Assembly (NCBI GenBank): GCA_020720115.1 | Contig: DYPD01000008.1 | Span: forward strand, 1 to 56,117 | DNA from: Thiomargarita sp. | GTDB lineage: Bacteria; Pseudomonadota; Gammaproteobacteria; Beggiatoales; Beggiatoaceae | Length of the DNA stretch: 56,117 nucleotides | Reading direction: 5' to 3' | Part shown: piece after piece, positions 1 through 56,117 of the stretch | Layout: every line of letters starts with the position of its first letter | How positions within the stretch are numbered: the stretch's first letter is position 1 | The notes under the pieces: generated by a model | What the model was told of the DNA's origin: nothing | Database searches by the model: none | The model's input: the letters and a program-made list of their open reading frames with translations, nothing else | Program-made: the position numbers and the translations under genes

Positions 1-222
1 TACATTCACCGCCTCCCAATCCATTAAACGCGCACCAGGAATATGTCCCGCACTGCTGAAGGTTTCTGGTTTATTGCGCACATCCAAGAGCACCACCGCC
101 TGCAAATGCTGTTCTAGCCACTGGGTGCTGACTAAGGGACCTGGTACATCCAGTGCGTAGATATTTGCAGAAAAACAAATAGCAAAGGTAATCAGGGCTT
201 TTTTGTATAAGGGTTCTAGCAT
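1..222 (-). CDS. Rhodanese-like periplasmic sulfurtransferase (3' end outside window)
   Basis: The minus-strand frame starts at an ATG preceded by a strong AAAGGAG ribosome-binding site and runs off the left edge, giving 74 codons. The N-terminus has a positive charge, a hydrophobic core and an A-x-A-like end ('ANIYA'), so a Sec signal peptide is likely. The mature part reads as the beginning of a rhodanese domain: 'LLDVRNKPETFSSAGHIPGA' matches the conserved LDVR and GHIPGA blocks. The active-site cysteine loop lies outside the window, so catalytic competence cannot be judged. It is absent from the ORF track because it is truncated. Family-level call only; the sulfur acceptor is unknown. Confidence 0.82.
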   Translation of the reverse strand, partial: MLEPLYKKALITFAICFSANIYALDVPGPLVSTQWLEQHLQAVVLLDVRNKPETFSSAGHIPGARLMDWEAVNV

Positions 223-461
223 GGGTTTATCTCCTTTAGGTGTTTTATTAACGTATTTGATACAATCCGACACAATGAGCGTTAGTTAGGTATTGCTCTG
301 CGCCTTGTTAGACTCTGTCTCAGTGCAAGGGCAAGGCATTATGCCACTCAATATCGGCTTTTACATCCAAAACATGCTTGATTTGCTGCTTTTTCTTGGC
401 GCGATTGGCGAAAGGCTTACTCAAGCGCAAACACAGTGTATTTACTTCCAGGACTCATTCC

Positions 462-809
462 ATGTTGCTAAATCAAGACGTTATTGCAGAATTAAAGATG
501 ATTGCGGGCGACGCACCCGAAGTATTGCTCGAAATCATTGACGCCTATTTATCTCAATTACCTGATTTTATTGAAGGTATTTATCAAGGCGTGTCGCTTA
601 AAGAACACGAACGTTTAAATCAGGCGGCGCATGGACTCAAGGGCTCGAGTTTTAATATCGGCGCTCAACAGCTTGGGGAGCTCTGTAGCCAGCTTGAGCA
701 CTATGCTAGAGAGCAAAATTTTGCCAGCGCAGCGGCGCTACTGAAAGAATTAGGAAATGTCAGCGCCGCAACTCAAGCAGAATTGCAAGCCCTAAAAACT
801 GGTATTTAA
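462..809 (+). CDS. Stand-alone HPt (histidine phosphotransfer) protein
   Basis: A 115-residue protein starting at the internal ATG at 462, which has an AGGA about nine bases upstream; the longer ORF from 378 has no good start context. The middle carries the HPt signature 'AAHGLKGSSFNIGA', with the phosphorylatable His followed by LKG and the small-residue/Gly-Ala pattern. Length and all-helical character fit a single four-helix HPt domain with no other module. Such proteins relay phosphate between a hybrid kinase receiver and a final response regulator. The hybrid kinase at 3159 has its own C-terminal HPt, so the partner of this one is not identified. It is not in an obvious operon; the downstream 1.9 kb is decayed sequence. 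Confidence 0.85.
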   Translation: MLLNQDVIAELKMIAGDAPEVLLEIIDAYLSQLPDFIEGIYQGVSLKEHERLNQAAHGLKGSSFNIGAQQLGELCSQLEHYAREQNFASAAALLKELGNVSAATQAELQALKTGI

Positions 810-951
810 CAAGCCAACGCCAATCCGGTAGTGGTGCAATAAGAATGATAACCAAGTAAAAATCAACTCTGTCTGGAAATAGGTAGTGCAATGTTTGCGT
901 TGCAAGAATGAACAAAATCCCCTATTGCACCCATGTGGTTTTCAATTTTTA

Positions 952-974
952 CTTCGGCTACGCTCAGCACAAGC
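952..974 (+). repeat. REP-like dispersed motif copy (CTTCGGCTACGCTCAGCACAAGC)
   Basis: This is one copy of a short motif, variants of CTTCGACAAGCTCAGCACAAG, that recurs in the two decayed islands of the window (near 1 kb, 1.4 kb, 2.2-2.5 kb, 52.6-53.9 kb). It sits directly 5' of the transposase fragment and creates the false N-terminus of the 933..1133 ORF. Confidence 0.6.
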
Positions 975-992
975 AGCACAAGTTTTGAAAAA

Positions 993-1187
993 GACAAGGT
1001 ACACCTGACCAATATTGCACTAAAAGGCAATCAAGGTTCAATACATGAAGCAGTTATTGATTTCTTTGCAACGTCAGAACAGCAGCAATATGAAAATGTA
1101 AAACATGATTTTATTGAAGAAATGGATAAATAACACGGTCGTCTGGAAACACGGCGGCATTGGATTACAGAGACTTTAACTACCCTA
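993..1187 (+). pseudogene. ISAs1-family transposase fragment (interrupted)
   Basis: The frame reads 'IALKGNQGSIHEAVIDFF', close to the LALKGNQGTLHEDV block of ISAs1-family (H-repeat associated) DDE transposases. After an in-frame TAA at 1131 the same frame continues 'HGRLETRRHWITETLTTL', which matches the HGRxETR block that follows in that family. Both ends of the gene are missing: a REP-like motif lies 5' and the frame is cut at CTA|GTGTG at 1187/1188. It is therefore a dead internal fragment with a nonsense codon. The ORF track entry 933..1133 is the part before the stop. Family assignment is from motif memory and needs an ISfinder search. Confidence 0.6.
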
Positions 1188-1482
1188 GTGTGTCCTGAAG
1201 AAAGGTGTAAGCCTTTCATGCTGTAGTAAAGATGAGAGCAGGTCTCTCGGTGTCGGTGGCCGAACACTGGCATCAAACCACCCTGTGCGGCTGGCGTCAA
1301 GAGTGCTGGTCGTGAGCGACAGGGGAAAAGGCGGTGAGAAACCGTCAGGTAGGTATTGTGGAGATGCCTGTGCTGAGCTTGCGATACACTGAGCTTGTCA
1401 AAGTGTCGAAGCAAACGCAAGTGAACCCTTGATGAGGTGTCGAAACAAACTTGATGCTGTCAAAACCTGGCTGCTAGGATAA
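1188..1482 (+). other. Candidate group II intron 5' (domain I) remnant
   Basis: The sequence begins GTGTG, matching the group II intron 5' consensus GUGYG, exactly where the transposase frame breaks. It continues with a compact hairpin (AAAGG-TGTAA-CCTTT region) and a GC-rich non-coding stretch containing 'GGGGAAAAGGCGGTGAGAAA', which resembles domain I segments of bacterial group II introns. A REP-like motif (about 1370-1412) appears inserted inside. No reverse transcriptase and no domain V were recognised, so at most a dead fragment remains. Low confidence; a covariance-model search would decide. Confidence 0.3.
1370..1412 (+). repeat. REP-like dispersed motif, doubled copy
   Basis: 'TGTGCTGAGCTTGCGATACA' is followed by 'CTGAGCTTGTCAAAGTGTCG', two degraded copies of the dispersed motif (reverse orientation relative to the 2.2-kb array), interrupting the candidate intron remnant. 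Confidence 0.5.
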
Positions 1483-1586
1483 GCCATGTAGGGCGGGCGA
1501 ATTCCGTCCAATGAATTTCATTCATTGGCACATGATTATCACGGAATTTGCCCACCATTCAATGCACCAGCAACATCCTACATGGC
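1483..1586. repeat. MITE-like nested palindrome
   Basis: The left arm GCCATGTAGG...GGGCGAATTCCGT is mirrored by ACGGAATTTGCCC...CCTACATGGC, and the centre holds a perfect hairpin CCAATGAA-TTTCA-TTCATTGG (1508-1528). Two concentric inverted repeats in about 104 bp with no coding capacity are typical of a non-autonomous palindromic element. It lies between the intron-like remnant and the 3' end of the WD40 pseudogene. Confidence 0.65.
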
Positions 1587-1593
1587 TACAGGG

Positions 1594-2036
1594 CTAGCTG
1601 CGCCAACAAGCGTAGAGGCGGATGGCGTAACGCTCAGGCTTCCCATATTTATCCAGCATCCCCGCCGCAGCTAAAAAAAGCCATCCGGCGACAACGCCAT
1701 CGCAAAGATTTTGCCCTCCTGCCCCGCGCCGATTTGCCCGCGCAGGCTGCGGACGATGCGTTGCTGTTCAATATCCCAGACATGAATTTGCTTGTCGTTA
1801 CTGGCGGAGAGCAAAAACCGCCCGTCGGGGGTGAAGGCGATGTCGCTTATCTTCGCCAGGTGGCCGCTGGGGTTGAGTTGCAGGAGGGGTGGTTCTTGGT
1901 GTTGCGTGTTTTGTGCTGCTGGCTTAGGCGTATCCACCTGCCCCAAGCCGCGCTCGGCGGATATTTCGGTATTTTTAACTTGCCCGCCACCTGAGCAGGC
2001 AGACAGCAACAGGGAAAACATCAGGATACGCAGCAT
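1594..2036 (-). pseudogene. WD40-repeat lipoprotein, frameshifted and 3'-truncated
   Basis: The start at 2036 has an AGGAG site and opens a lipoprotein signal ('MLRILMFSLLLSACSGGG', lipobox LSAC). After a linker come two WD40 blades ('SDIAFTPDGRFLLSASNDKQ', 'IHVWDIEQQRIV'). The frame stops just after 'ALSPDGFF' in a run of seven T. One more T would let it continue 'LAAAGMLDKYGKPERYAIRL', clearly further WD40-type sequence, before ending at a TAG at 1594-1596. The rest of the propeller is missing and is replaced by the MITE-like palindrome. It was probably an outer-membrane-anchored beta-propeller; the ORF track lists only the part before the frameshift. Confidence 0.75.
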
Positions 2037-2210
2037 ACAATCTCCTAGAGGGTGGGGGATGGCGTCCGATGAAAAATATAACGCTAACGGGACTAAAGGC
2101 GCTAAGGGCGCCAGCATTTTAGCGCGTTTGTGTCTGTTGCGTCGCTGCTATCCAGTTGAGCCGCCGCTGCGTTTGCTTTTCGCGCTCTGAGTTTGTCGGA
2201 TTTGCCGTTA

Positions 2211-2470
2211 CCCTTCGACAAGCTCAGGGAACGGTCAATCGCCACTTGCTGTTGCCCTTCGACAAGCTCAGGGAACGGTCAATCGCCACTTGCTGTTGCC
2301 CTTCGACAAGCTCAGGGAACGGTCAATCGCCATTTGCCGCTGCCCTTCGGCAAGCTCAGGGAACGGTCAATCGCCATTTGCCGCTGCCCTTCGACAAGCT
2401 CAGGGAACGGTCAATCGCCACTTGCTGTTGCCCTTCGACAAGCTCAGGGAACGACAAATCGCCACTCAAC
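2211..2470 (+). repeat. 44-bp tandem repeat array (about 5.9 copies)
   Basis: Units starting at 2211, 2255, 2299, 2343, 2387 and 2431 are each 44 bp and near-identical (CCCTTCGACAAGCTCAGGGA followed by ACGGTCAATCGCCA and a variable CTTGCTGTTG/TTTGCCGCTG tail). The first half is the dispersed REP-like motif found elsewhere in the window. The fixed period, near-identical 10-bp tails and absence of unique spacers rule out CRISPR. The three overlapping forward ORFs here (2156, 2193, 2290) are readings of the repeat in different frames and are not genes. Confidence 0.9.
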
Positions 2471-2728
2471 GTCTTAAGCATAGGGGAAAAAATCAGTTAT
2501 AAGATAGATATGACGGATTTATAAAATCTATCAGGTGGTAGCTGCAACTATTTCATACAACTGAAATATATTCATAGGCTTATCCATTAAAAACCTACCG
2601 CCAAGATGCGGAGCACACGAAGACTGCACGGGTTCATTGAAGAAAAACTACCATAGCAGGTGCGGTCAGCAGAGCTTCAGGTATAATCCAAAGATTCATC
2701 ACGCACACCCCTTATCAGGAGAACAATT

Positions 2729-3157
2729 TTGATTAACGTCCAAGAACTTATGAGCACCCAGCTCTATACGCTCTATCCGCATCAAACCTTGCACGATGCA
2801 CATGATTTGATGACTGAGCATAAAATTCGTCATATTCCCATTGTGGATGAAGATAATCTCTTTATCGGGCTGTTGACGCAACGCGATTTATTGGCTGTCT
2901 CTGTTTCCACTTTTGCAGATATTTCTAATTCTGAACGCGATGAATTAGAAACCGGCATTCCTCTGTCTGAAGTCATTACTTATGATGTCATTGTTGCACA
3001 AGAAACGACGAGTTTATTAGATGCCGCACGCTTTATGCTGGAAACCAAGCATGGATGTTTGCCTGTTGTGAATGCCAAGGGAGAATTAAAAGGGATTTTA
3101 ACTGAAGCAGATTTTGTCAATCTGGCGATTGTGCTGTTGGAAAAGATGCAGGCTTAA
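2729..3157 (+). CDS. CBS-pair protein, sensor partner of the adjacent hybrid kinase
   Basis: A 142-residue protein made of two CBS motifs and nothing else: 'TLHDAHDLMTEHKIRHIPIV' to 'GLLTQRDLL' forms the first, 'SLLDAARFMLETKHGCLPVV' to 'GILTEADFV' the second. TTG at 2729 is chosen because AGGAG lies six bases upstream and the reading ('INVQELM') fits a CBS N-terminus. Stand-alone CBS pairs usually bind adenine nucleotides. The stop codon is one base before the ATG of the hybrid histidine kinase at 3159, so the two are almost certainly co-translated, suggesting that this protein feeds an energy or nucleotide signal to the kinase. That role is inference; the fusion gene at 17641 supports it. 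Confidence 0.87.
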   Translation: MINVQELMSTQLYTLYPHQTLHDAHDLMTEHKIRHIPIVDEDNLFIGLLTQRDLLAVSVSTFADISNSERDELETGIPLSEVITYDVIVAQETTSLLDAARFMLETKHGCLPVVNAKGELKGILTEADFVNLAIVLLEKMQA

Positions 3158-3158
3158 A

Positions 3159-5543
3159 ATGCCGCTATCTTCCTCGCGTTTTCCTTGGCAGTTTAATCGT
3201 CTCTCTATTCGCAATAAACTCATGGTGTTGTTTATGCTAATGGGCACGAGTGTGCTGTTGGTATCCGAGGGTTTTTTTATTCGGCATGAATGGACGCGCT
3301 TACATGAAAATTTGCACAATCAGCTTCTACCTATAGCACAGATTCTGGCTTTTCAAAGCCAGGCGGCAATGAGATTTGATGATGATTATTCTGCTCAAGA
3401 ACTGCTCAGCAGCTTAAAAAAACACAGTAGTATTGTTTCTGCTTATATTTACAAAGCCGAAGGTTCAATCTTCGCGGCTTATCACAAAAACTCAAAGCAA
3501 CAGCAAGTGCAAGCGCAACGCCGAGAACAACTCTTAAAAAATCTAAAAACGCATCCCAGCGATTTCTATTTTCAATTAGTGGATGGTGAAGCCTGGATAC
3601 AATTACCTATTTGGTCGGATAAAGAAGTGCTGGGTTATATTCAACTGATAGATGATCAGTCTGGTTTCCAGCAAAGTATTAAAGAGTTTTTCTGGCTCAT
3701 TTTATTCGTCATTATGGGTTCTCTGTTGTTGGCATTTGTGATAGCTGCACAATTGCCAAAAATCATTGCTGCGCCTATTGTGGCATTAAAACAATTGATG
3801 CTACAGGTAAGCCAAGAAAGTGCTTATCACTTACGCGCAGAGAAATACCACGATGACGAATTAGGTGAATTGGTAGACGGCTTTAATGCGATGTTAGAAG
3901 AAGTAGAGCAACGTGATCGTACTTTGGCAGGTTATAGCGAACGCTTAGAGCAAGATGTGGCGCGACGTACGCGGCAATTACGCAACTCAGTGTTGGCGCT
4001 GGAGACTGAGCGTGATCGCGCTGAAGCAGCAAACCGAGCCAAAAGCGCCTTTTTAGCCGCTATGAGTCACGAAATCCGCACGCCTATGAACGGCGTGTTG
4101 GGTATCCTTTCTTTGCTGCGCAACACGCGCTTGGAAGCACAACAGCAACGCTATGTGCAAATGGGCTATCACTCGGCAGAGGCTCTGCTGGCAATCATTA
4201 ACGATATTCTGGATTTTTCCAAAATCGAAGCCGGACAACTGCACCTCGAAATAATCCCTTTTGATCTGCACGAGTTAATCCGAGAAATTCTGGAAATTTT
4301 TGATGAGCCTATTAGAAACAAAGGCTTAAAAATGCACCCAGAACTTGATGCGCAATTGGCGCCGGCTTATCGCGGTGATCCCACGCGCTTGCGTCAGGTG
4401 CTGTTTAATTTGTTAAGCAACGCGATTAAATTTACTCAGCAAGGTGATCTGTATCTGACGCTCAAGGTTTTGGATACCCACTATCTGAATTTCCGCGTGG
4501 AAGACACAGGTATAGGGATTCCCAAAGAAAAACAAACACATATATTTGAAGCCTTTGCCCAGGCGGATAATTCCACCACGCGACAATACGGCGGTACGGG
4601 CTTGGGACTGACGATTTGCAAGCAGTTAATCAAACTCATGGGGGGCGAAATCGGCGTACACAGTCAACCTGGCGAAGGCGCAACTTTTTGGTTTACCTTG
4701 CCGCTTTTCGTTGCCAGCCCTGAAGAACAACGCACACTACGGCAGCAGAGTCGCTTGGCATCTGACAACTTGCCGACGCTGGCGCAAGGCACGCCTTACC
4801 AGATATTGTTGGCAGAAGATAATCCGGTTAATCAGGAAGTGGCTAAAGCCGAATTGGAATCTTTAGGCTGTTACGTCAGCACTGCTAACAATGGGCGCGA
4901 AGCGTTTGATTTTTATCAAAAAAATGTGTTTGATTTGGTGCTGATGGATTGTGAAATGCCAGAATTAGATGGTTTCCAGACCACGCAAGTGATTCGTCGT
5001 TACGAACACCAGCGTCCCTGCAAAAAACACATTCCAATCATTGCTTTAACTGCGAATGCTGTGGTCGGAACGCGGCAAGCTTGCATTCAAGCGGGCATGG
5101 ATGGTTATTTGAGCAAACCCTTTAGCCGCGAGCAGTTGCTTGAGACTTTGCGCTGTCACCTGACGGCCGCAACGCCTGCCGTTGCGCCTGCAACGCCGCG
5201 CACGCTGATGGCATTGAATCGGGAAAAAATTGACAAGCTGCGTAAGCTGCAACCCCAGATGTTGGAAAAAATGGTCGCGCTCTATATGGAACACAGCAGT
5301 ATGCAGATGCAGCAACTGGCAGCGGCATTTGCCGAGCAAGACCTTGAGCAGATTGCTCGTTTGAGCCATAGCCTTAAATCTGCCAGTTTGAATGTCGGCG
5401 CAACGCAGTTTTCCACCCGCTGTAAAGCAATTGAAATACGCAGCAAGCAAGGTAATCTGCCAGAAACTGCTTGCTTTGAAGAATTGCAGGAGAATTATCA
5501 GCAGGTGGTTGCTGCTTTGCGGGCGGAAATAGCGGCTGCATGA
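3159..5543 (+). CDS. Hybrid sensor histidine kinase (HAMP-HisKA-HATPase-REC-HPt)
   Basis: About 794 residues from the ATG at 3159, directly after the CBS gene stop; the ORF track start at 3114 lies inside that gene. Order: TM helix near residues 15-35, periplasmic sensor of roughly 130 residues, second TM near 175-200, HAMP, coiled coil, HisKA with His about 304 ('AAMSHEIRTPMNGVLG'), HATPase with N box 'NLLSNAIKFT', G1 'DTGIGIP' and G2 'GGTGLGLT', receiver with phospho-acceptor Asp about 597 ('VLMDCEMPELDGF') and C-terminal HPt with His about 737 ('LSHSLKSASLNVGA'). This is the BarA/ArcB/TorS architecture with every catalytic motif intact. No response regulator gene adjoins, so the output target is unknown. 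Confidence 0.93.
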   Translation: MPLSSSRFPWQFNRLSIRNKLMVLFMLMGTSVLLVSEGFFIRHEWTRLHENLHNQLLPIAQILAFQSQAAMRFDDDYSAQELLSSLKKHSSIVSAYIYKAEGSIFAAYHKNSKQQQVQAQRREQLLKNLKTHPSDFYFQLVDGEAWIQLPIWSDKEVLGYIQLIDDQSGFQQSIKEFFWLILFVIMGSLLLAFVIAAQLPKIIAAPIVALKQLMLQVSQESAYHLRAEKYHDDELGELVDGFNAMLEEVEQRDRTLAGYSERLEQDVARRTRQLRNSVLALETERDRAEAANRAKSAFLAAMSHEIRTPMNGVLGILSLLRNTRLEAQQQRYVQMGYHSAEALLAIINDILDFSKIEAGQLHLEIIPFDLHELIREILEIFDEPIRNKGLKMHPELDAQLAPAYRGDPTRLRQVLFNLLSNAIKFTQQGDLYLTLKVLDTHYLNFRVEDTGIGIPKEKQTHIFEAFAQADNSTTRQYGGTGLGLTICKQLIKLMGGEIGVHSQPGEGATFWFTLPLFVASPEEQRTLRQQSRLASDNLPTLAQGTPYQILLAEDNPVNQEVAKAELESLGCYVSTANNGREAFDFYQKNVFDLVLMDCEMPELDGFQTTQVIRRYEHQRPCKKHIPIIALTANAVVGTRQACIQAGMDGYLSKPFSREQLLETLRCHLTAATPAVAPATPRTLMALNREKIDKLRKLQPQMLEKMVALYMEHSSMQMQQLAAAFAEQDLEQIARLSHSLKSASLNVGATQFSTRCKAIEIRSKQGNLPETACFEELQENYQQVVAALRAEIAAA

Positions 5544-5548
5544 AGGGC

Positions 5549-6103
5549 TTAGCCGGGTTTGGACAGCAGTGCGCGAAATTCTTGCCAAAAACGCTGACGC
5601 AAAGCGCGTAAACGGGCTTTGTGCGCTTGGGTTTGAGGGAGTTCTGCATTAATCCAGTGACGCAAAGCGCGAAATAAAGCGGGCATTTCTTCCGTATTGG
5701 TGGCTGCTTGCGGTGGGGCGTAAGGCAGGCTGAGTAGCACTTTTCCTGTATCAGTCCAAGAAAAGCCTTTAGGATCATTGGCTTCCAGCCATTCTAGCCA
5801 TTCTGCGCCCTGCAATCCGGCGCAGGCTTCGCGCCCGTAACGCGCCATAGCGACGCGCCTTAGTAATTCGGAAAATTCAGCAGCTAATTCTTTGGGCGTT
5901 AAGCGATTGCGCCGTTGTTTTAAGCGTAAAAACACTTGTCGCGCATCTACGCGCCAATCGCCGCGCCGCAAGCCGGCGCGAATAAACCAGATTAGGGCGA
6001 TTAAACCTAATAAAATCAGCCAATAACCAGGGGCAAGTGGCAGCCAGGAAATGCTGTCAAGTCCGTGAATATCGCGCAGGTCGTCAAAATACAGGGGATT
6101 CAT
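5549..6103 (-). CDS. DUF4381 membrane protein
   Basis: A 184-residue protein with a short N-terminal segment, one strong TM helix ('PGYWLILLGLIALIWFIRAG'), then a basic, helical cytoplasmic domain containing 'ELLRRVAMARYGREACAGL' and 'GAEWLEWLEAN'. This pattern is that of DUF4381 proteins, which normally sit in MoxR-DUF58-DUF4381-VWA (Bat-like) operons. Here it stands alone: the kinase gene converges from the left with five bases between stops, and ybeY diverges to the right. Either the cluster has been broken up or its partners are encoded elsewhere. No biochemical function is established for the family. Confidence 0.75.
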   Translation of the reverse strand: MNPLYFDDLRDIHGLDSISWLPLAPGYWLILLGLIALIWFIRAGLRRGDWRVDARQVFLRLKQRRNRLTPKELAAEFSELLRRVAMARYGREACAGLQGAEWLEWLEANDPKGFSWTDTGKVLLSLPYAPPQAATNTEEMPALFRALRHWINAELPQTQAHKARLRALRQRFWQEFRALLSKPG

Positions 6104-6270
6104 CAGAATGTTCTCTCGGTGAGGTTAAGGTGGGTCGCATGGCATTAGGTTTTTTCAAAAAACATCTTATATTCAAATAGTTATTTTATTATCACGGGCT
6201 TGTATAAGCCCCCATAGGAACAGACGGCTAAGCTTAATTTATCAGCATTAGCCAGACAGGGATATAAACA

Positions 6271-6735
6271 ATGAGTGAGCTTGATGTACAGTATGGCTTG
6301 GCGGCGCCTGGTTTGCCTGACGCAGAACAAATTCAAACTTGGGTAGATGCGGTGTTGCAACAGGTGAAGCCGGAATTGCTGACGGTTGCGCAATTAACAG
6401 TGCGTTTAGTGGATTTGCCCGAGGGCATTGAATTAAACGAAACTTGGCGGCACAAGAGCGGGGCGACAAATGTGCTATCTTTTCCATTTGAAGCGCCGCC
6501 TGGCATTGAATTGCCGTTGTTGGGCGATGTGATTATCTGTGTCCCGGTGATTCGACGCGAAGCCGAGGAGCAGGAAAAAGCCGAAGTTGCACACTGTGCG
6601 CATATGGTGGTGCATGGTGTATTGCATCTGCTAGGCTATGATCATCTGGAGATTGAAGCAGCGGATTTTATGGAAAACATGGAAATTCAGATTTTACACC
6701 ACTTAGGTTATCCCAACCCTTACCAATCCTTATGA
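6271..6735 (+). CDS. ybeY: Endoribonuclease YbeY (16S rRNA maturation)
   Basis: A 154-residue protein with the zinc-binding signature 'HMVVHGVLHLLGYDH' (H-x3-H-x5-H) and the preceding 'WRHKSGATNVLSFPFE' and 'LGDVIICVPV' blocks, all diagnostic of YbeY. The enzyme acts in 16S rRNA 3'-end maturation and 70S ribosome quality control. Length is normal for the family. Its stop overlaps the start of corC by four bases (ATGA), and lnt follows four bases after corC, reproducing the conserved gammaproteobacterial ybeY-corC-lnt order. The usual upstream ybeZ (PhoH-like) is not present in this window. Confidence 0.96.
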   Translation: MSELDVQYGLAAPGLPDAEQIQTWVDAVLQQVKPELLTVAQLTVRLVDLPEGIELNETWRHKSGATNVLSFPFEAPPGIELPLLGDVIICVPVIRREAEEQEKAEVAHCAHMVVHGVLHLLGYDHLEIEAADFMENMEIQILHHLGYPNPYQSL

Positions 6736-7601
6736 ACGACCCTCACCCCACAACGCGACCTCATTGGTTGCGCCGTTTCAATAAGTGGTTAAAAAACCAG
6801 CCTGAAGACAAAGATGAATTATTGCAATTGCTACGGCAAGCGCAACGCAATGATTTACTCACCCAAGATGCTTTACAAATCATGGAAGGCGCAATGCAAG
6901 TCACAGAAACTCATGTGCGTGATGTCATGATTCCTCGCGCACAAATGATTGTGATTAATGCTGCCGACCGACCTGAAGTGTTTTTAGATGTCATAGTGCA
7001 ATCTGGGCATTCGCGCTTTCCAGTGGTGGGGGAAAACCGCGATGATGTACAGGGTATTTTGTTGGCAAAAGACTTATTGCACTGCTATGCACAAAATACT
7101 AAGGGGCAGCAGTTTAGCTTGCGCGACTGGTTGCGTCCGCCTGTATTTATCCCAGAAAGCAAACGCTTACACATTTTGCTACGGGAATTTCGTACCAGCC
7201 GTAATCACATGGCGATTGTCGTAGATGAATATAGCGGCGTAGCAGGTTTAGTGACCATTGAAGATGTGATTGAGGAGATTATCGGTGACATAGATGACGA
7301 ACACGATATTGACGATGCGGTCTACATTAAGCCGCGTGATGAGGGTTATTATACCGTCAGTGCGCTGACCCCCATTGATGAATTTAATGAGCACTTTAAA
7401 ACGAACTTCAGTGATGAAGACTTTGACACTATCGGCGGTTTGCTCTTAAAAGCGTTCGGGCGGGTACCCAAACGTGGCGAAGCACTTTTATTGTCGGGTT
7501 TTCATTTCAAAGTCCTGCGGGCAGCAAAACGACGCATTCATTTGTTGCGTGTACGCGAAGCAGGCGCTGAAGAAATTGAGGATGACAAACAGGACGATTG
7601 A
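6732..7601 (+). CDS. corC: CorC/YbeX-type CBS transporter-associated protein
   Basis: A 289-residue soluble protein. After a short basic N-terminus come two CBS motifs ('VRDVMIPRAQMIVI', 'SGHSRFPVVGENRDDVQGIL', 'RTSRNHMAIVVDEYSGVAGL', 'TIEDVIEEIIGDIDDEHD') and a C-terminal CorC_HlyC domain ('YYTVSALTPIDEFNEHF', 'DTIGGLLL'). Homologues are linked to Mg/Co efflux and, as YbeX, to ribosome metabolism, in line with the overlap with ybeY. Start is set by the four-base overlap with ybeY. The gene is complete, with no unusual features. Confidence 0.94.
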   Translation: MNDPHPTTRPHWLRRFNKWLKNQPEDKDELLQLLRQAQRNDLLTQDALQIMEGAMQVTETHVRDVMIPRAQMIVINAADRPEVFLDVIVQSGHSRFPVVGENRDDVQGILLAKDLLHCYAQNTKGQQFSLRDWLRPPVFIPESKRLHILLREFRTSRNHMAIVVDEYSGVAGLVTIEDVIEEIIGDIDDEHDIDDAVYIKPRDEGYYTVSALTPIDEFNEHFKTNFSDEDFDTIGGLLLKAFGRVPKRGEALLLSGFHFKVLRAAKRRIHLLRVREAGAEEIEDDKQDD

Positions 7602-7604
7602 TCC

Positions 7605-9176
7605 ATGAACATAAAAAAAAATATGAGAACACGCGGTATTGCAGTTTTTTATCGTTTTCTTGAGTTTTACCCTTGGGTGGGCGATTTGCTTGCTCTGTTG
7701 GCAGGTGGTTTATTGGTGCTGGCGTTCGCGCCTTTTAACCTTTTTCCGTTAGCAGTGCTGTCCACTGCGCTCCTGTTTTTAGTCTGGAAATCCTGTACGC
7801 CGCTGCGTGCGCTCTGGCGCGGTTGGCTGTTTGGCGTGGGGTTGTTCGGCTTTGGCGTGTATTGGCTACACATCAGCTTAACCCAATTTGGCGGCATTAC
7901 CCTGCCCATCGCCCTATTTCTCAATGCGCTGTTTGTCATGGTCATGGCGCTCTATCCGGCTTTTCTAGGCTGGTTTATCTTAAAAGTGTTTCCCGTATGC
8001 AATAAAGTCCGCCTACTCGCCGCGTTGCCAGCCGCTTGGACGCTGTTAGAATGGTTTCGCAGTTGGTTTTTAACCGGATTTCCTTGGTTATCCATTGGCT
8101 ATAGCCAACTAGACGCACCGCTGGCAGGACTTGCGCCGCTCTTTGGCGTGTACGGCGTTTCCTGGGCAGTGACTTTCAGCGCCAGCCTATTGGTCTATGC
8201 GCTCTTGGACGGACGCCAAGCTTGGCCGGTCTGGCCGGCTTTATTGGTATTATGGGGCTTAGGCGGTGTATTGACTCAAGCTAGTTGGACGCGCTCTTTA
8301 GAACAACCCTTGAATGTCGTCATGATTCAAGGCAATACCATTCCTGAAATCAAATTCGACCCGCTCCATACCCAAACGATTTTGGATTCTTATTTGAATT
8401 TAAGCCGTCAGCACCGCGACGCTGATTTGATTATTTGGCCCGAAACAGCCATTCCCTTGTTCTTTCACGAAGCAACTGCCATTGGTTTTATAGATGAAGT
8501 AGTCCAAGAAGCACGCGAACACAAGACTGCCTTTCTCATTGGTATTCCAGTGGAAAATGCAGAAACCGGTCAGTATTACAATGCGGTGGTAGGATTGAAT
8601 GCTGATTCAACCGAGTTTTACTACAAACAACACCTAGTGCCTTTTGGCGAATACATGCCGTTTCGTAGCTTAGTGGAATCTTGGCAAAAGATGATTCGGA
8701 TTCCTTTTTCAGACTTTACGCCGGGTTCCAAAGAACAGCCTTTAATCAAAGCAACCCGTTATGCTATTGGGGTATCTATTTGCTATGAAGATGCGTTTCC
8801 AGATGAAATGCGTCAGGTGTTACCTAATGCGACTTTATTGGTGAATGTCAGCAATGATAGTTGGTTTGGCAATTCTATTGCGCCGCACCAGCATTTACAA
8901 ATTGCGCGGATGCGGGCATTAGAATCAGGGCGCTATTTACTGCGGGCAACCAACACGGGCGTGTCGGCGATTATTGATGATCGCGGCAATATCGTGGCGC
9001 AAATGCCGCAATTTCAAGAAGGCGTGGTCAAAGCGCAAGTGATACCCTTTGACGGCGGCACGCCTTACAGCTTATCCGGCAATATCCCTTTGTTATTCAT
9101 CATGTTTGTGTGTCTGCTGGTGGGGATTGTTCTGCATCACTACTGGTATCCGGCTCATCATCCCAAACCCGTGTAA
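7605..9176 (+). CDS. lnt: Apolipoprotein N-acyltransferase
   Basis: A 523-residue inner-membrane enzyme that adds the third acyl chain to outer-membrane lipoproteins. About six N-terminal TM helices are followed by a periplasmic nitrilase-like domain with the Glu-Lys-Cys triad visible in order: 'IIWPETAIPLFF', 'YYKQHLVPFGEYMPF' and 'IGVSICYEDAFPDE'. A final C-terminal TM helix closes the protein. Two Met codons lie close together at the start (7605 and 7623); the first is kept because it follows corC by three bases. The 3' end overlaps the convergent zinc-ribbon gene by 77 bp. Confidence 0.96.
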   Translation: MNIKKNMRTRGIAVFYRFLEFYPWVGDLLALLAGGLLVLAFAPFNLFPLAVLSTALLFLVWKSCTPLRALWRGWLFGVGLFGFGVYWLHISLTQFGGITLPIALFLNALFVMVMALYPAFLGWFILKVFPVCNKVRLLAALPAAWTLLEWFRSWFLTGFPWLSIGYSQLDAPLAGLAPLFGVYGVSWAVTFSASLLVYALLDGRQAWPVWPALLVLWGLGGVLTQASWTRSLEQPLNVVMIQGNTIPEIKFDPLHTQTILDSYLNLSRQHRDADLIIWPETAIPLFFHEATAIGFIDEVVQEAREHKTAFLIGIPVENAETGQYYNAVVGLNADSTEFYYKQHLVPFGEYMPFRSLVESWQKMIRIPFSDFTPGSKEQPLIKATRYAIGVSICYEDAFPDEMRQVLPNATLLVNVSNDSWFGNSIAPHQHLQIARMRALESGRYLLRATNTGVSAIIDDRGNIVAQMPQFQEGVVKAQVIPFDGGTPYSLSGNIPLLFIMFVCLLVGIVLHHYWYPAHHPKPV

Positions 9177-9681
9177 AGGCTGTGTGCTGGCAGTTCGCGC
9201 AAGGAACAATCTGCGCCGGACTGTGAAACAGTTGCACTGTGCCGCAATTATCGCAGCACAGTGCACCAGGACCCGTTATTTCTCCTGCTTGCCACACTGT
9301 ATTTGCTTGGGCTTCCAATTCTAGGCGCGTCAGTTCTTCCTGGGTATGGTCTACCATAGTGCTGAACATATCTAGCAAGCGGTCTTCAATTAAATCCAAA
9401 TCAAAGCGCATCCAATCACGCAAGCCCTGTCCGGTATCTGCTAGAAATTGTGCAGCATCTTGCAGATCACGCTGCAAATAAGTGCCTAATTTTCGCGCTT
9501 CTTCCTCGCCTAATTCTTCCAGTTCAATGGCTTTATCAACAGCCGCATCAATGTGCGTTTGGATACTTGGCAAAGTGTCTTGCTTGGCATGTTGCAAGGC
9601 GCTTTCAACCCGCTGCATCATGTTGCGGTAAGCCAATTCAAGCTTGGCTTCGAGTTTATCGCTAAGGGATTGTTCTGACAT
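9100..9681 (-). CDS. DUF1451/YbeL-like zinc-ribbon protein
   Basis: A 193-residue protein starting at the ATG at 9681, which has AGGAG seven bases upstream; the ORF track start at 9759 lacks a site. The N-terminal two thirds is acidic and helical ('VDKAIELEELGEEEARKLGT'), and the C-terminus has a zinc ribbon with two CxxC knuckles ('LCCDNCGTVQLFHSPAQIVP' then 'CANCQHTAF'). This matches the YbeL/DUF1451 family of unknown function. The last 77 bases run antisense inside the 3' end of lnt, so the acidic tail after the ribbon may be a late extension. Confidence 0.82.
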   Translation of the reverse strand: MSEQSLSDKLEAKLELAYRNMMQRVESALQHAKQDTLPSIQTHIDAAVDKAIELEELGEEEARKLGTYLQRDLQDAAQFLADTGQGLRDWMRFDLDLIEDRLLDMFSTMVDHTQEELTRLELEAQANTVWQAGEITGPGALCCDNCGTVQLFHSPAQIVPCANCQHTAFTRVWDDEPDTSSDAEQSPPADTQT

Positions 9682-9892
9682 GAGCATTCTCCTGTAGATT
9701 GTATAAATTTTGTGGGTTTGGGAGTGGAGAAAAACCAGGGTACATCTTCGACTGCGCATCCTTTAGCATCAGTAGATGAAATGCTGAGGATTTTACACGC
9801 TGGGTAGGAACTGCTGAGAATAGAATACGGCTTCGGTTGCATTCAATCTCACTCTGCAAACCACTCACTTGAGCGGGATGCAGAGCGAGGTA

Positions 9893-10831
9893 TTAATCCA
9901 TAAACAGAGAACTGACTGATTCTTCTTCGCTCACGCGGCGGATGGTTTCTGCCAACATCTCGGCAATGCTCAGTTGGCGGATTTTTGCACAATTGAGCGC
10001 CTCTTGACGCAACGGAATGGTATCTGTCACTACCAACTCGTCAAGCTGTGATTTATTAATATTATCAATGGCTTTGCCGGATAATACGGGATGCGTGCAG
10101 TACGCCATCACCTGCGCTGCGCCGTGCTCTTTCAAAGCTATCGCAGCCTGGCATAAAGTGCCTGCCGTATCCACTAAATCGTCAATCAGCACACAGGAGC
10201 GATCTCGCACATCACCGATAATGTGCATCACCTTTGCCTCGTTTGGACGCGGGCGGCGTTTATCAATGATTGCCAGATCAGCATCATCTAATTGCTTTGC
10301 CAAGGCACGGGCGCGCACCACACCGCCCACATCCGGCGATACCACCATTAAATTCGGGTGTTTTTTCTTCCAGATGTCGCCCAGCAATACGGGCGAGGCG
10401 TAGATATTATCCACCGGCAAATCAAAGAAACCTTGAATTTGGTCAGCGTGCAAATCCATCGTCAACACCCGATCAGTGCCCACGCTGGTGATCATGTTCG
10501 CTACGACTTTAGCGGTAATGGGTACACGCGCTGAACGCGGACGGCGATCTTGACGGGAATAACCAAAATAAGGGATCACGGTGGTGACACGCGCTGCGGA
10601 CGCACGGCGTACTGCGTCCACCAATACCAACATTTCCATTAAATGATCGTTGGCGGGAGAGCAGGTTGGCTGGATAATGAAAACATCCTTGCCGCGCACG
10701 TTTTCCATGATTTCCACAAAGATTTCGCCGTCGCTAAAGCGACCCACAGTGGCACGTCCCAGTGGCATATTGAGATGTGTTGCCACAGCCTGAGCCAGCG
10801 GTGGATTGGCGCTACCAGTAAAAACGATCAT
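9893..10831 (-). CDS. prs: Ribose-phosphate pyrophosphokinase
   Basis: 312 residues from the ATG giving '[14 protein letters not shown]', the normal N-terminus; the ORF track adds 30 spurious residues. PRPP synthetase motifs are all present: '[12 protein letters not shown]', '[10 protein letters not shown]', the flexible-loop/PRPP region '[12 protein letters not shown]', '[10 protein letters not shown]' and the PRPP-binding '[13 protein letters not shown]'. It makes PRPP from ribose 5-phosphate and ATP for purine, pyrimidine, histidine and NAD synthesis. tRNA-Gln lies 99 bp upstream on the same strand, the arrangement common in gammaproteobacteria, and the two are probably co-transcribed. The usual upstream ispE is missing. 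Confidence 0.97.
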
Positions 10832-10930
10832 TTTGTGGTTGATATGTTTGCCGGGGTTCCGGTGAACGCTGATTGGCTTGAGCAAGGTAGTGTATCTGCC
10901 TGATTTGGAGTGATAAACCACACTGAAAGA

Positions 10931-11005
10931 TGGCTGGGGCGGTAGGATTCGAACCTACGGTACACGGGATCAAAACCCGATGCCTTACCGCTTGGCTACA
11001 CCCCA
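10931..11005 (-). tRNA. tRNA-Gln (TTG)
   Basis: The minus strand reads TGGGGTGTAGCCAAGCGGTA at the 5' end, an anticodon loop TTTTGAT (anticodon TTG) on a TCGGG/CCCGT stem, a T arm with GGTTCGAATCC, and ends in GCCCCAGCCA with CCA encoded. The 75-nt length and the U1-containing acceptor stem TGGGGT are typical of bacterial tRNA-Gln. Confidence 0.97.
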
Positions 11006-11043
11006 GTGATGCACCCCTGTTACCAGGGGCAGTGAAGGCTGGG

Positions 11044-11073
11044 ATTATAACAGTTTTTACACCGAGGTGACAG
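11044..11073 (-). promoter_or_regulatory. Candidate sigma-70 promoter for tRNA-Gln-prs
   Basis: On the minus strand a perfect -10 TATAAT (11049-11044) lies about 40 bases upstream of the mature tRNA end, with TGTCAC as a weak -35 at 18-bp spacing. A small hairpin CCCCTG-TTAC-CAGGGG sits in the predicted tRNA 5' leader. Confidence 0.45.
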
Positions 11074-11235
11074 CCACAGAAATAAGGCGATGCCCTAAGC
11101 CCAATGCCTATAGCCAAGGTTGCTGGAAAATTGTTTATAATTATCATAGGTATTTTTCATTAAGTCTATTTATCAAGGGGATCTCAGTGACTTCTTCAGC
11201 AGCAAGGATTGGGTGAGGTGAATAAAAACGCTATT

Positions 11236-12207
11236 ATGCCTATGAACGAGTTTTCTTTAATTCAAACCTATTTTGCCGCTCATGCGCTTTCGCGTAGCGA
11301 TGTGCTGTTGGGCATCGGTGATGATGCGGCTTTGTGTCAGGTGCCGGCGGGGCAGGTGTTGGCGGTGTCAGTGGATACTTTGGTGGCGGGCGCGCATTTT
11401 CCGCTTGACACCACACCTTTTGATATTGGTTACAAGGCGCTGGCGGTGAATTTGAGCGATATGGCGGCGATGGGCGCTCAACCGGCTTGGTTTACTTTGG
11501 CGCTGACTTTACCAGCAGCTGATGCGGATTGGCTGGCAGCGTTTTCGCGGGGCTTGTTGCACCTAGCGCAGCAGTTTCAGGTGGCATTGATTGGCGGGGA
11601 TACGACGTGCGGGGCTTTAACTATCAGTGTGCAAATTATGGGTTTTTGTCCGCCAGCATTGGCTATCAAGCGCCAGGGGGCGCAGGTGGGCGAGGGGATT
11701 TATGTGACCGGAACTTTGGGCGATGCGGGGGTAGCGTTGCGGGTGCTACTGGGTGAGATGGCATTGTCGCAGGCGCAGCTTGCGCAAGTGCTGCCGCGTT
11801 TGCAGCGCCCCACGCCTAGAGTTGCAGCGGGGCTGGCGTTGCGCGGATTGGCGAGCAGTGCAATTGATGTTTCGGATGGTTTGCTGGCGGATTTGGGGCA
11901 TGTGTTGGACTCGGTAGGGCTGGGCGCTGAACTTTATTTGCCAGATTTGCCTTTGTCGCCGCTGTTGCAGGCATTGCCGCCAGCTCTCGCCTGGCAGATG
12001 GCTTTAACCGCTGGAGATGATTATGAACTCTGCTTTACCCTGCCTGTTGCACATTCCGCACAGGTGTCACAGAAATTAGCGTCTAGTGCTTGTGTTACGC
12101 GCTGTACGCGCATTGGTACTGTGACCCAAGCGCCGGGTATTGTATGCTTAGAAGCACCTGAGCGTATTTATGTAGTGCCCTCCTCTAGCGGTTATCGGCA
12201 TTTTTGA
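11236..12207 (+). CDS. thiL: Thiamine-monophosphate kinase
   Basis: About 323 residues. ThiL motifs: 'VLLGIGDDAAL', 'VSVDTLVAGAHFPL', 'DIGYKALAVNLSDMAAMGA', 'ALIGGDTTCG', 'AIDVSDGLLADLGH' and 'AGDDYELCF'. It phosphorylates thiamine phosphate to the cofactor diphosphate. The start is uncertain: ATG 11236 or 11242 best fits the family N-terminus ('MNEFSLIQTYF'), whereas GTG at 11218 has an AAGGA nine bases upstream and TTG at 11209 is the ORF track choice. The gene is monocistronic here; thiE is 18 kb away, and the usual nusB and pgpA neighbours are absent. Confidence 0.95.
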   Translation: MPMNEFSLIQTYFAAHALSRSDVLLGIGDDAALCQVPAGQVLAVSVDTLVAGAHFPLDTTPFDIGYKALAVNLSDMAAMGAQPAWFTLALTLPAADADWLAAFSRGLLHLAQQFQVALIGGDTTCGALTISVQIMGFCPPALAIKRQGAQVGEGIYVTGTLGDAGVALRVLLGEMALSQAQLAQVLPRLQRPTPRVAAGLALRGLASSAIDVSDGLLADLGHVLDSVGLGAELYLPDLPLSPLLQALPPALAWQMALTAGDDYELCFTLPVAHSAQVSQKLASSACVTRCTRIGTVTQAPGIVCLEAPERIYVVPSSSGYRHF

Positions 12208-12242
12208 TATGGCATCCTAGTTGCACCTGCTTAGGTAAAAAG

Positions 12243-12316
12243 GGATGTCTTGCACTCGGTAGGCAGTAACCGCAAGCCACCGCGCTACCCTGCGGTATCT
12301 GCAAGTAGTAGCATCC
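12243..12316 (+). promoter_or_regulatory. Structured 5' leader with possible pseudoknot, upstream of ten-PAS gene
   Basis: Outer helices GGATG/CATCC (12243-12247 with 12312-12316) and CTTGCA/TGCAAG (12249-12254 with 12300-12305) enclose an inner helix ACCGCA/TGCGGT (12269-12274 with 12291-12296). GGTAG (12258-12262), 5' of the inner helix, can pair with CTACC (12285-12289) in its loop, forming an H-type pseudoknot. It ends about 36 bases before the ATG at 12353. No known riboswitch class was matched with confidence. Confidence 0.4.
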
Positions 12317-12352
12317 TCATTAGGAAGAACCATCGCTTTTAGGATACCCCTT

Positions 12353-15300
12353 ATGTCCGAGACCTCGCACCACTCGCGTTTTTTCTGGCGTTCCTCTGCC
12401 ATGTTCGCGATCCTTGACTTTGAAATACGCTTCAAAGAGGTCAATGCAGCGTGGGAAAAAACCCTGGGCTTGTCTACTGGTCCGCTGCTGACCAAATCGC
12501 TATTGAATTTCATCCATCCTGAAGATCGCCTGTCCACTGAGTATTACTTTGAACAATTACTCAAGGGCGGGGTTTCTACTGCTTTTTCCAGCCGTTTCCG
12601 GCATCAAAACGGTACTTACCGGCATTTGCTCTGGGAAGTGACTGCGGCTGCTTCGCAGGAAGACGCTTTTTATATCACAGCAATGGACATCAGCGGGCGC
12701 GAGCGCCCGTCGGTGGCTGACGAAATGGTCAGCGTGCTGGAAGAAGGCGTGGTGTTGCAGTATGCCAACGGTACTATTGGCGCCTGCAATCCAAGCGCTG
12801 AGCGGATATTAGGCTTACCGCCTGATCAGATGATTGGCTGGACGCTGATAGACCCTGATTGGCAAATGATTAAAGAAGATGGCACCCCTTTTCCGACCGA
12901 AACTCATCCGGCGATCTGTACCTTGCGCACGGGCAAAGCCTATACCGACAGCATTATCGGTGTAGAGAAACCTGACGGCGAGGTGCTCTGGCTCAAAGTA
13001 AACGCACATCCGCTGTGGCGCGATGAAATGACGCCTTACGCGGTAGTGATTTCCTTTGCCGATGTGACCCGTTTCAAAGAAACTGAACACTCGTTACGCG
13101 ATCACATGGAAACCCAGGCGGCAGGAACACCGACGGGCAAGGGCGCAGACAGCGATTTTTGGGATTGGAATCTGGAAACCAATCGCATCAGCTTCTCTGT
13201 ACAGTGGAAACGCATGTTAGGCTACGAAGACAGCGAATTACTGGGCGCGGCAGAAAGCTGGTATCAGCGTATTCATCCAGTGGATTACAAGCGCGTTATG
13301 GCAGACATCCAAAATCATCTGGAAGGCATTACGCACCGCTTAGAAAACACGCACCGTTTGCAGCACAAAGACGGCAGCTATCGCTGGGTGCGCTGCACTG
13401 GTACTACGGTGCGGGATGCGTCAGGCAAACCAGTGCATTTAATCGGGATGCACACTGACATCACCGAGCGCCAACAAGCCGAAGATCAACGGCAACTCAG
13501 CGAAACCAAATACCAACAACTGATGGATACGGAAACCGATGGCGTGCTGTTGGTAGATGCAGATAGCGACAAAATTTTGGATGTGAACCGCGCCGCAACG
13601 CAAATCTATGGCTACAATCGCCAAGAGTTTTTGCGCATGAAACGGGCAGAACTCTCCGCACAAATTGAAAAGCCTAATCCGTCCAACAAACGCACCACGC
13701 GCCAGACGCGCCGCCGTCATCACAAGCGCCGCGACGAAAGCGTGTTTCCAGTAGAAATCACCACCAATCCTTTTGTCTTGCAAGGCAAAGAAATGCTGAT
13801 ACTGGTCATCCGCGATACCAGCGAACGCCAGCAGCTAGAAACTGCACTGTGGGAAAGTCAGTCCAAGTACCGCCAATTATTCGAGGCATCTTCTGCCGCG
13901 ACCATCGTTTTTGATGCCAATTCGCAGCAAATATTTGACATCAACAATGTAGCAGTGTCCATGTATGGTTACACCAAAGACGAATGGCTGCATTTAACCA
14001 CCAGCGATCTGTCGGCAGAACCGGTCAAATCCCGCGCCTCGCTCTACAGCGGCACGCGCCATCAAATCATTCCGCTACGCTGGCATAAGAAAAAAGACGG
14101 CACCGTATTTCCAGTGGAAATTTCCAGTGGCAGCAGCTACTTATTCCAAGGACGCTCCTTGGTCTGTGCGACCTTGCGCGACATCACCGACCGCCGCGCT
14201 GCCGAAGAAGCCCTGCGTGCCGAGCGCGATTTTGTGCAAACCCTGGTACAAAACTCGCCAACCTTTTTCTTCGCAGTGAATCCTAACGGCAATATTCGTA
14301 TGCTCAATAACGCCATGCTCAAAGCCTTGGAGTACAACTTAGAAGAACTGGAAGGCAAAGATTTTATCGAGGCGCTCTTGCCCGATAGCGAACGCACGCA
14401 TATGAGCGACCTGTTTGACAGCATGGTGCAATCCATGCGCCCACAAGTCATTGAAAGTCAATTAATAACGCGCTCTGGTCAACGCCTAACTGTAGAATGG
14501 CACAGTCGTGCGGTAGTCAAACCAGAAGGCATGTTGGATTACCTGTTTGGCGTTGGCATTGATATTACCGACCGAGAAAAAACCCAGAGCGATTTGCAGC
14601 TATTCAAATCCATCATTGAAGCCTCGGATGAAGTCATCACCATCAGCACCCCAGAAAATCAACTGATTTACGTCAATCCTGCCTATACCAAGCTGTTTGG
14701 GCGCAGCCTACTACAAGCGCAAGAACAAAATCGGCGCATGGATTATCCGCCAGAATCACACGAAATCATTGAACGCGAAGTCAAACCCGCTTTAGCGCAA
14801 GGTCATGGCTGGAGCGGCGAACTGGATATACTCAATGCCAATGGCAAGCTGCTACATGTGTGGCAACGCGCCGATGCAGTGCGCGATGATAATGGCTTGA
14901 TTGTATTCAAATTTGAACTCATGCACGACATCAGCGAACGCAAACGCATGTGGGAAACTTTGCGCAACCAGTGGGAAGAATATCAACTGATTTTCGACAC
15001 AGTACCCATCATGATTTGGCATCGGGACCACGAAAATCGTCTACTGCATGTCAACAAACCAGCGCAACTGGCGTTTCCAAACGACGACAGCCGCGCCTTT
15101 TTCTCACGCAACCAAGAAGTGCTGCAATCTGGTACGCCCGCTTATGAAAAACAAGACCTGGTTCTCAATCATCTGGGCAGCGAACGCCGCTTGCACATTG
15201 GGCGCATTCCCTGTACGGGCAATCGCGGCAACATCAAAGGCGTGATTGTCTATGCGATAGATATGACCGATTGCGCACCCGTTGCTGGCAGCAGCAAACC

Positions 15301-16018
15301 CCAAGCAGAAGATCGTTTGCGCAAGCTGCTAGAACAATTACCGCTCCTGTTACATGCAGTAGACAAACGCGGACAAGTGTTGGCGTGGAATGCCACAGCA
15401 GAACAGCTTACCGGCTATAGCAATCGAGAAATACTCAACAATAGCAAAGCCTTGCAGATTCTTTATCCAGATCGCCTGCAACAGCAGCGGCTACGCGGCG
15501 AAACCCCAACGCCACGCTGGCAGGGACAAGTGCTCTGCAAAGACGGCAGCCAAAAAGTCATTGATTGGCTAGATATTTCTCCACAATTCAACGTCAGCGC
15601 TTGGCACAACTGGCAACTGGGCATACCCGTTGGGGCAGCCAATGAGCTGGCAGCAACAGCCAAACTGGGTGCGGACGAATTGCCAGATTTTATCTTCAAA
15701 ACCACGCAAATTGGCATCAGTATCACCGATGATCGCGGACGTTTTATTTTAATCAACAAAGCCTTTGCCACCCTATACGGCTACCAGACAGAAGAACTAC
15801 TGAATAAACCCTTCACCCTGGTATTACCCGCTGCACAGCACGACGACGCCATCCGCGACTACTTCAGCTTACTGATCAGCAACGAAGGACCCAAGCTGTT
15901 TAAACATTCCAACGAACAGCGCCGTGACGGTAAAGTCTTTAGTTTAGGCGTACTGACCCACCGCCTACTGTTGGAAGACGGACGCCGAATGCTGGTAAAT
16001 TTCTGCGCCGAGTTATAG
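12353..16018 (+). CDS. Ten-PAS-domain protein without a recognisable output domain
   Basis: A 1221-residue soluble protein built almost entirely of PAS/PAC units. About ten can be counted by repeated starts ('KYQQLMDTETDGVLLVDADS', 'KYRQLFEASSAATIVFDANS', 'DFVQTLVQNSPTFFFAVN') and PAC ends ('MHTDITERQ', 'VIRDTSERQ', 'ATLRDITDRR', 'GVGIDITDRE', 'MHDISERK'). The last unit (about 1115-1221) ends the protein. No HisKA, HATPase, GGDEF, EAL, STAS, HTH or receiver motif and no TM helix is visible. Most PAS arrays end in an enzyme, so this may be a sensory scaffold or a gene that lost its output. No heme- or flavin-binding residue was identified with confidence. A structured leader precedes it. Confidence 0.88.
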   Translation: MSETSHHSRFFWRSSAMFAILDFEIRFKEVNAAWEKTLGLSTGPLLTKSLLNFIHPEDRLSTEYYFEQLLKGGVSTAFSSRFRHQNGTYRHLLWEVTAAASQEDAFYITAMDISGRERPSVADEMVSVLEEGVVLQYANGTIGACNPSAERILGLPPDQMIGWTLIDPDWQMIKEDGTPFPTETHPAICTLRTGKAYTDSIIGVEKPDGEVLWLKVNAHPLWRDEMTPYAVVISFADVTRFKETEHSLRDHMETQAAGTPTGKGADSDFWDWNLETNRISFSVQWKRMLGYEDSELLGAAESWYQRIHPVDYKRVMADIQNHLEGITHRLENTHRLQHKDGSYRWVRCTGTTVRDASGKPVHLIGMHTDITERQQAEDQRQLSETKYQQLMDTETDGVLLVDADSDKILDVNRAATQIYGYNRQEFLRMKRAELSAQIEKPNPSNKRTTRQTRRRHHKRRDESVFPVEITTNPFVLQGKEMLILVIRDTSERQQLETALWESQSKYRQLFEASSAATIVFDANSQQIFDINNVAVSMYGYTKDEWLHLTTSDLSAEPVKSRASLYSGTRHQIIPLRWHKKKDGTVFPVEISSGSSYLFQGRSLVCATLRDITDRRAAEEALRAERDFVQTLVQNSPTFFFAVNPNGNIRMLNNAMLKALEYNLEELEGKDFIEALLPDSERTHMSDLFDSMVQSMRPQVIESQLITRSGQRLTVEWHSRAVVKPEGMLDYLFGVGIDITDREKTQSDLQLFKSIIEASDEVITISTPENQLIYVNPAYTKLFGRSLLQAQEQNRRMDYPPESHEIIEREVKPALAQGHGWSGELDILNANGKLLHVWQRADAVRDDNGLIVFKFELMHDISERKRMWETLRNQWEEYQLIFDTVPIMIWHRDHENRLLHVNKPAQLAFPNDDSRAFFSRNQEVLQSGTPAYEKQDLVLNHLGSERRLHIGRIPCTGNRGNIKGVIVYAIDMTDCAPVAGSSKPQAEDRLRKLLEQLPLLLHAVDKRGQVLAWNATAEQLTGYSNREILNNSKALQILYPDRLQQQRLRGETPTPRWQGQVLCKDGSQKVIDWLDISPQFNVSAWHNWQLGIPVGAANELAATAKLGADELPDFIFKTTQIGISITDDRGRFILINKAFATLYGYQTEELLNKPFTLVLPAAQHDDAIRDYFSLLISNEGPKLFKHSNEQRRDGKVFSLGVLTHRLLLEDGRRMLVNFCAEL

Positions 16019-16021
16019 CAT

Positions 16022-16060
16022 CAGCGCCTTGAATTGAAAGGCGCTGTATTAAATTGGTTT
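16022..16060 (+). terminator. Rho-independent terminator after the ten-PAS gene
   Basis: A perfect nine-bp stem CAGCGCCTT/AAGGCGCTG starts four bases after the stop codon, followed by TATTAAATTGGTTTTT. The T-rich tract is interrupted, so strength is moderate. Confidence 0.65.
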
Positions 16061-16072
16061 TTCTACTGCCAG

Positions 16073-16145
16073 GTCAGTTAAACTAGAGGAGGTATTAAAC
16101 TGACGCACACGGGCATTTGCCGCACTAAACCCTCCTCAAGCTGAC
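16073..16145 (+). promoter_or_regulatory. Structured 5' leader of the aminotransferase gene
   Basis: GTCAG (16073-16077) pairs with CTGAC (16141-16145), and GAGGAGG (16086-16092) pairs with CCTCCTC (16131-16137), enclosing a small hairpin around CGGGCA-TT-TGCCG. The closing arm ends just before the AAGGA ribosome-binding site of the gene at 16158. The GAGGAGG arm resembles a Shine-Dalgarno sequence sequestered by its complement. Confidence 0.45.
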
Positions 16146-16157
16146 AAGGAATCTTAT

Positions 16158-17264
16158 ATGAAAGTCCAATTTCTCGATTTGAAAGCTCAGTATCAAAGTA
16201 TTCGTGATGAAGTCGCCATAGAACTGCAAAAAGTGTTAGACAGCACCGCCTTTGCGGGCGGTCCTTTTGTCGCTGAGTTTGAGAAAAATTTTGCCGCATT
16301 TTGCCAAGTTAAACATGCCATTGGCGTGAGCAACGGCACTGAAGCCCTGTGGGTCGCGCTACTGGCATTAGGCATCAAACCAGGCGATGAAGTCATTACC
16401 GCCGCCAACAGCTTTATTGCCACTGCTGAAGCCATTAGCTTTGTTGGTGCTACGCCCGTGTTTGTAGACGTAGATGAAACCTATTACAACCTAGACCCAA
16501 ACAAAATCGAAGCCGCCATTACAGAAAAAACCAAAGCCATTATTCCCGTGCATTTATACGGACAAATGGCAGATATGGACGCAATTATGGCGATTGCACA
16601 ACGGCATAATCTGGTCGTAGTGGAAGACGCCGCACAAGCACAAGGGGCTGAATACAAAGGTAAACCTGCCGGTTCTATCGGACACATTGGCTGCTTTAGC
16701 TTTTATCCAGGGAAAAACCTAGGCGCTTACGGCGAAGCCGGTGCTGTCACCACCAATGATGACGAGTTAGCCGCCTGGATGCGCATGTTCCGCGATCACG
16801 GGCAATCCAAAAAATATCACCACGACATCATCGGTTGGAATGCACGCATGGATGGTTTTCAAGGCGCCGTCTTGAATATCAAATTAAAATACTTAGCCGG
16901 TTGGAATGAATCACGCCGCATAAATGCTAAAAAATATAATGAGTTACTTGCAAATGTTGCAGGTGTTACGCTACCCACAGAAATGGACTGGGCAAAACAC
17001 ATTTATCATATTTATCCGATTTTGGTGGATAACCGTGATGCTTTGATGAGTTATTTGCAAGAACAAGGCATTGCCAGCGGCATTCACTATCCAGTGCCTT
17101 TGCACCTCACTGGCGCTTATGCGGCGGCGAATCAGGGCGTAGGGCAATGCCCGGTCACTGAGCGCATCACGCCGCGCTTGGTTTCTTTACCCATGTTTCC
17201 AGAATTGACCGAAGCGCAAATCAGCCTGACATGTGAGGCAATCAAACACTTTTTGCAGCAATAA
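16158..17264 (+). CDS. DegT/DnrJ/EryC1/StrS-family PLP sugar aminotransferase
   Basis: 368 residues with family hallmarks: 'IGVSNGTEALWVALLALGIK', 'GDEVITAANSFIATAEA', 'IIPVHLYGQMADMDAI', 'VVEDAAQAQGAEYKG' and the PLP-lysine block 'GCFSFYPGKNLGAYGEAG' (Lys near residue 187). Such enzymes aminate nucleotide-activated 3- or 4-keto sugars for O-antigen, capsule or glycoprotein glycans. The GKNLGAYGEAG form is most like WbpE/FdtB/QdtB-type enzymes, but the exact substrate cannot be read from sequence. ATG 16158 follows AAGGA. The gene stands alone between two terminators; rmlC and rmlD lie 10 kb away. Confidence 0.92.
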   Translation: MKVQFLDLKAQYQSIRDEVAIELQKVLDSTAFAGGPFVAEFEKNFAAFCQVKHAIGVSNGTEALWVALLALGIKPGDEVITAANSFIATAEAISFVGATPVFVDVDETYYNLDPNKIEAAITEKTKAIIPVHLYGQMADMDAIMAIAQRHNLVVVEDAAQAQGAEYKGKPAGSIGHIGCFSFYPGKNLGAYGEAGAVTTNDDELAAWMRMFRDHGQSKKYHHDIIGWNARMDGFQGAVLNIKLKYLAGWNESRRINAKKYNELLANVAGVTLPTEMDWAKHIYHIYPILVDNRDALMSYLQEQGIASGIHYPVPLHLTGAYAAANQGVGQCPVTERITPRLVSLPMFPELTEAQISLTCEAIKHFLQQ

Positions 17265-17300
17265 ACCAAGCCTGCTGTGGCTTTACAGTTTGGCTTTGGA

Positions 17301-17337
17301 AAGAGGACAACCAGGCACTGGCTGTCCTCTTTTAATT
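17301..17337 (+). terminator. Strong rho-independent terminator after the aminotransferase gene
   Basis: AAGAGGACA (17301-17309) pairs perfectly with TGTCCTCTT (17323-17331), with an inner CCAG/CTGG extension and a following TTTTAATTT tract. From here to 17640 no gene or further signal was recognised. Confidence 0.85.
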
Positions 17338-17640
17338 TCTGTTGACGCCTATGGCGCAGAGATTGCTGCCTAATGGCATGTAAAACACTGTCCGTCACAA
17401 AGTTTTCACATTTTTCTTATAGGCTTATCCATTAGGTTTGCGTACCCGACAGATAGCCAAAAGAATATTTGCCCTCTCGCACCAAGCCTTTTGCTGTGGA
17501 TTGTATTTTACGCGCTGCCAAAAGTGTGCACCTGTTTCTCTCTGAAAAGCACTGCTCACCCCGCCTAAATCTTGGCAGATTTCAGCACAGTGCCGCCCTG
17601 TTCCATGCCGCAGTTCTTGTTGCAAACCCCGGATTAATCT

Positions 17641-18984
17641 ATGAAAACGGCTGATACCATTGCTTCTTTGACACTTAAGATTCCTTCCATTAAACCAACC
17701 AATACGGTGAATGACGTTGCGCAATTGTTTTTAACTGATGATTTCAAACATTTACTATCACTGCCCATTGTGGATAAGGGTACGCCAGTCGGTTTAATTA
17801 GCCGTTATGATTTGAATAAAGTGTATTTGAAAATGTATGGGCGTGAATTATACGGACGCCAGCCTATTACCCAACTCATGACTAAAGCCGTGTCAGTGGA
17901 ACGCGAGCAACCCATTGAAGCTGCCAGCCAATTCATCACGCGCAATATACGTTTTCCAATTATGGAAGACTTTGTAATCACGGAAAATGGACAATATGTC
18001 GGCGTGGGAATTGTACTGGATTTGCTAAAGGCAATGGAAAGACGGGTATTGCTACGCACCAAAGAACTGTCTAAAGCCTATCAGAGCTTAAAAGAATCAC
18101 AGGCGCAATTAGTGCAGTCAGAGAAAATGGCGTCTTTAGGACAAATGGTGGCGGGTGTTGCGCATGAAATTAATACCCCTTTGGGTTATGTGCGTAATAA
18201 TGTGGAAGTCACGCAAAATCTGTTTGGGCAAACCAAAGCATTGCTAGAAAATTATGAACAACTCGTGGCATTGCTGATGGCTGAAACAATGGATGAAGAT
18301 GCACTTGGCGAACAATTAGGATTAGTCAGCGAAATGAGTGAACCTTTCCGAGAAGAGGGGTTGTTAGATTCAATGCAAGACCTATTCAAAGATTCTCTGT
18401 ATGGCGTTGATCAGATTTCAGAATTAGTGATGAATCTAAAGGATTTCAGTCGTTTGGATCAAGCAAGAACGGATAATGTAGACATCAATAAATGCCTCGA
18501 TAGTGCTTTGAATATTGGTAAAAATGTCCTCAAATATAAGGTGACCGTAAAAAAGCTTTATGGCGAATTGCCGCCGCTGAAATGTTCACCCTCGCAGCTT
18601 AATCAGGTCTTCTTAAACCTGCTAACCAATGCTGCGCAAGCCATTGAAGATAAAGGCACTATTTGGATTAAAACCTGGGCAGATGGGGGCTGGGTGCATG
18701 TCACAATCCAAGACAGCGGTAAGGGTATTGCGCCAGAAGTGATCAAAAAGATTTTCGATCCTTTTTTCACGACCAAACCCGTGGGAGAAGGCACAGGTTT
18801 GGGCTTATCCATCAGTTATAAAATTGTTGAGCAGCACAGTGGGCAGATTAAGGTTGCTTCCGAAATTGGCAAGGGTACTAAGTTTTTAATCAGTTTGCCG
18901 CTCAATCCTGAGTCGGTACAAAAAAATCCCGCCAGCACAGCAAGGCTTGATAGTAACGAAGTGACTGAACCAGAAGCGGATTAA
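17641..18984 (+). CDS. CBS-pair sensor histidine kinase
   Basis: 447 residues, cytoplasmic. Residues about 10-130 form a CBS pair ('HLLSLPIVDKGTPVGLISRY' and 'PIEAASQFITRNIRFPIMED'), then a coiled coil, a HisKA-like region with His 175 ('LGQMVAGVAHEINTPLGYVR'), an acidic helical insertion, and an HATPase with N box 'VFLNLLTNAAQAI', G1 'IQDSGKGIAP', F box 'FDPFFTTKPVGEG' and G2 'GTGLGLSI'. The H-box belongs to the HPK4-like (NtrB/DctB) type. It is the fused form of the CBS-plus-kinase arrangement at 2729-5543. The double-receiver protein 224 bp downstream is the likely partner. Confidence 0.9.
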   Translation: MKTADTIASLTLKIPSIKPTNTVNDVAQLFLTDDFKHLLSLPIVDKGTPVGLISRYDLNKVYLKMYGRELYGRQPITQLMTKAVSVEREQPIEAASQFITRNIRFPIMEDFVITENGQYVGVGIVLDLLKAMERRVLLRTKELSKAYQSLKESQAQLVQSEKMASLGQMVAGVAHEINTPLGYVRNNVEVTQNLFGQTKALLENYEQLVALLMAETMDEDALGEQLGLVSEMSEPFREEGLLDSMQDLFKDSLYGVDQISELVMNLKDFSRLDQARTDNVDINKCLDSALNIGKNVLKYKVTVKKLYGELPPLKCSPSQLNQVFLNLLTNAAQAIEDKGTIWIKTWADGGWVHVTIQDSGKGIAPEVIKKIFDPFFTTKPVGEGTGLGLSISYKIVEQHSGQIKVASEIGKGTKFLISLPLNPESVQKNPASTARLDSNEVTEPEAD

Positions 18985-19208
18985 GGCAGCTCTATTGCTT
19001 ATCGCTGACGAATGACTCGCGTTGTGTCATAATTTCGTGCTTGAAATCCTTTATACTATCGCTTGAGGTTTTCAGGATTATGGTATAAAACCAACTAAAT
19101 AAATGAGTTAGCAAATTCCTTGGTGTGTTAGGGATGACCCTTAGTTACCAAACCTGTCAATAAAAAAAGCTGGATTAAATGGATGCTTGATATAGCAGCG
19201 GAGTGTTT

Positions 19209-20183
19209 ATGAGTGATAAACCGACTATTTTGTTTGTCGATGACGAAGAACGTATTCTACGCTCTTTGAAAATGCTGTTTATGGGTACATTCAAGGTAAA
19301 AACCACCACTGACGGGCGGGAAGCCATTGAAATGCTGAAGCAGGAAACTGTGCATGTCCTGGTCAGCGATCAGCGTATGCCCAACATGACCGGTGTGGAG
19401 GTTTTGCGTGAAGCCCGTAATGTTTCTCCAAACACGATGCGCTTGCTATTGACCGGTTATTCCGATTTAGCAGCGATTGTCGGCTCGGTCAATGAAGGGG
19501 AAATTTTTCGCTACATCAATAAGCCTTGGAAAAGTGAAGAAATCAAAGCCATTGTCGAGCAAGCTGCGCAAATTGCCATACAACTGGGAAGTGCGTCTAA
19601 GAGTGCGCCAAGCAAACAGGTTGCTGCAAAAATTCAAGCTGAACCCAGTATTTCAGACGAAGCTGAAGGTTTAAAAATTTTGGTATTGGATGAAGAGCCT
19701 TCAACCTATGAAATCATTGAAGAACTCATTAAAGAGAGCAAAAACATTCATTGGAGCAAAAATGTTGAAGATGCCTTTGCTCATTTGAGCCAAGAAACTG
19801 TGGCGATTGTAGTGTCTGAAGTGCGTATTCAAGATGAAGACATTAGCGCCCCGTTGAAAACCCTGAAACGTTATAACCCCAATATTCTGACTCTGGTACT
19901 AACCTCTTTTCAAGACACTAAGTCTTTGATTGAATTGATTAACTATGGTCAAGTTTATCGCTTTCTGCCAAAGCCTATCCATAAAGGTTTGCTGGAAAAA
20001 AGTTTGCGTGCGGCTATGCAACATTATCGGGCAATGCAGGCGCGTCCAGAGCTTTTAATGCGCCATGTCGTTGAAAAACCTAAAGAAGCTGAAAGCACTG
20101 CGCATCGGATTTCAGATAAGGTGTTGGGTTATTTGAAAAAAATCCGCGCCCGCCGCCCCGATTCTTCTGAAGCAGTGCATTGA
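19209..20183 (+). CDS. Double-receiver response regulator, second receiver with Asp-to-Glu
   Basis: 324 residues from the ATG at 19209 (GGAG six bases upstream); the ORF track uses a GTG two codons earlier. REC1 is complete: acidic pair 'FVDDEER', phospho-acceptor Asp 54 ('LVSDQRMPNMTG'), 'LLTGY' and Lys 105 ('YINKPWK'). It resembles the N-terminal receiver of RpfG/CheY-like c-di-GMP regulators. REC2 (about 155-275) keeps the fold ('LVLDEEPSTYEIIEEL', 'LVLTSFQD', 'FLPKPIH') but has Glu at the acceptor ('VVSEVRIQDEDI'). No HD-GYP, HTH or enzyme domain follows, only a basic tail. Probably the partner of the CBS kinase upstream; the effector is unknown. Confidence 0.87.
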   Translation: MSDKPTILFVDDEERILRSLKMLFMGTFKVKTTTDGREAIEMLKQETVHVLVSDQRMPNMTGVEVLREARNVSPNTMRLLLTGYSDLAAIVGSVNEGEIFRYINKPWKSEEIKAIVEQAAQIAIQLGSASKSAPSKQVAAKIQAEPSISDEAEGLKILVLDEEPSTYEIIEELIKESKNIHWSKNVEDAFAHLSQETVAIVVSEVRIQDEDISAPLKTLKRYNPNILTLVLTSFQDTKSLIELINYGQVYRFLPKPIHKGLLEKSLRAAMQHYRAMQARPELLMRHVVEKPKEAESTAHRISDKVLGYLKKIRARRPDSSEAVH

Positions 20184-20275
20184 TTTATCGCTGTTTTAGC
20201 TGCTCTTCTGTTCTTCTCTAATCGCCATTGCTAACGCAGTTTATTAGCGGTGGCTTTTTTATTGCTCCTCGTTCA

Positions 20276-20572
20276 ATGAATTTCTATCGTTGGGAACAAG
20301 ATCAACTGTATTTGCAGGTGCAAGTTCAACCGCGTGCTAGTCAGGATGCTATTGTTGGCGAACATGGTGGGCGTTTGAAAATCCGCATCACAGCCCCGCC
20401 AGTAGAGGGTAAAGCCAATGCGCATTTAACCCAGTTTTTGGCAAAGACTTTCGCAGTACCGAACCGCCAGGTAAAGTTAATGAGCGGTATTAGTAGCAAA
20501 AACAAGGTGTTTGTCATTTCTGCACCGAAAAGTTTGCCGGCCGGCATTTTAGCGCATAAAAACTCAGGCTGA
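20276..20572 (+). CDS. yggU: DUF167/YggU family protein
   Basis: A 98-residue protein with the DUF167 pattern 'QVQPRASQDAIVGEHGGRLK', 'ITAPPVEGKANAHLTQFLAK' and 'LMSGISSKNKVFVI'. ATG 20276 gives the expected N-terminus; the ORF track start at 20228 adds 16 residues without support. The family folds as a small alpha/beta protein of unknown function and usually follows yggT/yggS; neither is here. The last nine bases overlap the convergent cyclase-like gene. Confidence 0.9.
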   Translation: MNFYRWEQDQLYLQVQVQPRASQDAIVGEHGGRLKIRITAPPVEGKANAHLTQFLAKTFAVPNRQVKLMSGISSKNKVFVISAPKSLPAGILAHKNSG

Positions 20573-22525
20573 TGCTGTCAACACATAAGCCCCTTGCGGA
20601 TTTTCCAGCGCGTAGCTGTTGCTGTCTTGCACATAGCGGCGGCAGCGATTGAGCAAGAGGCGGGTGGGCACGTCTTCCGTCCAATCTTCATGCAGGTTTT
20701 GCAAGGCTTGCAATGCCAAGCGGAAATTGTGTTCTTGCAAATAGCCTCGCGCAGTTTGAAAACGTTCAAGAAAATCAGTCTTTTGTACCACTTCATACTG
20801 GCTACGCGAGAGCACCTGGTAGATTTTTAGCTGTTCGGTGTGCCGACCGAGTTGCACCCAATCTAACTCACGGCAAGCCAGCAGCAGATCGCGGGCGGCG
20901 CTGTCTTTTTGTAGGCTCTCAAAGGTGCTTTGACTAATCAATAGCGCCGTGCCGTATTTTTTGCAGAGTTTTTCTAGGTTAGATGCCTGCCGAATGGGAT
21001 TACCGATTACGGAGTAATGCCGCCGATTTTCTGCGCCTACGTTGCCCGCGACCAGGCGTCCGGTATTGATGCCGATGCCAATTTTCCAGGTATGTCCACG
21101 CATTTTGCCGATTTCCAGATTAAACAGCAGTAGCGCCTCTTGCATTTTGCGGGCGGCGCGGATTGCTAACAGTGCGCTGCTTTGTTCTGGATTGTTTAAG
21201 CCAAACAGTGCTAATAGGTTGTCGCCGAAGTATTTGTCAATAAAGCCGTTGTGTGCGCTGACGCAAAAATCCATGCGGGTGAAGTAGTTGTTGAGCAATG
21301 CCAGGAGTTCGGGTCCCTCTGTGCTGGAGACCAGGTGGCTAAAATCGCGGATACCGGAAAAAAGTACGGTGGCATGGCGCTCTTCGCCAGCCGCATGGAG
21401 ATTTTGCTTCAGCATGGCTTCGGCAAGTTCTTTGGAAACCAGGGTTTCCATCATAGTGTGCAACTGTTGGCGCTCGCCAAGGGTGTGCATGACGCGATTA
21501 AAGGCGCGTCCCAGGCTGGCAAATTCGTCGTTGGAATAAATTTCGGTGCGGTATTGGTAATTTTCCTTTTCAATCTGTTCGGTTGCTGCCTGCAAGCCAT
21601 GCACCGAGCGTCGGATGTGGCGAAATAAGGGCTGAGCAATCAGCAAACCGAGCAACAGCAGAGCACCACTCATCAGTAACAGCTTAAATTCCAGGTGCGC
21701 AATCAGGCTTAAATGCGGTTTTGTCGGGCTTAAAAAGACATAGTAAGGGCTGCCAGCTTGCACTTGGCTAAAGGCATAAAACCAGGGTTCTGCACCTAAT
21801 TGAACGCTGCCATCGCCTGGTGATTCGCTGTTTGTTGCAAAGGCAACGGATAGCTGCTGGTGTAATTCGGTGCGCCAGCCGGCGGCGGTTTTTTCTGCCA
21901 GCCAACCGCTATCTATTTGAATTTTATTCTGATTAAACAACAACACCTCAAAACCTGTGTTGGCTTTGAGGGTTTCTAGGGTGTGGCGATTTTCTTCTTC
22001 CAACACCACCAGATAGCCTAAATACTGTTGTTTGGCAAACAAGGGGGCGCTGAGCAGATACAGGCTGCGCTGGGGCATATGCAGCCAAGCGGTGCTGAGT
22101 TGTTTTGGTGGCTGCACAGAAAATAGGGGTGGCTGTTGCGCTAGGCTATCCAGCAAAGGCTGTGCGGCGCTACTGGCAGCCCGCAACTGGGATTGAGCAT
22201 CATAGAGCAGTAGCTTCGGTAAGTGCGGATACTGCTGGGTGAAGCTGTCTAGGGGAGCCGGTTGTTGCGGCGTTGGGGTGCTGAGCTGCGTCAGCAATTG
22301 ATGCAAGACTGGGCTGCCTTGCAAAGCTTGCACAGTTTGCTGCAAGGACAAAAGTCGTGCTTGCTGTTGCTGCGCTTGCCATTTAGCTGCATGACGCAAG
22401 CCATGCTGCAAATGCTCCAGTAGGTGCGGTTTTAAGCTGTATTTCAGCAGTAACAGGATGCTGCCCACAGTCAAGCTAAGCAGGACAAGCATCACTAAGC
22501 TGAATTTATAACGCAGTGAAAACAC
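20564..22525 (-). CDS. Membrane-bound class III cyclase homologue with degenerate active site
   Basis: 653 residues: TM helix 9-28, a large periplasmic sensor (about 30-280), TM helix 283-300, HAMP (about 300-355), then a class III nucleotidyl cyclase fold (about 383-565) and a helical tail. Fold landmarks are clear: 'RHATVLFSGIRDFSHL', 'FIDKYFGDNLLALFG', 'KIGIGINTGRLVAGNVG' and 'HYSVIGNPIRQASNLEK'. Several catalytic positions are altered: the first metal Asp is Gly 391, the adenine-selecting Asp of GDxVN is Asn 509, the transition-state Asn is Arg 512 and the transition-state Arg is Asn 516; only Lys 431 and metal Asp 435 remain. Catalysis therefore looks unlikely, and a sensory role is more plausible. 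Confidence 0.85.
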   Translation of the reverse strand: MFSLRYKFSLVMLVLLSLTVGSILLLLKYSLKPHLLEHLQHGLRHAAKWQAQQQQARLLSLQQTVQALQGSPVLHQLLTQLSTPTPQQPAPLDSFTQQYPHLPKLLLYDAQSQLRAASSAAQPLLDSLAQQPPLFSVQPPKQLSTAWLHMPQRSLYLLSAPLFAKQQYLGYLVVLEEENRHTLETLKANTGFEVLLFNQNKIQIDSGWLAEKTAAGWRTELHQQLSVAFATNSESPGDGSVQLGAEPWFYAFSQVQAGSPYYVFLSPTKPHLSLIAHLEFKLLLMSGALLLLGLLIAQPLFRHIRRSVHGLQAATEQIEKENYQYRTEIYSNDEFASLGRAFNRVMHTLGERQQLHTMMETLVSKELAEAMLKQNLHAAGEERHATVLFSGIRDFSHLVSSTEGPELLALLNNYFTRMDFCVSAHNGFIDKYFGDNLLALFGLNNPEQSSALLAIRAARKMQEALLLFNLEIGKMRGHTWKIGIGINTGRLVAGNVGAENRRHYSVIGNPIRQASNLEKLCKKYGTALLISQSTFESLQKDSAARDLLLACRELDWVQLGRHTEQLKIYQVLSRSQYEVVQKTDFLERFQTARGYLQEHNFRLALQALQNLHEDWTEDVPTRLLLNRCRRYVQDSNSYALENPQGAYVLTASA

Positions 22526-22628
22526 GTCATTGTTCCTGTGGGGGCAAGACTCGGAAAAGACGAAAGTTCAGTGGTTAAGCAGCCGCGCCCTGCTTGATTT
22601 GAGGTAAACCCAAACAGCAGAAAAGCTG

Positions 22629-23138
22629 TTAGGCGGCATGAGTACTGGCAACAGTGGTCGTCATGAGTGCTTGCAACTGCTGTTCATAATCTGCCAGAAA
22701 ATAGCCATTCACTGACACATAATCGCGCATTCCGGTTAGCACTTCTTGCCATTCCTGCACGGTTTTGTGCGCAACATCCTGGCGCACGGGCAGCACCTTG
22801 TCAGATATACCTAAATCTAACGGTGGCGGTGCGTGCAAAATCAACTCCAGTGCTGCTAAATGCAGTTTTACCCAAGCATCCACCGCCTCTGGCGTGCTCT
22901 GCCGCAGGCTTTGCAGATAGGTTTGATGTTGCTGTTGTAACGCGGCAAGCTGACATTTTGCTGCTGCCAACCCGACTACGATTTTGGCTTTGTCGTGGGC
23001 GGATTGGTAGCCGTGTCCTCGGTCTAAACTTTCTTCTAAATCGCTCAGAGTACATTGGCAAGCTTGCAATGCAAGGCGTTGTTTTTCAAGCTGTTCAATA
23101 GCAGATTGGTGCATGGGTTTGATTCGTTTCCAACTCAT
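22629..23138 (-). CDS. Hypothetical helical protein downstream of purB
   Basis: 169 residues, not recognised. It is rich in Gln, Leu, Ala and His, with heptad-like stretches ('QSAIEQLEKQRLALQACQCT', 'CQLAALQQQHQTYLQSLRQS') suggesting a coiled coil. There is no signal peptide, TM helix or catalytic motif. The start is 23 bases after the purB stop on the same strand, so it may be expressed from the purB transcript. An alternative start at Met 9 is possible. Function unknown. Confidence 0.6.
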   Translation of the reverse strand: MSWKRIKPMHQSAIEQLEKQRLALQACQCTLSDLEESLDRGHGYQSAHDKAKIVVGLAAAKCQLAALQQQHQTYLQSLRQSTPEAVDAWVKLHLAALELILHAPPPLDLGISDKVLPVRQDVAHKTVQEWQEVLTGMRDYVSVNGYFLADYEQQLQALMTTTVASTHAA

Positions 23139-23161
23139 TTGCTTTATGCAAAGGTGTCAAT

Positions 23162-24547
<1,386 letters not shown>

Positions 24548-24590
24548 CTATCGCTGGTTTGAAGTAAAAAAGTAAAGCCTTAAGCCTTGA

Positions 24591-26243
24591 TTATTTATCT
24601 GGCAGGGGCGGTTCCCAGGCAGGTACGGTTTCTTTGGCTTGATTGAGCATGGCTTGGATGTCGCGGTTGTCTTTTTCCCACAACTGATCCAAAAGCTCGG
24701 TGGCAAGCTGTTCTGGGGCTTTCATGAGTACAGTGGCGGCAGCATAGAGCGCCTGCTGTACGGTTAATAATTCGGTATCATTTTCAAGCAAATCGTAATC
24801 GCTGATCAGCAAATGCAGATTTGCACAAAATAGCTTTTTACTGATCCAATCAAAGTTTAACAACAAGGATTTGAGTTCTGCCAGGCGTTTAGCGCCGAGC
24901 AAATGCCAACCCAGGTTTTGGTAAAAATAGCCGTCATCAGGTGCGCTACTCCAGCCTTGCTGCGCCAATCTGCCGTAAGCCGAGATCATGTGCAGATGGA
25001 GCTTGTCAAGATCGGAATTATCCTGGATGTAAGCATGTTGAAAAGCATGCAGGCTGATGTAATCGCCTTGCGGATGTGGGTGCAAATGCAGCAAGCCGGT
25101 TTCGGCAAATTGCTGGATGAGCTTTTGAATTTCCGCTGGTGGCAGGTTGAACATGTGTTGCCACAGCATACGAATGCTGTGCAAAGGGATGTGCGTGTAA
25201 TCAGCAAATACCGCCAACACTAAATAGCATTCGCCTTGCTCGCCGAGGCTTTCCAGATACAGATGCAACGTCATCATCAGATGATGATCGTAGCCTTCGG
25301 GAAATTCCCAGTCCTGGTCTTGCAAGCGTTCCAACAGATGCGCCCAAGCAATCGGTTTCTGCATGGCGGCTAAACTGGCGGTCAGTTGCAACGCCAGCGG
25401 ATTTTGTTGACAGCTTTGCACAATGGCGTCTAATTCTGCTGGCGGTTGATCTTCGCAATTGGCGCTGCTGAGCAGCAATCGCCCCGCTTGGGCGACGCTC
25501 AAGGCGGGCAGTTGAAAGCGGATCGCTTGACTGGCTTTGAAGCGCACGAAATCGTATAAATTCGGATTAACACAGGTAATCAGCACGCGGCAATTTGCAC
25601 CTAAGCTATTGATTGGCAAGATAGCGCCGAAATCTGGCACATCATCGAGAATAAACAAACAGGTACGGGCGGCAAACAGGTCTTGCATAAACTCAGTCGC
25701 CGTATCCAAATCAATGAAACCATGCGTGGTTTTACCCAGCGCCAGCGCAATGTCGGTGTAATGCTGGAACAAATGCGGCGCTTCTCCTAAGCCCAGCCAG
25801 AAAATCCCGTCTGGGAAGTGTTTTTGTACCTCGGCATCATGGGCTAAACGCGCTGCCAGCAGAGATTTACCCGTACCGCCAGGCGCATCAATCAGAATCG
25901 GGCTGTTTTGCGGATTAATGCCTTTCACTTGCAGCTTACTTTTAATCCCATCAAAGGCTGGTGTGTCTAAAATCAAATGCTTAGGCAGCGCAGGCACGAA
26001 AAACAGTTTTGAGTCTTGCTGCTTTTGCTGGGTTAAACCGGTCTTAAAGTTTTTCAGTTCTGGTTTTAATTCTTCCAGAGCAAACTCGATATTAGTGATA
26101 ATCTGTTGGGCAAGCTGGTCTTTTTGGGTAGCGTCAGAGAATTTTTCCAGGCTTTTTAAGTCACGCAGAACCTGGCTTAACAGGGTTTCGTAACGCTGTT
26201 CAAAAAATTGGATTTTTTCTTTTAAGAGTTGTTCCGTCATCAT
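24591..26243 (-). CDS. STAND NTPase, NB-ARC type, lacking a C-terminal sensor repeat domain
   Basis: 550 residues. Residues 1-85 are a charged coiled-coil-like helix. The NB-ARC core has a P-loop 119-128 ('DAPGGTGKSLLAARL'), Walker B 196-202 ('CLFILDDV'), RNBS-B-like 'ANCRVLITCVNPN' and a GLPL-like 'QQNPLALQLTASL'. A winged-helix/APAF-1-type helical region follows ('WEFPEGYDHHLMMTLHLYLE', 'VLAVFADYTHIPLHSIRMLW', 'LLLNFDWISKKL'). In bacterial NB-ARC/WD40 proteins this helical part leads directly into a WD40 propeller; here the protein stops after 'PAWEPPLPDK', with no propeller or TPR downstream. No enzymatic effector is visible at the N-terminus either. Possible roles are signalling or defence; neither is shown. 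Confidence 0.85.
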   Translation of the reverse strand: MMTEQLLKEKIQFFEQRYETLLSQVLRDLKSLEKFSDATQKDQLAQQIITNIEFALEELKPELKNFKTGLTQQKQQDSKLFFVPALPKHLILDTPAFDGIKSKLQVKGINPQNSPILIDAPGGTGKSLLAARLAHDAEVQKHFPDGIFWLGLGEAPHLFQHYTDIALALGKTTHGFIDLDTATEFMQDLFAARTCLFILDDVPDFGAILPINSLGANCRVLITCVNPNLYDFVRFKASQAIRFQLPALSVAQAGRLLLSSANCEDQPPAELDAIVQSCQQNPLALQLTASLAAMQKPIAWAHLLERLQDQDWEFPEGYDHHLMMTLHLYLESLGEQGECYLVLAVFADYTHIPLHSIRMLWQHMFNLPPAEIQKLIQQFAETGLLHLHPHPQGDYISLHAFQHAYIQDNSDLDKLHLHMISAYGRLAQQGWSSAPDDGYFYQNLGWHLLGAKRLAELKSLLLNFDWISKKLFCANLHLLISDYDLLENDTELLTVQQALYAAATVLMKAPEQLATELLDQLWEKDNRDIQAMLNQAKETVPAWEPPLPDK

Positions 26244-26317
26244 GTAAAGACTCCATTAAAAAGCTAAGTGCGGCTTGGTACAAGCAGGCGCAACGCGCCT
26301 TTTGGCAAAACCGATAT

Positions 26318-26325
26318 GGTATACT
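26318..26325 (+). promoter_or_regulatory. Candidate extended -10 promoter for rmlC-rmlD
   Basis: GGTATACT, preceded by T, gives an extended -10 (TGG-TATACT) about 90 bases upstream of rmlC; no good -35 is visible. Downstream in the leader is a small hairpin CTAGAC...GTCTAG. Moderate support only. Confidence 0.3.
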
Positions 26326-26415
26326 GCACCGGTCTTTTATGGATACCGATTTTTCTAAAGCGGGCTAGACAGGGTTACAGTCTAGCGATAAATTTTCAAG
26401 TTTAGGACTGCTTTT

Positions 26416-26943
26416 ATGAATGTTAAAACTACTGAAATTCCTGGCGTTTTAATTATAGAACCCAAAGTATTTGGTGATGCACGCGGATTTTTTCTGGAAA
26501 CCCATCAAGATCGGCGTTACCGCGAAGCAGGTATTACCGAGTCTTTTGTACAAGACAATCATTCTCACTCGGCGCAGGGGGTGTTGCGCGGACTGCATTT
26601 TCAACGCACCCATCCGCAGGGCAAATTGGTGCATGTCACGCACGGCAGTGTATTTGATGTGGCAGTGGATATTCGTAAAGATTCAGCGACTTACGGGCGT
26701 TGGGTAGGCATTACTTTAGATGCACAATCACACCGGCAATTTTATGTTCCGCCAGGTTGTGCGCATGGTTTCTGCGTTTTGTCTGAATATGCGGATTTTC
26801 ATTATAAATGTACGGATTATTATTATCCTGAAGACGAAGGCGCAATTCTTTGGAATGATCCTGATATTGGTATTGAGTGGCCTATCACACAGCCGACTTT
26901 ATCCAGCAAAGACGCCCAAGCCGGCTATTTTAAGGATTTGTAA
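26416..26943 (+). CDS. rmlC: dTDP-4-dehydrorhamnose 3,5-epimerase
   Basis: 175 residues of the RmlC cupin: 'EPKVFGDARGFFLETHQDRR', 'FVQDNHSHSAQGVLRGLHFQ' containing the catalytic His, 'HGSVFDVAVDIRKDS', 'FYVPPGCAHGFCVLSE' and 'YKCTDYYYPEDE'. It makes dTDP-4-keto-L-rhamnose for rhamnose-containing surface glycans. rmlD follows after 35 bases. rmlA and rmlB are not in the window. Two bases are available for an ATG with AGGACTGC upstream; the start is well supported by the family N-terminus. Confidence 0.96.
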   Translation: MNVKTTEIPGVLIIEPKVFGDARGFFLETHQDRRYREAGITESFVQDNHSHSAQGVLRGLHFQRTHPQGKLVHVTHGSVFDVAVDIRKDSATYGRWVGITLDAQSHRQFYVPPGCAHGFCVLSEYADFHYKCTDYYYPEDEGAILWNDPDIGIEWPITQPTLSSKDAQAGYFKDL

Positions 26944-26978
26944 CCTTTTTTCTGACTATTAACCACGAACGCATAACC

Positions 26979-27875
26979 ATGAACACAACCACTAAGCGCA
27001 TTTTACTCATCAGTTGCACAGGGCAGGTCGGTGCTGAACTTTGGCGTTGTTTACAACCACTTGGACAGGTCGTGCCGGTTGATCGCAGCGATACCGCGCT
27101 GCGTATCGAACTCACAGATCACAGCAACATTCGCAACCTGGTGCGTGAAATCAAGCCCGACATTATTGTCAACGCCGCCGCTTACACCGCAGTAGATAAA
27201 GCTGAACAAGAACCGGATGTTGCAATGGCAATCAATGGCACTGCACCAGGCATTTTGGCAGAAGAAGCCAAAGCACTTAACGCGCTCTTGGTGCATTATT
27301 CCACTGATTATGTGTTCAATGGTCAGCGTAATGACAATGCCTACAGCGAGGAGGATTTTTGCGATCCGCGCAATGTCTATGGCGCAACCAAGCTGGCGGG
27401 CGACCAAGCGATTCAACAAGTCGGCTGCAAGCATTTGATTTTCCGCACCAGTTGGGTCTACGGGCGCTATGGCAAAAACTTTTTGCTGACCATGCAACGG
27501 CTGGCAAAAGAACGCGACGAACTGCGTGTTGTGGCGGATCAAATCGGCGCTCCAACCTGGAGCCGTCTGATTGCAGACGCCACCGCGCAAGTGTTAGCAC
27601 AAGTCAATTCACCGCTGATGATGGCAGATATGAACAAGCTATCTGGCATTTACAACCTGACTTGTGGCGGGCAAACCAGTTGGTACGATTTTGCCAAAGC
27701 CATTGTGCAGCAATTACCCAATCCGCCGCATGTCATTCCCATCACGACTGACGAATACCCAGCCCCCGCTAAGCGTCCGGCTTATTCAGTGCTGTCTAAC
27801 GACAAACTGGCGAACGCTTTTGGCATTCGCCTGCCGTCTTGGGAAACCGCCTTATCCGTATGCCAAAGCCGATAA
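26979..27875 (+). CDS. rmlD: dTDP-4-dehydrorhamnose reductase
   Basis: 298 residues of the RmlD SDR family: NADPH-binding start 'ILLISCTGQVGAELWRCLQP' with GxxGQVG-type loop, 'IVNAAAYTAVDKAEQEPDVA', 'HYSTDYVFNGQRND', the catalytic 'YGATKLAGDQAI' (YxxxK), and 'RTSWVYGRYGKNFLLTM'. It performs the last step of dTDP-L-rhamnose synthesis. The operon with rmlC is clear, and the gspK-like gene begins five bases after its stop. Confidence 0.96.
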   Translation: MNTTTKRILLISCTGQVGAELWRCLQPLGQVVPVDRSDTALRIELTDHSNIRNLVREIKPDIIVNAAAYTAVDKAEQEPDVAMAINGTAPGILAEEAKALNALLVHYSTDYVFNGQRNDNAYSEEDFCDPRNVYGATKLAGDQAIQQVGCKHLIFRTSWVYGRYGKNFLLTMQRLAKERDELRVVADQIGAPTWSRLIADATAQVLAQVNSPLMMADMNKLSGIYNLTCGGQTSWYDFAKAIVQQLPNPPHVIPITTDEYPAPAKRPAYSVLSNDKLANAFGIRLPSWETALSVCQSR

Positions 27876-27880
27876 ACCCA

Positions 27881-28948
27881 ATGAACGCGATAAATGCTCG
27901 CAGCCAAGGCGTGGTGCTGATTGCCGTGCTCTGGTTTATCGCGCTCATGAGTTTATTGGTGGCTACCCTCGCCTCAGAAGTGCGCTTGACTGCCAAAGCC
28001 GTATTTCACAACCAGGATAACGTCGAAATTTGGGCAAAAACCCTGGAAACCTTGCACCTGGCAGAAATGGAACTCATGATTCAGCGGATGCCCTTACCGC
28101 CAGAGAAATTGGAAAAACCCTTAAGCGAGCGGGAAAATCCTCTCCTGCACTTTAACGGGCAAGTAGTGCAACTCTCCTATCCACAACCTGAAGGCTCAAC
28201 GGTGCGCATTTACGATCACGCCGGAAAAATCAATGTGCGCAGCCTCAACAGCACTCAACTGCGCGACTTACTGAGCAAACAAATCGGCGAAGAAGATGTC
28301 GAACGCTTAGACGCCCTGCAACAAGCCTGGGATGATTGGAAAGACGCAGACGACCTAAAGCGCCTCAACGGGGCGGAAAAAGCCTATTACGAAACCCTTG
28401 ATCCGCCCTACGAACCGCGCAACGGGCTATTTGAAACCCTGGAAGAAATTCGCCTAATTAAAGGCTTTGACCAGGTATTCAAAGACATAGATTTAAATAC
28501 TGTGTTTACCATTTATGCTGGCAGTTATCAGGTCAACCCCAATTATGCGACAACTGAGGTACTCAACCTGCTGCCAGGCGTGGATACCAAGGGAGTCGAG
28601 CAGATTATTGAACTGCGCAATTCGACAGAGATTAAAAGCCTCAGTGATTTAAATGAAATTATTGCAGGTGAGGCTTTAGCCAAATTGCAGCCCTGGTTGG
28701 AATTTGGTAACAGTGGCAGTAGCATATACACCATTGCCATTCAAATCGCCCCCGTAGCAGAAGCGGATGCTGCTGAAAAAGCTGACCTCAAGCCAATAAC
28801 AACTGCTGATGATAATAACGCTGAACCACCGCCAGCCAGCACCGTTAGCCAGTATGCTTTTTTAGCAACTGTACAAAGCAGCGGCTACGCTATTCCACCA
28901 CGCATTCTCAAAATCGAGCCTTACGGACAGCTTCCCAGCGTCCAATAA
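27881..28948 (+). CDS. GspK-like minor pseudopilin (orphan)
   Basis: About 355 residues from the ATG at 27881; the ORF track start at 27839 lies inside rmlD. The N-terminus 'ARSQGVVLIAVLWFIALMSL' is a class III prepilin-type signal, cleaved after Gly, and lacks Glu at position 5 as GspK does. 'AGKINVRSLNSTQLRDLL', 'DWKDADDLKRLNGAEKAYYE' and 'NPNYATTEVLNLLPGVD' fit the GspK saf-type (helix-hairpin-helix-like) domain. GspK caps the type II secretion pseudopilus tip. No other gsp gene is nearby, so it must work with a system encoded elsewhere. The C-terminal 60 residues are Ala/Pro-rich. Confidence 0.85.
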   Translation: MNAINARSQGVVLIAVLWFIALMSLLVATLASEVRLTAKAVFHNQDNVEIWAKTLETLHLAEMELMIQRMPLPPEKLEKPLSERENPLLHFNGQVVQLSYPQPEGSTVRIYDHAGKINVRSLNSTQLRDLLSKQIGEEDVERLDALQQAWDDWKDADDLKRLNGAEKAYYETLDPPYEPRNGLFETLEEIRLIKGFDQVFKDIDLNTVFTIYAGSYQVNPNYATTEVLNLLPGVDTKGVEQIIELRNSTEIKSLSDLNEIIAGEALAKLQPWLEFGNSGSSIYTIAIQIAPVAEADAAEKADLKPITTADDNNAEPPPASTVSQYAFLATVQSSGYAIPPRILKIEPYGQLPSVQ

Positions 28949-29497
28949 AGTTTATTCCTGCCTTCAAATTCAACGAATTGTATTTTTACCCAACATCATT
29001 GATGTGCTCTTTGATCTGGTAGGTACATTGCTACACATGGCAAACGGCGAGGCGATGTTTTTTACACTATCAAAGTGACTGGCGTTAAGCTTCAATCTCA
29101 ATAAAAACAAATAGTCATAACGTGACAATTGAATATTCTATAGGCATTTCACTGATTATTAGGCTTAACTGGCATGAAATAAAAAGTTATTAATTCTATA
29201 GACCAACAGTTTTAGCAACGGAATATTTGCAAACCGCTGATAAGTTAATGAATTTATATACTATTTATGTGAAATCAAAGGAAATTGGTCACTTCATCCT
29301 TCTGATGGATTGTTGTTTAAGTGCATAACTGGATACAATAAAAAACAGTGGCTTTCAGATAGTCCATTGGCATTTTTGTAGAAATATTGAAAAACAATTA
29401 AATATTTCCATGTATAACGCAAAATCGAACATTGATTTTCCCTGCAAAGCAAGGTCTCCACGTACTATGCAGATTCATATTCCAATGCGGTCAAAAA
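28949..29497 (+). other. AT-rich intergenic region
   Basis: No ORF with coding character, RNA gene or convincing terminator was seen between the gspK-like stop and the yfiR-like start. The segment is clearly more AT-rich than its neighbours and may hold the promoter of the yfiR-thiE pair. Confidence 0.5.
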
Positions 29498-30136
29498 ATG
29501 TATTTTTCAGTCAACATTGGTTTGGCAGATAAGGTTGCTTGCTTGTATCCAACTTATCTTAAGCCCTCTATCTGTTACTGCGCTTTCCTGTGCTGCCTAT
29601 TTTGCTGCAACATGCAGCCCGCTTGGGGTTTGGATGAGGTGGATGAATATGCGCTGAAGGCAGTGTTTTTATTCAATTTAGCCAAATTTATCAGTTGGCC
29701 AGACAGCACTTTTGCGAATGCCGAACAAAAATTTCGTTTTTGTATCCTGGGAGAAACCAAATTTAATGGCGATATGAAGCGTACCATTGAAGGGGAAAAA
29801 ATCAACGCACGCGCCATCAGCGTGGAAAAAGAGATTGAGCTAGACAGCAGCAGTTATAGTTGCCAAATTCTGTTTATTAGCCCCAAGGAAGCCTCCAGAC
29901 TGTCTGAAATTATGGATTTTTTTAAGGATTATCCAGTGCTTACGGTCAGCGATCTGAAGGATTTTGCGAATTTAGGCGGCATGGTGGAGTTTTATAAAGA
30001 GAACCTTTACAAAGAAGGCGAACGAATACGTTTAGCCATTAATATCAATGCGTTGCAAGGAGCTAAATTGCAGGCTAACGCTAATTTGTTGCGCGTGGCG
30101 AAGCTGATTTCCCCAATCCCCCTTGAGTCACCCTAA
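29498..30136 (+). CDS. YfiR/HmsC-type periplasmic regulator (DUF4154)
   Basis: About 212 residues from the ATG at 29498; the ORF track TTG at 29432 lies before an unlikely N-terminal extension. A Cys-rich hydrophobic segment ('ICYCAFLCCLFCCNMQPAWG') acts as a signal peptide. The mature part has the DUF4154 start 'EYALKAVFLFNLAKFISWPD', then 'FCILGETKFNGDMKRTIEGE', 'CQILFISPKEA' and 'MVEFYKENLYKEGERIRLAI'. YfiR proteins repress membrane diguanylate cyclases (YfiN) from the periplasm. No YfiN partner or YfiB adjoins. The stop overlaps the thiE start by one base. Confidence 0.83.
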   Translation: MYFSVNIGLADKVACLYPTYLKPSICYCAFLCCLFCCNMQPAWGLDEVDEYALKAVFLFNLAKFISWPDSTFANAEQKFRFCILGETKFNGDMKRTIEGEKINARAISVEKEIELDSSSYSCQILFISPKEASRLSEIMDFFKDYPVLTVSDLKDFANLGGMVEFYKENLYKEGERIRLAININALQGAKLQANANLLRVAKLISPIPLESP

Positions 30137-30768
30137 TGTCTGCCAATATGCCGATCTGTGGTTTGTACGCCGTCACTGATGCCGCGTTGATGCCGGTGCA
30201 GTCGTTTCTAGCCCAAGCTGAGGCGGCTTTGCGGGGGGGCGCTCAGCTCTTGCAATATCGAGATAAAAGTGCTGAAACCGACAAGCGCCGCACACAAGCG
30301 CAGGCACTCCAGGCGTTGTGCCGCGACTATGTAGTGCCGCTGATTATTAATGATGACGTGCAGTTAGCGCGACAAGTGCAAGCAGCGGGCGTGCATTTGG
30401 GGCGGGAGGATGGGTTATTGTCAGAAGCGCGTGCTTATTTAGGTGCATCGGCAATCATCGGGATTTCTTGTTACAACGAATTGTTGTGCGCTCAACAAGC
30501 ACAGGCGCAAGGCGCTGATTATGTTGCCTTTGGTAGCTTTTATCCATCTCCCACTAAGCCCTTAGCCGCCCGCGCTACGCCAGAATTATTGCGCCAAGCC
30601 AGACAAGTGATGAATCTGCCAATAGTGGCGATAGGGGGGATTCAGGTAGACCATGCGCTGGCGTTAGTGCGTGCAGGTGCGGATTGTCTGGCAGTGATCA
30701 GCGGGCTTTTTGGACAAACTGACATCGCTGCTGCTGCACGCCGCTATCAAGCAGTGTTCGACGCATGA
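30136..30768 (+). CDS. thiE: Thiamine-phosphate synthase
   Basis: 210 residues of the ThiE TIM barrel: 'GLYAVTDAALM', 'GGAQLLQYRDKS' (phosphate- and HMP-PP-binding region), 'LIINDDVQLARQVQAAGVHL', 'GISCYNELLCAQQAQAQGAD', 'VAFGSFYPSPTKP' and 'IVAIGGIQVDHA'. It joins HMP-PP and thiazole phosphate to thiamine phosphate, the substrate of ThiL, whose gene is at 11.2 kb. It starts on the last base of the yfiR-like stop, so translation is coupled to an unrelated gene. The usual thiD or hemL neighbours are absent. Confidence 0.96.
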   Translation: MSANMPICGLYAVTDAALMPVQSFLAQAEAALRGGAQLLQYRDKSAETDKRRTQAQALQALCRDYVVPLIINDDVQLARQVQAAGVHLGREDGLLSEARAYLGASAIIGISCYNELLCAQQAQAQGADYVAFGSFYPSPTKPLAARATPELLRQARQVMNLPIVAIGGIQVDHALALVRAGADCLAVISGLFGQTDIAAAARRYQAVFDA

Positions 30769-30772
30769 ATGC

Positions 30773-31264
30773 TTACGCCCGCAAGCGCCAAGTTGGCTGA
30801 TCGCCACTGGTTAAAAGCCCCTGTTGTAGCAACCACCGCTGTGCATCTTCAGCATCCCGCTCAAACCACAGGCGGGTTGCGCCTAAACGAAAACTGTAGC
30901 CCCAAGCGTCCATATCCGCCCACATGCGCTCACGCCCCATTTCGGGTAAATAGCCAGCCAGTACTATTTGCAGATAACAAACGCCATTCTCTTCTGCATA
31001 ATCGCCTGCCGCGTTTGTATGGAGCGCCGCACGCCGCTGTCCGTCCATGCAGATGTAATGACAGGCTTCATGCAGCGCCGAATGTATCGGGGTATCAGGA
31101 CGCAGATACAGGCGGTTGGCAATCAATCCCGCTTCTTCACCGCCCCAATAAGAACCAGGAATACTGTCTTGTACGGCAACTGTGGCGATCTCCAAAGTGT
31201 AAGGCATAAGGAGTTTTTGTAGAGAAGCCAAGGGAATATCTTGGCTACGGAGGACTGGTTTCAT
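30773..31264 (-). CDS. Putative zincin-like protein with HEACH motif
   Basis: 163 residues from the ATG at 31264 (Met 19 of the track ORF). 'SALHEACHYICMDGQRRAAL' contains an HExxH metal-binding motif in a helical context, followed by 'NAAGDYAEENGVCYLQIVLA', whose Glu residues could supply a third ligand. No signal peptide or TM helix is seen. The protein looks like a cytoplasmic metalloprotease-like domain of a small family, but I do not recognise a named family. It converges with thiE (four bases between stops). Confidence 0.65.
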   Translation of the reverse strand: MKPVLRSQDIPLASLQKLLMPYTLEIATVAVQDSIPGSYWGGEEAGLIANRLYLRPDTPIHSALHEACHYICMDGQRRAALHTNAAGDYAEENGVCYLQIVLAGYLPEMGRERMWADMDAWGYSFRLGATRLWFERDAEDAQRWLLQQGLLTSGDQPTWRLRA

Positions 31265-31383
31265 GCTCGACAGTTCTCTGAGTGCTGGTTGGCAAAGACA
31301 GATGAGGCACCTAACCACCTGCGGCGCAGGTGATTGAAGTCATGAGGATATTTTAGGGTGAAGTATGACACAGCGGCAGGTGC

Positions 31384-31764
31384 TTAAGCTGCCTGTACGG
31401 GAATGGCATTGCGTGAGCCAGTGACTTCGTTGCACTCATTGAGATACACCAGCACGGGGTGGTGATTGCTGATTTCTTGCGCACTCATCAAGCTATAAGT
31501 GCAGATGATAATGCGATCCCCTGGATGCGCTTTATGCGCCGCCGCGCCGTTGATAGAAATAATGCCAGAACCGGCTTCTGCTTCAATGGCATAGGTACTA
31601 AAACGCTCGCCATTGGCAATATTGTAGATGTGAATTTGCTCATAGGGGTAAATGTGCGCCCAGCGCAGCAAATTGATGTCAATCGCGCAAGAGCCTTCAT
31701 AATCCAGCTCAGCGTGGGTTACACGGGCACGGTGCAGTTTACTTTTTAACAGTGTATGTTGCAT
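31384..31764 (-). CDS. panD: Aspartate 1-decarboxylase
   Basis: 126 residues from the ATG at 31764, with AGGAAG upstream; the track ORF adds 23 spurious residues. The self-processing site Gly24-Ser25 in '[15 protein letters not shown]' yields the pyruvoyl cofactor. Other PanD blocks are '[19 protein letters not shown]', '[20 protein letters not shown]' and '[17 protein letters not shown]'. It makes beta-alanine for pantothenate and coenzyme A. It is monocistronic here, apart from panB/panC. Confidence 0.97.
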
Positions 31765-31922
31765 ACATAGCTTCCTCGCTTTGCAGGTCAATGCGGATAC
31801 AATGATTATGTCGCTGTTAGTCATATGTTGCAATGCAACAGCTTAATTTTAAGGCTCGCATTTTAACAGGAAAAATTTTGTCATGTGAATGAGTATTGGG
31901 GATTTTATTAGGAATCATAGCC

Positions 31923-32450
31923 TTGAATACAGACGAATTTTATAGCCTAGCATTACCCGAATTAACCGCCTGGATGGATCAGGGGGGAACTATTTTATGG
32001 AGCATCGCGTTGGTCTCTTGCGTGCTCTGGTTATTGATTTTTGAACGCTATTATTTTCTGCTTAACCAGTATCCCGCTTTGCGTCAACGACTGCAACAAG
32101 CTTGGTTAGCACGCACCGAACACGGCTCTTGGTATGCACACCGCATTCGCATTGGCTTATTAAGCGAGGCTAAATTGGGTTTGCAACGACACCTTTGTCT
32201 GCTCCAGATTTTGCCGCAAATCCTGCTACTGTTAGGTTTATTAGGCACGGTCAGCGGCATGATCAGCGTGTTTGAGGTGCTTTATCTGCACGCAAATCTA
32301 CGCAGCCTAGCAGACGGCATTTCACAGGCGCTACTCACGACTATGGCGGGACTATTGACGGCACTGCCGGGGTTATTTTGTAGTGCGGATTTACTCAAGC
32401 GGATGCACTGGGAAGTGCAAAAACTAGCGGATTTACTGACCTTTACTTAA
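31923..32450 (+). CDS. MotA/TolQ/ExbB-type proton-channel protein without ExbD
   Basis: About 175 residues with three TM helices: 'ILWSIALVSCVLWLLIF' near the start, then 'ILPQILLLLGLLGTVSGMIS' and 'ISQALLTTMAGLLTALPGLF'. The GLLGTVxGM and the 'ALLTTMAGLLTALP' block are the conserved MotA/TolQ/ExbB pore motifs. TTG at 31923 is chosen because AGGA lies nine bases upstream; the track TTG at 31896 is the alternative. These proteins couple proton flow to an ExbD/TolR partner, which is not in the vicinity. It could pair with an ExbD encoded elsewhere. Confidence 0.85.
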   Translation: MNTDEFYSLALPELTAWMDQGGTILWSIALVSCVLWLLIFERYYFLLNQYPALRQRLQQAWLARTEHGSWYAHRIRIGLLSEAKLGLQRHLCLLQILPQILLLLGLLGTVSGMISVFEVLYLHANLRSLADGISQALLTTMAGLLTALPGLFCSADLLKRMHWEVQKLADLLTFT

Positions 32451-32453
32451 GGG

Positions 32454-32478
32454 CTTGCCGGATGCGCGATCCGGCAAG
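32454..32478. terminator. Palindromic hairpin between convergent genes
   Basis: A perfect ten-bp stem CTTGCCGGAT/ATCCGGCAAG with a five-base loop lies between the convergent exbB-like and DUF3149 genes. It lacks a T tract on either side, so it is a likely but weak bidirectional terminator. Confidence 0.5.
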
Positions 32479-32492
32479 AAACGGCAGAAAAA

Positions 32493-32630
32493 CTATTTTT
32501 TATCGGCTTTTTTACCGCTACGTTTAATAAACATAATTCCCAAAAAAATCATCATGATGATAGAAAAACCAACGGTAAACAGAGACAGTTGACCAATGGG
32601 ATCATTAAGCAGAATGTCCATGATAGGCAT
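32493..32630 (-). CDS. DUF3149 single-TM miniprotein
   Basis: A 45-residue protein starting at the ATG at 32630, with AGGAGG nine bases upstream; the longer track ORF is unsupported. 'MDILLNDPIGQLSLFTVGFS' and a single TM helix followed by a Lys-rich end ('IMFIKRSGKKADKK') match DUF3149, a family of very short gammaproteobacterial membrane proteins. Function unknown. It sits downstream of nrdA but is separated by two hairpins and probably has its own promoter. Confidence 0.78.
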   Translation of the reverse strand: MPIMDILLNDPIGQLSLFTVGFSIIMMIFLGIMFIKRSGKKADKK

Positions 32631-32756
32631 GTGAAAACACCTCCTGAATTGTTGTTGTTGCGCAATGAAAACGAGAATCTGATTGCTGCTACGCACGTTT
32701 AAGAACCTTTTAAGTTCTTGCGATCAGCGCCCGTAACACAGGCTGAGTATAATGGA

Positions 32757-32780
32757 TTTATGCGGCAAATGCCGCATAAA
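32757..32780 (-). terminator. Hairpin downstream of nrdA
   Basis: A perfect 11-bp stem TTTATGCGGCA/TGCCGCATAAA with a two-base loop lies 36 bases after the nrdA stop. No strong T tract follows. A second small stem AAGAAC/GTTCTT is at 32701-32719. Confidence 0.5.
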
Positions 32781-32815
32781 TTCGCGCCTAATGCCCTAAT
32801 TTAACGCTTACTCGA

Positions 32816-35683
32816 CTACTGACAGGCTTCACACCCAGGATCAGCTATAGCACACGCATTAAGTAACAAAGCCGCATCTAAGCTAATCGCTTGTACTGCT
32901 GGACTTTTTTGCACCGTGTTCTTCTCCACCGAAGTCGCGCCCATGCTGCGTAAATAATAGGTGGTTTTTAAGCCACGCAACCACGCCAAACGATACAACT
33001 GATCTAAGCGTGTACCCGAAGGGTCTTTCATGTACAGATTCAAAGACTGTGATTGATCTAACCATTTCTGCCGGTGCGCACCCGCTTCTACGAGCCAAGT
33101 CGGGTCTATTTCAAACGCAGTAGCGTACAAGGCTCTAATTTCTTCTGGAATACGTTCGATGCTTTGTACGCTACCATCAAAGTATTTAAGATCATTCGCC
33201 ATCGCTTCATCCCACAAACCCAGACGCTTTAAGTCAGCCACTAAGTAAGGATTGACGACAGTAAATTCTCCAGACAAGTTAGATTTAACAAATAGGTTTT
33301 GGTAAGTAGGTTCTATGGACTGGGTTACACCACAGATATTGCTAATGGTTGCAGTAGGTGCTATCGCCATACAGTTAGAATTGCGCATACCCAATTCTTG
33401 CACCCGTTGGCGCAACGGGTTCCAGTCTAAATAACTGTCTTGGTTAAGCGCAAAATAATCGCCGCGTTCTGCTTTGAGTTGTTTTAGGCTGTCTATAGGT
33501 AAAATACCTTGGCTCCATAAAGAACCTTCAAAGCTGGCATATTTACCGCGCTCTTGCGCTAATTCAGTAGACGCCCAAATCGCATGGTAACTGATGAGTT
33601 CCATTGATTTATCGGCAAATTCAACAGCGGCAGCAGAAGTGTAGGCAATACGTTGTGCATAGAGGGCATCTTGAAAACCCATCATACCTAAGCCTACCGG
33701 ACGATGGCGCAAATTTGAACGTCGCGCTTGCGGTACTGCGTAGTAGTTAAGGTCAATCACATTGTCTAAAATGCGCATACCGATTTTTACAGTTCTTGCC
33801 AGCTTTGTTTCATTCAATCCATTGGCGTCAACATGGTTAGCTAAGTTAATACTGGCTAAGTTACACACAGCAATTTCTTTATCAGAAGTATTCAAGGTAA
33901 TTTCAGTGCATAAATTACTTGAATGCACTACGCCGACATGCTGTTGTGGATTGCGGATATTGCAGGGGTCTTTGAATGCTAACCAAGGATGTCCGGTTTC
34001 AAATAGCATGGTAAGCATTTTGCGCCACAATTGCACCGCAGAGATTTTTTTGAATTGACGCAATTGCCCAGTAGCAGCCAGTTCTTCGTAGTGCACATAG
34101 CGGGTTTCAAAGGCTTTACCATAAAGTTCATGTAGATCAGCCACCTCATTGGGTGAAAACAAAGTCCATTCGGCATTTTCGGTAACGCGCTGCATAAACA
34201 AATCAGGAATCCAGTTTGCCGTGTTCATATCATGCGTGCGGCGACGTTCATCTCCGGTGTTTTTGCGCAGTTCTAAAAATTCTTCTATATCTAAATGCCA
34301 GGTTTCTAAATAGGCGCAACCTGATCCTTTTCTTTTACCACCTTGGTTGACGGCAACCAAAGTATCATTTGCCACCTTTAAGAAAGGTACAACCCCTTGG
34401 GATTTGCCGTTTGTGCCTTTGATGCGTGCGCCCATAGCCCGCACCCGCGTCCAGTCATTGCCTAATCCGCCAGCGAATTTTTGTAACATGGCGTTGTCGT
34501 GAATGGCACTATAAATGCCGTGTAGGTCGTCTGGTATGGTGGCGAGATAGCAACTAGAAAGCTGTGAGCGCAAGGTGCCGGCATTAAATAGCGTCGGGGT
34601 GCTGCACATGAAATCAAAGTTGGATAAGAGTTCGTAAAACTCGATAGCCCGTGCTTCGCGGTCAATTTCATTGAGGCTTAAACCCATTGCTACGCGCATG
34701 AAAAAGGCTTGTGGCAATTCAAAACGCACTTCGTCCCAGTGTAGAAAATAGCGGTCGTACAATGTCTGGAATCCGAGGTAGGAAAATTTGAAATCGCGTT
34801 CTGGTTTTAAGGCTTTACCTAGGCGTTGTAGATCAAATTCAGCCAGCGCGGGTGAGAGAAGTTCGTGTTCTATGCCGGTTTTGAGGTAGCGCGGAAAATA
34901 GCTGGCGTACAGGCTGTGCATTTGGCTGGCACTGACGACTGTGGGGAGGAGTCCTTCGCCAACCATGGATAAGGCTTGCGAACGCAAATTGTCTAGCAAC
35001 AGACGAGCGGCGACGTAGGTGTAGTTGGGTTCTTTTTCGATCAACATGCGGGCGGACATCACCAGCACGCGGTTGACTTCTGAGGCGAGAATGCCGTCGT
35101 AGATGTTTTTCAGGCTTTCTGCAACAACGAGATCGGCATTGACATCGCTAAGCCCGTTGCAGGCTTCAGTGACTAATTCGTATAGACGGGTTTCGTCCAG
35201 CGGATGCAATTTGCCGTTGGCATCGCTGACATTTAAGGCGGAGGTGCGCTGTGGTTTTTGTGCGCGTAATGCGGCATGTTCTTGACGATACAGCACATAA
35301 TCGCGGGCAACCTTGTGTTCGCCAGCTCGCATGAGTTCGAGTTCAACCTGATCTTGTATGTCTTCAATGTGTACAGTGCCGTTAAATTCCAGACGCCGTG
35401 ACAAACCTTCAATGACAGCATGGGTCAATGTGTTGACGGTTTTGTGAATACGTTCTGGCACCACAGCATCAGCGCGTTGTAGTGTTGAACTGTCGCTACT
35501 GTTTTTGCCTTCTATTGCCATGAAAGCTTTGGTCATGGCTTTAACAATGCGCTGCGGATCAAAGGGGGCGAGTTTGCCGTTGCGTTTAATCACGCGGTAT
35601 TGTACATAACGGGTCGCATCCAGCGCGGGATCAAGCGAAGTCGTCAAGTGTGCGTCCGGGGTGATAATCAATTCCGGTTTCAT
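32816..35683 (-). CDS. nrdA: Class I ribonucleotide reductase large subunit, two ATP-cones
   Basis: 955 residues. The N-terminus carries two ATP-cone regions ('YRVIKRNGKLAPFDPQRIVK' and 'ALNVSDANGKLHPLDETRLY'). The catalytic core shows the substrate-reducing Cys 'LSSCYLATIPDDLHG', the thiyl-radical loop 'NLCTEITLNTS' (N, C, E), the second Cys of the pair in 'NICGV'-proximal core, the radical-transfer tyrosine pair 'LKTTYYLRSMGA' and the C-terminal CxxC tail 'GCEACQ'. The length, from doubled cones, is like Pseudomonas-type NrdA with dATP-controlled oligomerisation. nrdB is not adjacent on either side. Confidence 0.95.
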   Translation of the reverse strand: MKPELIITPDAHLTTSLDPALDATRYVQYRVIKRNGKLAPFDPQRIVKAMTKAFMAIEGKNSSDSSTLQRADAVVPERIHKTVNTLTHAVIEGLSRRLEFNGTVHIEDIQDQVELELMRAGEHKVARDYVLYRQEHAALRAQKPQRTSALNVSDANGKLHPLDETRLYELVTEACNGLSDVNADLVVAESLKNIYDGILASEVNRVLVMSARMLIEKEPNYTYVAARLLLDNLRSQALSMVGEGLLPTVVSASQMHSLYASYFPRYLKTGIEHELLSPALAEFDLQRLGKALKPERDFKFSYLGFQTLYDRYFLHWDEVRFELPQAFFMRVAMGLSLNEIDREARAIEFYELLSNFDFMCSTPTLFNAGTLRSQLSSCYLATIPDDLHGIYSAIHDNAMLQKFAGGLGNDWTRVRAMGARIKGTNGKSQGVVPFLKVANDTLVAVNQGGKRKGSGCAYLETWHLDIEEFLELRKNTGDERRRTHDMNTANWIPDLFMQRVTENAEWTLFSPNEVADLHELYGKAFETRYVHYEELAATGQLRQFKKISAVQLWRKMLTMLFETGHPWLAFKDPCNIRNPQQHVGVVHSSNLCTEITLNTSDKEIAVCNLASINLANHVDANGLNETKLARTVKIGMRILDNVIDLNYYAVPQARRSNLRHRPVGLGMMGFQDALYAQRIAYTSAAAVEFADKSMELISYHAIWASTELAQERGKYASFEGSLWSQGILPIDSLKQLKAERGDYFALNQDSYLDWNPLRQRVQELGMRNSNCMAIAPTATISNICGVTQSIEPTYQNLFVKSNLSGEFTVVNPYLVADLKRLGLWDEAMANDLKYFDGSVQSIERIPEEIRALYATAFEIDPTWLVEAGAHRQKWLDQSQSLNLYMKDPSGTRLDQLYRLAWLRGLKTTYYLRSMGATSVEKNTVQKSPAVQAISLDAALLLNACAIADPGCEACQ

Positions 35684-36184
35684 GATGCGAAGGTCTCCAA
35701 TGCGGGAAAATACAGCAACTTAAACTTAAGAAGCGCGGCTTTATGGAATTAACTCATTGTTTTTATTTGCAATAATGCAGGTTTTGGTTAATTTTAAGCG
35801 CCGCTTTTGGGGCGCTTATGATACTCAGGGAGAAGGCAATGCACAAACTTGCCCAGCCCAGAACGCTGAGGCTTAACGTTTTGAATTAACAGGTATTTTT
35901 TCTATAAAAATATAACCCTGTAAGGGCTTGACAAGAAAAAAGCCTCGCTTCTCAAAAACCTAAGCAGATTAAGCTGGGGTCCGTAAAAAACTGCAAAAAT
36001 TTTGGTGTATTGGTGGGAACACAAAGAATTTGCACTTGCGGAGAGATTTCACCAATTTTTCACCGAATTTAGCTATCCTAATACTTTCAGCAGTTGGTTT
36101 TCTAAGGAGACTTGTCTATCCTTAGCGCCTCTGTCTGTAAATACCCAAGCCTCTGCTTAACCTGGAAGCATAGAACGCACTCTA
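35684..36184. other. Divergent intergenic region between nrdA and SPFH genes
   Basis: About 500 bp without a gene. It should hold the promoters of both divergent genes. The clearest structure is a perfect eight-bp inverted repeat TAAGCGCC...GGCGCTTA at 35795-35818. No clear NrdR box pair was found by eye. Confidence 0.5.
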
Positions 36185-37279
36185 ATGAACACAGAAGTTA
36201 CTTCCTTACCTGATGCCGTTTCACCCGCACCTCCTCAGAGAACTTCCTGGCTGCGACCTATTTGGCGCTTTATCAAGCGCTTGCCTCTACGTTTTCTGCG
36301 TTTGCTGGTGGTATTGCTGGCGATTTTGATTCTAGTGGTTGCGATTTTTTGGTCGCGTATCGTACATACCATTTTGCCTGGTGAAGCGGGCGTGTTGTAC
36401 CAACGCTTGCTGGGAGGGACTGTTACGGATTATGTCTATAATGAAGGCATCCATCTCACCTTTCCCTGGGATCATATGTATATTTATGACACCCGCGTCA
36501 ATATCATCCATCACTCGTTTGATGTGTTGACCAATAGGGGCTTGCCAATTCACTTGGATTTGGCGATTCGCTATCAGCCAGAATATGAGATGGTCGGTGT
36601 ACTGCACCAGCGCGTAGGACCTGATTACCTGGATAAAATCGTCATCCCACAGAGCGAATCCGTGTTGCGTCGTGAGATTGGTCAGCATAATCCAGAGGAC
36701 ATTTACACCAACAAAGCCGGTATTTTATCCGCCATCATTAGTAATGCGCTGGAGGAAATGAGTCAAAAATATGTGATTGTGGATGACATCATCATCCGCA
36801 AAATGACTTTGCCACCGACGGTTAAATCCGCAATTGAGCAGAAATTGGTATATGAACAACAAGAGCAGGCTTATGACTTTCTGTTGATTAAAGAACGGCG
36901 CGAAGCCGAGCGTAAAGAGATCGAGGCGGCGGGTATTCGTGAATATCAACGTATTATCACAGAAACATTAGACCAGCCCTTGCTGACTTGGCAGGGTATC
37001 AACGCCACCTTGTCATTAGCTGAATCGAACAATGCTAAAGTGGTAATTATCGGTAGCGGTGACAAAGGCTTACCTATTATTTTGGGCAGCGACTACACCC
37101 GTGACAGCGGCAATCCTCCCGCAACTGATGCGGCTCAAACCGCCACGTCAGCAATCAATGATGTGACTATGGATGCCCCTAGTTTGATCCAACCTCCAGA
37201 TGTGCCCACCGCCACGCAGGCACCGCAGCCCCCTGCTATGTTGCCTACTGCGCCAGCCGCCAACTTAATGAAGCGATGA
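36185..37279 (+). CDS. SPFH/Band-7 (prohibitin-like) membrane protein
   Basis: 364 residues: a Pro-rich cytoplasmic N-terminus, one TM helix (about 38-57, 'LLVVLLAILILVVAIFW'), then an SPFH domain ('ILPGEAGVLYQRLLGGTVTD', 'GIHLTFPWDHMYIYDTRVNI', 'VLTNRGLPIHLDLAIRYQPE') with a helical flotillin-like section ('QQEQAYDFLLIKERREAERK'). A Pro/Thr/Ala-rich tail follows. Such proteins form large membrane-associated rings or cages, often with a protease or transport partner. The next gene overlaps by four bases (ATGA), which points to stoichiometric expression with the substrate-binding lipoprotein. Confidence 0.9.
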   Translation: MNTEVTSLPDAVSPAPPQRTSWLRPIWRFIKRLPLRFLRLLVVLLAILILVVAIFWSRIVHTILPGEAGVLYQRLLGGTVTDYVYNEGIHLTFPWDHMYIYDTRVNIIHHSFDVLTNRGLPIHLDLAIRYQPEYEMVGVLHQRVGPDYLDKIVIPQSESVLRREIGQHNPEDIYTNKAGILSAIISNALEEMSQKYVIVDDIIIRKMTLPPTVKSAIEQKLVYEQQEQAYDFLLIKERREAERKEIEAAGIREYQRIITETLDQPLLTWQGINATLSLAESNNAKVVIIGSGDKGLPIILGSDYTRDSGNPPATDAAQTATSAINDVTMDAPSLIQPPDVPTATQAPQPPAMLPTAPAANLMKR

Positions 37280-38682
37280 AAACTAAGTCTCTACGAGCAG
37301 CTTTGCTACTCCTCACCCTGTTTGTTTTCGGTTGCAACAGCAACTCTTTTTACGAACATTCCGAAAAAGTACGCGCCAAGCGTGCGGAATGCCGCGACTA
37401 CATGGCTCTACATGTTAATGAAGTGAATGCTTGCGTAGAGTTGACCGACGGCAAGGTTATTCAAGATGAAGGTATGCCAGAGTGTCGGCGCTTTGCTGAA
37501 AAGATTGAAGAATGTGGTGAATATGTGGATTTAGTGCAGATACTTCGTACTGGCCCGCGTCAACCAGTAGACATCGCCATCGTTTGGCCCCAAGACCCCC
37601 ATGAGGGACAGTTGGTTTCTGGCGCTATTTTGGCGCAGGAAGAAGTCAATCGCCAGGGCGGAGTGTTAAACGGACGTCCAATTAAGCTGTGGTTTTTTGA
37701 TGACACCTTCGACATCGCAGACAAAGTCTCCAATAACTTAGACCTGTTAGCTGCCATCGGACATCATAATTCAGAAACTTCCATTCCCGCTTCTATCACC
37801 TATGAGTATCGAGGAATGCTGTATCTCTCACCACGAGCGACACTCGTGGCTTTAACCTCACATAGATTCAGCTATGTGTTTCGTACCATTCCCAATAACA
37901 AACAAATGGCCGCACAACTGGCACACTTCGTCAAATTGCAGGGCTATAAGCGCATAGTGCTTCTTTATAGCCGCGACCCTTACGCAGAAGAAGTAGCCGC
38001 AAAATTTTACGAAAATGCGGTAAATAATGACACGCAAATAGTGCATCGCGCTTCATTTTTTGAACATCGCCGCAATTTTCGCAGTCTTATTGCCGACTTT
38101 CGCGGCAAAAAATTCGATGCAATTTTCCTCGCCGCTTGGCCCGCTGCGGCAGCTAAAGTGATTAAACAAACCCGCGACATGGGCATTAAAGAACAGCCTT
38201 TTATCGGTGTAGACGCAATGGATTCAGGGTTATTAGCAGAACGCGCTGGCAGTGCCGCCGATGGCACAGTAGTACCAACCGTATACGATGCGCGTGCGGT
38301 GACTTCGCAGGATTCCGTACGCTTCATCAACAATTTCCAGGCGCGGTTTAACCGCACGCCAGATACCTGGGCAGCACAAGGCTACGACGGAGTAAAATTA
38401 CTCGCGTATGCCATGAATGACGCCAAATCAACCGTGCCACTGGCGGTTGCCACTACGCTACGCTATTTGAATTTTTGGTTAGGCGTGACCGGGGCTTACC
38501 GTTTTGATCGTTCTGGAGATATTTACGGAAAACTCTACAAATTCAATGAATTAAAAGATGGTAGATTTGAATCAATTGGCAGCGCGCACCTCCATTACGC
38601 CTTTGATCAAATCAAAAAATACAAGCTACTCCCCCCCGCCCAAGCCAAGCAAGCGCAAACCACTCAACCGCCCACCCAATAA
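37276..38682 (+). CDS. Periplasmic-binding lipoprotein (branched-chain amino acid binding fold)
   Basis: 468 residues. The N-terminus is a lipoprotein signal with lipobox 'LFVFGC'. A Cys-rich spacer (about 30-90, containing 'RAECRDYMALHVNEVNACVE' and 'MPECRRFAEKIEECGEYVD') may form disulfides. A Peripla_BP_6/LivJ-type type I binding fold follows ('VDIAIVWPQDPHEGQLVSGA', 'EEVNRQGGVLNGRPIKLWFF', 'YKRIVLLYSRDPYAEEVAAK', 'DTWAAQGYDGVKLLAYAM'). No ABC permease or ATPase is nearby; the translational coupling to the SPFH protein suggests a sensory or anchoring role instead of a canonical transporter. The ligand is unknown. Confidence 0.85.
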   Translation: MKTKSLRAALLLLTLFVFGCNSNSFYEHSEKVRAKRAECRDYMALHVNEVNACVELTDGKVIQDEGMPECRRFAEKIEECGEYVDLVQILRTGPRQPVDIAIVWPQDPHEGQLVSGAILAQEEVNRQGGVLNGRPIKLWFFDDTFDIADKVSNNLDLLAAIGHHNSETSIPASITYEYRGMLYLSPRATLVALTSHRFSYVFRTIPNNKQMAAQLAHFVKLQGYKRIVLLYSRDPYAEEVAAKFYENAVNNDTQIVHRASFFEHRRNFRSLIADFRGKKFDAIFLAAWPAAAAKVIKQTRDMGIKEQPFIGVDAMDSGLLAERAGSAADGTVVPTVYDARAVTSQDSVRFINNFQARFNRTPDTWAAQGYDGVKLLAYAMNDAKSTVPLAVATTLRYLNFWLGVTGAYRFDRSGDIYGKLYKFNELKDGRFESIGSAHLHYAFDQIKKYKLLPPAQAKQAQTTQPPTQ

Positions 38683-38744
38683 AAATCTCCGCCAGCCAAT
38701 AATCCTATTGACTGGCGAACGTCCCCTAGCGAACAACCTGCCTC

Positions 38745-39899
38745 ATGCCCACATTACCCGCGCTACTGCCATTGCTCCGCACCCTGATCAGCATTCCCTC
38801 CATCAGTTGCACCAATCCGCACCTTGACCAAAGCAACCTAGCGGTTATTAACCAACTCGCAGACTGGTGCGAAAATTTAGGTATGCGCGTGGAAATTTTA
38901 CCGACTCAGTCGCCAGGTAAAGCTAATTTGATAGCGACCTTAGGCACGGGTGACGGCGGGCTGGTGTTAGCCGGGCACACAGACACAGTGCCCTACGATC
39001 AGAGAGGTTGGCAACAAGACCCCTTTCAATTGAGAGAAGCGGATAACCGCCTTTATGGTCTCGGTACTGCCGACATGAAAAGCTTTTTCACCCTGGTATT
39101 AGAAACACTGCGCCCACTACGAGAAAAAACCTTTCATCGCCCCTTAATTTTGCTGGCAACAGCGGATGAAGAAACCAGCATGAATGGCGCACAGGCATTG
39201 GTCAAAGCCGGTCAGCCCAAAGCACGTTACGCACTAATCGGCGAACCGACAGGTTTGCGCCCAGCGCGTCTGCACAAAGGCATCATGATGGAATCCATTC
39301 GCCTACACGGGCACTCTGGACACTCCAGCAACCCCGCACTAGGCAACAGCGCCCTAGAAGGAATGCACAAAGTTATCAGTCACTTACTAGACTGGCGGAC
39401 AGAGCTACAAACACAATATCACAACCCACTGTTTGCCGTGCCTGTGCCGACCCTTAACCTGGGACACATTCATGGCGGCGACAATCCCAACCGCATTTGC
39501 GGCGAATGCGAACTACAGATTGATTTACGCCCCCTGCCAGGCATGGCAATCCACGAACTACGCGCCATACTGAGCGAAAAAGTGCAACAAGCAGTGGCAG
39601 AAACCGGCTTACAGGCAAAACTCACCCCCCTATTTAGCGGGATAGATGCAATGGAAACGCCCGCACATTCAGCATTAGTACAAGCACTAGAAAAACTCAG
39701 CGGGCACAGCGCCCAAGCCGTTGCCTTCGCCACCGAAGCGCCCTACCTTAACCAACTCGGCATGGAAACCGTCATCTTAGGTCCCGGCCACATAGAACAA
39801 GCACACCAGCCCAATGAATTTCTAGCCCTGGAAAATATTAACCCCATGCTGAAACTACTCGAACAACTCATTTGGCAATTTTGCCTAATGAAATCGTAA
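38745..39899 (+). CDS. argE: Acetylornithine deacetylase
   Basis: 384 residues of the M20 metallopeptidase family in its ArgE form: 'LAGHTDTVPYDQRGWQQDPF' and 'YGLGTADMKSFF' (metal ligands), 'LLATADEETSMNGAQAL' (catalytic Glu), 'ALIGEPTGLRPARLHKGIM', 'HGHSGHSSNPALG' and C-terminal 'VILGPGHIEQAHQPNEFL'. It hydrolyses N-acetylornithine to ornithine in arginine synthesis. ATG 38745 is the first codon of the family-matching frame. No other arg gene is present. Confidence 0.94.
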   Translation: MPTLPALLPLLRTLISIPSISCTNPHLDQSNLAVINQLADWCENLGMRVEILPTQSPGKANLIATLGTGDGGLVLAGHTDTVPYDQRGWQQDPFQLREADNRLYGLGTADMKSFFTLVLETLRPLREKTFHRPLILLATADEETSMNGAQALVKAGQPKARYALIGEPTGLRPARLHKGIMMESIRLHGHSGHSSNPALGNSALEGMHKVISHLLDWRTELQTQYHNPLFAVPVPTLNLGHIHGGDNPNRICGECELQIDLRPLPGMAIHELRAILSEKVQQAVAETGLQAKLTPLFSGIDAMETPAHSALVQALEKLSGHSAQAVAFATEAPYLNQLGMETVILGPGHIEQAHQPNEFLALENINPMLKLLEQLIWQFCLMKS

Positions 39900-40004
39900 T
39901 ACCCTGTTATTAAATAGGATGTTTTTTATCTTGTTATTCATATCCTAGATTTTTTCTATATAGTTAAACTATACCAGTTATAAAATACACCGTACAAGAA
40001 AACG

Positions 40005-40037
40005 CTAGGTTTAAAAAACCTAGAAGGTTTTATTTCT
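40005..40037 (+). terminator. Rho-independent terminator-like hairpin
   Basis: CTAGGTTT (40005-40012) pairs with AAACCTAG (40016-40023), followed by AAGGTTTTATTT. It lies between convergent argE and acyltransferase genes and could serve both. Confidence 0.6.
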
Positions 40038-40055
40038 AAAAATGATGTACTTTTG

Positions 40056-41060
40056 CTATATAGGTCTTGCTTTACCGCGCATACGCATCACTAATTGCTT
40101 AGCAAATGAAATAAAAAAATGTTCATAATAAAAGGTAGACACATGTGCAAGCATAAATAAAATTAGATACAACAAGGGACGTTTTGCATACCTTATCAAT
40201 GAATCCCCCTCAGCTAACCAAGTACTCAGTAAAAACAGATGAATGACATAAAGCGCATACGAAATACTCGCAATATATATCAATACACGAAGATTTAAAT
40301 AATAATTCATAAAACTATCCTTTTTATATAAAGTTGAACCAACCAAAAGAGCAACTAGATAAGGTCTAAAATAATTCATAAAATCACCAAAAGGATGCGA
40401 AGAAATAAGCACAAGAATAATCAGTATCGGTTGATTAACAGAAGTTAAAAAATTGGAGAATTTTTCACTAAAAAACCCAAGATTCCTATGAAAAATTAAC
40501 GCCAAAATGCCGCCTGCCAAAATTTCATCCACACGATAGTAAGTATGAATATCATCATAAACGTGATGAGCTATGCGCAAACCTGTTACAGCAATGGCTA
40601 AAATAGGTAGCAAGAGCAGTCCACGCCGCTTAAAAAGCCCAAACAAAATAGCCACACCTATATAAAATTGCATTTCCACACATAAACTCCATAAATGCTC
40701 AGTGACTTTAGTTAACGGCATTGGCGACCAATTTGCATAAAATAAAAAATGTGGCAGATAAGTATCCCAAGGCGCCTTAATAAACCACAATGAAACAGTT
40801 AAATATAGCCAAGCTAATGGAAGAATGCGCGCAAAACGCCGAATTAGAAATTCGTTTACAGAGGGCGTTTTAAGTAAAAAGCTTGTAATCAAAAAACCTG
40901 ATAATGTAAAAAAAATAGCCATCCCTAAACAACCTGTTGCATCATTAAACCGCCAGGCATCTGGACCTATAGGTAAAGTATGCGTTGCTAAAACCAAGAG
41001 AATACTGATTCCACGCCAACCATCAAGATTAGGGTAATGTACAGTTTTAGGAGTATCCAT
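40056..41060 (-). CDS. Acyltransferase 3 family (OafA/NodX-like) membrane protein
   Basis: 334 residues, about ten hydrophobic helices. The N-terminus 'YPNLDGWRGISILLVLATHT' and the following 'GCLGMAIFFTLSGFLITSFL' are the signature blocks of acyltransferase 3 enzymes, with 'RRFARILPLAWLY' giving the conserved basic motif and 'LWSLCVEMQFY' the central one. They O-acylate sugars of surface polysaccharides. The AT-rich codon usage is distinct from the housekeeping genes nearby, as in the other members of this exopolysaccharide locus. The exact sugar is unknown. Confidence 0.9.
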   Translation of the reverse strand: MDTPKTVHYPNLDGWRGISILLVLATHTLPIGPDAWRFNDATGCLGMAIFFTLSGFLITSFLLKTPSVNEFLIRRFARILPLAWLYLTVSLWFIKAPWDTYLPHFLFYANWSPMPLTKVTEHLWSLCVEMQFYIGVAILFGLFKRRGLLLLPILAIAVTGLRIAHHVYDDIHTYYRVDEILAGGILALIFHRNLGFFSEKFSNFLTSVNQPILIILVLISSHPFGDFMNYFRPYLVALLVGSTLYKKDSFMNYYLNLRVLIYIASISYALYVIHLFLLSTWLAEGDSLIRYAKRPLLYLILFMLAHVSTFYYEHFFISFAKQLVMRMRGKARPI

Positions 41061-41313
41061 AATTGAAATTAATCCTTAATTGATTAACTAAGTTAAGTAT
41101 GAAACAATAATACACTTATTGCCGGTAAAACAATGACCATACAATACAGAGTTTAGCTTCGCTATGCACAACTTATTTTATACCTACATAAGTTATGCTA
41201 TAGCTGTTTTTGTTATGCAATTAGCAATAGAGTGTAGAGTCATTCATTTCGCTTAGTTCATTTTTACAAAACGCCTATTGCATAGCCCCCGTGTATTCTA
41301 CCTGGATCACTTT

Positions 41314-42849
41314 ATGAATAATACCGTCTCATATCAACTGCAAGTGTTTAAGCAAGAAATAGCGTACGACTATTTAGAAAAAACCGATTTCATAAATGCC
41401 TGGATTGCATTATACCAGCAATGTTCTTGGTCTACAGGATATCAATCAGTTGAATATTGTGTTACCTGGTATCGCATGTTTAATGAAAAATTCTCTCCTT
41501 TATTGCTCGTTAGCTACGATGAAAATAAGCACATTATTGGCTTATTTGCATTAGCTCAGTCTGTATTAGATAACACAAAAATTGTAATCGCTGGCAATCA
41601 GCATCCAGAATACCGAATTTGGTTAGCTTTACCTGAACATAATGATAAATTTATACTGCAAGTACTCACTTGGTTAAAGAAAAACTGTACACACCCGTTA
41701 GCACTGAATTATTTGCCGCATAGGGTTGATATGAACTGGTTAAAGTGGACAGCTCCACCAACCTGGCATTGCGTTTTAAACACGACCACCAACCATCATT
41801 TGCGTATTGGAGATAAGGAATGGTTGAAAGAATATATGCGCGGAAAAAAACGATTAAAAACCAAATTTAATAAAATGCAGCGTATGGGAGAAATACTATT
41901 TAAGCGAGTTGTAGATGTGCATGAATTAGATAATTTATTAAATCAAATTATCCCTTTATATGAATTTCGGCAAGGTGCTGTACATGGCAGCACCCCGTTT
42001 CATACTAACCCATTAAAACGCGCTTTCACCCTAGAATTGCTCAAACAAAAAAGACTACATGCAAGTGTTTTAATAATGAATGGAGAAGTATTAGGCGCAT
42101 TGTTGTCAGTTTGTGGTCGGGGGCAGGTTCATTTAGGAGAAATTGCGTACTCAACTTTTCATCCTGATTTATCACCAGGCTTAATTCATTTATGGCTATT
42201 AGTACCATTATTAGCAGCAGAAGGATTTGAAGTATTAGACTTAACCCCAGGCGGGGATTCCTATAAAAGCCGCTTTGCTAACGAAACAGTTGAATTGTAT
42301 GAACTTACTTTTTATCCTAGACTTTGGCAAACTCTGTACCCGAAGCTAAAAAAGCTATTAAAGCCTTCAGTGACTCGTCTTAAATCTTTTTTTAGTAAGC
42401 AATTAGAGCAAGAGAGCAATCCTTCTGCAGAAAAATGGAGATTAGTGAAATCGCATTATCCTAAACCTAATTCCGATCTCGACGTACCATTAGTTTCAGC
42501 GCAAACCTACCAAAAAAATTCTTTAAACGATTTATTATGTTTTCAGGCTAAACCCAGCGAAACAGATCGGGAAGATAGCTATTTTATGTTTTTAAGAAAT
42601 AGCTTTAATCTAATTACATTAGGAGCAGATGTGTATACTGTAGTTGAAGATAATCAGCTAAAGTATGCTGTATGGATCATCAACAGCGTTCAAGAACATC
42701 AACTTAAATTTTTACCTGAGCAAATTAAGCTCAATGAAGCTTGTGTTTTGGCGGTGTATCCAAGCGAAGAACAAGATGCAAGCGCTTATCAAAAAGCACT
42801 TTATGCGATTTTACCTACAAATAAAAAAGTGCATATTTTAGAAAAGTAA
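41314..42849 (+). CDS. GNAT acetyltransferase of the FemAB/CelD (BcsL-like) type
   Basis: About 511 residues from the ATG at 41314 (track TTG at 41278 adds 12 residues). Residues about 150-340 carry the CelD/FemAB-type GNAT region: 'KEWLKEYMRGKKRLKTKFNK', 'FRQGAVHGSTPFHTNPLKRA', 'ASVLIMNGEVLGALLSVC' and 'GLIHLWLLVPLLAAEGFEVL' leading to 'DLTPGGDSYKSRFAN'. Proteins of this type are common in exopolysaccharide and cellulose loci. The C-terminal 140 residues have no recognised motif. It probably modifies a glycan or lipid-linked intermediate of this locus; the acceptor is not known. Confidence 0.78.
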   Translation: MNNTVSYQLQVFKQEIAYDYLEKTDFINAWIALYQQCSWSTGYQSVEYCVTWYRMFNEKFSPLLLVSYDENKHIIGLFALAQSVLDNTKIVIAGNQHPEYRIWLALPEHNDKFILQVLTWLKKNCTHPLALNYLPHRVDMNWLKWTAPPTWHCVLNTTTNHHLRIGDKEWLKEYMRGKKRLKTKFNKMQRMGEILFKRVVDVHELDNLLNQIIPLYEFRQGAVHGSTPFHTNPLKRAFTLELLKQKRLHASVLIMNGEVLGALLSVCGRGQVHLGEIAYSTFHPDLSPGLIHLWLLVPLLAAEGFEVLDLTPGGDSYKSRFANETVELYELTFYPRLWQTLYPKLKKLLKPSVTRLKSFFSKQLEQESNPSAEKWRLVKSHYPKPNSDLDVPLVSAQTYQKNSLNDLLCFQAKPSETDREDSYFMFLRNSFNLITLGADVYTVVEDNQLKYAVWIINSVQEHQLKFLPEQIKLNEACVLAVYPSEEQDASAYQKALYAILPTNKKVHILEK

Positions 42850-42879
42850 CTCCGCATAAGTTTCTGCATAAGTTGTGGA

Positions 42880-43617
42880 TTATTTTCCTGCGCCATATCT
42901 AACGCCACCATTTTCAGTTGAGCGGGTAATCTCATAGGTAAATGATCCAGTAGATGGAATCATTTTTGTGATGTGTTGATCTACCCAATCATTGAGATCA
43001 ACAATTCGCGTTCTGGGCAGATAAACTATATCTTGTGAAGTGAGGTAAAATGGGTCTGATTCTGGTGCCATCAGCATATTGTGTAGATTTAATGCGGCCG
43101 CATATCTCTTACCATTAAGATGTCTAATGACGATGACGTTAGATAATTCAGCGGTGCTCTTATTAAAACCACCCGCTGACATGATTGCACCTAAAAGAGT
43201 CATTTTATTTTTGAGTTCAATTTCTCCAGGCGTGAATACCTCACCGGTTACAAATACGCTCCGGTTAGCAAGTGAGCGAACAATGACTGAGAGCTCTGGT
43301 TCTTTCAGTTTATCTTGATACAATTGAGTTAGCTTTGCATCGAGTTGTTCTGGGGTTAAACCAGCAGCTTGCACATCATCTAGCATTTGCAGAGTAATTT
43401 TTCCATCAGGACGGATTGTTTGGGAATCATCCATTTCAGACCAATATTGAAATTTAATATCAATTCCATCGCCTGGCTGTAAGACACCAACTGATTCAGC
43501 AGGGACTTTTGGAAACCCTGGATGATTCTCCAACAAGATCGCGGTATGCGTATGAGCACAACTTGCTATCAACACCGTATGACTTAACATGAAAGCAATC
43601 GCTAGATTTCTACTCAT
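42880..43617 (-). CDS. Wza-type polysaccharide export lipoprotein
   Basis: 245 residues. A lipoprotein signal ends 'HTVLIASCAHTH' (lipobox IASC). Residues about 45-120 form a Poly_export domain ('LQPGDGIDIKFQYWSEMDDS', 'IRPDGKITLQMLDDVQAAGL', 'LYQDKLKEPELSVIV'), then an SLBB domain ('SVFVTGEVFTPGEIELKNKM', 'LLGAIMSAGGF'). The C-terminal 'PFYLTSQDIVYLPRTRI' matches the second strand block. It would form the outer-membrane export pore of the locus. It diverges from the secreted helical protein by 42 bp, so the two promoters overlap. Confidence 0.92.
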   Translation of the reverse strand: MSRNLAIAFMLSHTVLIASCAHTHTAILLENHPGFPKVPAESVGVLQPGDGIDIKFQYWSEMDDSQTIRPDGKITLQMLDDVQAAGLTPEQLDAKLTQLYQDKLKEPELSVIVRSLANRSVFVTGEVFTPGEIELKNKMTLLGAIMSAGGFNKSTAELSNVIVIRHLNGKRYAAALNLHNMLMAPESDPFYLTSQDIVYLPRTRIVDLNDWVDQHITKMIPSTGSFTYEITRSTENGGVRYGAGK

Positions 43618-43659
43618 TTTAATACAACCTCTCCCTTAATAATTAAAAAGAATATTCTT

Positions 43660-44256
43660 ATGTTTAATACCAGATATAAACTACTCATTGCATTTTTGTT
43701 TTATTTTTATTTAAGCCACGCTAGTATACTTTTTGCGCAACCTGATTTGGCTGCTTATTTATGGCGGCAAGGCATGGTGCAAACCTCGCAACGTGGTATT
43801 AACTCATGTAAAAGAAGCAATGAAACCGTAAACCGCTATTTAAAGTTTGCTCTGCTTGCAGAAAAAGACTCGGCACAGATGTTTATTGAATTTGATAAAT
43901 ATAAAGAGATTAATTTGCCCGCCTTTCAAGCCGCAGCGCAACACTTTGCAGATGCAGCACGGCATTATCGCATAGCTATCCATACCTTTGAACAAGGTAT
44001 TGATTATTATAATTCGGCTAAATTTACCGCTTCCCGTACAACTGACAAAACGCTTTCTATTGCCCGCAATGCGATTAAGCGTCAACTAACGAGTGCAGAT
44101 ACAGCATATAAAAATGCTAAGCAGTTTATTGTTCAGGGTAACCGCGCATTTAATGCGGGCAATCGTTATTTCAACCAAGCAGTTGATGAAGCTATGCTAA
44201 AAACAGATGAGCTACTTAAGAAGCGGGTTAAGTATCATTATTGGCCCGCCAGCTAA
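43660..44256 (+). CDS. Secreted all-helical protein in exopolysaccharide locus
   Basis: 198 residues, not recognised. A signal peptide is clear ('LLIAFLFYFYLSHASILFAQ'). The mature part is rich in Ala, Lys, Asn and Tyr and is predicted helical ('FQAAAQHFADAARHYRIAIH', 'ADTAYKNAKQFIVQGNRAFN', 'GNRYFNQAVDEAMLKTDELL'). The pattern of FxxAA and AxxYxxA spacing suggests a short tandem helix-hairpin arrangement. Its place next to Wza suggests a periplasmic or outer-membrane role in polysaccharide export, but this is inference. Confidence 0.6.
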   Translation: MFNTRYKLLIAFLFYFYLSHASILFAQPDLAAYLWRQGMVQTSQRGINSCKRSNETVNRYLKFALLAEKDSAQMFIEFDKYKEINLPAFQAAAQHFADAARHYRIAIHTFEQGIDYYNSAKFTASRTTDKTLSIARNAIKRQLTSADTAYKNAKQFIVQGNRAFNAGNRYFNQAVDEAMLKTDELLKKRVKYHYWPAS

Positions 44257-44264
44257 TATTATGC

Positions 44265-44313
44265 CTTAGCAAAATAGGGAATTAAAACCCTCATTATGCA
44301 GAATTTTGCTAAG
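44265..44313 (+). terminator. Hairpin after the secreted helical protein
   Basis: A perfect ten-bp stem CTTAGCAAAA/TTTTGCTAAG with an inner AGGG/CCCT pairing is followed by ACTGTGTTTTAATTTTT. It separates this gene from the gumC operon. Confidence 0.6.
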
Positions 44314-44476
44314 ACTGTGTTTTAATTTTTCGATTAATCTATTTCCTGATAACGCGATATTATGTAAGCAATTGACTTTTTTAGTTTCAGCAAGTATTAA
44401 GAAATATTTGCCATACAGTCTTTTAGATATGAAGTAAAACATTAAATAGCTTTTTAATTAGCTAGGGATAATAACG

Positions 44477-46237
44477 ATGAAAGCGGTAAAGGTAGATGAA
44501 CCCAATCAAAGCCAAACTAAAGTAGATGTGGACGATGGCTTTTCAATACGCGATGCACTAAACATTTTATTTTGCCACAAGTGGAAAATAGTATTATTTT
44601 TTTTAACCGTCACGTCAATGATTACCATCATTACTTATCGCGCTCCTTTTATCTACAGTTCCAGTGCCAGTTTATTAATTGGCGTTGGGCGTGAGCGCAT
44701 TGATGTTGCCCCCGTCTTAAAACCCACACAATTTTTAAACCAGGGGCAAATTGAGCGGGTTAATAATGAAATGGTTATTTTAAAGAGTCGCTATTTGGCT
44801 GCACAGACAGTTGATAGCATTGGACTTAAACATTTTTTTGAACTTTTTAAAAAGAAGAAAACTGAGGGTTTCCCTTTACAAATGCAAATAGAAGAAATAG
44901 GAAATACCACTACCACAATAGAATACGAAAAAGCCCAACTGCCATTATCAACGCTGCCATCTTCAGTTAGTGCAGAACAACAAGCTCTTCAAAGCGCTCT
45001 TCCTAAATCCAAACCTAAGCCTAAATGCCAACTATTTACTGAACAAGCACACGAAAAAGAATATTTAAAAGATGACATACGTTTATTTAGCGAAATGTCT
45101 GAGGTAGAAAAAGATAATTTTTGGCATACCTGCCAGGCAGCTATCAGTATTATTATCGGCGGCTTAACCGTTGAAGCCAAACCCCAAAGTTTTATTATTA
45201 ACTTAGGCATGAATAGCAGAAATCCCTTGTTAGCGCATCTTTCCTTAAAATATCTGATTAAAGCCTATCTGACACGCTATATTGAATTGCGTACCCCTAA
45301 AGATTCTATAGATGTTTTTAAGACTCGTTTTGAGAAAGTTTCACTTAACTTAGAGCTTGCTGAAAAAGCTTTGTACGATTTTCGCCAACAACATCAGATT
45401 GCAGAGCTGCCAACGCAAGTCACTATGTTGCTTTCTCGCGTTGGAGAATTGACGAACCGAATCAATTCGGTCACTACTGATTTAAGCTCATTACAAATTA
45501 AAATCGAGGCTTTGGAAGCTTTGCTCCCTCATTACAAAAAAGAAATTGAGTTACAAAGAGTTGAAGGGCGTACTAACTATGTGGCAGATGGATTAAAAAC
45601 CATGCTGTATAAATTTCAAACCGAAGAATCTGAACTTTCAGCTTTTTATCCAGATGATTCAAGAAAAGTAAAAGAAGTAAAAGAGCGCATTGCTTTGGTA
45701 CAAGAAGCATTAAATGCTCAGCCTACCAGTTTAAGCGAGGTAACACGGGGGATTAATCGCCAGCATGAAACTCATCAGATGAGTCTGGATACCGCACGCA
45801 TTGATTACACAGCAGCTCAAGCTCAGTTGTCGGTTTTAAAAGAGGAATTGACACAACGCCAGCAGCAATTATCTGAATTGACTTCGCATGAATTAACCAT
45901 TAGACAATTAGAACGCAAAGTTGAATTGGCTCGCCAAGCATTTGCAGATGATTTAGATGTGTTGAAACGTGCTGACAGTTATCAGGCGTTAGATGACAGT
46001 AAAATAGTTAGCGTGGATGTCATAGAGAATCCTAGCTATGATGCCGAGCCAATCAAACCCAATAAACCCATGAATATTGTGATAGGTATTATCTTTGCTG
46101 CTTTAGGGGGAATTGGACTGGCATTTATTCTTGACTACTTTGATGACTCAATGAAAACTACTGAAGATGTAAAACGCCGTTTGCAATTGCCGGTATTAGC
46201 CATGATTTCTTCAGGAGATTTTTATAAATGTATTTAG
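44477..46237 (+). CDS. GumC/Wzc-type polysaccharide co-polymerase (no kinase domain)
   Basis: 586 residues: first TM helix (about 36-56, 'VLFFLTVTSMITIITYR'), a Wzz domain ('SSSASLLIGVGRERIDVAPV', 'ERVNNEMVILKSRYLAAQTV'), long coiled coil (about 270-500), 'SYDAEPIKPNKPMNIVIGII' with the conserved proline-rich motif before the second TM, and an end at 'KRRLQLPVLAMISSGDFYKC'. The cytoplasmic kinase of Wzc is missing and is supplied by separate downstream genes. It sets chain length and spans the periplasm to the Wza pore. Its stop overlaps the next start by ten bases. Confidence 0.9.
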   Translation: MKAVKVDEPNQSQTKVDVDDGFSIRDALNILFCHKWKIVLFFLTVTSMITIITYRAPFIYSSSASLLIGVGRERIDVAPVLKPTQFLNQGQIERVNNEMVILKSRYLAAQTVDSIGLKHFFELFKKKKTEGFPLQMQIEEIGNTTTTIEYEKAQLPLSTLPSSVSAEQQALQSALPKSKPKPKCQLFTEQAHEKEYLKDDIRLFSEMSEVEKDNFWHTCQAAISIIIGGLTVEAKPQSFIINLGMNSRNPLLAHLSLKYLIKAYLTRYIELRTPKDSIDVFKTRFEKVSLNLELAEKALYDFRQQHQIAELPTQVTMLLSRVGELTNRINSVTTDLSSLQIKIEALEALLPHYKKEIELQRVEGRTNYVADGLKTMLYKFQTEESELSAFYPDDSRKVKEVKERIALVQEALNAQPTSLSEVTRGINRQHETHQMSLDTARIDYTAAQAQLSVLKEELTQRQQQLSELTSHELTIRQLERKVELARQAFADDLDVLKRADSYQALDDSKIVSVDVIENPSYDAEPIKPNKPMNIVIGIIFAALGGIGLAFILDYFDDSMKTTEDVKRRLQLPVLAMISSGDFYKCI

Positions 46238-47514
46238 ACTTCTATGGTTTAAATGCAGAGCCTTTTGCGGTAACGCCTGATCCTGATTTTTTATTTTTAA
46301 GTCCATGCCACAAAGAGGCTCTGGCAACATTGATTTATGGCGTTAATCAACGTAAAGGGTTTATTGTTTTGGTGGGCGAAATAGGCACCGGCAAAACCAC
46401 TGTGTTGCGTAGCTTTCTGACTACATTGGATACTCAGATTAGCAACGTGCATTATATATTCAATGCTAACTTAAGTTTTGCTGCTTTGTTGGCAACTATT
46501 TTAGGTAAAGAGAGGGGGATTGAAGCCGAATCTAAAACGGCTGAGTGGGTAGATGAACTCCAGCAGCATTTAATTCAAGAATATCGTCATGGACGTACCG
46601 TGGTTTTGCTGATTGATGAAGCGCATCATATGCCACTGGAAACATTAGAGCAACTGCGCTTGTTGTCGAATTTGGAAACCACTAAAGATAAGTTACTGCA
46701 AATTGTTTTGGCTGGACAACCTGAGTTAGATGTCAAGCTAGACCGGTACGAACTTCGACAATTGCGCCAACGTATTGCTGTTCGCGCAATTTTGCGCCCT
46801 TTAACGATGCCAGAAAGCCTAGCTTACATTCTACACCGTTTGCGCAAAGCGGCGGCAAAGGAAAACCAGTCGCCGGTGTTTAGTAAATCAGCACTGCAAA
46901 TCTTAGCAAAGCAATCACAAGGCTATCCGATGGTGTTGAATATTCTGTGCGACAATGCGTTGATTGTAGGTTTGGGGTATCATCAACGTCCAATTTATAG
47001 CAAAATTGTTAAAGAAATCAGTACACATTATTGCCAGCGTCTCTCTAATCCAATTAAATTCCCCGTTGGTTATGTTTTAGCGGCTGTCACGCCGCTATTG
47101 ATTGTATTGCTTGGATTTGTTTTGTTCTCTCAGCGACCAGCAGTGTTCTTTGCGGATGAAAAAGCCAATCCTTCCTTGAGCAAAACCTTATCCAGAAAAC
47201 CTTTGGCAGTAGCAACTCTGCCAGATATGCCCATTGCCGACAGTGATTCTATACTTGCGACAGCTCCTTCTCTTGAGTTAGAGCCAGATCATGGAGAAAC
47301 GCAATTGGCTCAATATCAACCTAAATTACAGCCACCGTTGGAAAAAATAGTACAATCTGGCGATACCATGTCTGCCCTGAGTAAACAAATTTATGGTTAT
47401 TACTCGCCCAGTTTGTTGGCACAATTGCAGCATTACAATCCGCAGGTGACACCCATTGAGGCTATTCGTGCAGGCGATAAGATTTTTTTCCCCGTACTAA
47501 AACCTGGATATTAA
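46228..47514 (+). CDS. ExeA/GspA-like AAA ATPase with TM and LysM-like C-terminus
   Basis: 428 residues. An ExeA-type start ('MYLDFYGLNAEPFAVTPDPD') is followed by Walker A 50-58 ('VGEIGTGKTTVLR') and Walker B ('VVLLIDEAHHM'), sensor-like 'LRQLRQRIAVRAILRPL' and 'QSQGYPMVLNILCDNALIVG'. A TM helix near 275-297 crosses the membrane. The periplasmic tail ends in a LysM-like unit ('IVQSGDTMSALSKQIYGYYS', 'AIRAGDKIFFPVL'), which could bind peptidoglycan or glycan. The gene overlaps gumC by ten bases. It resembles the ATPases linked to exopolysaccharide loci of PEP-CTERM/XrtA type, but no sorting gene is present here. Confidence 0.88.
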   Translation: MYLDFYGLNAEPFAVTPDPDFLFLSPCHKEALATLIYGVNQRKGFIVLVGEIGTGKTTVLRSFLTTLDTQISNVHYIFNANLSFAALLATILGKERGIEAESKTAEWVDELQQHLIQEYRHGRTVVLLIDEAHHMPLETLEQLRLLSNLETTKDKLLQIVLAGQPELDVKLDRYELRQLRQRIAVRAILRPLTMPESLAYILHRLRKAAAKENQSPVFSKSALQILAKQSQGYPMVLNILCDNALIVGLGYHQRPIYSKIVKEISTHYCQRLSNPIKFPVGYVLAAVTPLLIVLLGFVLFSQRPAVFFADEKANPSLSKTLSRKPLAVATLPDMPIADSDSILATAPSLELEPDHGETQLAQYQPKLQPPLEKIVQSGDTMSALSKQIYGYYSPSLLAQLQHYNPQVTPIEAIRAGDKIFFPVLKPGY

Positions 47515-47520
47515 ACAGGC

Positions 47521-48264
47521 ATGAGCAAAATTTACGAAGCATTGCAACGCGCCGCTAAAGTGAGCCCACAGCTCGGTAAAGCGGCTTCTGCTGAGAAGTT
47601 ATTGCCTAAACCAGATTATTTGCGCACCTCCAGTTTAGCGGTGGAAGAGCAAATGTTAGGCTTGTATCGTACCCTGGTGGCATTGTTGCCAAATCGTCGA
47701 GGCTGGGGACGTGCTGTGCAATTTATCGGTTCACGACGCGGGGAAGGGGTATCCGTACTCAGTCGGGAATTTGCTAAAGTCTGTGTACGAAAATTAGGTG
47801 CTTCTGTGTTGTTATTAGACGCTGATCCTGAAGGACCGCAATTAGCTTATTTTGATGTGGTACCAGAACAAGGTTGGAAACGGGCGGTGCTTGAAGAACA
47901 ACCCGTAAAAGGCGCAATTACACAAATAGGCGATACTAAACTATATATCAGTCAAATTGCAGCACCTGGTGAATCTATTACCCAGATTGTTCATGCACCT
48001 GCCATTGAAGGTATTATTGAAGATTTGAAACGTGATTATGACTTCATTGTGGTGGATACACCGCCGGCAGTGTCTTCCGCTGATGGTCTTGCTTTATCAC
48101 ATAAAGTAGATGGTGTCATCTTGGTAGTGGAAGCAGAAAGTACACGCTGGCAGATTGTGCGCAATACTAAAGAAAAAATTGAACTGCGTGGTGGCAATGT
48201 ATTAGGTGTTTTATTCAATAAACGTCGTCACTACATCCCTAAGTTCATTTATGAGCGATTATAA
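47521..48264 (+). CDS. BY-kinase-like (CpsD/CapB family) ATPase, Walker A lysine missing
   Basis: 247 residues. 'MSKIYEALQRAAKV' is the typical N-terminus of exopolysaccharide-associated BY-kinases. The Walker A region reads 'IGSRRGEGVSVLSREFAKVC', with Val 77 where Lys is expected in GEGKS. Walker A' ('SVLLLDADPEGPQL') and Walker B ('FIVVDTPPAV') are intact. A C-terminal Tyr cluster is nearly absent (two Tyr near the end). Some polysaccharide-locus homologues also carry GEGTS at this place, so the change may be a subfamily trait, not damage. Starts six bases after the ExeA-like gene. Confidence 0.85.
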   Translation: MSKIYEALQRAAKVSPQLGKAASAEKLLPKPDYLRTSSLAVEEQMLGLYRTLVALLPNRRGWGRAVQFIGSRRGEGVSVLSREFAKVCVRKLGASVLLLDADPEGPQLAYFDVVPEQGWKRAVLEEQPVKGAITQIGDTKLYISQIAAPGESITQIVHAPAIEGIIEDLKRDYDFIVVDTPPAVSSADGLALSHKVDGVILVVEAESTRWQIVRNTKEKIELRGGNVLGVLFNKRRHYIPKFIYERL

Positions 48265-48295
48265 AATGTTACATTACTCGAAGCAGGAATCCTTG

Positions 48296-48817
48296 ATGGC
48301 ATCAAAGTTTACCGCTAATATTTCCCAGACTTTATCTCGATGGGTAAGAATGATGGGCATTGGTCAATCTTACCCAGGTTACAGAGCCTCATTACAAGAT
48401 CAGGACGCTATGGTTCCAGAAAAGAAATTTCATTTAGCTATTCAACGTGAATGTGCCAGAGCTGATCGCAATGGGCATGGTTTTTCATTGGTTATTTTTG
48501 ATATTGGTGACAGCGGAATGCAGGGTGAATTAGCTCAACAACTTGTCACTGTACTTCAGCAACGTTTGCGCATGACCGATGAAGCAGGTTGGTTTAGCTC
48601 GCGTTATGTTGGCGTTATTTTATACGGCACCCCCTTGAAAGAAGGCGCTTGGCGCTTTGCCAACGATATTTGGGAACTGATGTCAAAACACACGGAAGAA
48701 CCGCCACAATGCACTGTTTATAGCTATCCGGCTGATTGGCGGCACATTGAAGTAGGGCTTCCCGCCGCTCAACCCAGGCAGCGTCAAGCAGACCAAACCA
48801 CTGTTGCAACAAAATGA
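48296..48817 (+). CDS. GGDEF-like (degenerate) domain protein of the exopolysaccharide locus
   Basis: 173 residues from the ATG at 48296, with AGGA seven bases upstream; earlier in-frame starts (48206, 48251, 48266) overlap or abut the kinase gene. 'FHLAIQRECARADRNGHGFS', 'LVIFDIGD' and 'LQQRLRMTDEAGWFSSRYVG' 'VILYGTP' follow the fold of nucleotidyl-cyclase-like domains, but no GGDEF motif is present. Such degenerate domains are found in other polysaccharide loci, often fused to sugar transferases. It is probably a regulatory or scaffold module, not a cyclase. It closes the gumC operon. Confidence 0.65.
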   Translation: MASKFTANISQTLSRWVRMMGIGQSYPGYRASLQDQDAMVPEKKFHLAIQRECARADRNGHGFSLVIFDIGDSGMQGELAQQLVTVLQQRLRMTDEAGWFSSRYVGVILYGTPLKEGAWRFANDIWELMSKHTEEPPQCTVYSYPADWRHIEVGLPAAQPRQRQADQTTVATK

Positions 48818-48848
48818 TTCATTGAACAATAGTTTTTGTATAAGGGTT

Positions 48849-49325
48849 TCAATGTTTTTGGAGACGGGGTTTTTTAATGAGCTGGGTACCGGAAGCCAGA
48901 TCATGCCAAGTGCGGCGCTGTGGCTCAAACAAACTCCAGATAAAACCCATACCAAGACATGCCCAAGATACAAGGGCAATAGTAAAACGAATGAACAGTT
49001 TTTTATGCGTCACGGGTTGTGTATCTGCACTGACCAACTGAGCACGCCACGCCTGCAAACCCAGCGTTTGCCCTCCGCGAAGCCAGGGCCAAGCAAAATA
49101 AAAATAGCATACAGCCAATAAGTACAGTTGTAATAACAAGTGTTTCCACAACAGATGTTGACCAATCTGCGTAGTATCCATTAATCCCAGTATTGACAGC
49201 AGCGGAGAAACAACTGCAACAGCAAAGAACAGCACCGCCGCCAGCAGCAAAAAATCGTAAAGTATCACCACTAAACGATGAATTAAATGAATGGGTTGTC
49301 GCTGAGTTTCGGGTATATTTGTCAT
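48849..49325 (-). CDS. RDD-family membrane protein
   Basis: 158 residues with three to four TM helices. 'HLIHRLVVILYDFLLLAAVL' has the Arg-x-x-Asp arrangement that names the family, 'RGGQTLGLQAWRAQLVSADT' is the central block and 'PQRRTWHDLASGTQLI' the conserved end (RTWHD). RDD proteins are often of unknown function; some act as transporters. It converges with the polysaccharide operon (stop-to-stop 32 bases) and is monocistronic. Confidence 0.92.
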   Translation of the reverse strand: MTNIPETQRQPIHLIHRLVVILYDFLLLAAVLFFAVAVVSPLLSILGLMDTTQIGQHLLWKHLLLQLYLLAVCYFYFAWPWLRGGQTLGLQAWRAQLVSADTQPVTHKKLFIRFTIALVSWACLGMGFIWSLFEPQRRTWHDLASGTQLIKKPRLQKH

Positions 49326-49501
49326 GGGTGCGTTAAATACTTAAGTTATTTAGAATGTAGGAAAGAACAAGGCAGCCTAAAATACTGATGATTACATAAA
49401 ATGAGATGCAGGACAATTCATTTTAGACGCCTTATTTGCTTTAATTAGAGCTTTACTATTTTACAGTTGTTTAACCAAACCTACTATGCTCTTAGCTCTT
49501 A

Positions 49502-49756
49502 ATGATTTACGTTGAATACATAGGCTTTGCTGCCGCTCTTCTCACTACGTCCGCTTTTCTGCCACAGGCTTACAAAGTGTGGCTCACCCGCGAAACCGGC
49601 GATTTGTCGCTCAGCATGTTTTTGTTGTTCACTCTCGGCGTTGGCTTGTGGCTGGTGTATGGACTGCTGCACCAGTCTGCGCCCATTGTGCTGGCAAATG
49701 CTGTGACTTTTCTGCTTGCCTTGTATATTCTGGTCATGAAAATACGGCTTGGTTAG
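49502..49756 (+). CDS. SemiSWEET sugar transporter
   Basis: 84 residues, three TM helices. 'LLTTSAFLPQAYKVWLTRET' contains the PQ-loop, 'GDLSLSMFLLFTLGVGLWLV' the second helix with the conserved Ser and Trp, and 'LHQSAPIVLANAVTFLLALY' the third with the essential Asn. Length and order are those of bacterial SemiSWEETs, which dimerise to carry sugars by facilitated diffusion. It is a single-gene unit between RDD and the sulfotransferase; an upstream promoter is likely but unclear. Confidence 0.93.
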   Translation: MIYVEYIGFAAALLTTSAFLPQAYKVWLTRETGDLSLSMFLLFTLGVGLWLVYGLLHQSAPIVLANAVTFLLALYILVMKIRLG

Positions 49757-49824
49757 AAGCTGCGAGGCTGACTGCATAGGCTAAATAGCCTTGCTACTGC
49801 CTAACCCCACACGACTCATCTTTC

Positions 49825-50718
49825 ATGCAAACACAAGAGATTCCTATGCCTACGCCCGTTCCGCGCATTCTGGTTAATTCTTTGCCCAAAAGTGGCACTC
49901 ACTTGCTGACCCGTTGCGTGGAACTGCTGGGTTATCGAGAATATTTTACGCAGCGCGGCTGGCGTGCCAAACTCGCGGAAAAACTTGGTTGGGGTGTACC
50001 TAAGTTATTGAATTATCGGCAAGCGCAACTGAGCTATAAGGTTTCAGCGCCGAATCAGCCGCAGCCGATAGCAATAGGTGCGCTCAGTCCTTTTTATGTC
50101 AATTGCCCCACCGCACACTATTGGTTGCGCAGCATCCCAGCACATTTTTACATTTCTGGACATATACCCTATACACTTGAATTGGCTGAGATTTTAGCGC
50201 AACTTCAGTTTCGCCATGTGCTGATTGTGCGCGATCCCCGTGCGGTGCTGGTGTCGCAGTTGCAGCATATTTTAGATAGCGGCGACAAAACTGGCATGGG
50301 CATTCATTTTCTGCATCAGGATATGATCAGGCTCACGCCCCAACAGCAGTTGGATTTTTTGCTGCAAGGCGGGGTTGCCAAGCAGGCGGGCTTAACCGTG
50401 CAAGATTTTCGCACGGTTTATAGCTCAATGCTGGCATGGCGTGACGCACCTGGCTGTTTACTGGTGAAATTTGAGGATTTAGTCGGCGAACAAGGCGGCG
50501 GTAGCGCACAACAGCAACAGGCAACAGTGGCGCAAATCGCTGAGCATTGCGGGCAAGCCATGCCAGACCAGACTCGCATTGAGCAGATTTACAGCACCCA
50601 ATCGCGCACTTTCCGCAGCGGCAAAATCAGCAGTTGGCAAGCGGCTTTAACTGCCACGCAAGTCGCGCAAGTGAACACCTATTGCGCTCCTTTGCGGCGT
50701 GCGGCGGGTTATGAGTAA
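49825..50718 (+). CDS. Sulfotransferase-family protein
   Basis: 297 residues. The 5'-phosphosulfate-binding loop 'ILVNSLPKSGTHLL' and the 3'-phosphate-binding block 'VLIVRDPRAVLVSQL' mark PAPS-dependent sulfotransferases; the C-terminal 'TFRSGKISSWQ' is the PAPS-proximal RxGxxG-like segment. The catalytic His may be in 'YISGHIPY'. The substrate cannot be told. Its last eight bases overlap bioH, so the operon places it with biotin genes, an unusual partner. Alternative start: ATG at 49846. Confidence 0.87.
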   Translation: MQTQEIPMPTPVPRILVNSLPKSGTHLLTRCVELLGYREYFTQRGWRAKLAEKLGWGVPKLLNYRQAQLSYKVSAPNQPQPIAIGALSPFYVNCPTAHYWLRSIPAHFYISGHIPYTLELAEILAQLQFRHVLIVRDPRAVLVSQLQHILDSGDKTGMGIHFLHQDMIRLTPQQQLDFLLQGGVAKQAGLTVQDFRTVYSSMLAWRDAPGCLLVKFEDLVGEQGGGSAQQQQATVAQIAEHCGQAMPDQTRIEQIYSTQSRTFRSGKISSWQAALTATQVAQVNTYCAPLRRAAGYE

Positions 50719-51517
50719 CCGCACGCTGTTTTATCAGCGCCAAGGGCAAGGCGCAATCAAGCTGATTTTGCTGCATGGCTGGGGCTTTCAGCATCAGGTG
50801 TGGGACGCTTTGGCGGCAACCTTAGCGCCGCATTGCCAAACCTATGCAGTGGATTTGCCCGGCTATGGGTGCAGTCCGGCGTTAGCGGATGCGTCTCTGG
50901 CTACGCTGGCAGATACATTGGCGGAACAATTGCCAACGGGCGTTTGGTTGGGCTGGTCTTTAGGCGGTTTGCTGGCGCTCACAGTGGCGTTGCGCCACCC
51001 CGACAAGGTGCGGGGTCTGTATTTAGTGTCCAGCACGCCGCGCTTTGTGCAAGCCGACGACTGGTTGCAGGCGCAACCGCTGACAACGTGGGAACGCTTT
51101 GCCAGCCAATTGCAGACTGATTGGCACACCACTTTACAACGCTTTCTGGCGTTGCAAGTCAAAGGCGACGCACAAGCACAGCATTTGTTGCGCGAGTTGC
51201 GCCAGGCTTTTCCGCCTGATGCCGCACCTTCTACCGAAGTGTTGGCGCAGGGCTTAAATCTGTTGCGCAACACAGATTTGCGCTCGGAACTGGCGCAAGT
51301 GCGCTGTCCGACCTGTCTGGTGCTGGGCGCACGCGACGCGCTGGTGCCCGTTGGCGTGGCGCAAGATTGGCAACGCCTCTGGTCGCCCTCGATCCCGTTG
51401 CAACTCAAGCTATTTCCCAACGCCGCGCACATGCCCTTTGCCTCCCAGCTTGCAGCCTTTGCTGATTATCTCTACCATTGGTTGCATGAGCACAACAGAC
51501 ACTTTTCTACAGATTGA
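50711..51517 (+). CDS. bioH: Pimeloyl-ACP methyl ester esterase
   Basis: 268 residues from the ATG at 50711. Alpha/beta hydrolase with oxyanion 'LLHGWGFQHQVWDALAATL', nucleophile 'WLGWSLGGLLAL', Asp in 'LVLGARDALVPVG' and His in 'FPNAAHMPFASQL'. Cleaves pimeloyl-ACP methyl ester, ending the BioC-BioH route to pimelate. The start overlaps the sulfotransferase by eight bases and its end overlaps bioC by 32 bases. bioF, bioA, bioB and bioD are not present. Confidence 0.94.
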   Translation: MSNRTLFYQRQGQGAIKLILLHGWGFQHQVWDALAATLAPHCQTYAVDLPGYGCSPALADASLATLADTLAEQLPTGVWLGWSLGGLLALTVALRHPDKVRGLYLVSSTPRFVQADDWLQAQPLTTWERFASQLQTDWHTTLQRFLALQVKGDAQAQHLLRELRQAFPPDAAPSTEVLAQGLNLLRNTDLRSELAQVRCPTCLVLGARDALVPVGVAQDWQRLWSPSIPLQLKLFPNAAHMPFASQLAAFADYLYHWLHEHNRHFSTD

Positions 51518-52367
51518 CCAAGCCCGCATGGTGGCGGCTTTTAGCCAAGCCGCACCGCATTATGAAAGCCAAGCACGCTTGCAACATGAAGTGGCAGAAC
51601 GCCTGCTAGAACGATTGCAACCCCAAGATTTTCAAGCTAAAACCCTGGTAGACTTAGGCTGCGGCACGGGCGTTCTCACGCGCCGCTTAACTAAACTCTG
51701 TCGCTTTGCACAAATATATGCGCTGGATTTAGCCCCCGCCATGCTGCACCAAGCCCAACGACAAGCACCGCGCTGGTTTTCCCGCCAACATTTTTGCTGC
51801 GCAGATGCCGCTCGTTTACCCCTGGCAACTGCTTCTGTAGACCTGCTAGTGTCCAATCTGATGCTGCAATGGTGCGGCGATTATGTGCAAGTATTCCGCG
51901 AGTGCGCACGAGTGCTGAAACCCAGCGGCACGCTCCTATTTAGCAGCTTTGGTCCCGCCACCCTAAAAGAACTGCGTGCCAGTTGGGCACAAGTGGATGA
52001 CGCAGTGCATGTGAATCCTTTTACCGACCTACACCAGTTAGGTGACGCACTGGTGCAAGCGGGTTTGCGTCAACCCGTGATGGATGTGGATTGGCTCACC
52101 CTAACCTTTGCTGATGTACCCGCTGCGTTGCGGCATTTGAAAAAAATCGGCGCTCATAACGTGCTCAGTCAACGCCAACGCGGGCTGTTGGGCAAACAAA
52201 AATACCAACAACTGTTACAGGCTTATGCCGCTTACCAGCACGCCGACGGGCGCATTCCCGCCACCTACGAAGTGCTGTACGGCTATGCGCTCGGTGCAGC
52301 TATGCCAGGACAACAACGGCTGGCAGATGGCAGCGTGCGCATTCCACTTAGCGCATTGCGGGCTTGA
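51486..52367 (+). CDS. bioC: Malonyl-ACP O-methyltransferase
   Basis: 293 residues from the ATG at 51486, inside the bioH end; the track ORF start at 51351 is antisense to family length. 'VAAFSQAAPHYESQARLQHE' is the BioC N-terminal block, 'LVDLGCGTGVLTRRL' the SAM-binding loop, 'DLLVSNLMLQWCGD' and 'VLKPSGTLLFSSFGPATLKE' the following SAM methyltransferase parts. It methylates malonyl-ACP to disguise it as a primer for fatty acid synthesis of pimelate. Overlapping translation with bioH fits a coupled pathway. Confidence 0.95.
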   Translation: MSTTDTFLQIDQARMVAAFSQAAPHYESQARLQHEVAERLLERLQPQDFQAKTLVDLGCGTGVLTRRLTKLCRFAQIYALDLAPAMLHQAQRQAPRWFSRQHFCCADAARLPLATASVDLLVSNLMLQWCGDYVQVFRECARVLKPSGTLLFSSFGPATLKELRASWAQVDDAVHVNPFTDLHQLGDALVQAGLRQPVMDVDWLTLTFADVPAALRHLKKIGAHNVLSQRQRGLLGKQKYQQLLQAYAAYQHADGRIPATYEVLYGYALGAAMPGQQRLADGSVRIPLSALRA

Positions 52368-52566
52368 GTAAAGCGAAGCCCAAGAACCTTGCAAGCTAAA
52401 ATCTGCTGCTTCCAACCTGCGAGTCCACTGTGTGCACCCAGGGCAACCGCATTAAAATCTAACCAAAAACAATCTGTTAGGGGATACTCAATTAGAATTG
52501 CAGTGAAAGAAATGATGTAGATACTCTGTTGTCAACCTCAATCCAAAACAAAAAACACCTTAACAA

Positions 52567-52724
52567 TCATGCTGTTGGTGAAGCATGATAAAACCTTGCG
52601 CTGTCAAACGGTTGGCGATTTTTCAAAATGCCGTGCAGTGCATGCAGCAATTTACGCACCCTTCGACTGCGCTCAGGGCATCGCAATGCCCGCGAAAATC
52701 ATTTTACTCGCCATATAAACTGTC
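52567..52724 (-). pseudogene. IS110-type transposase C-terminal remnant, interrupted by a REP-like motif
   Basis: Minus strand: 'TVYMASKMIFAGIA' is followed by a REP-like motif (52660-52684) and then 'RKLLHALHGILKNRQPFDSA' ending 'RFYHASPTA' at a stop at 52567. The YMA, RKLL-H and KNxQPFD patterns are those of the C-terminal Transposase_20 end of IS110/IS116 elements. No N-terminal part was seen. Family-level call only. Confidence 0.5.
52660..52684 (+). repeat. REP-like dispersed motif inserted in IS110 remnant
   Basis: CCCTTCGACTGCGCTCAGGGCATCG is a variant of the CCCTTCGACAAGCTCAGGG core; it splits the two parts of the IS110-type remnant. Confidence 0.6.
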
Positions 52725-52801
52725 CTCTAAATTCGGCTAAAATACCCGGCAGGCCGCCGACCCTGCTACAAACTTCACCTGTCTACCTTGCGCTTGTGCT
52801 G

Positions 52802-52839
52802 CTTGTGCTGAGCGCAGCCGAAGTAAGCCTGTCGAAGTA
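52802..52839 (+). repeat. REP-like dispersed motif, double copy
   Basis: CTTGTGCTGAGCGCAGCCGAAGTA followed by AGCCTGTCGAAGTA, both variants of the reverse form of the dispersed motif. Confidence 0.6.
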
Positions 52840-52872
52840 AATACAAGCTGTGGCAAAGCCACGTTTTGGATA

Positions 52873-52891
52873 CCCTTCGACAAGCTCAGGG
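52873..52891 (+). repeat. REP-like dispersed motif copy
   Basis: CCCTTCGACAAGCTCAGGG is identical to the core of the 44-bp array at 2.2 kb, 50 kb away. Confidence 0.7.
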
Positions 52892-53026
52892 CATCGTTCT
52901 TCGGCATTGGTGAATAGGGCGGCTGGCCAATCTACTTACAAGCTCGTAGCTTCAGGATGGGACGGACTTTGACCTGCCTTAACCAACTGGGTCTCTAACC
53001 CGATTTAGGGACTATTTTATATACAA

Positions 53027-53106
53027 GGTCGCATAAGCGGTAGCATCACTTGTGCTGAGCTTGCCGAAGTATGCGACATTCGGAAGCTCCGAGATGGCGG
53101 ATTACG
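53027..53106. repeat. Palindromic repeat copy A, carrying an inserted REP-like motif
   Basis: GGTCGCATAAGCGGTAGCATCA is followed by 23 extra bases (CTTGTGCTGAGCTTGCCGAAGTA, 53049-53071) and then TGCGACATTCGG...GATGGCGGATTACG. Without the 23 bases it matches copies B and C (about 53.6 and 53.9 kb). Confidence 0.75.
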
Positions 53107-53131
53107 AGTTACGAGTTACGAGTTACGAGTT
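53104..53131 (+). repeat. 7-bp tandem repeat (ACGAGTT x4)
   Basis: Four exact units of ACGAGTT overlap the 3' end of the DUF4288 gene and encode its last residues and stop on the minus strand. Confidence 0.9.
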
Positions 53132-53504
53132 TATCAGGACAATAAGCTCGACCCACAAGTAATTTTATTGCAGGAAGGTCGCATTCTTTAGGTATAAGTT
53201 GCTCCTTCCGCTCCATCGGTTTGCGCATCGTTTTTATCTCATACCAAACATCATTTTCAGAACATTCAATTCCGAGTTCAATAAAATCCATCACGCCAAC
53301 AAACTCAATAAATACTTCATTGCCTTCGTTGTTAATATATCTAGTTTGATCTTGATAAGCATTCCTCTTAATTTCTGCAAGTGCATCATAAGCATTCTGC
53401 GAGACAATAGTTACAATACGTTCTTCTACAGTTCGCATTTTGCTAGATACGCCATCAACTACTACGCGGTATTGAAACATCAATTTCCCAGAAAATCTTT
53501 TCAT
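53109..53504 (-). CDS. DUF4288-like protein
   Basis: 131 residues from the ATG at 53504 (track TTG at 53519 as alternative). 'YRVVVDGVSSKMRTVEERIV', 'SQNAYDALAEIKRNAYQDQT', 'NEGNEVFIEFVGVMDFIELG' and 'ENDVWYEIKTM' follow the DUF4288 pattern (EErIv...A...G..v.yEFVGv.d...l..). The last residues ('LVTRNS') are encoded by the ACGAGTT tandem repeat, so the native C-terminus may have been lost or extended. The gene sits alone in a decayed island. Function unknown; DUF4288 members sometimes lie near toxin systems, but no toxin is visible here. Confidence 0.6.
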   Translation of the reverse strand: MKRFSGKLMFQYRVVVDGVSSKMRTVEERIVTIVSQNAYDALAEIKRNAYQDQTRYINNEGNEVFIEFVGVMDFIELGIECSENDVWYEIKTMRKPMERKEQLIPKECDLPAIKLLVGRAYCPDKLVTRNS

Positions 53505-53651
53505 AGCGGATACTAACAAGTATAAGGGTCTTCACATTCTTCAGGGAAAAAGGCACATAGAGTTGAACAAGAAAGCTCATCTCCATTGAGACATGACTCT
53601 CTAAGAATTGCTGCTGGATCCAGTAGCAGCATTAATGGCCCCATAGCCCGC

Positions 53652-53825
53652 GTAGGTCGCATAAGCGATAGGAGGCTGTGAAACTATTCAATTTCAGGCG
53701 TTTTGTGCGACGAAGAATCAATGACTTACATGCAAAAAATCACTAAAAAACGACATTTTTCAGAATACTTTCACAGCCTCGATAGCGTCATGCGACATTT
53801 GGAAACTCCAAAATGGCGGATGACG
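53652..53825. repeat. Palindromic repeat copy B, split by a MITE
   Basis: GTAGGTCGCATAAGCGATAG, then a 109-bp insertion, then GATAGCGTCATGCGACATTTGG...GGCGGATGACG. Removing the insertion and one GATAG recreates copy C. The outer GTCGCAT...ATGCGAC and CGTCAT...ATGACG pairs make the repeat palindromic. Confidence 0.85.
53672..53780. mobile_element. 109-bp MITE with 18-bp terminal inverted repeats and 5-bp TSD
   Basis: The left end GAGGCTGTGAAACTATTC and the reverse complement of the right end GAGGCTGTGAAAGTATTC match in 17 of 18 positions. GATAG is present on both sides (53667-53671 and 53781-53785), as a target-site duplication. The interior is AT-rich and has no coding capacity, so it needs a transposase supplied in trans; none of matching ends is in the window. 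The track ORF 53703..53888 spans the element and is spurious. Confidence 0.88.
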
Positions 53826-53832
53826 GCGCACA

Positions 53833-53853
53833 CTTCGACAGGCTCAGTGCAAG
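53833..53853 (+). repeat. REP-like dispersed motif copy
   Basis: CTTCGACAGGCTCAGTGCAAG, a variant of the dispersed motif, directly downstream of palindromic repeat copy B. Confidence 0.6.
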
Positions 53854-53942
53854 AAAAGACGCACCTTATCCACCCTACGCTTGTTTAACGCATTCTATGC
53901 CCGCCTGTCCAACTTGCGCAAGTCGCAGCCCGGCAAATCTGC

Positions 53943-54000
53943 GTAGGTCGCATAAGCGATAGCGTCATGCGACATTTGGGGGGCATCATGGCGGATGACG
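53943..54000. repeat. Palindromic repeat copy C (uninterrupted)
   Basis: GTAGGTCGCATAAGCGATAG-CGTCATGCGACATTTGG...GGCGGATGACG is intact, acting as an unoccupied reference for copies A and B. It ends four bases before the stop of the GNAT gene. Confidence 0.8.
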
Positions 54001-54003
54001 GGT

Positions 54004-54540
54004 TCACCAATATTGCTGGTTGTTTAATGCACTCACACAGGTTGAATTACCATTGATGGGTTCAATGTGCTCACTCACCAGTGACTGCGCTAACCAGCCT
54101 TCAGGGTAAGTCAGTTTTAACGGCGCTTTGGCTACTTCTTCAGTAATAGGTTGAAATCCAACTTTGCTATAAAACTGTGGGTTACCATAGGTAAAAATCA
54201 GTTCTACTTTATGATTTCTTAAATGATGTATACCAAAGTTGATGAGTTTCTGTCCGACTCCCTGGTTCTGATATTGTGTTGCAATGGCAACGGGAGATAA
54301 GATAAAAGCATTGATTTGACATTCAAATACCAGGCGAGTAAAAAATATGCAACCAATGAGCGTCTCTTTTTCTTTGGCTATAAAACCAAAAATGTCGTTT
54401 GGGTGCGTGGTTGCTTGCAATGCAAAGGCTAAATCACCCACCAGCGTTCCTTCATTTTGACCTTCAGAAGAGGTAAACACATCAGTGAACAGTGTTTTTA
54501 TATCATGGGCATAACTTGATTCATAGAGTTCAAATTTCAT
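54004..54540 (-). CDS. GNAT-family N-acetyltransferase (YhbS-like)
   Basis: 178 residues. The acetyl-CoA loop is in 'LSPVAIATQYQNQGVGQKLI' (QxxGxG/A-type), followed by 'VELIFTYGNPQFYSKVGFQP', typical of the YhbS/COG3153 group. 'IGCIFFTRLVF' gives the preceding strand. The acceptor substrate is unknown. It is a single gene; the start at 54540 has TGAAGAATG context, and no better alternative is visible. Confidence 0.88.
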   Translation of the reverse strand: MKFELYESSYAHDIKTLFTDVFTSSEGQNEGTLVGDLAFALQATTHPNDIFGFIAKEKETLIGCIFFTRLVFECQINAFILSPVAIATQYQNQGVGQKLINFGIHHLRNHKVELIFTYGNPQFYSKVGFQPITEEVAKAPLKLTYPEGWLAQSLVSEHIEPINGNSTCVSALNNQQYW

Positions 54541-54656
54541 TCTTCACCTATTAGATAGAAAATGCTTGAAAGTTTCAGTTATCAACACAACCTATAATGG
54601 TATTCTGGTACGGCTAGTGATGCAAATCAAATGAATTATGTTAAGGAGTGGTGATT

Positions 54657-56063
54657 ATGAGTGAAGTGCGAGAAGTTGAAGTGGCTATTATCGGGGCGGG
54701 TACGGCGGGCTTGACGGCAATGGGGATGGTGCGCCGCCACACGAAAAATTTTGTGCTGATTAATGGGGGTTCGTTGGGTACGACTTGCGCCCGCGTTGGC
54801 TGTATGCCTTCTAAGGCGTTGATTCAGGTGGCTGAGGATTTTCATCGGCGACATCTGTTTGAACGCTTTGGCATCGGCGGTATGGAATCGCTGAGCATTG
54901 ATGTGAGCGAAGGTATGGAACATGTGCGTGAATTGCGCGATACCTTTGTGGATCGGGTGATTAGCAATAGCACTGATACTTTAGAGGAAGGGCAGTTTAT
55001 TGAGGGTTATGCAAAATTTTTAGCGCCAACCTTGCTGGAAGTGAATGGCGCTCAGATTCGCGCTCATAAGGTGATTATTGCAACGGGTTCGCGTCCAGTG
55101 ATGCCGCAGGCGTGGCTGGCGTTGCGCGATAAAATCATGACCACTGATGAGTTTTTTGAGCAAGCGGATTTTCCACCGCGCATGGCAGTGATTGGTTTAG
55201 GCGTCATCGGACTGGAAATCGGGCAATCGCTCAAGCGCATGAGCGTTGAGGTGACGGGGTTTGATCAACTCAAGACTATCGGCGGTTTGCAAGACCCAGT
55301 AGCCAGTCAGGTCGCCATTGAAATTATGTCTAAAGAATTTCCGCTTTACTTGGGGCAAGCGGCGCAAATTACGCAGGAAGGTGAACAACTGCGCGTGACC
55401 AGCGGCGAGCATTCGGTGTTGGTGGATAAGGTGCTGGCGAGTTTGGGGCGCAGACCGAATGTGGCAAATCTGGGGCTGGACAATCTAGGTGCGCCGCTGG
55501 ATGCTCGCGGCGTGCCTGTGTATCATCCTAATACTTTGCAAATCGCTGATTTACCTGTATTTATTGCCGGTGATGTAACGGGCGATAAAGCCATTTTGCA
55601 CGAAGCCGGACATGAAGCGCGTATCGCTGCTTACAACGCGCTGCACGACACTGTGATGGCGTTTAAGCGCAAAACGCCGTTGGCGATTACTTTTTGTGAT
55701 CCGAATATTGCGATGGTGGGTAAGGCTTGGAATGAGTTGGATCAAAGCCGCTTGGCGATTGGTGAAATGCCGCTGGGCCCGGTCGGACGTGCGCTGATTA
55801 TGGGCAAAAACAAAGGCATACTGCGGGTTTATGGGGATAAGCAAACGGGCAAAATACTCGGCGCTGTGTTGATGGGACCCAAAGGCGAAAACTTGGCGCA
55901 CTTGCTGGCGTGGGCGATTGAACAAAAACTGACAGTTTTCAATCTATTAGCTATGCCTTATTACCACCCTGTGTTGGAAGAAGCCTTGCAAGCGGCGCTT
56001 TACAATCTCATGAGCCAGGTGGAGATCAAGCCCAGCCTGCCGGTGGAATTGCAACCTTTGTAA
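54657..56063 (+). CDS. Dihydrolipoamide dehydrogenase-like flavoprotein
   Basis: About 468 residues from the ATG at 54657, with AAGGAG eight bases upstream (track GTG at 54648 lies in that site). FAD-binding 'VAIIGAGTAGLTAMGMVRRH', the redox-active disulfide 'GTTCARVGCMPSKALIQ' (CxxxxC), NAD-binding 'MAVIGLGVIGLEIGQSLKR', 'VFIAGDVTGDKAILHEAGHE' and the C-terminal His-Glu pair 'YYHPVLEEALQAAL' are complete. The Arg in CARVGC, where CLNVGC is usual, and the absence of any 2-oxoacid dehydrogenase genes nearby point to a non-PDH member of the family, for example a mercuric-reductase-like or stand-alone disulfide reductase. Substrate not determined. Confidence 0.88.
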   Translation: MSEVREVEVAIIGAGTAGLTAMGMVRRHTKNFVLINGGSLGTTCARVGCMPSKALIQVAEDFHRRHLFERFGIGGMESLSIDVSEGMEHVRELRDTFVDRVISNSTDTLEEGQFIEGYAKFLAPTLLEVNGAQIRAHKVIIATGSRPVMPQAWLALRDKIMTTDEFFEQADFPPRMAVIGLGVIGLEIGQSLKRMSVEVTGFDQLKTIGGLQDPVASQVAIEIMSKEFPLYLGQAAQITQEGEQLRVTSGEHSVLVDKVLASLGRRPNVANLGLDNLGAPLDARGVPVYHPNTLQIADLPVFIAGDVTGDKAILHEAGHEARIAAYNALHDTVMAFKRKTPLAITFCDPNIAMVGKAWNELDQSRLAIGEMPLGPVGRALIMGKNKGILRVYGDKQTGKILGAVLMGPKGENLAHLLAWAIEQKLTVFNLLAMPYYHPVLEEALQAALYNLMSQVEIKPSLPVELQPL

Positions 56064-56117
56064 CTCAACTTACCCAATTTTATGCCATTAAACGCCAAGT
56101 ATCACTCAAGCAAATTA

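Follow-up and report, generated by a model that had tools for sequence, protein, structure and literature searches.

Miniature IS1182-type elements of Thiomargarita sp. and its relatives sit in hairpin-forming repeats and appear to duplicate the hairpin loop

In DDE transposition, a given enzyme normally makes target duplications of near-constant length, since the distance between its two active sites is fixed by the transpososome. For the short elements of Thiomargarita sp. and its relatives described here, the length of the insertion scar seems to depend on the shape of the target and not on the enzyme alone. We consider it quite likely that these MITEs are mobilised in trans by a DDE transposase of the IS1182 family, and that the hairpin loop of the target, rather than a fixed stagger, determines the duplication length. 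With somewhat less confidence we also favour the fuller reading, in which the loop of a hairpin or cruciform dictates the length of a DDE duplication and an IHF-bent MITE colonises REP palindromes by structure-guided loop duplication.

The copy that opened the analysis lies in a 56,117-nt stretch of contig DYPD01000008.1 (assembly GCA_020720115.1), hereafter the window. As a sequence-only reading had proposed, it is a MITE inserted in another repeat, with a target duplication and an empty site that can be read nearby. The 109-bp insert, its near-perfect 18-bp inverted ends (17 of 18 positions complementary) and the GATAG on both sides were borne out to the base. Its parts, in window coordinates, are as follows.

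53652–53666, + strand: left side of the host palindrome that the insert splits, GTAG tag followed by arm GTCGCATAAGC
53667–53671, + strand: GATAG, left target duplication
53672–53780, no strand assigned: MITE, non-autonomous IS1182-type element, 109 bp, without a spanning open reading frame
53672–53689, + strand: left terminal inverted repeat GAGGCTGTGAAACTATTC, matching the parent IS ends GAGGCTGTGAAAGTATT
53716–53728, + strand: central IHF-consensus site AATCAATGACTTA (consensus WATCAANNNNTTR)
53763–53780, − strand: right terminal inverted repeat, reading GAGGCTGTGAAAGTATTC on the − strand
53781–53785, + strand: GATAG, right target duplication
53786–53796, + strand: right arm of the split palindrome, CGTCATGCGAC
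53943–53973, + strand: empty (uninterrupted) host palindrome GTAGGTCGCATAAGCGATAGCGTCATGCGAC, folding z-score −4.2

The host palindrome is laid out as GTCGCATAAGC-GATAG-CGTCATGCGAC (11+5+11 bases) with the GTAG tag in front, and the insert sits exactly on its dyad. The insert flanks, joined and stripped of one GATAG, give the empty palindrome 158 bp away, which is the single such site in the window at up to three mismatches, with none expected in shuffles. This empty copy had been drawn as far as 54000; the palindrome core at 53943–53973 stands, and the longer end takes in repeat beyond the core. It is a paralogous repeat copy, and the relatives gave repeat matches only, with no orthologous pair with and without the insert for the window locus. 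Two more intact-core host copies elsewhere in the same genome (C135:1910-1982 and C13:8385-8455) indicate that the insert is not integral to the repeat; many host repeats in fact lack the 109 bp, contrary to the finding that was to have undone the nested-insertion claim. The element is thus short and non-coding, carries terminal inverted repeats and a target duplication, and is multicopy (84 MITE-size copies). No Rfam family covers the element or its host, one chance-level miRNA match elsewhere being all that was returned, and a plasmid collection held no sequence similar to the element.

Relatives were found in the organism’s own genome as well as in related genomes, where further copies had been expected. 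In the 3.86-Mb own genome, GAGGCTGTGAAA occurs three times (two in the window element, one in a truncated copy) against zero for the reversed control, and the search of this genome yielded two truncated relatives and one 99-bp relative of a second subfamily. The congeneric or sister genome of Thiotrichales bacterium BB31 (G001) contains 109-bp copies, and GATAG is duplicated at the related copies there, the opposite of the other outcome that had been named as fatal. Copies of 97–100 bp with ends GAGGCTGTAAAAGAAC occur in G001, G015, G019, G021, G022 and G024, and copies of 116–119 bp in G016. Altogether, 88 copies from the taxonomic family (86 of MITE size and two full-length ISs) were gathered from fetched stretches, nearly all genomes used being multi-contig drafts or metagenome assemblies. 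Copies were collected by end sequence alone and their flanks read afterwards, so that the hosts were unselected.

The parent transposase had been placed outside the window, and the whole own assembly, a draft of 185 contigs, likewise gave no match to the IS1182 transposase model NF033551 at E ≤ 0.001. The full-length IS with the same ends that the sequence-only reading had advised looking for is present in the BB31 genome (C148:352-2081, locus L085); it is 1730 bp long and has an intact 499-aa transposase frame that scores 353 bits against NF033551 (cut-off 270). This IS and the window MITE have the same ends, the same host repeat, the same base of insertion and the same GATAG duplication. Their first 17 bp are in common, and MITEs and full-length ISs generally have only about 17 bp of end sequence in common. 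The second full-length IS (L105:1397-3051) shares its ends with the second MITE subfamily, and its transposase, 42% identical to the first, is interrupted by stops; the element is flanked by a 3-bp GCC duplication equal to a 3-nt loop. No solved structure for the transposase was found by sequence. Judged from sequence, the parent transposase is no longer detectable in the own genome and is intact in the sister genome.

Most of the 88 copies lie at the middle of inverted repeats, that is, hairpin-forming, REP-like palindromes. The hosts of the GAAC subfamily are of the TTCCCA/TGGGAA, TTACCA/TGGTAA and TTCCAA/TTGGAA types, and that of the GTATTC subfamily is GTCGCAT/ATGCGAC. Inverted-repeat flanks (stem score of at least 7) were found at 65 of the 88 insertion sites and at 346 of 20,000 random sites. 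Uninterrupted hosts are common, and those in the same genomes have loops of 3, 4 and 5. Like the GTAG-tagged REPs (PMC3733652), the window host starts with GTAG, forms a palindromic stem with a short loop and is multicopy; it has not been assigned to one of the 24 published families. Beside those RAYT genes of the own and BB31 genomes, found by Pfam, that were examined, there were no host palindromes. RAYT remnants of the BB31 genome that score below the cut-off (59 and 26 bits) lie near TTCCC/TTACC-type hosts.

Several further observations concern the repeats themselves. Decayed REP-associated tyrosine transposase genes adjoin MITE-bearing TTCCC/TTACC-type palindromes in G001 (L096:1497-1898 and L091:771-876), which suggests that such hosts are REPs with a degraded transposase of their own. 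Other copies of the window host palindrome hold a second nested repeat of about 25–40 nt (ACTTGTGCTGAGCTTG..CGAAGT type) between CGTC/CATC and ATGCGAC, at window positions 53027–53106 and, in the rest of the own genome (G000), at C66:33120-33350 (L276) and C115:36600-36800 (L274). A short tandem array, TTACGAG x4.3, follows a host repeat copy at 53102–53131.

To predict loops, one copy of the duplication was deleted and the resulting empty site was folded with DNA parameters; folding was used in place of a stem-finding rule that let the left and right loop copies pair and so gave false inner pairs. The duplication equals the loop, in all cases a predicted one, exactly in 46 of the 58 copies with 3–5-bp duplications (34 of 3, 5 of 4 and 7 of 5). 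After copies with common outer flanks and loop sequence were collapsed, 36 independent cases remained in which the duplication is 3 bp or longer, and 25 of these match exactly (15 of 3, 5 of 4 and 5 of 5). A central hairpin was predicted for 32 independent cases, exactly centred in 26; lengths agree in 25, and 0 of 100,000 permutations did as well. The 5-bp TSD first described is right for the window, but the duplication varies with the hairpin loop, being 3, 4 or 5 bp; this, the hairpin-directed insertion and the IHF-type site at the centre had escaped the sequence-only reading.

Counter-evidence comes from the window’s own copy, which is not an exact loop match. Its imperfect host is predicted to form a 4-nt loop, ATAG, and the 5-bp GATAG duplication is this loop plus one base, centred on the dyad; the same pattern recurs in a G001 relative and in the full-length IS. 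Moreover, 24 of the 88 copies have no direct duplication of at least 2 bp. Many of these look chimeric: both junctions lie near the stem-loop boundary, the loops differ or are inverted (for example AAGT-GCC / GGC-GCTT), and the arms are often mismatched; such copies likely arose by exchange of flanks through recombination between MITEs. Examples with differing or inverted loops in G001 and G015 are L104, L145, L147, L088, L174, L073 and L068.

Among 14 MITEs that cluster by single-step links at 95% identity or more, loops of 3, 4 and 5 carry duplications of 3, 4 and 5 bp. Another cluster, of nine MITEs in another genus, has duplications of 3 and 5, and MITEs of at least 95% identity occur in both orientations. 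A fixed stagger is unable to explain how such near-identical elements vary between 3, 4 and 5 bp in step with the loop. An ordinary MITE making a fixed 5-bp duplication at arbitrary sites would fit the window copy and also the GTATTC-type relatives, most of whose readable duplications are around 5 bp. Nevertheless, where the loop has 3 or 4 nt the duplication made by related elements is 3 or 4 bp, random sites seldom have such flanks, and the permutation test of the length match (0/100,000) refutes this account, to which we assign a negligible chance. It is also very improbable that a few ancestral insertions, one per loop type, were followed by joint spread of host repeat and MITE. The hosts are themselves repeats, and 24 copies fall in one flank-similarity cluster, as such spread would have it. 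Yet MITEs at least 95% identical occupy hosts with 3-, 4- and 5-nt loops in both orientations, 25 independent flank/loop combinations match and uninterrupted hosts are common, so that MITE relationships cutting across host types largely refute joint descent.

Harder to separate from a hairpin target is a duplex one, with one transposase subunit on each REP arm cutting at a fixed distance and no hairpin formed. Arm spacing would then set the duplication length, and the lengths predicted are the same as under the hairpin model; the TTCCCA-type arm core, common to many hosts, could also be read by such an enzyme. However, the arms next to the cut are varied (AAGC, ATGC, ACGC, AAAT, AAGT, ACGG), TTACC and TTCCAA types are used along with the unrelated GTCGCAT host of the GTATTC subfamily, and a rigid dimer would have to tolerate helical-phase changes of 1–2 bp. 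In addition, IS1272, of the same family, prefers hairpins only, with no primary sequence (PMC4923244). We therefore regard duplex-arm recognition as unlikely.

For insertion guided by a hairpin, a route can be proposed from what the analysis established, namely the family, its parent IS, the target dyads, the agreement of duplication and predicted loop, and the central motif; the recognised form (cruciform or single-strand hairpin), the strand-transfer geometry and the binding and role of IHF are what we infer. The transposase of an IS1182 element would pair both MITE ends, with IHF helping, and would bind a cruciform or hairpin extruded at a REP. Strand transfer would take place at the stem-loop boundary, the two 3′ ends being joined on opposite strands, each at the 5′ side of the loop. 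Gap repair synthesis would then copy the loop onto both sides, giving a duplication equal to the loop (3, 4 or 5 nt).

The part conserved between subfamilies is AATCAA-NNNN-TTA, which is the exact IHF consensus WATCAANNNNTTR as quoted in PMC5896051. Of 84 MITEs, 76 have an exact match to it, against 0.8% of shuffled interiors, and its position is 0.501 ± 0.016 of element length across subfamilies of 97–119 bp (in the window MITE, 44 bp lie to its left and 52 bp to its right). Among 36 non-redundant copies, the consensus columns show little or no variation (weakest T31/A5), less than the N4 spacer. Both full-length ISs lack an exact site, and the own genome encodes an IHF-alpha gene. In the whole window WATCAANNNNTTR occurs 14 times, against 3.4 expected in shuffles; a second IHF-core-like site, at 25602–25614, was considered as a MITE remnant and rejected on inspection. 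A 100-bp duplex is shorter than the DNA persistence length, and a sharp central bend would therefore help the ends to meet. The putative IHF-type site thus probably serves to bend the roughly 100-bp MITE so that its ends can pair, and a motif at the centre is what would be expected if bending unites them. We give a smaller though real chance to the motif regulating neighbouring genes, or having been inherited from a founder, with no help to transposition. An IHF site in a Correia element does regulate a neighbouring operon (review PMC10969869), but the centring across subfamilies and the near-invariant contact positions beside a varying N4 spacer speak against it here.

Within the transposase family, the elements resemble IS1272/TnSha1 of staphylococci in having an IS1182-family transposase, hairpin-capable inverted-repeat targets and insertion tied to stem-loop geometry. 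IS1272 targets hairpins, which it replaces without duplication (PMC5678879), and stem deletions without duplication have been described for the same element (PMC4923244). There the hairpin is deleted or replaced, with the cut in the stem or at its foot, whereas here, with targets that are likewise hairpins, the stem survives and a second copy of the loop is made, as 46 copies record. Loop duplication has been drawn only as hypothetical pathway c (Fig 13 of PMC5678879), and in the open full texts searched the loop-length scar has no earlier report beyond that drawing, although a description may exist elsewhere, for instance in ISfinder notes. Other IS1182 subgroups in other bacteria are counter-evidence, for they give fairly constant 3–4-bp duplications. 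Distant members in sphingomonads, which are single full-length copies, have 4-bp CACC/GGTG duplications near imperfect dyads, and another subgroup in other bacteria has 3-bp AAC/GTT duplications; in distant members loop-length dependence is not demonstrable from single copies. The AAC/GTT subgroup, with ends GAGGCTGTAGAAAAA, is found at L253, L258, L259, L261, L263, L269 and L272, and its sites (e.g., GGCGTT / GTTAGCC and CTAAC / AACG) resemble the core of integron attC, attC sites being hairpins.

Insertion into REP palindromes is also known for REP-targeting ISs (survey PMC1525189; ISPpu9, PMC8450116; IS1111, PMC5896051), among which IS1111 in Coxiella targets a GTAG-tagged REP (PMC5896051). 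The present elements differ in having an IS1182-family DDE enzyme as parent and a loop-length duplication as scar, which the accessible text of the three papers does not describe. Correia elements of Neisseria (PMC2649163) and QMITE1 of Coxiella (PMC5896051) are likewise short, non-autonomous elements that have terminal inverted repeats and contain an IHF consensus. QMITE1 is about 400 bp, the MITEs here being much shorter; compared with both, these MITEs have the IHF site at the exact centre, an IS1182 parent and hairpin targets. Abundant MITEs have been reported in a large sulfur bacterium of the Thiotrichales, Candidatus Thiomargarita nelsonii (PMC4853749). Its dsrA-intron MITE ends in 5-bp TATAG repeats, and its hupL MITE has 10-bp repeats and no parent found.

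A single element type whose duplication is 3, 4 or 5 bp depending on the target's loop would mean that its enzyme reads DNA secondary structure. If so, each insertion is a record of an extruded hairpin, and the copies together form a natural library for testing structure-guided transposition. One transposase family would then include both an outcome that duplicates the loop and, in IS1272, one that deletes it. The bend site at the centre hints at the way in which elements of only about 100 bp, unable to loop freely at this length, unite their ends, and insertion at REP tips in intergenic space is a plausible way for them to multiply with little harm to the host.
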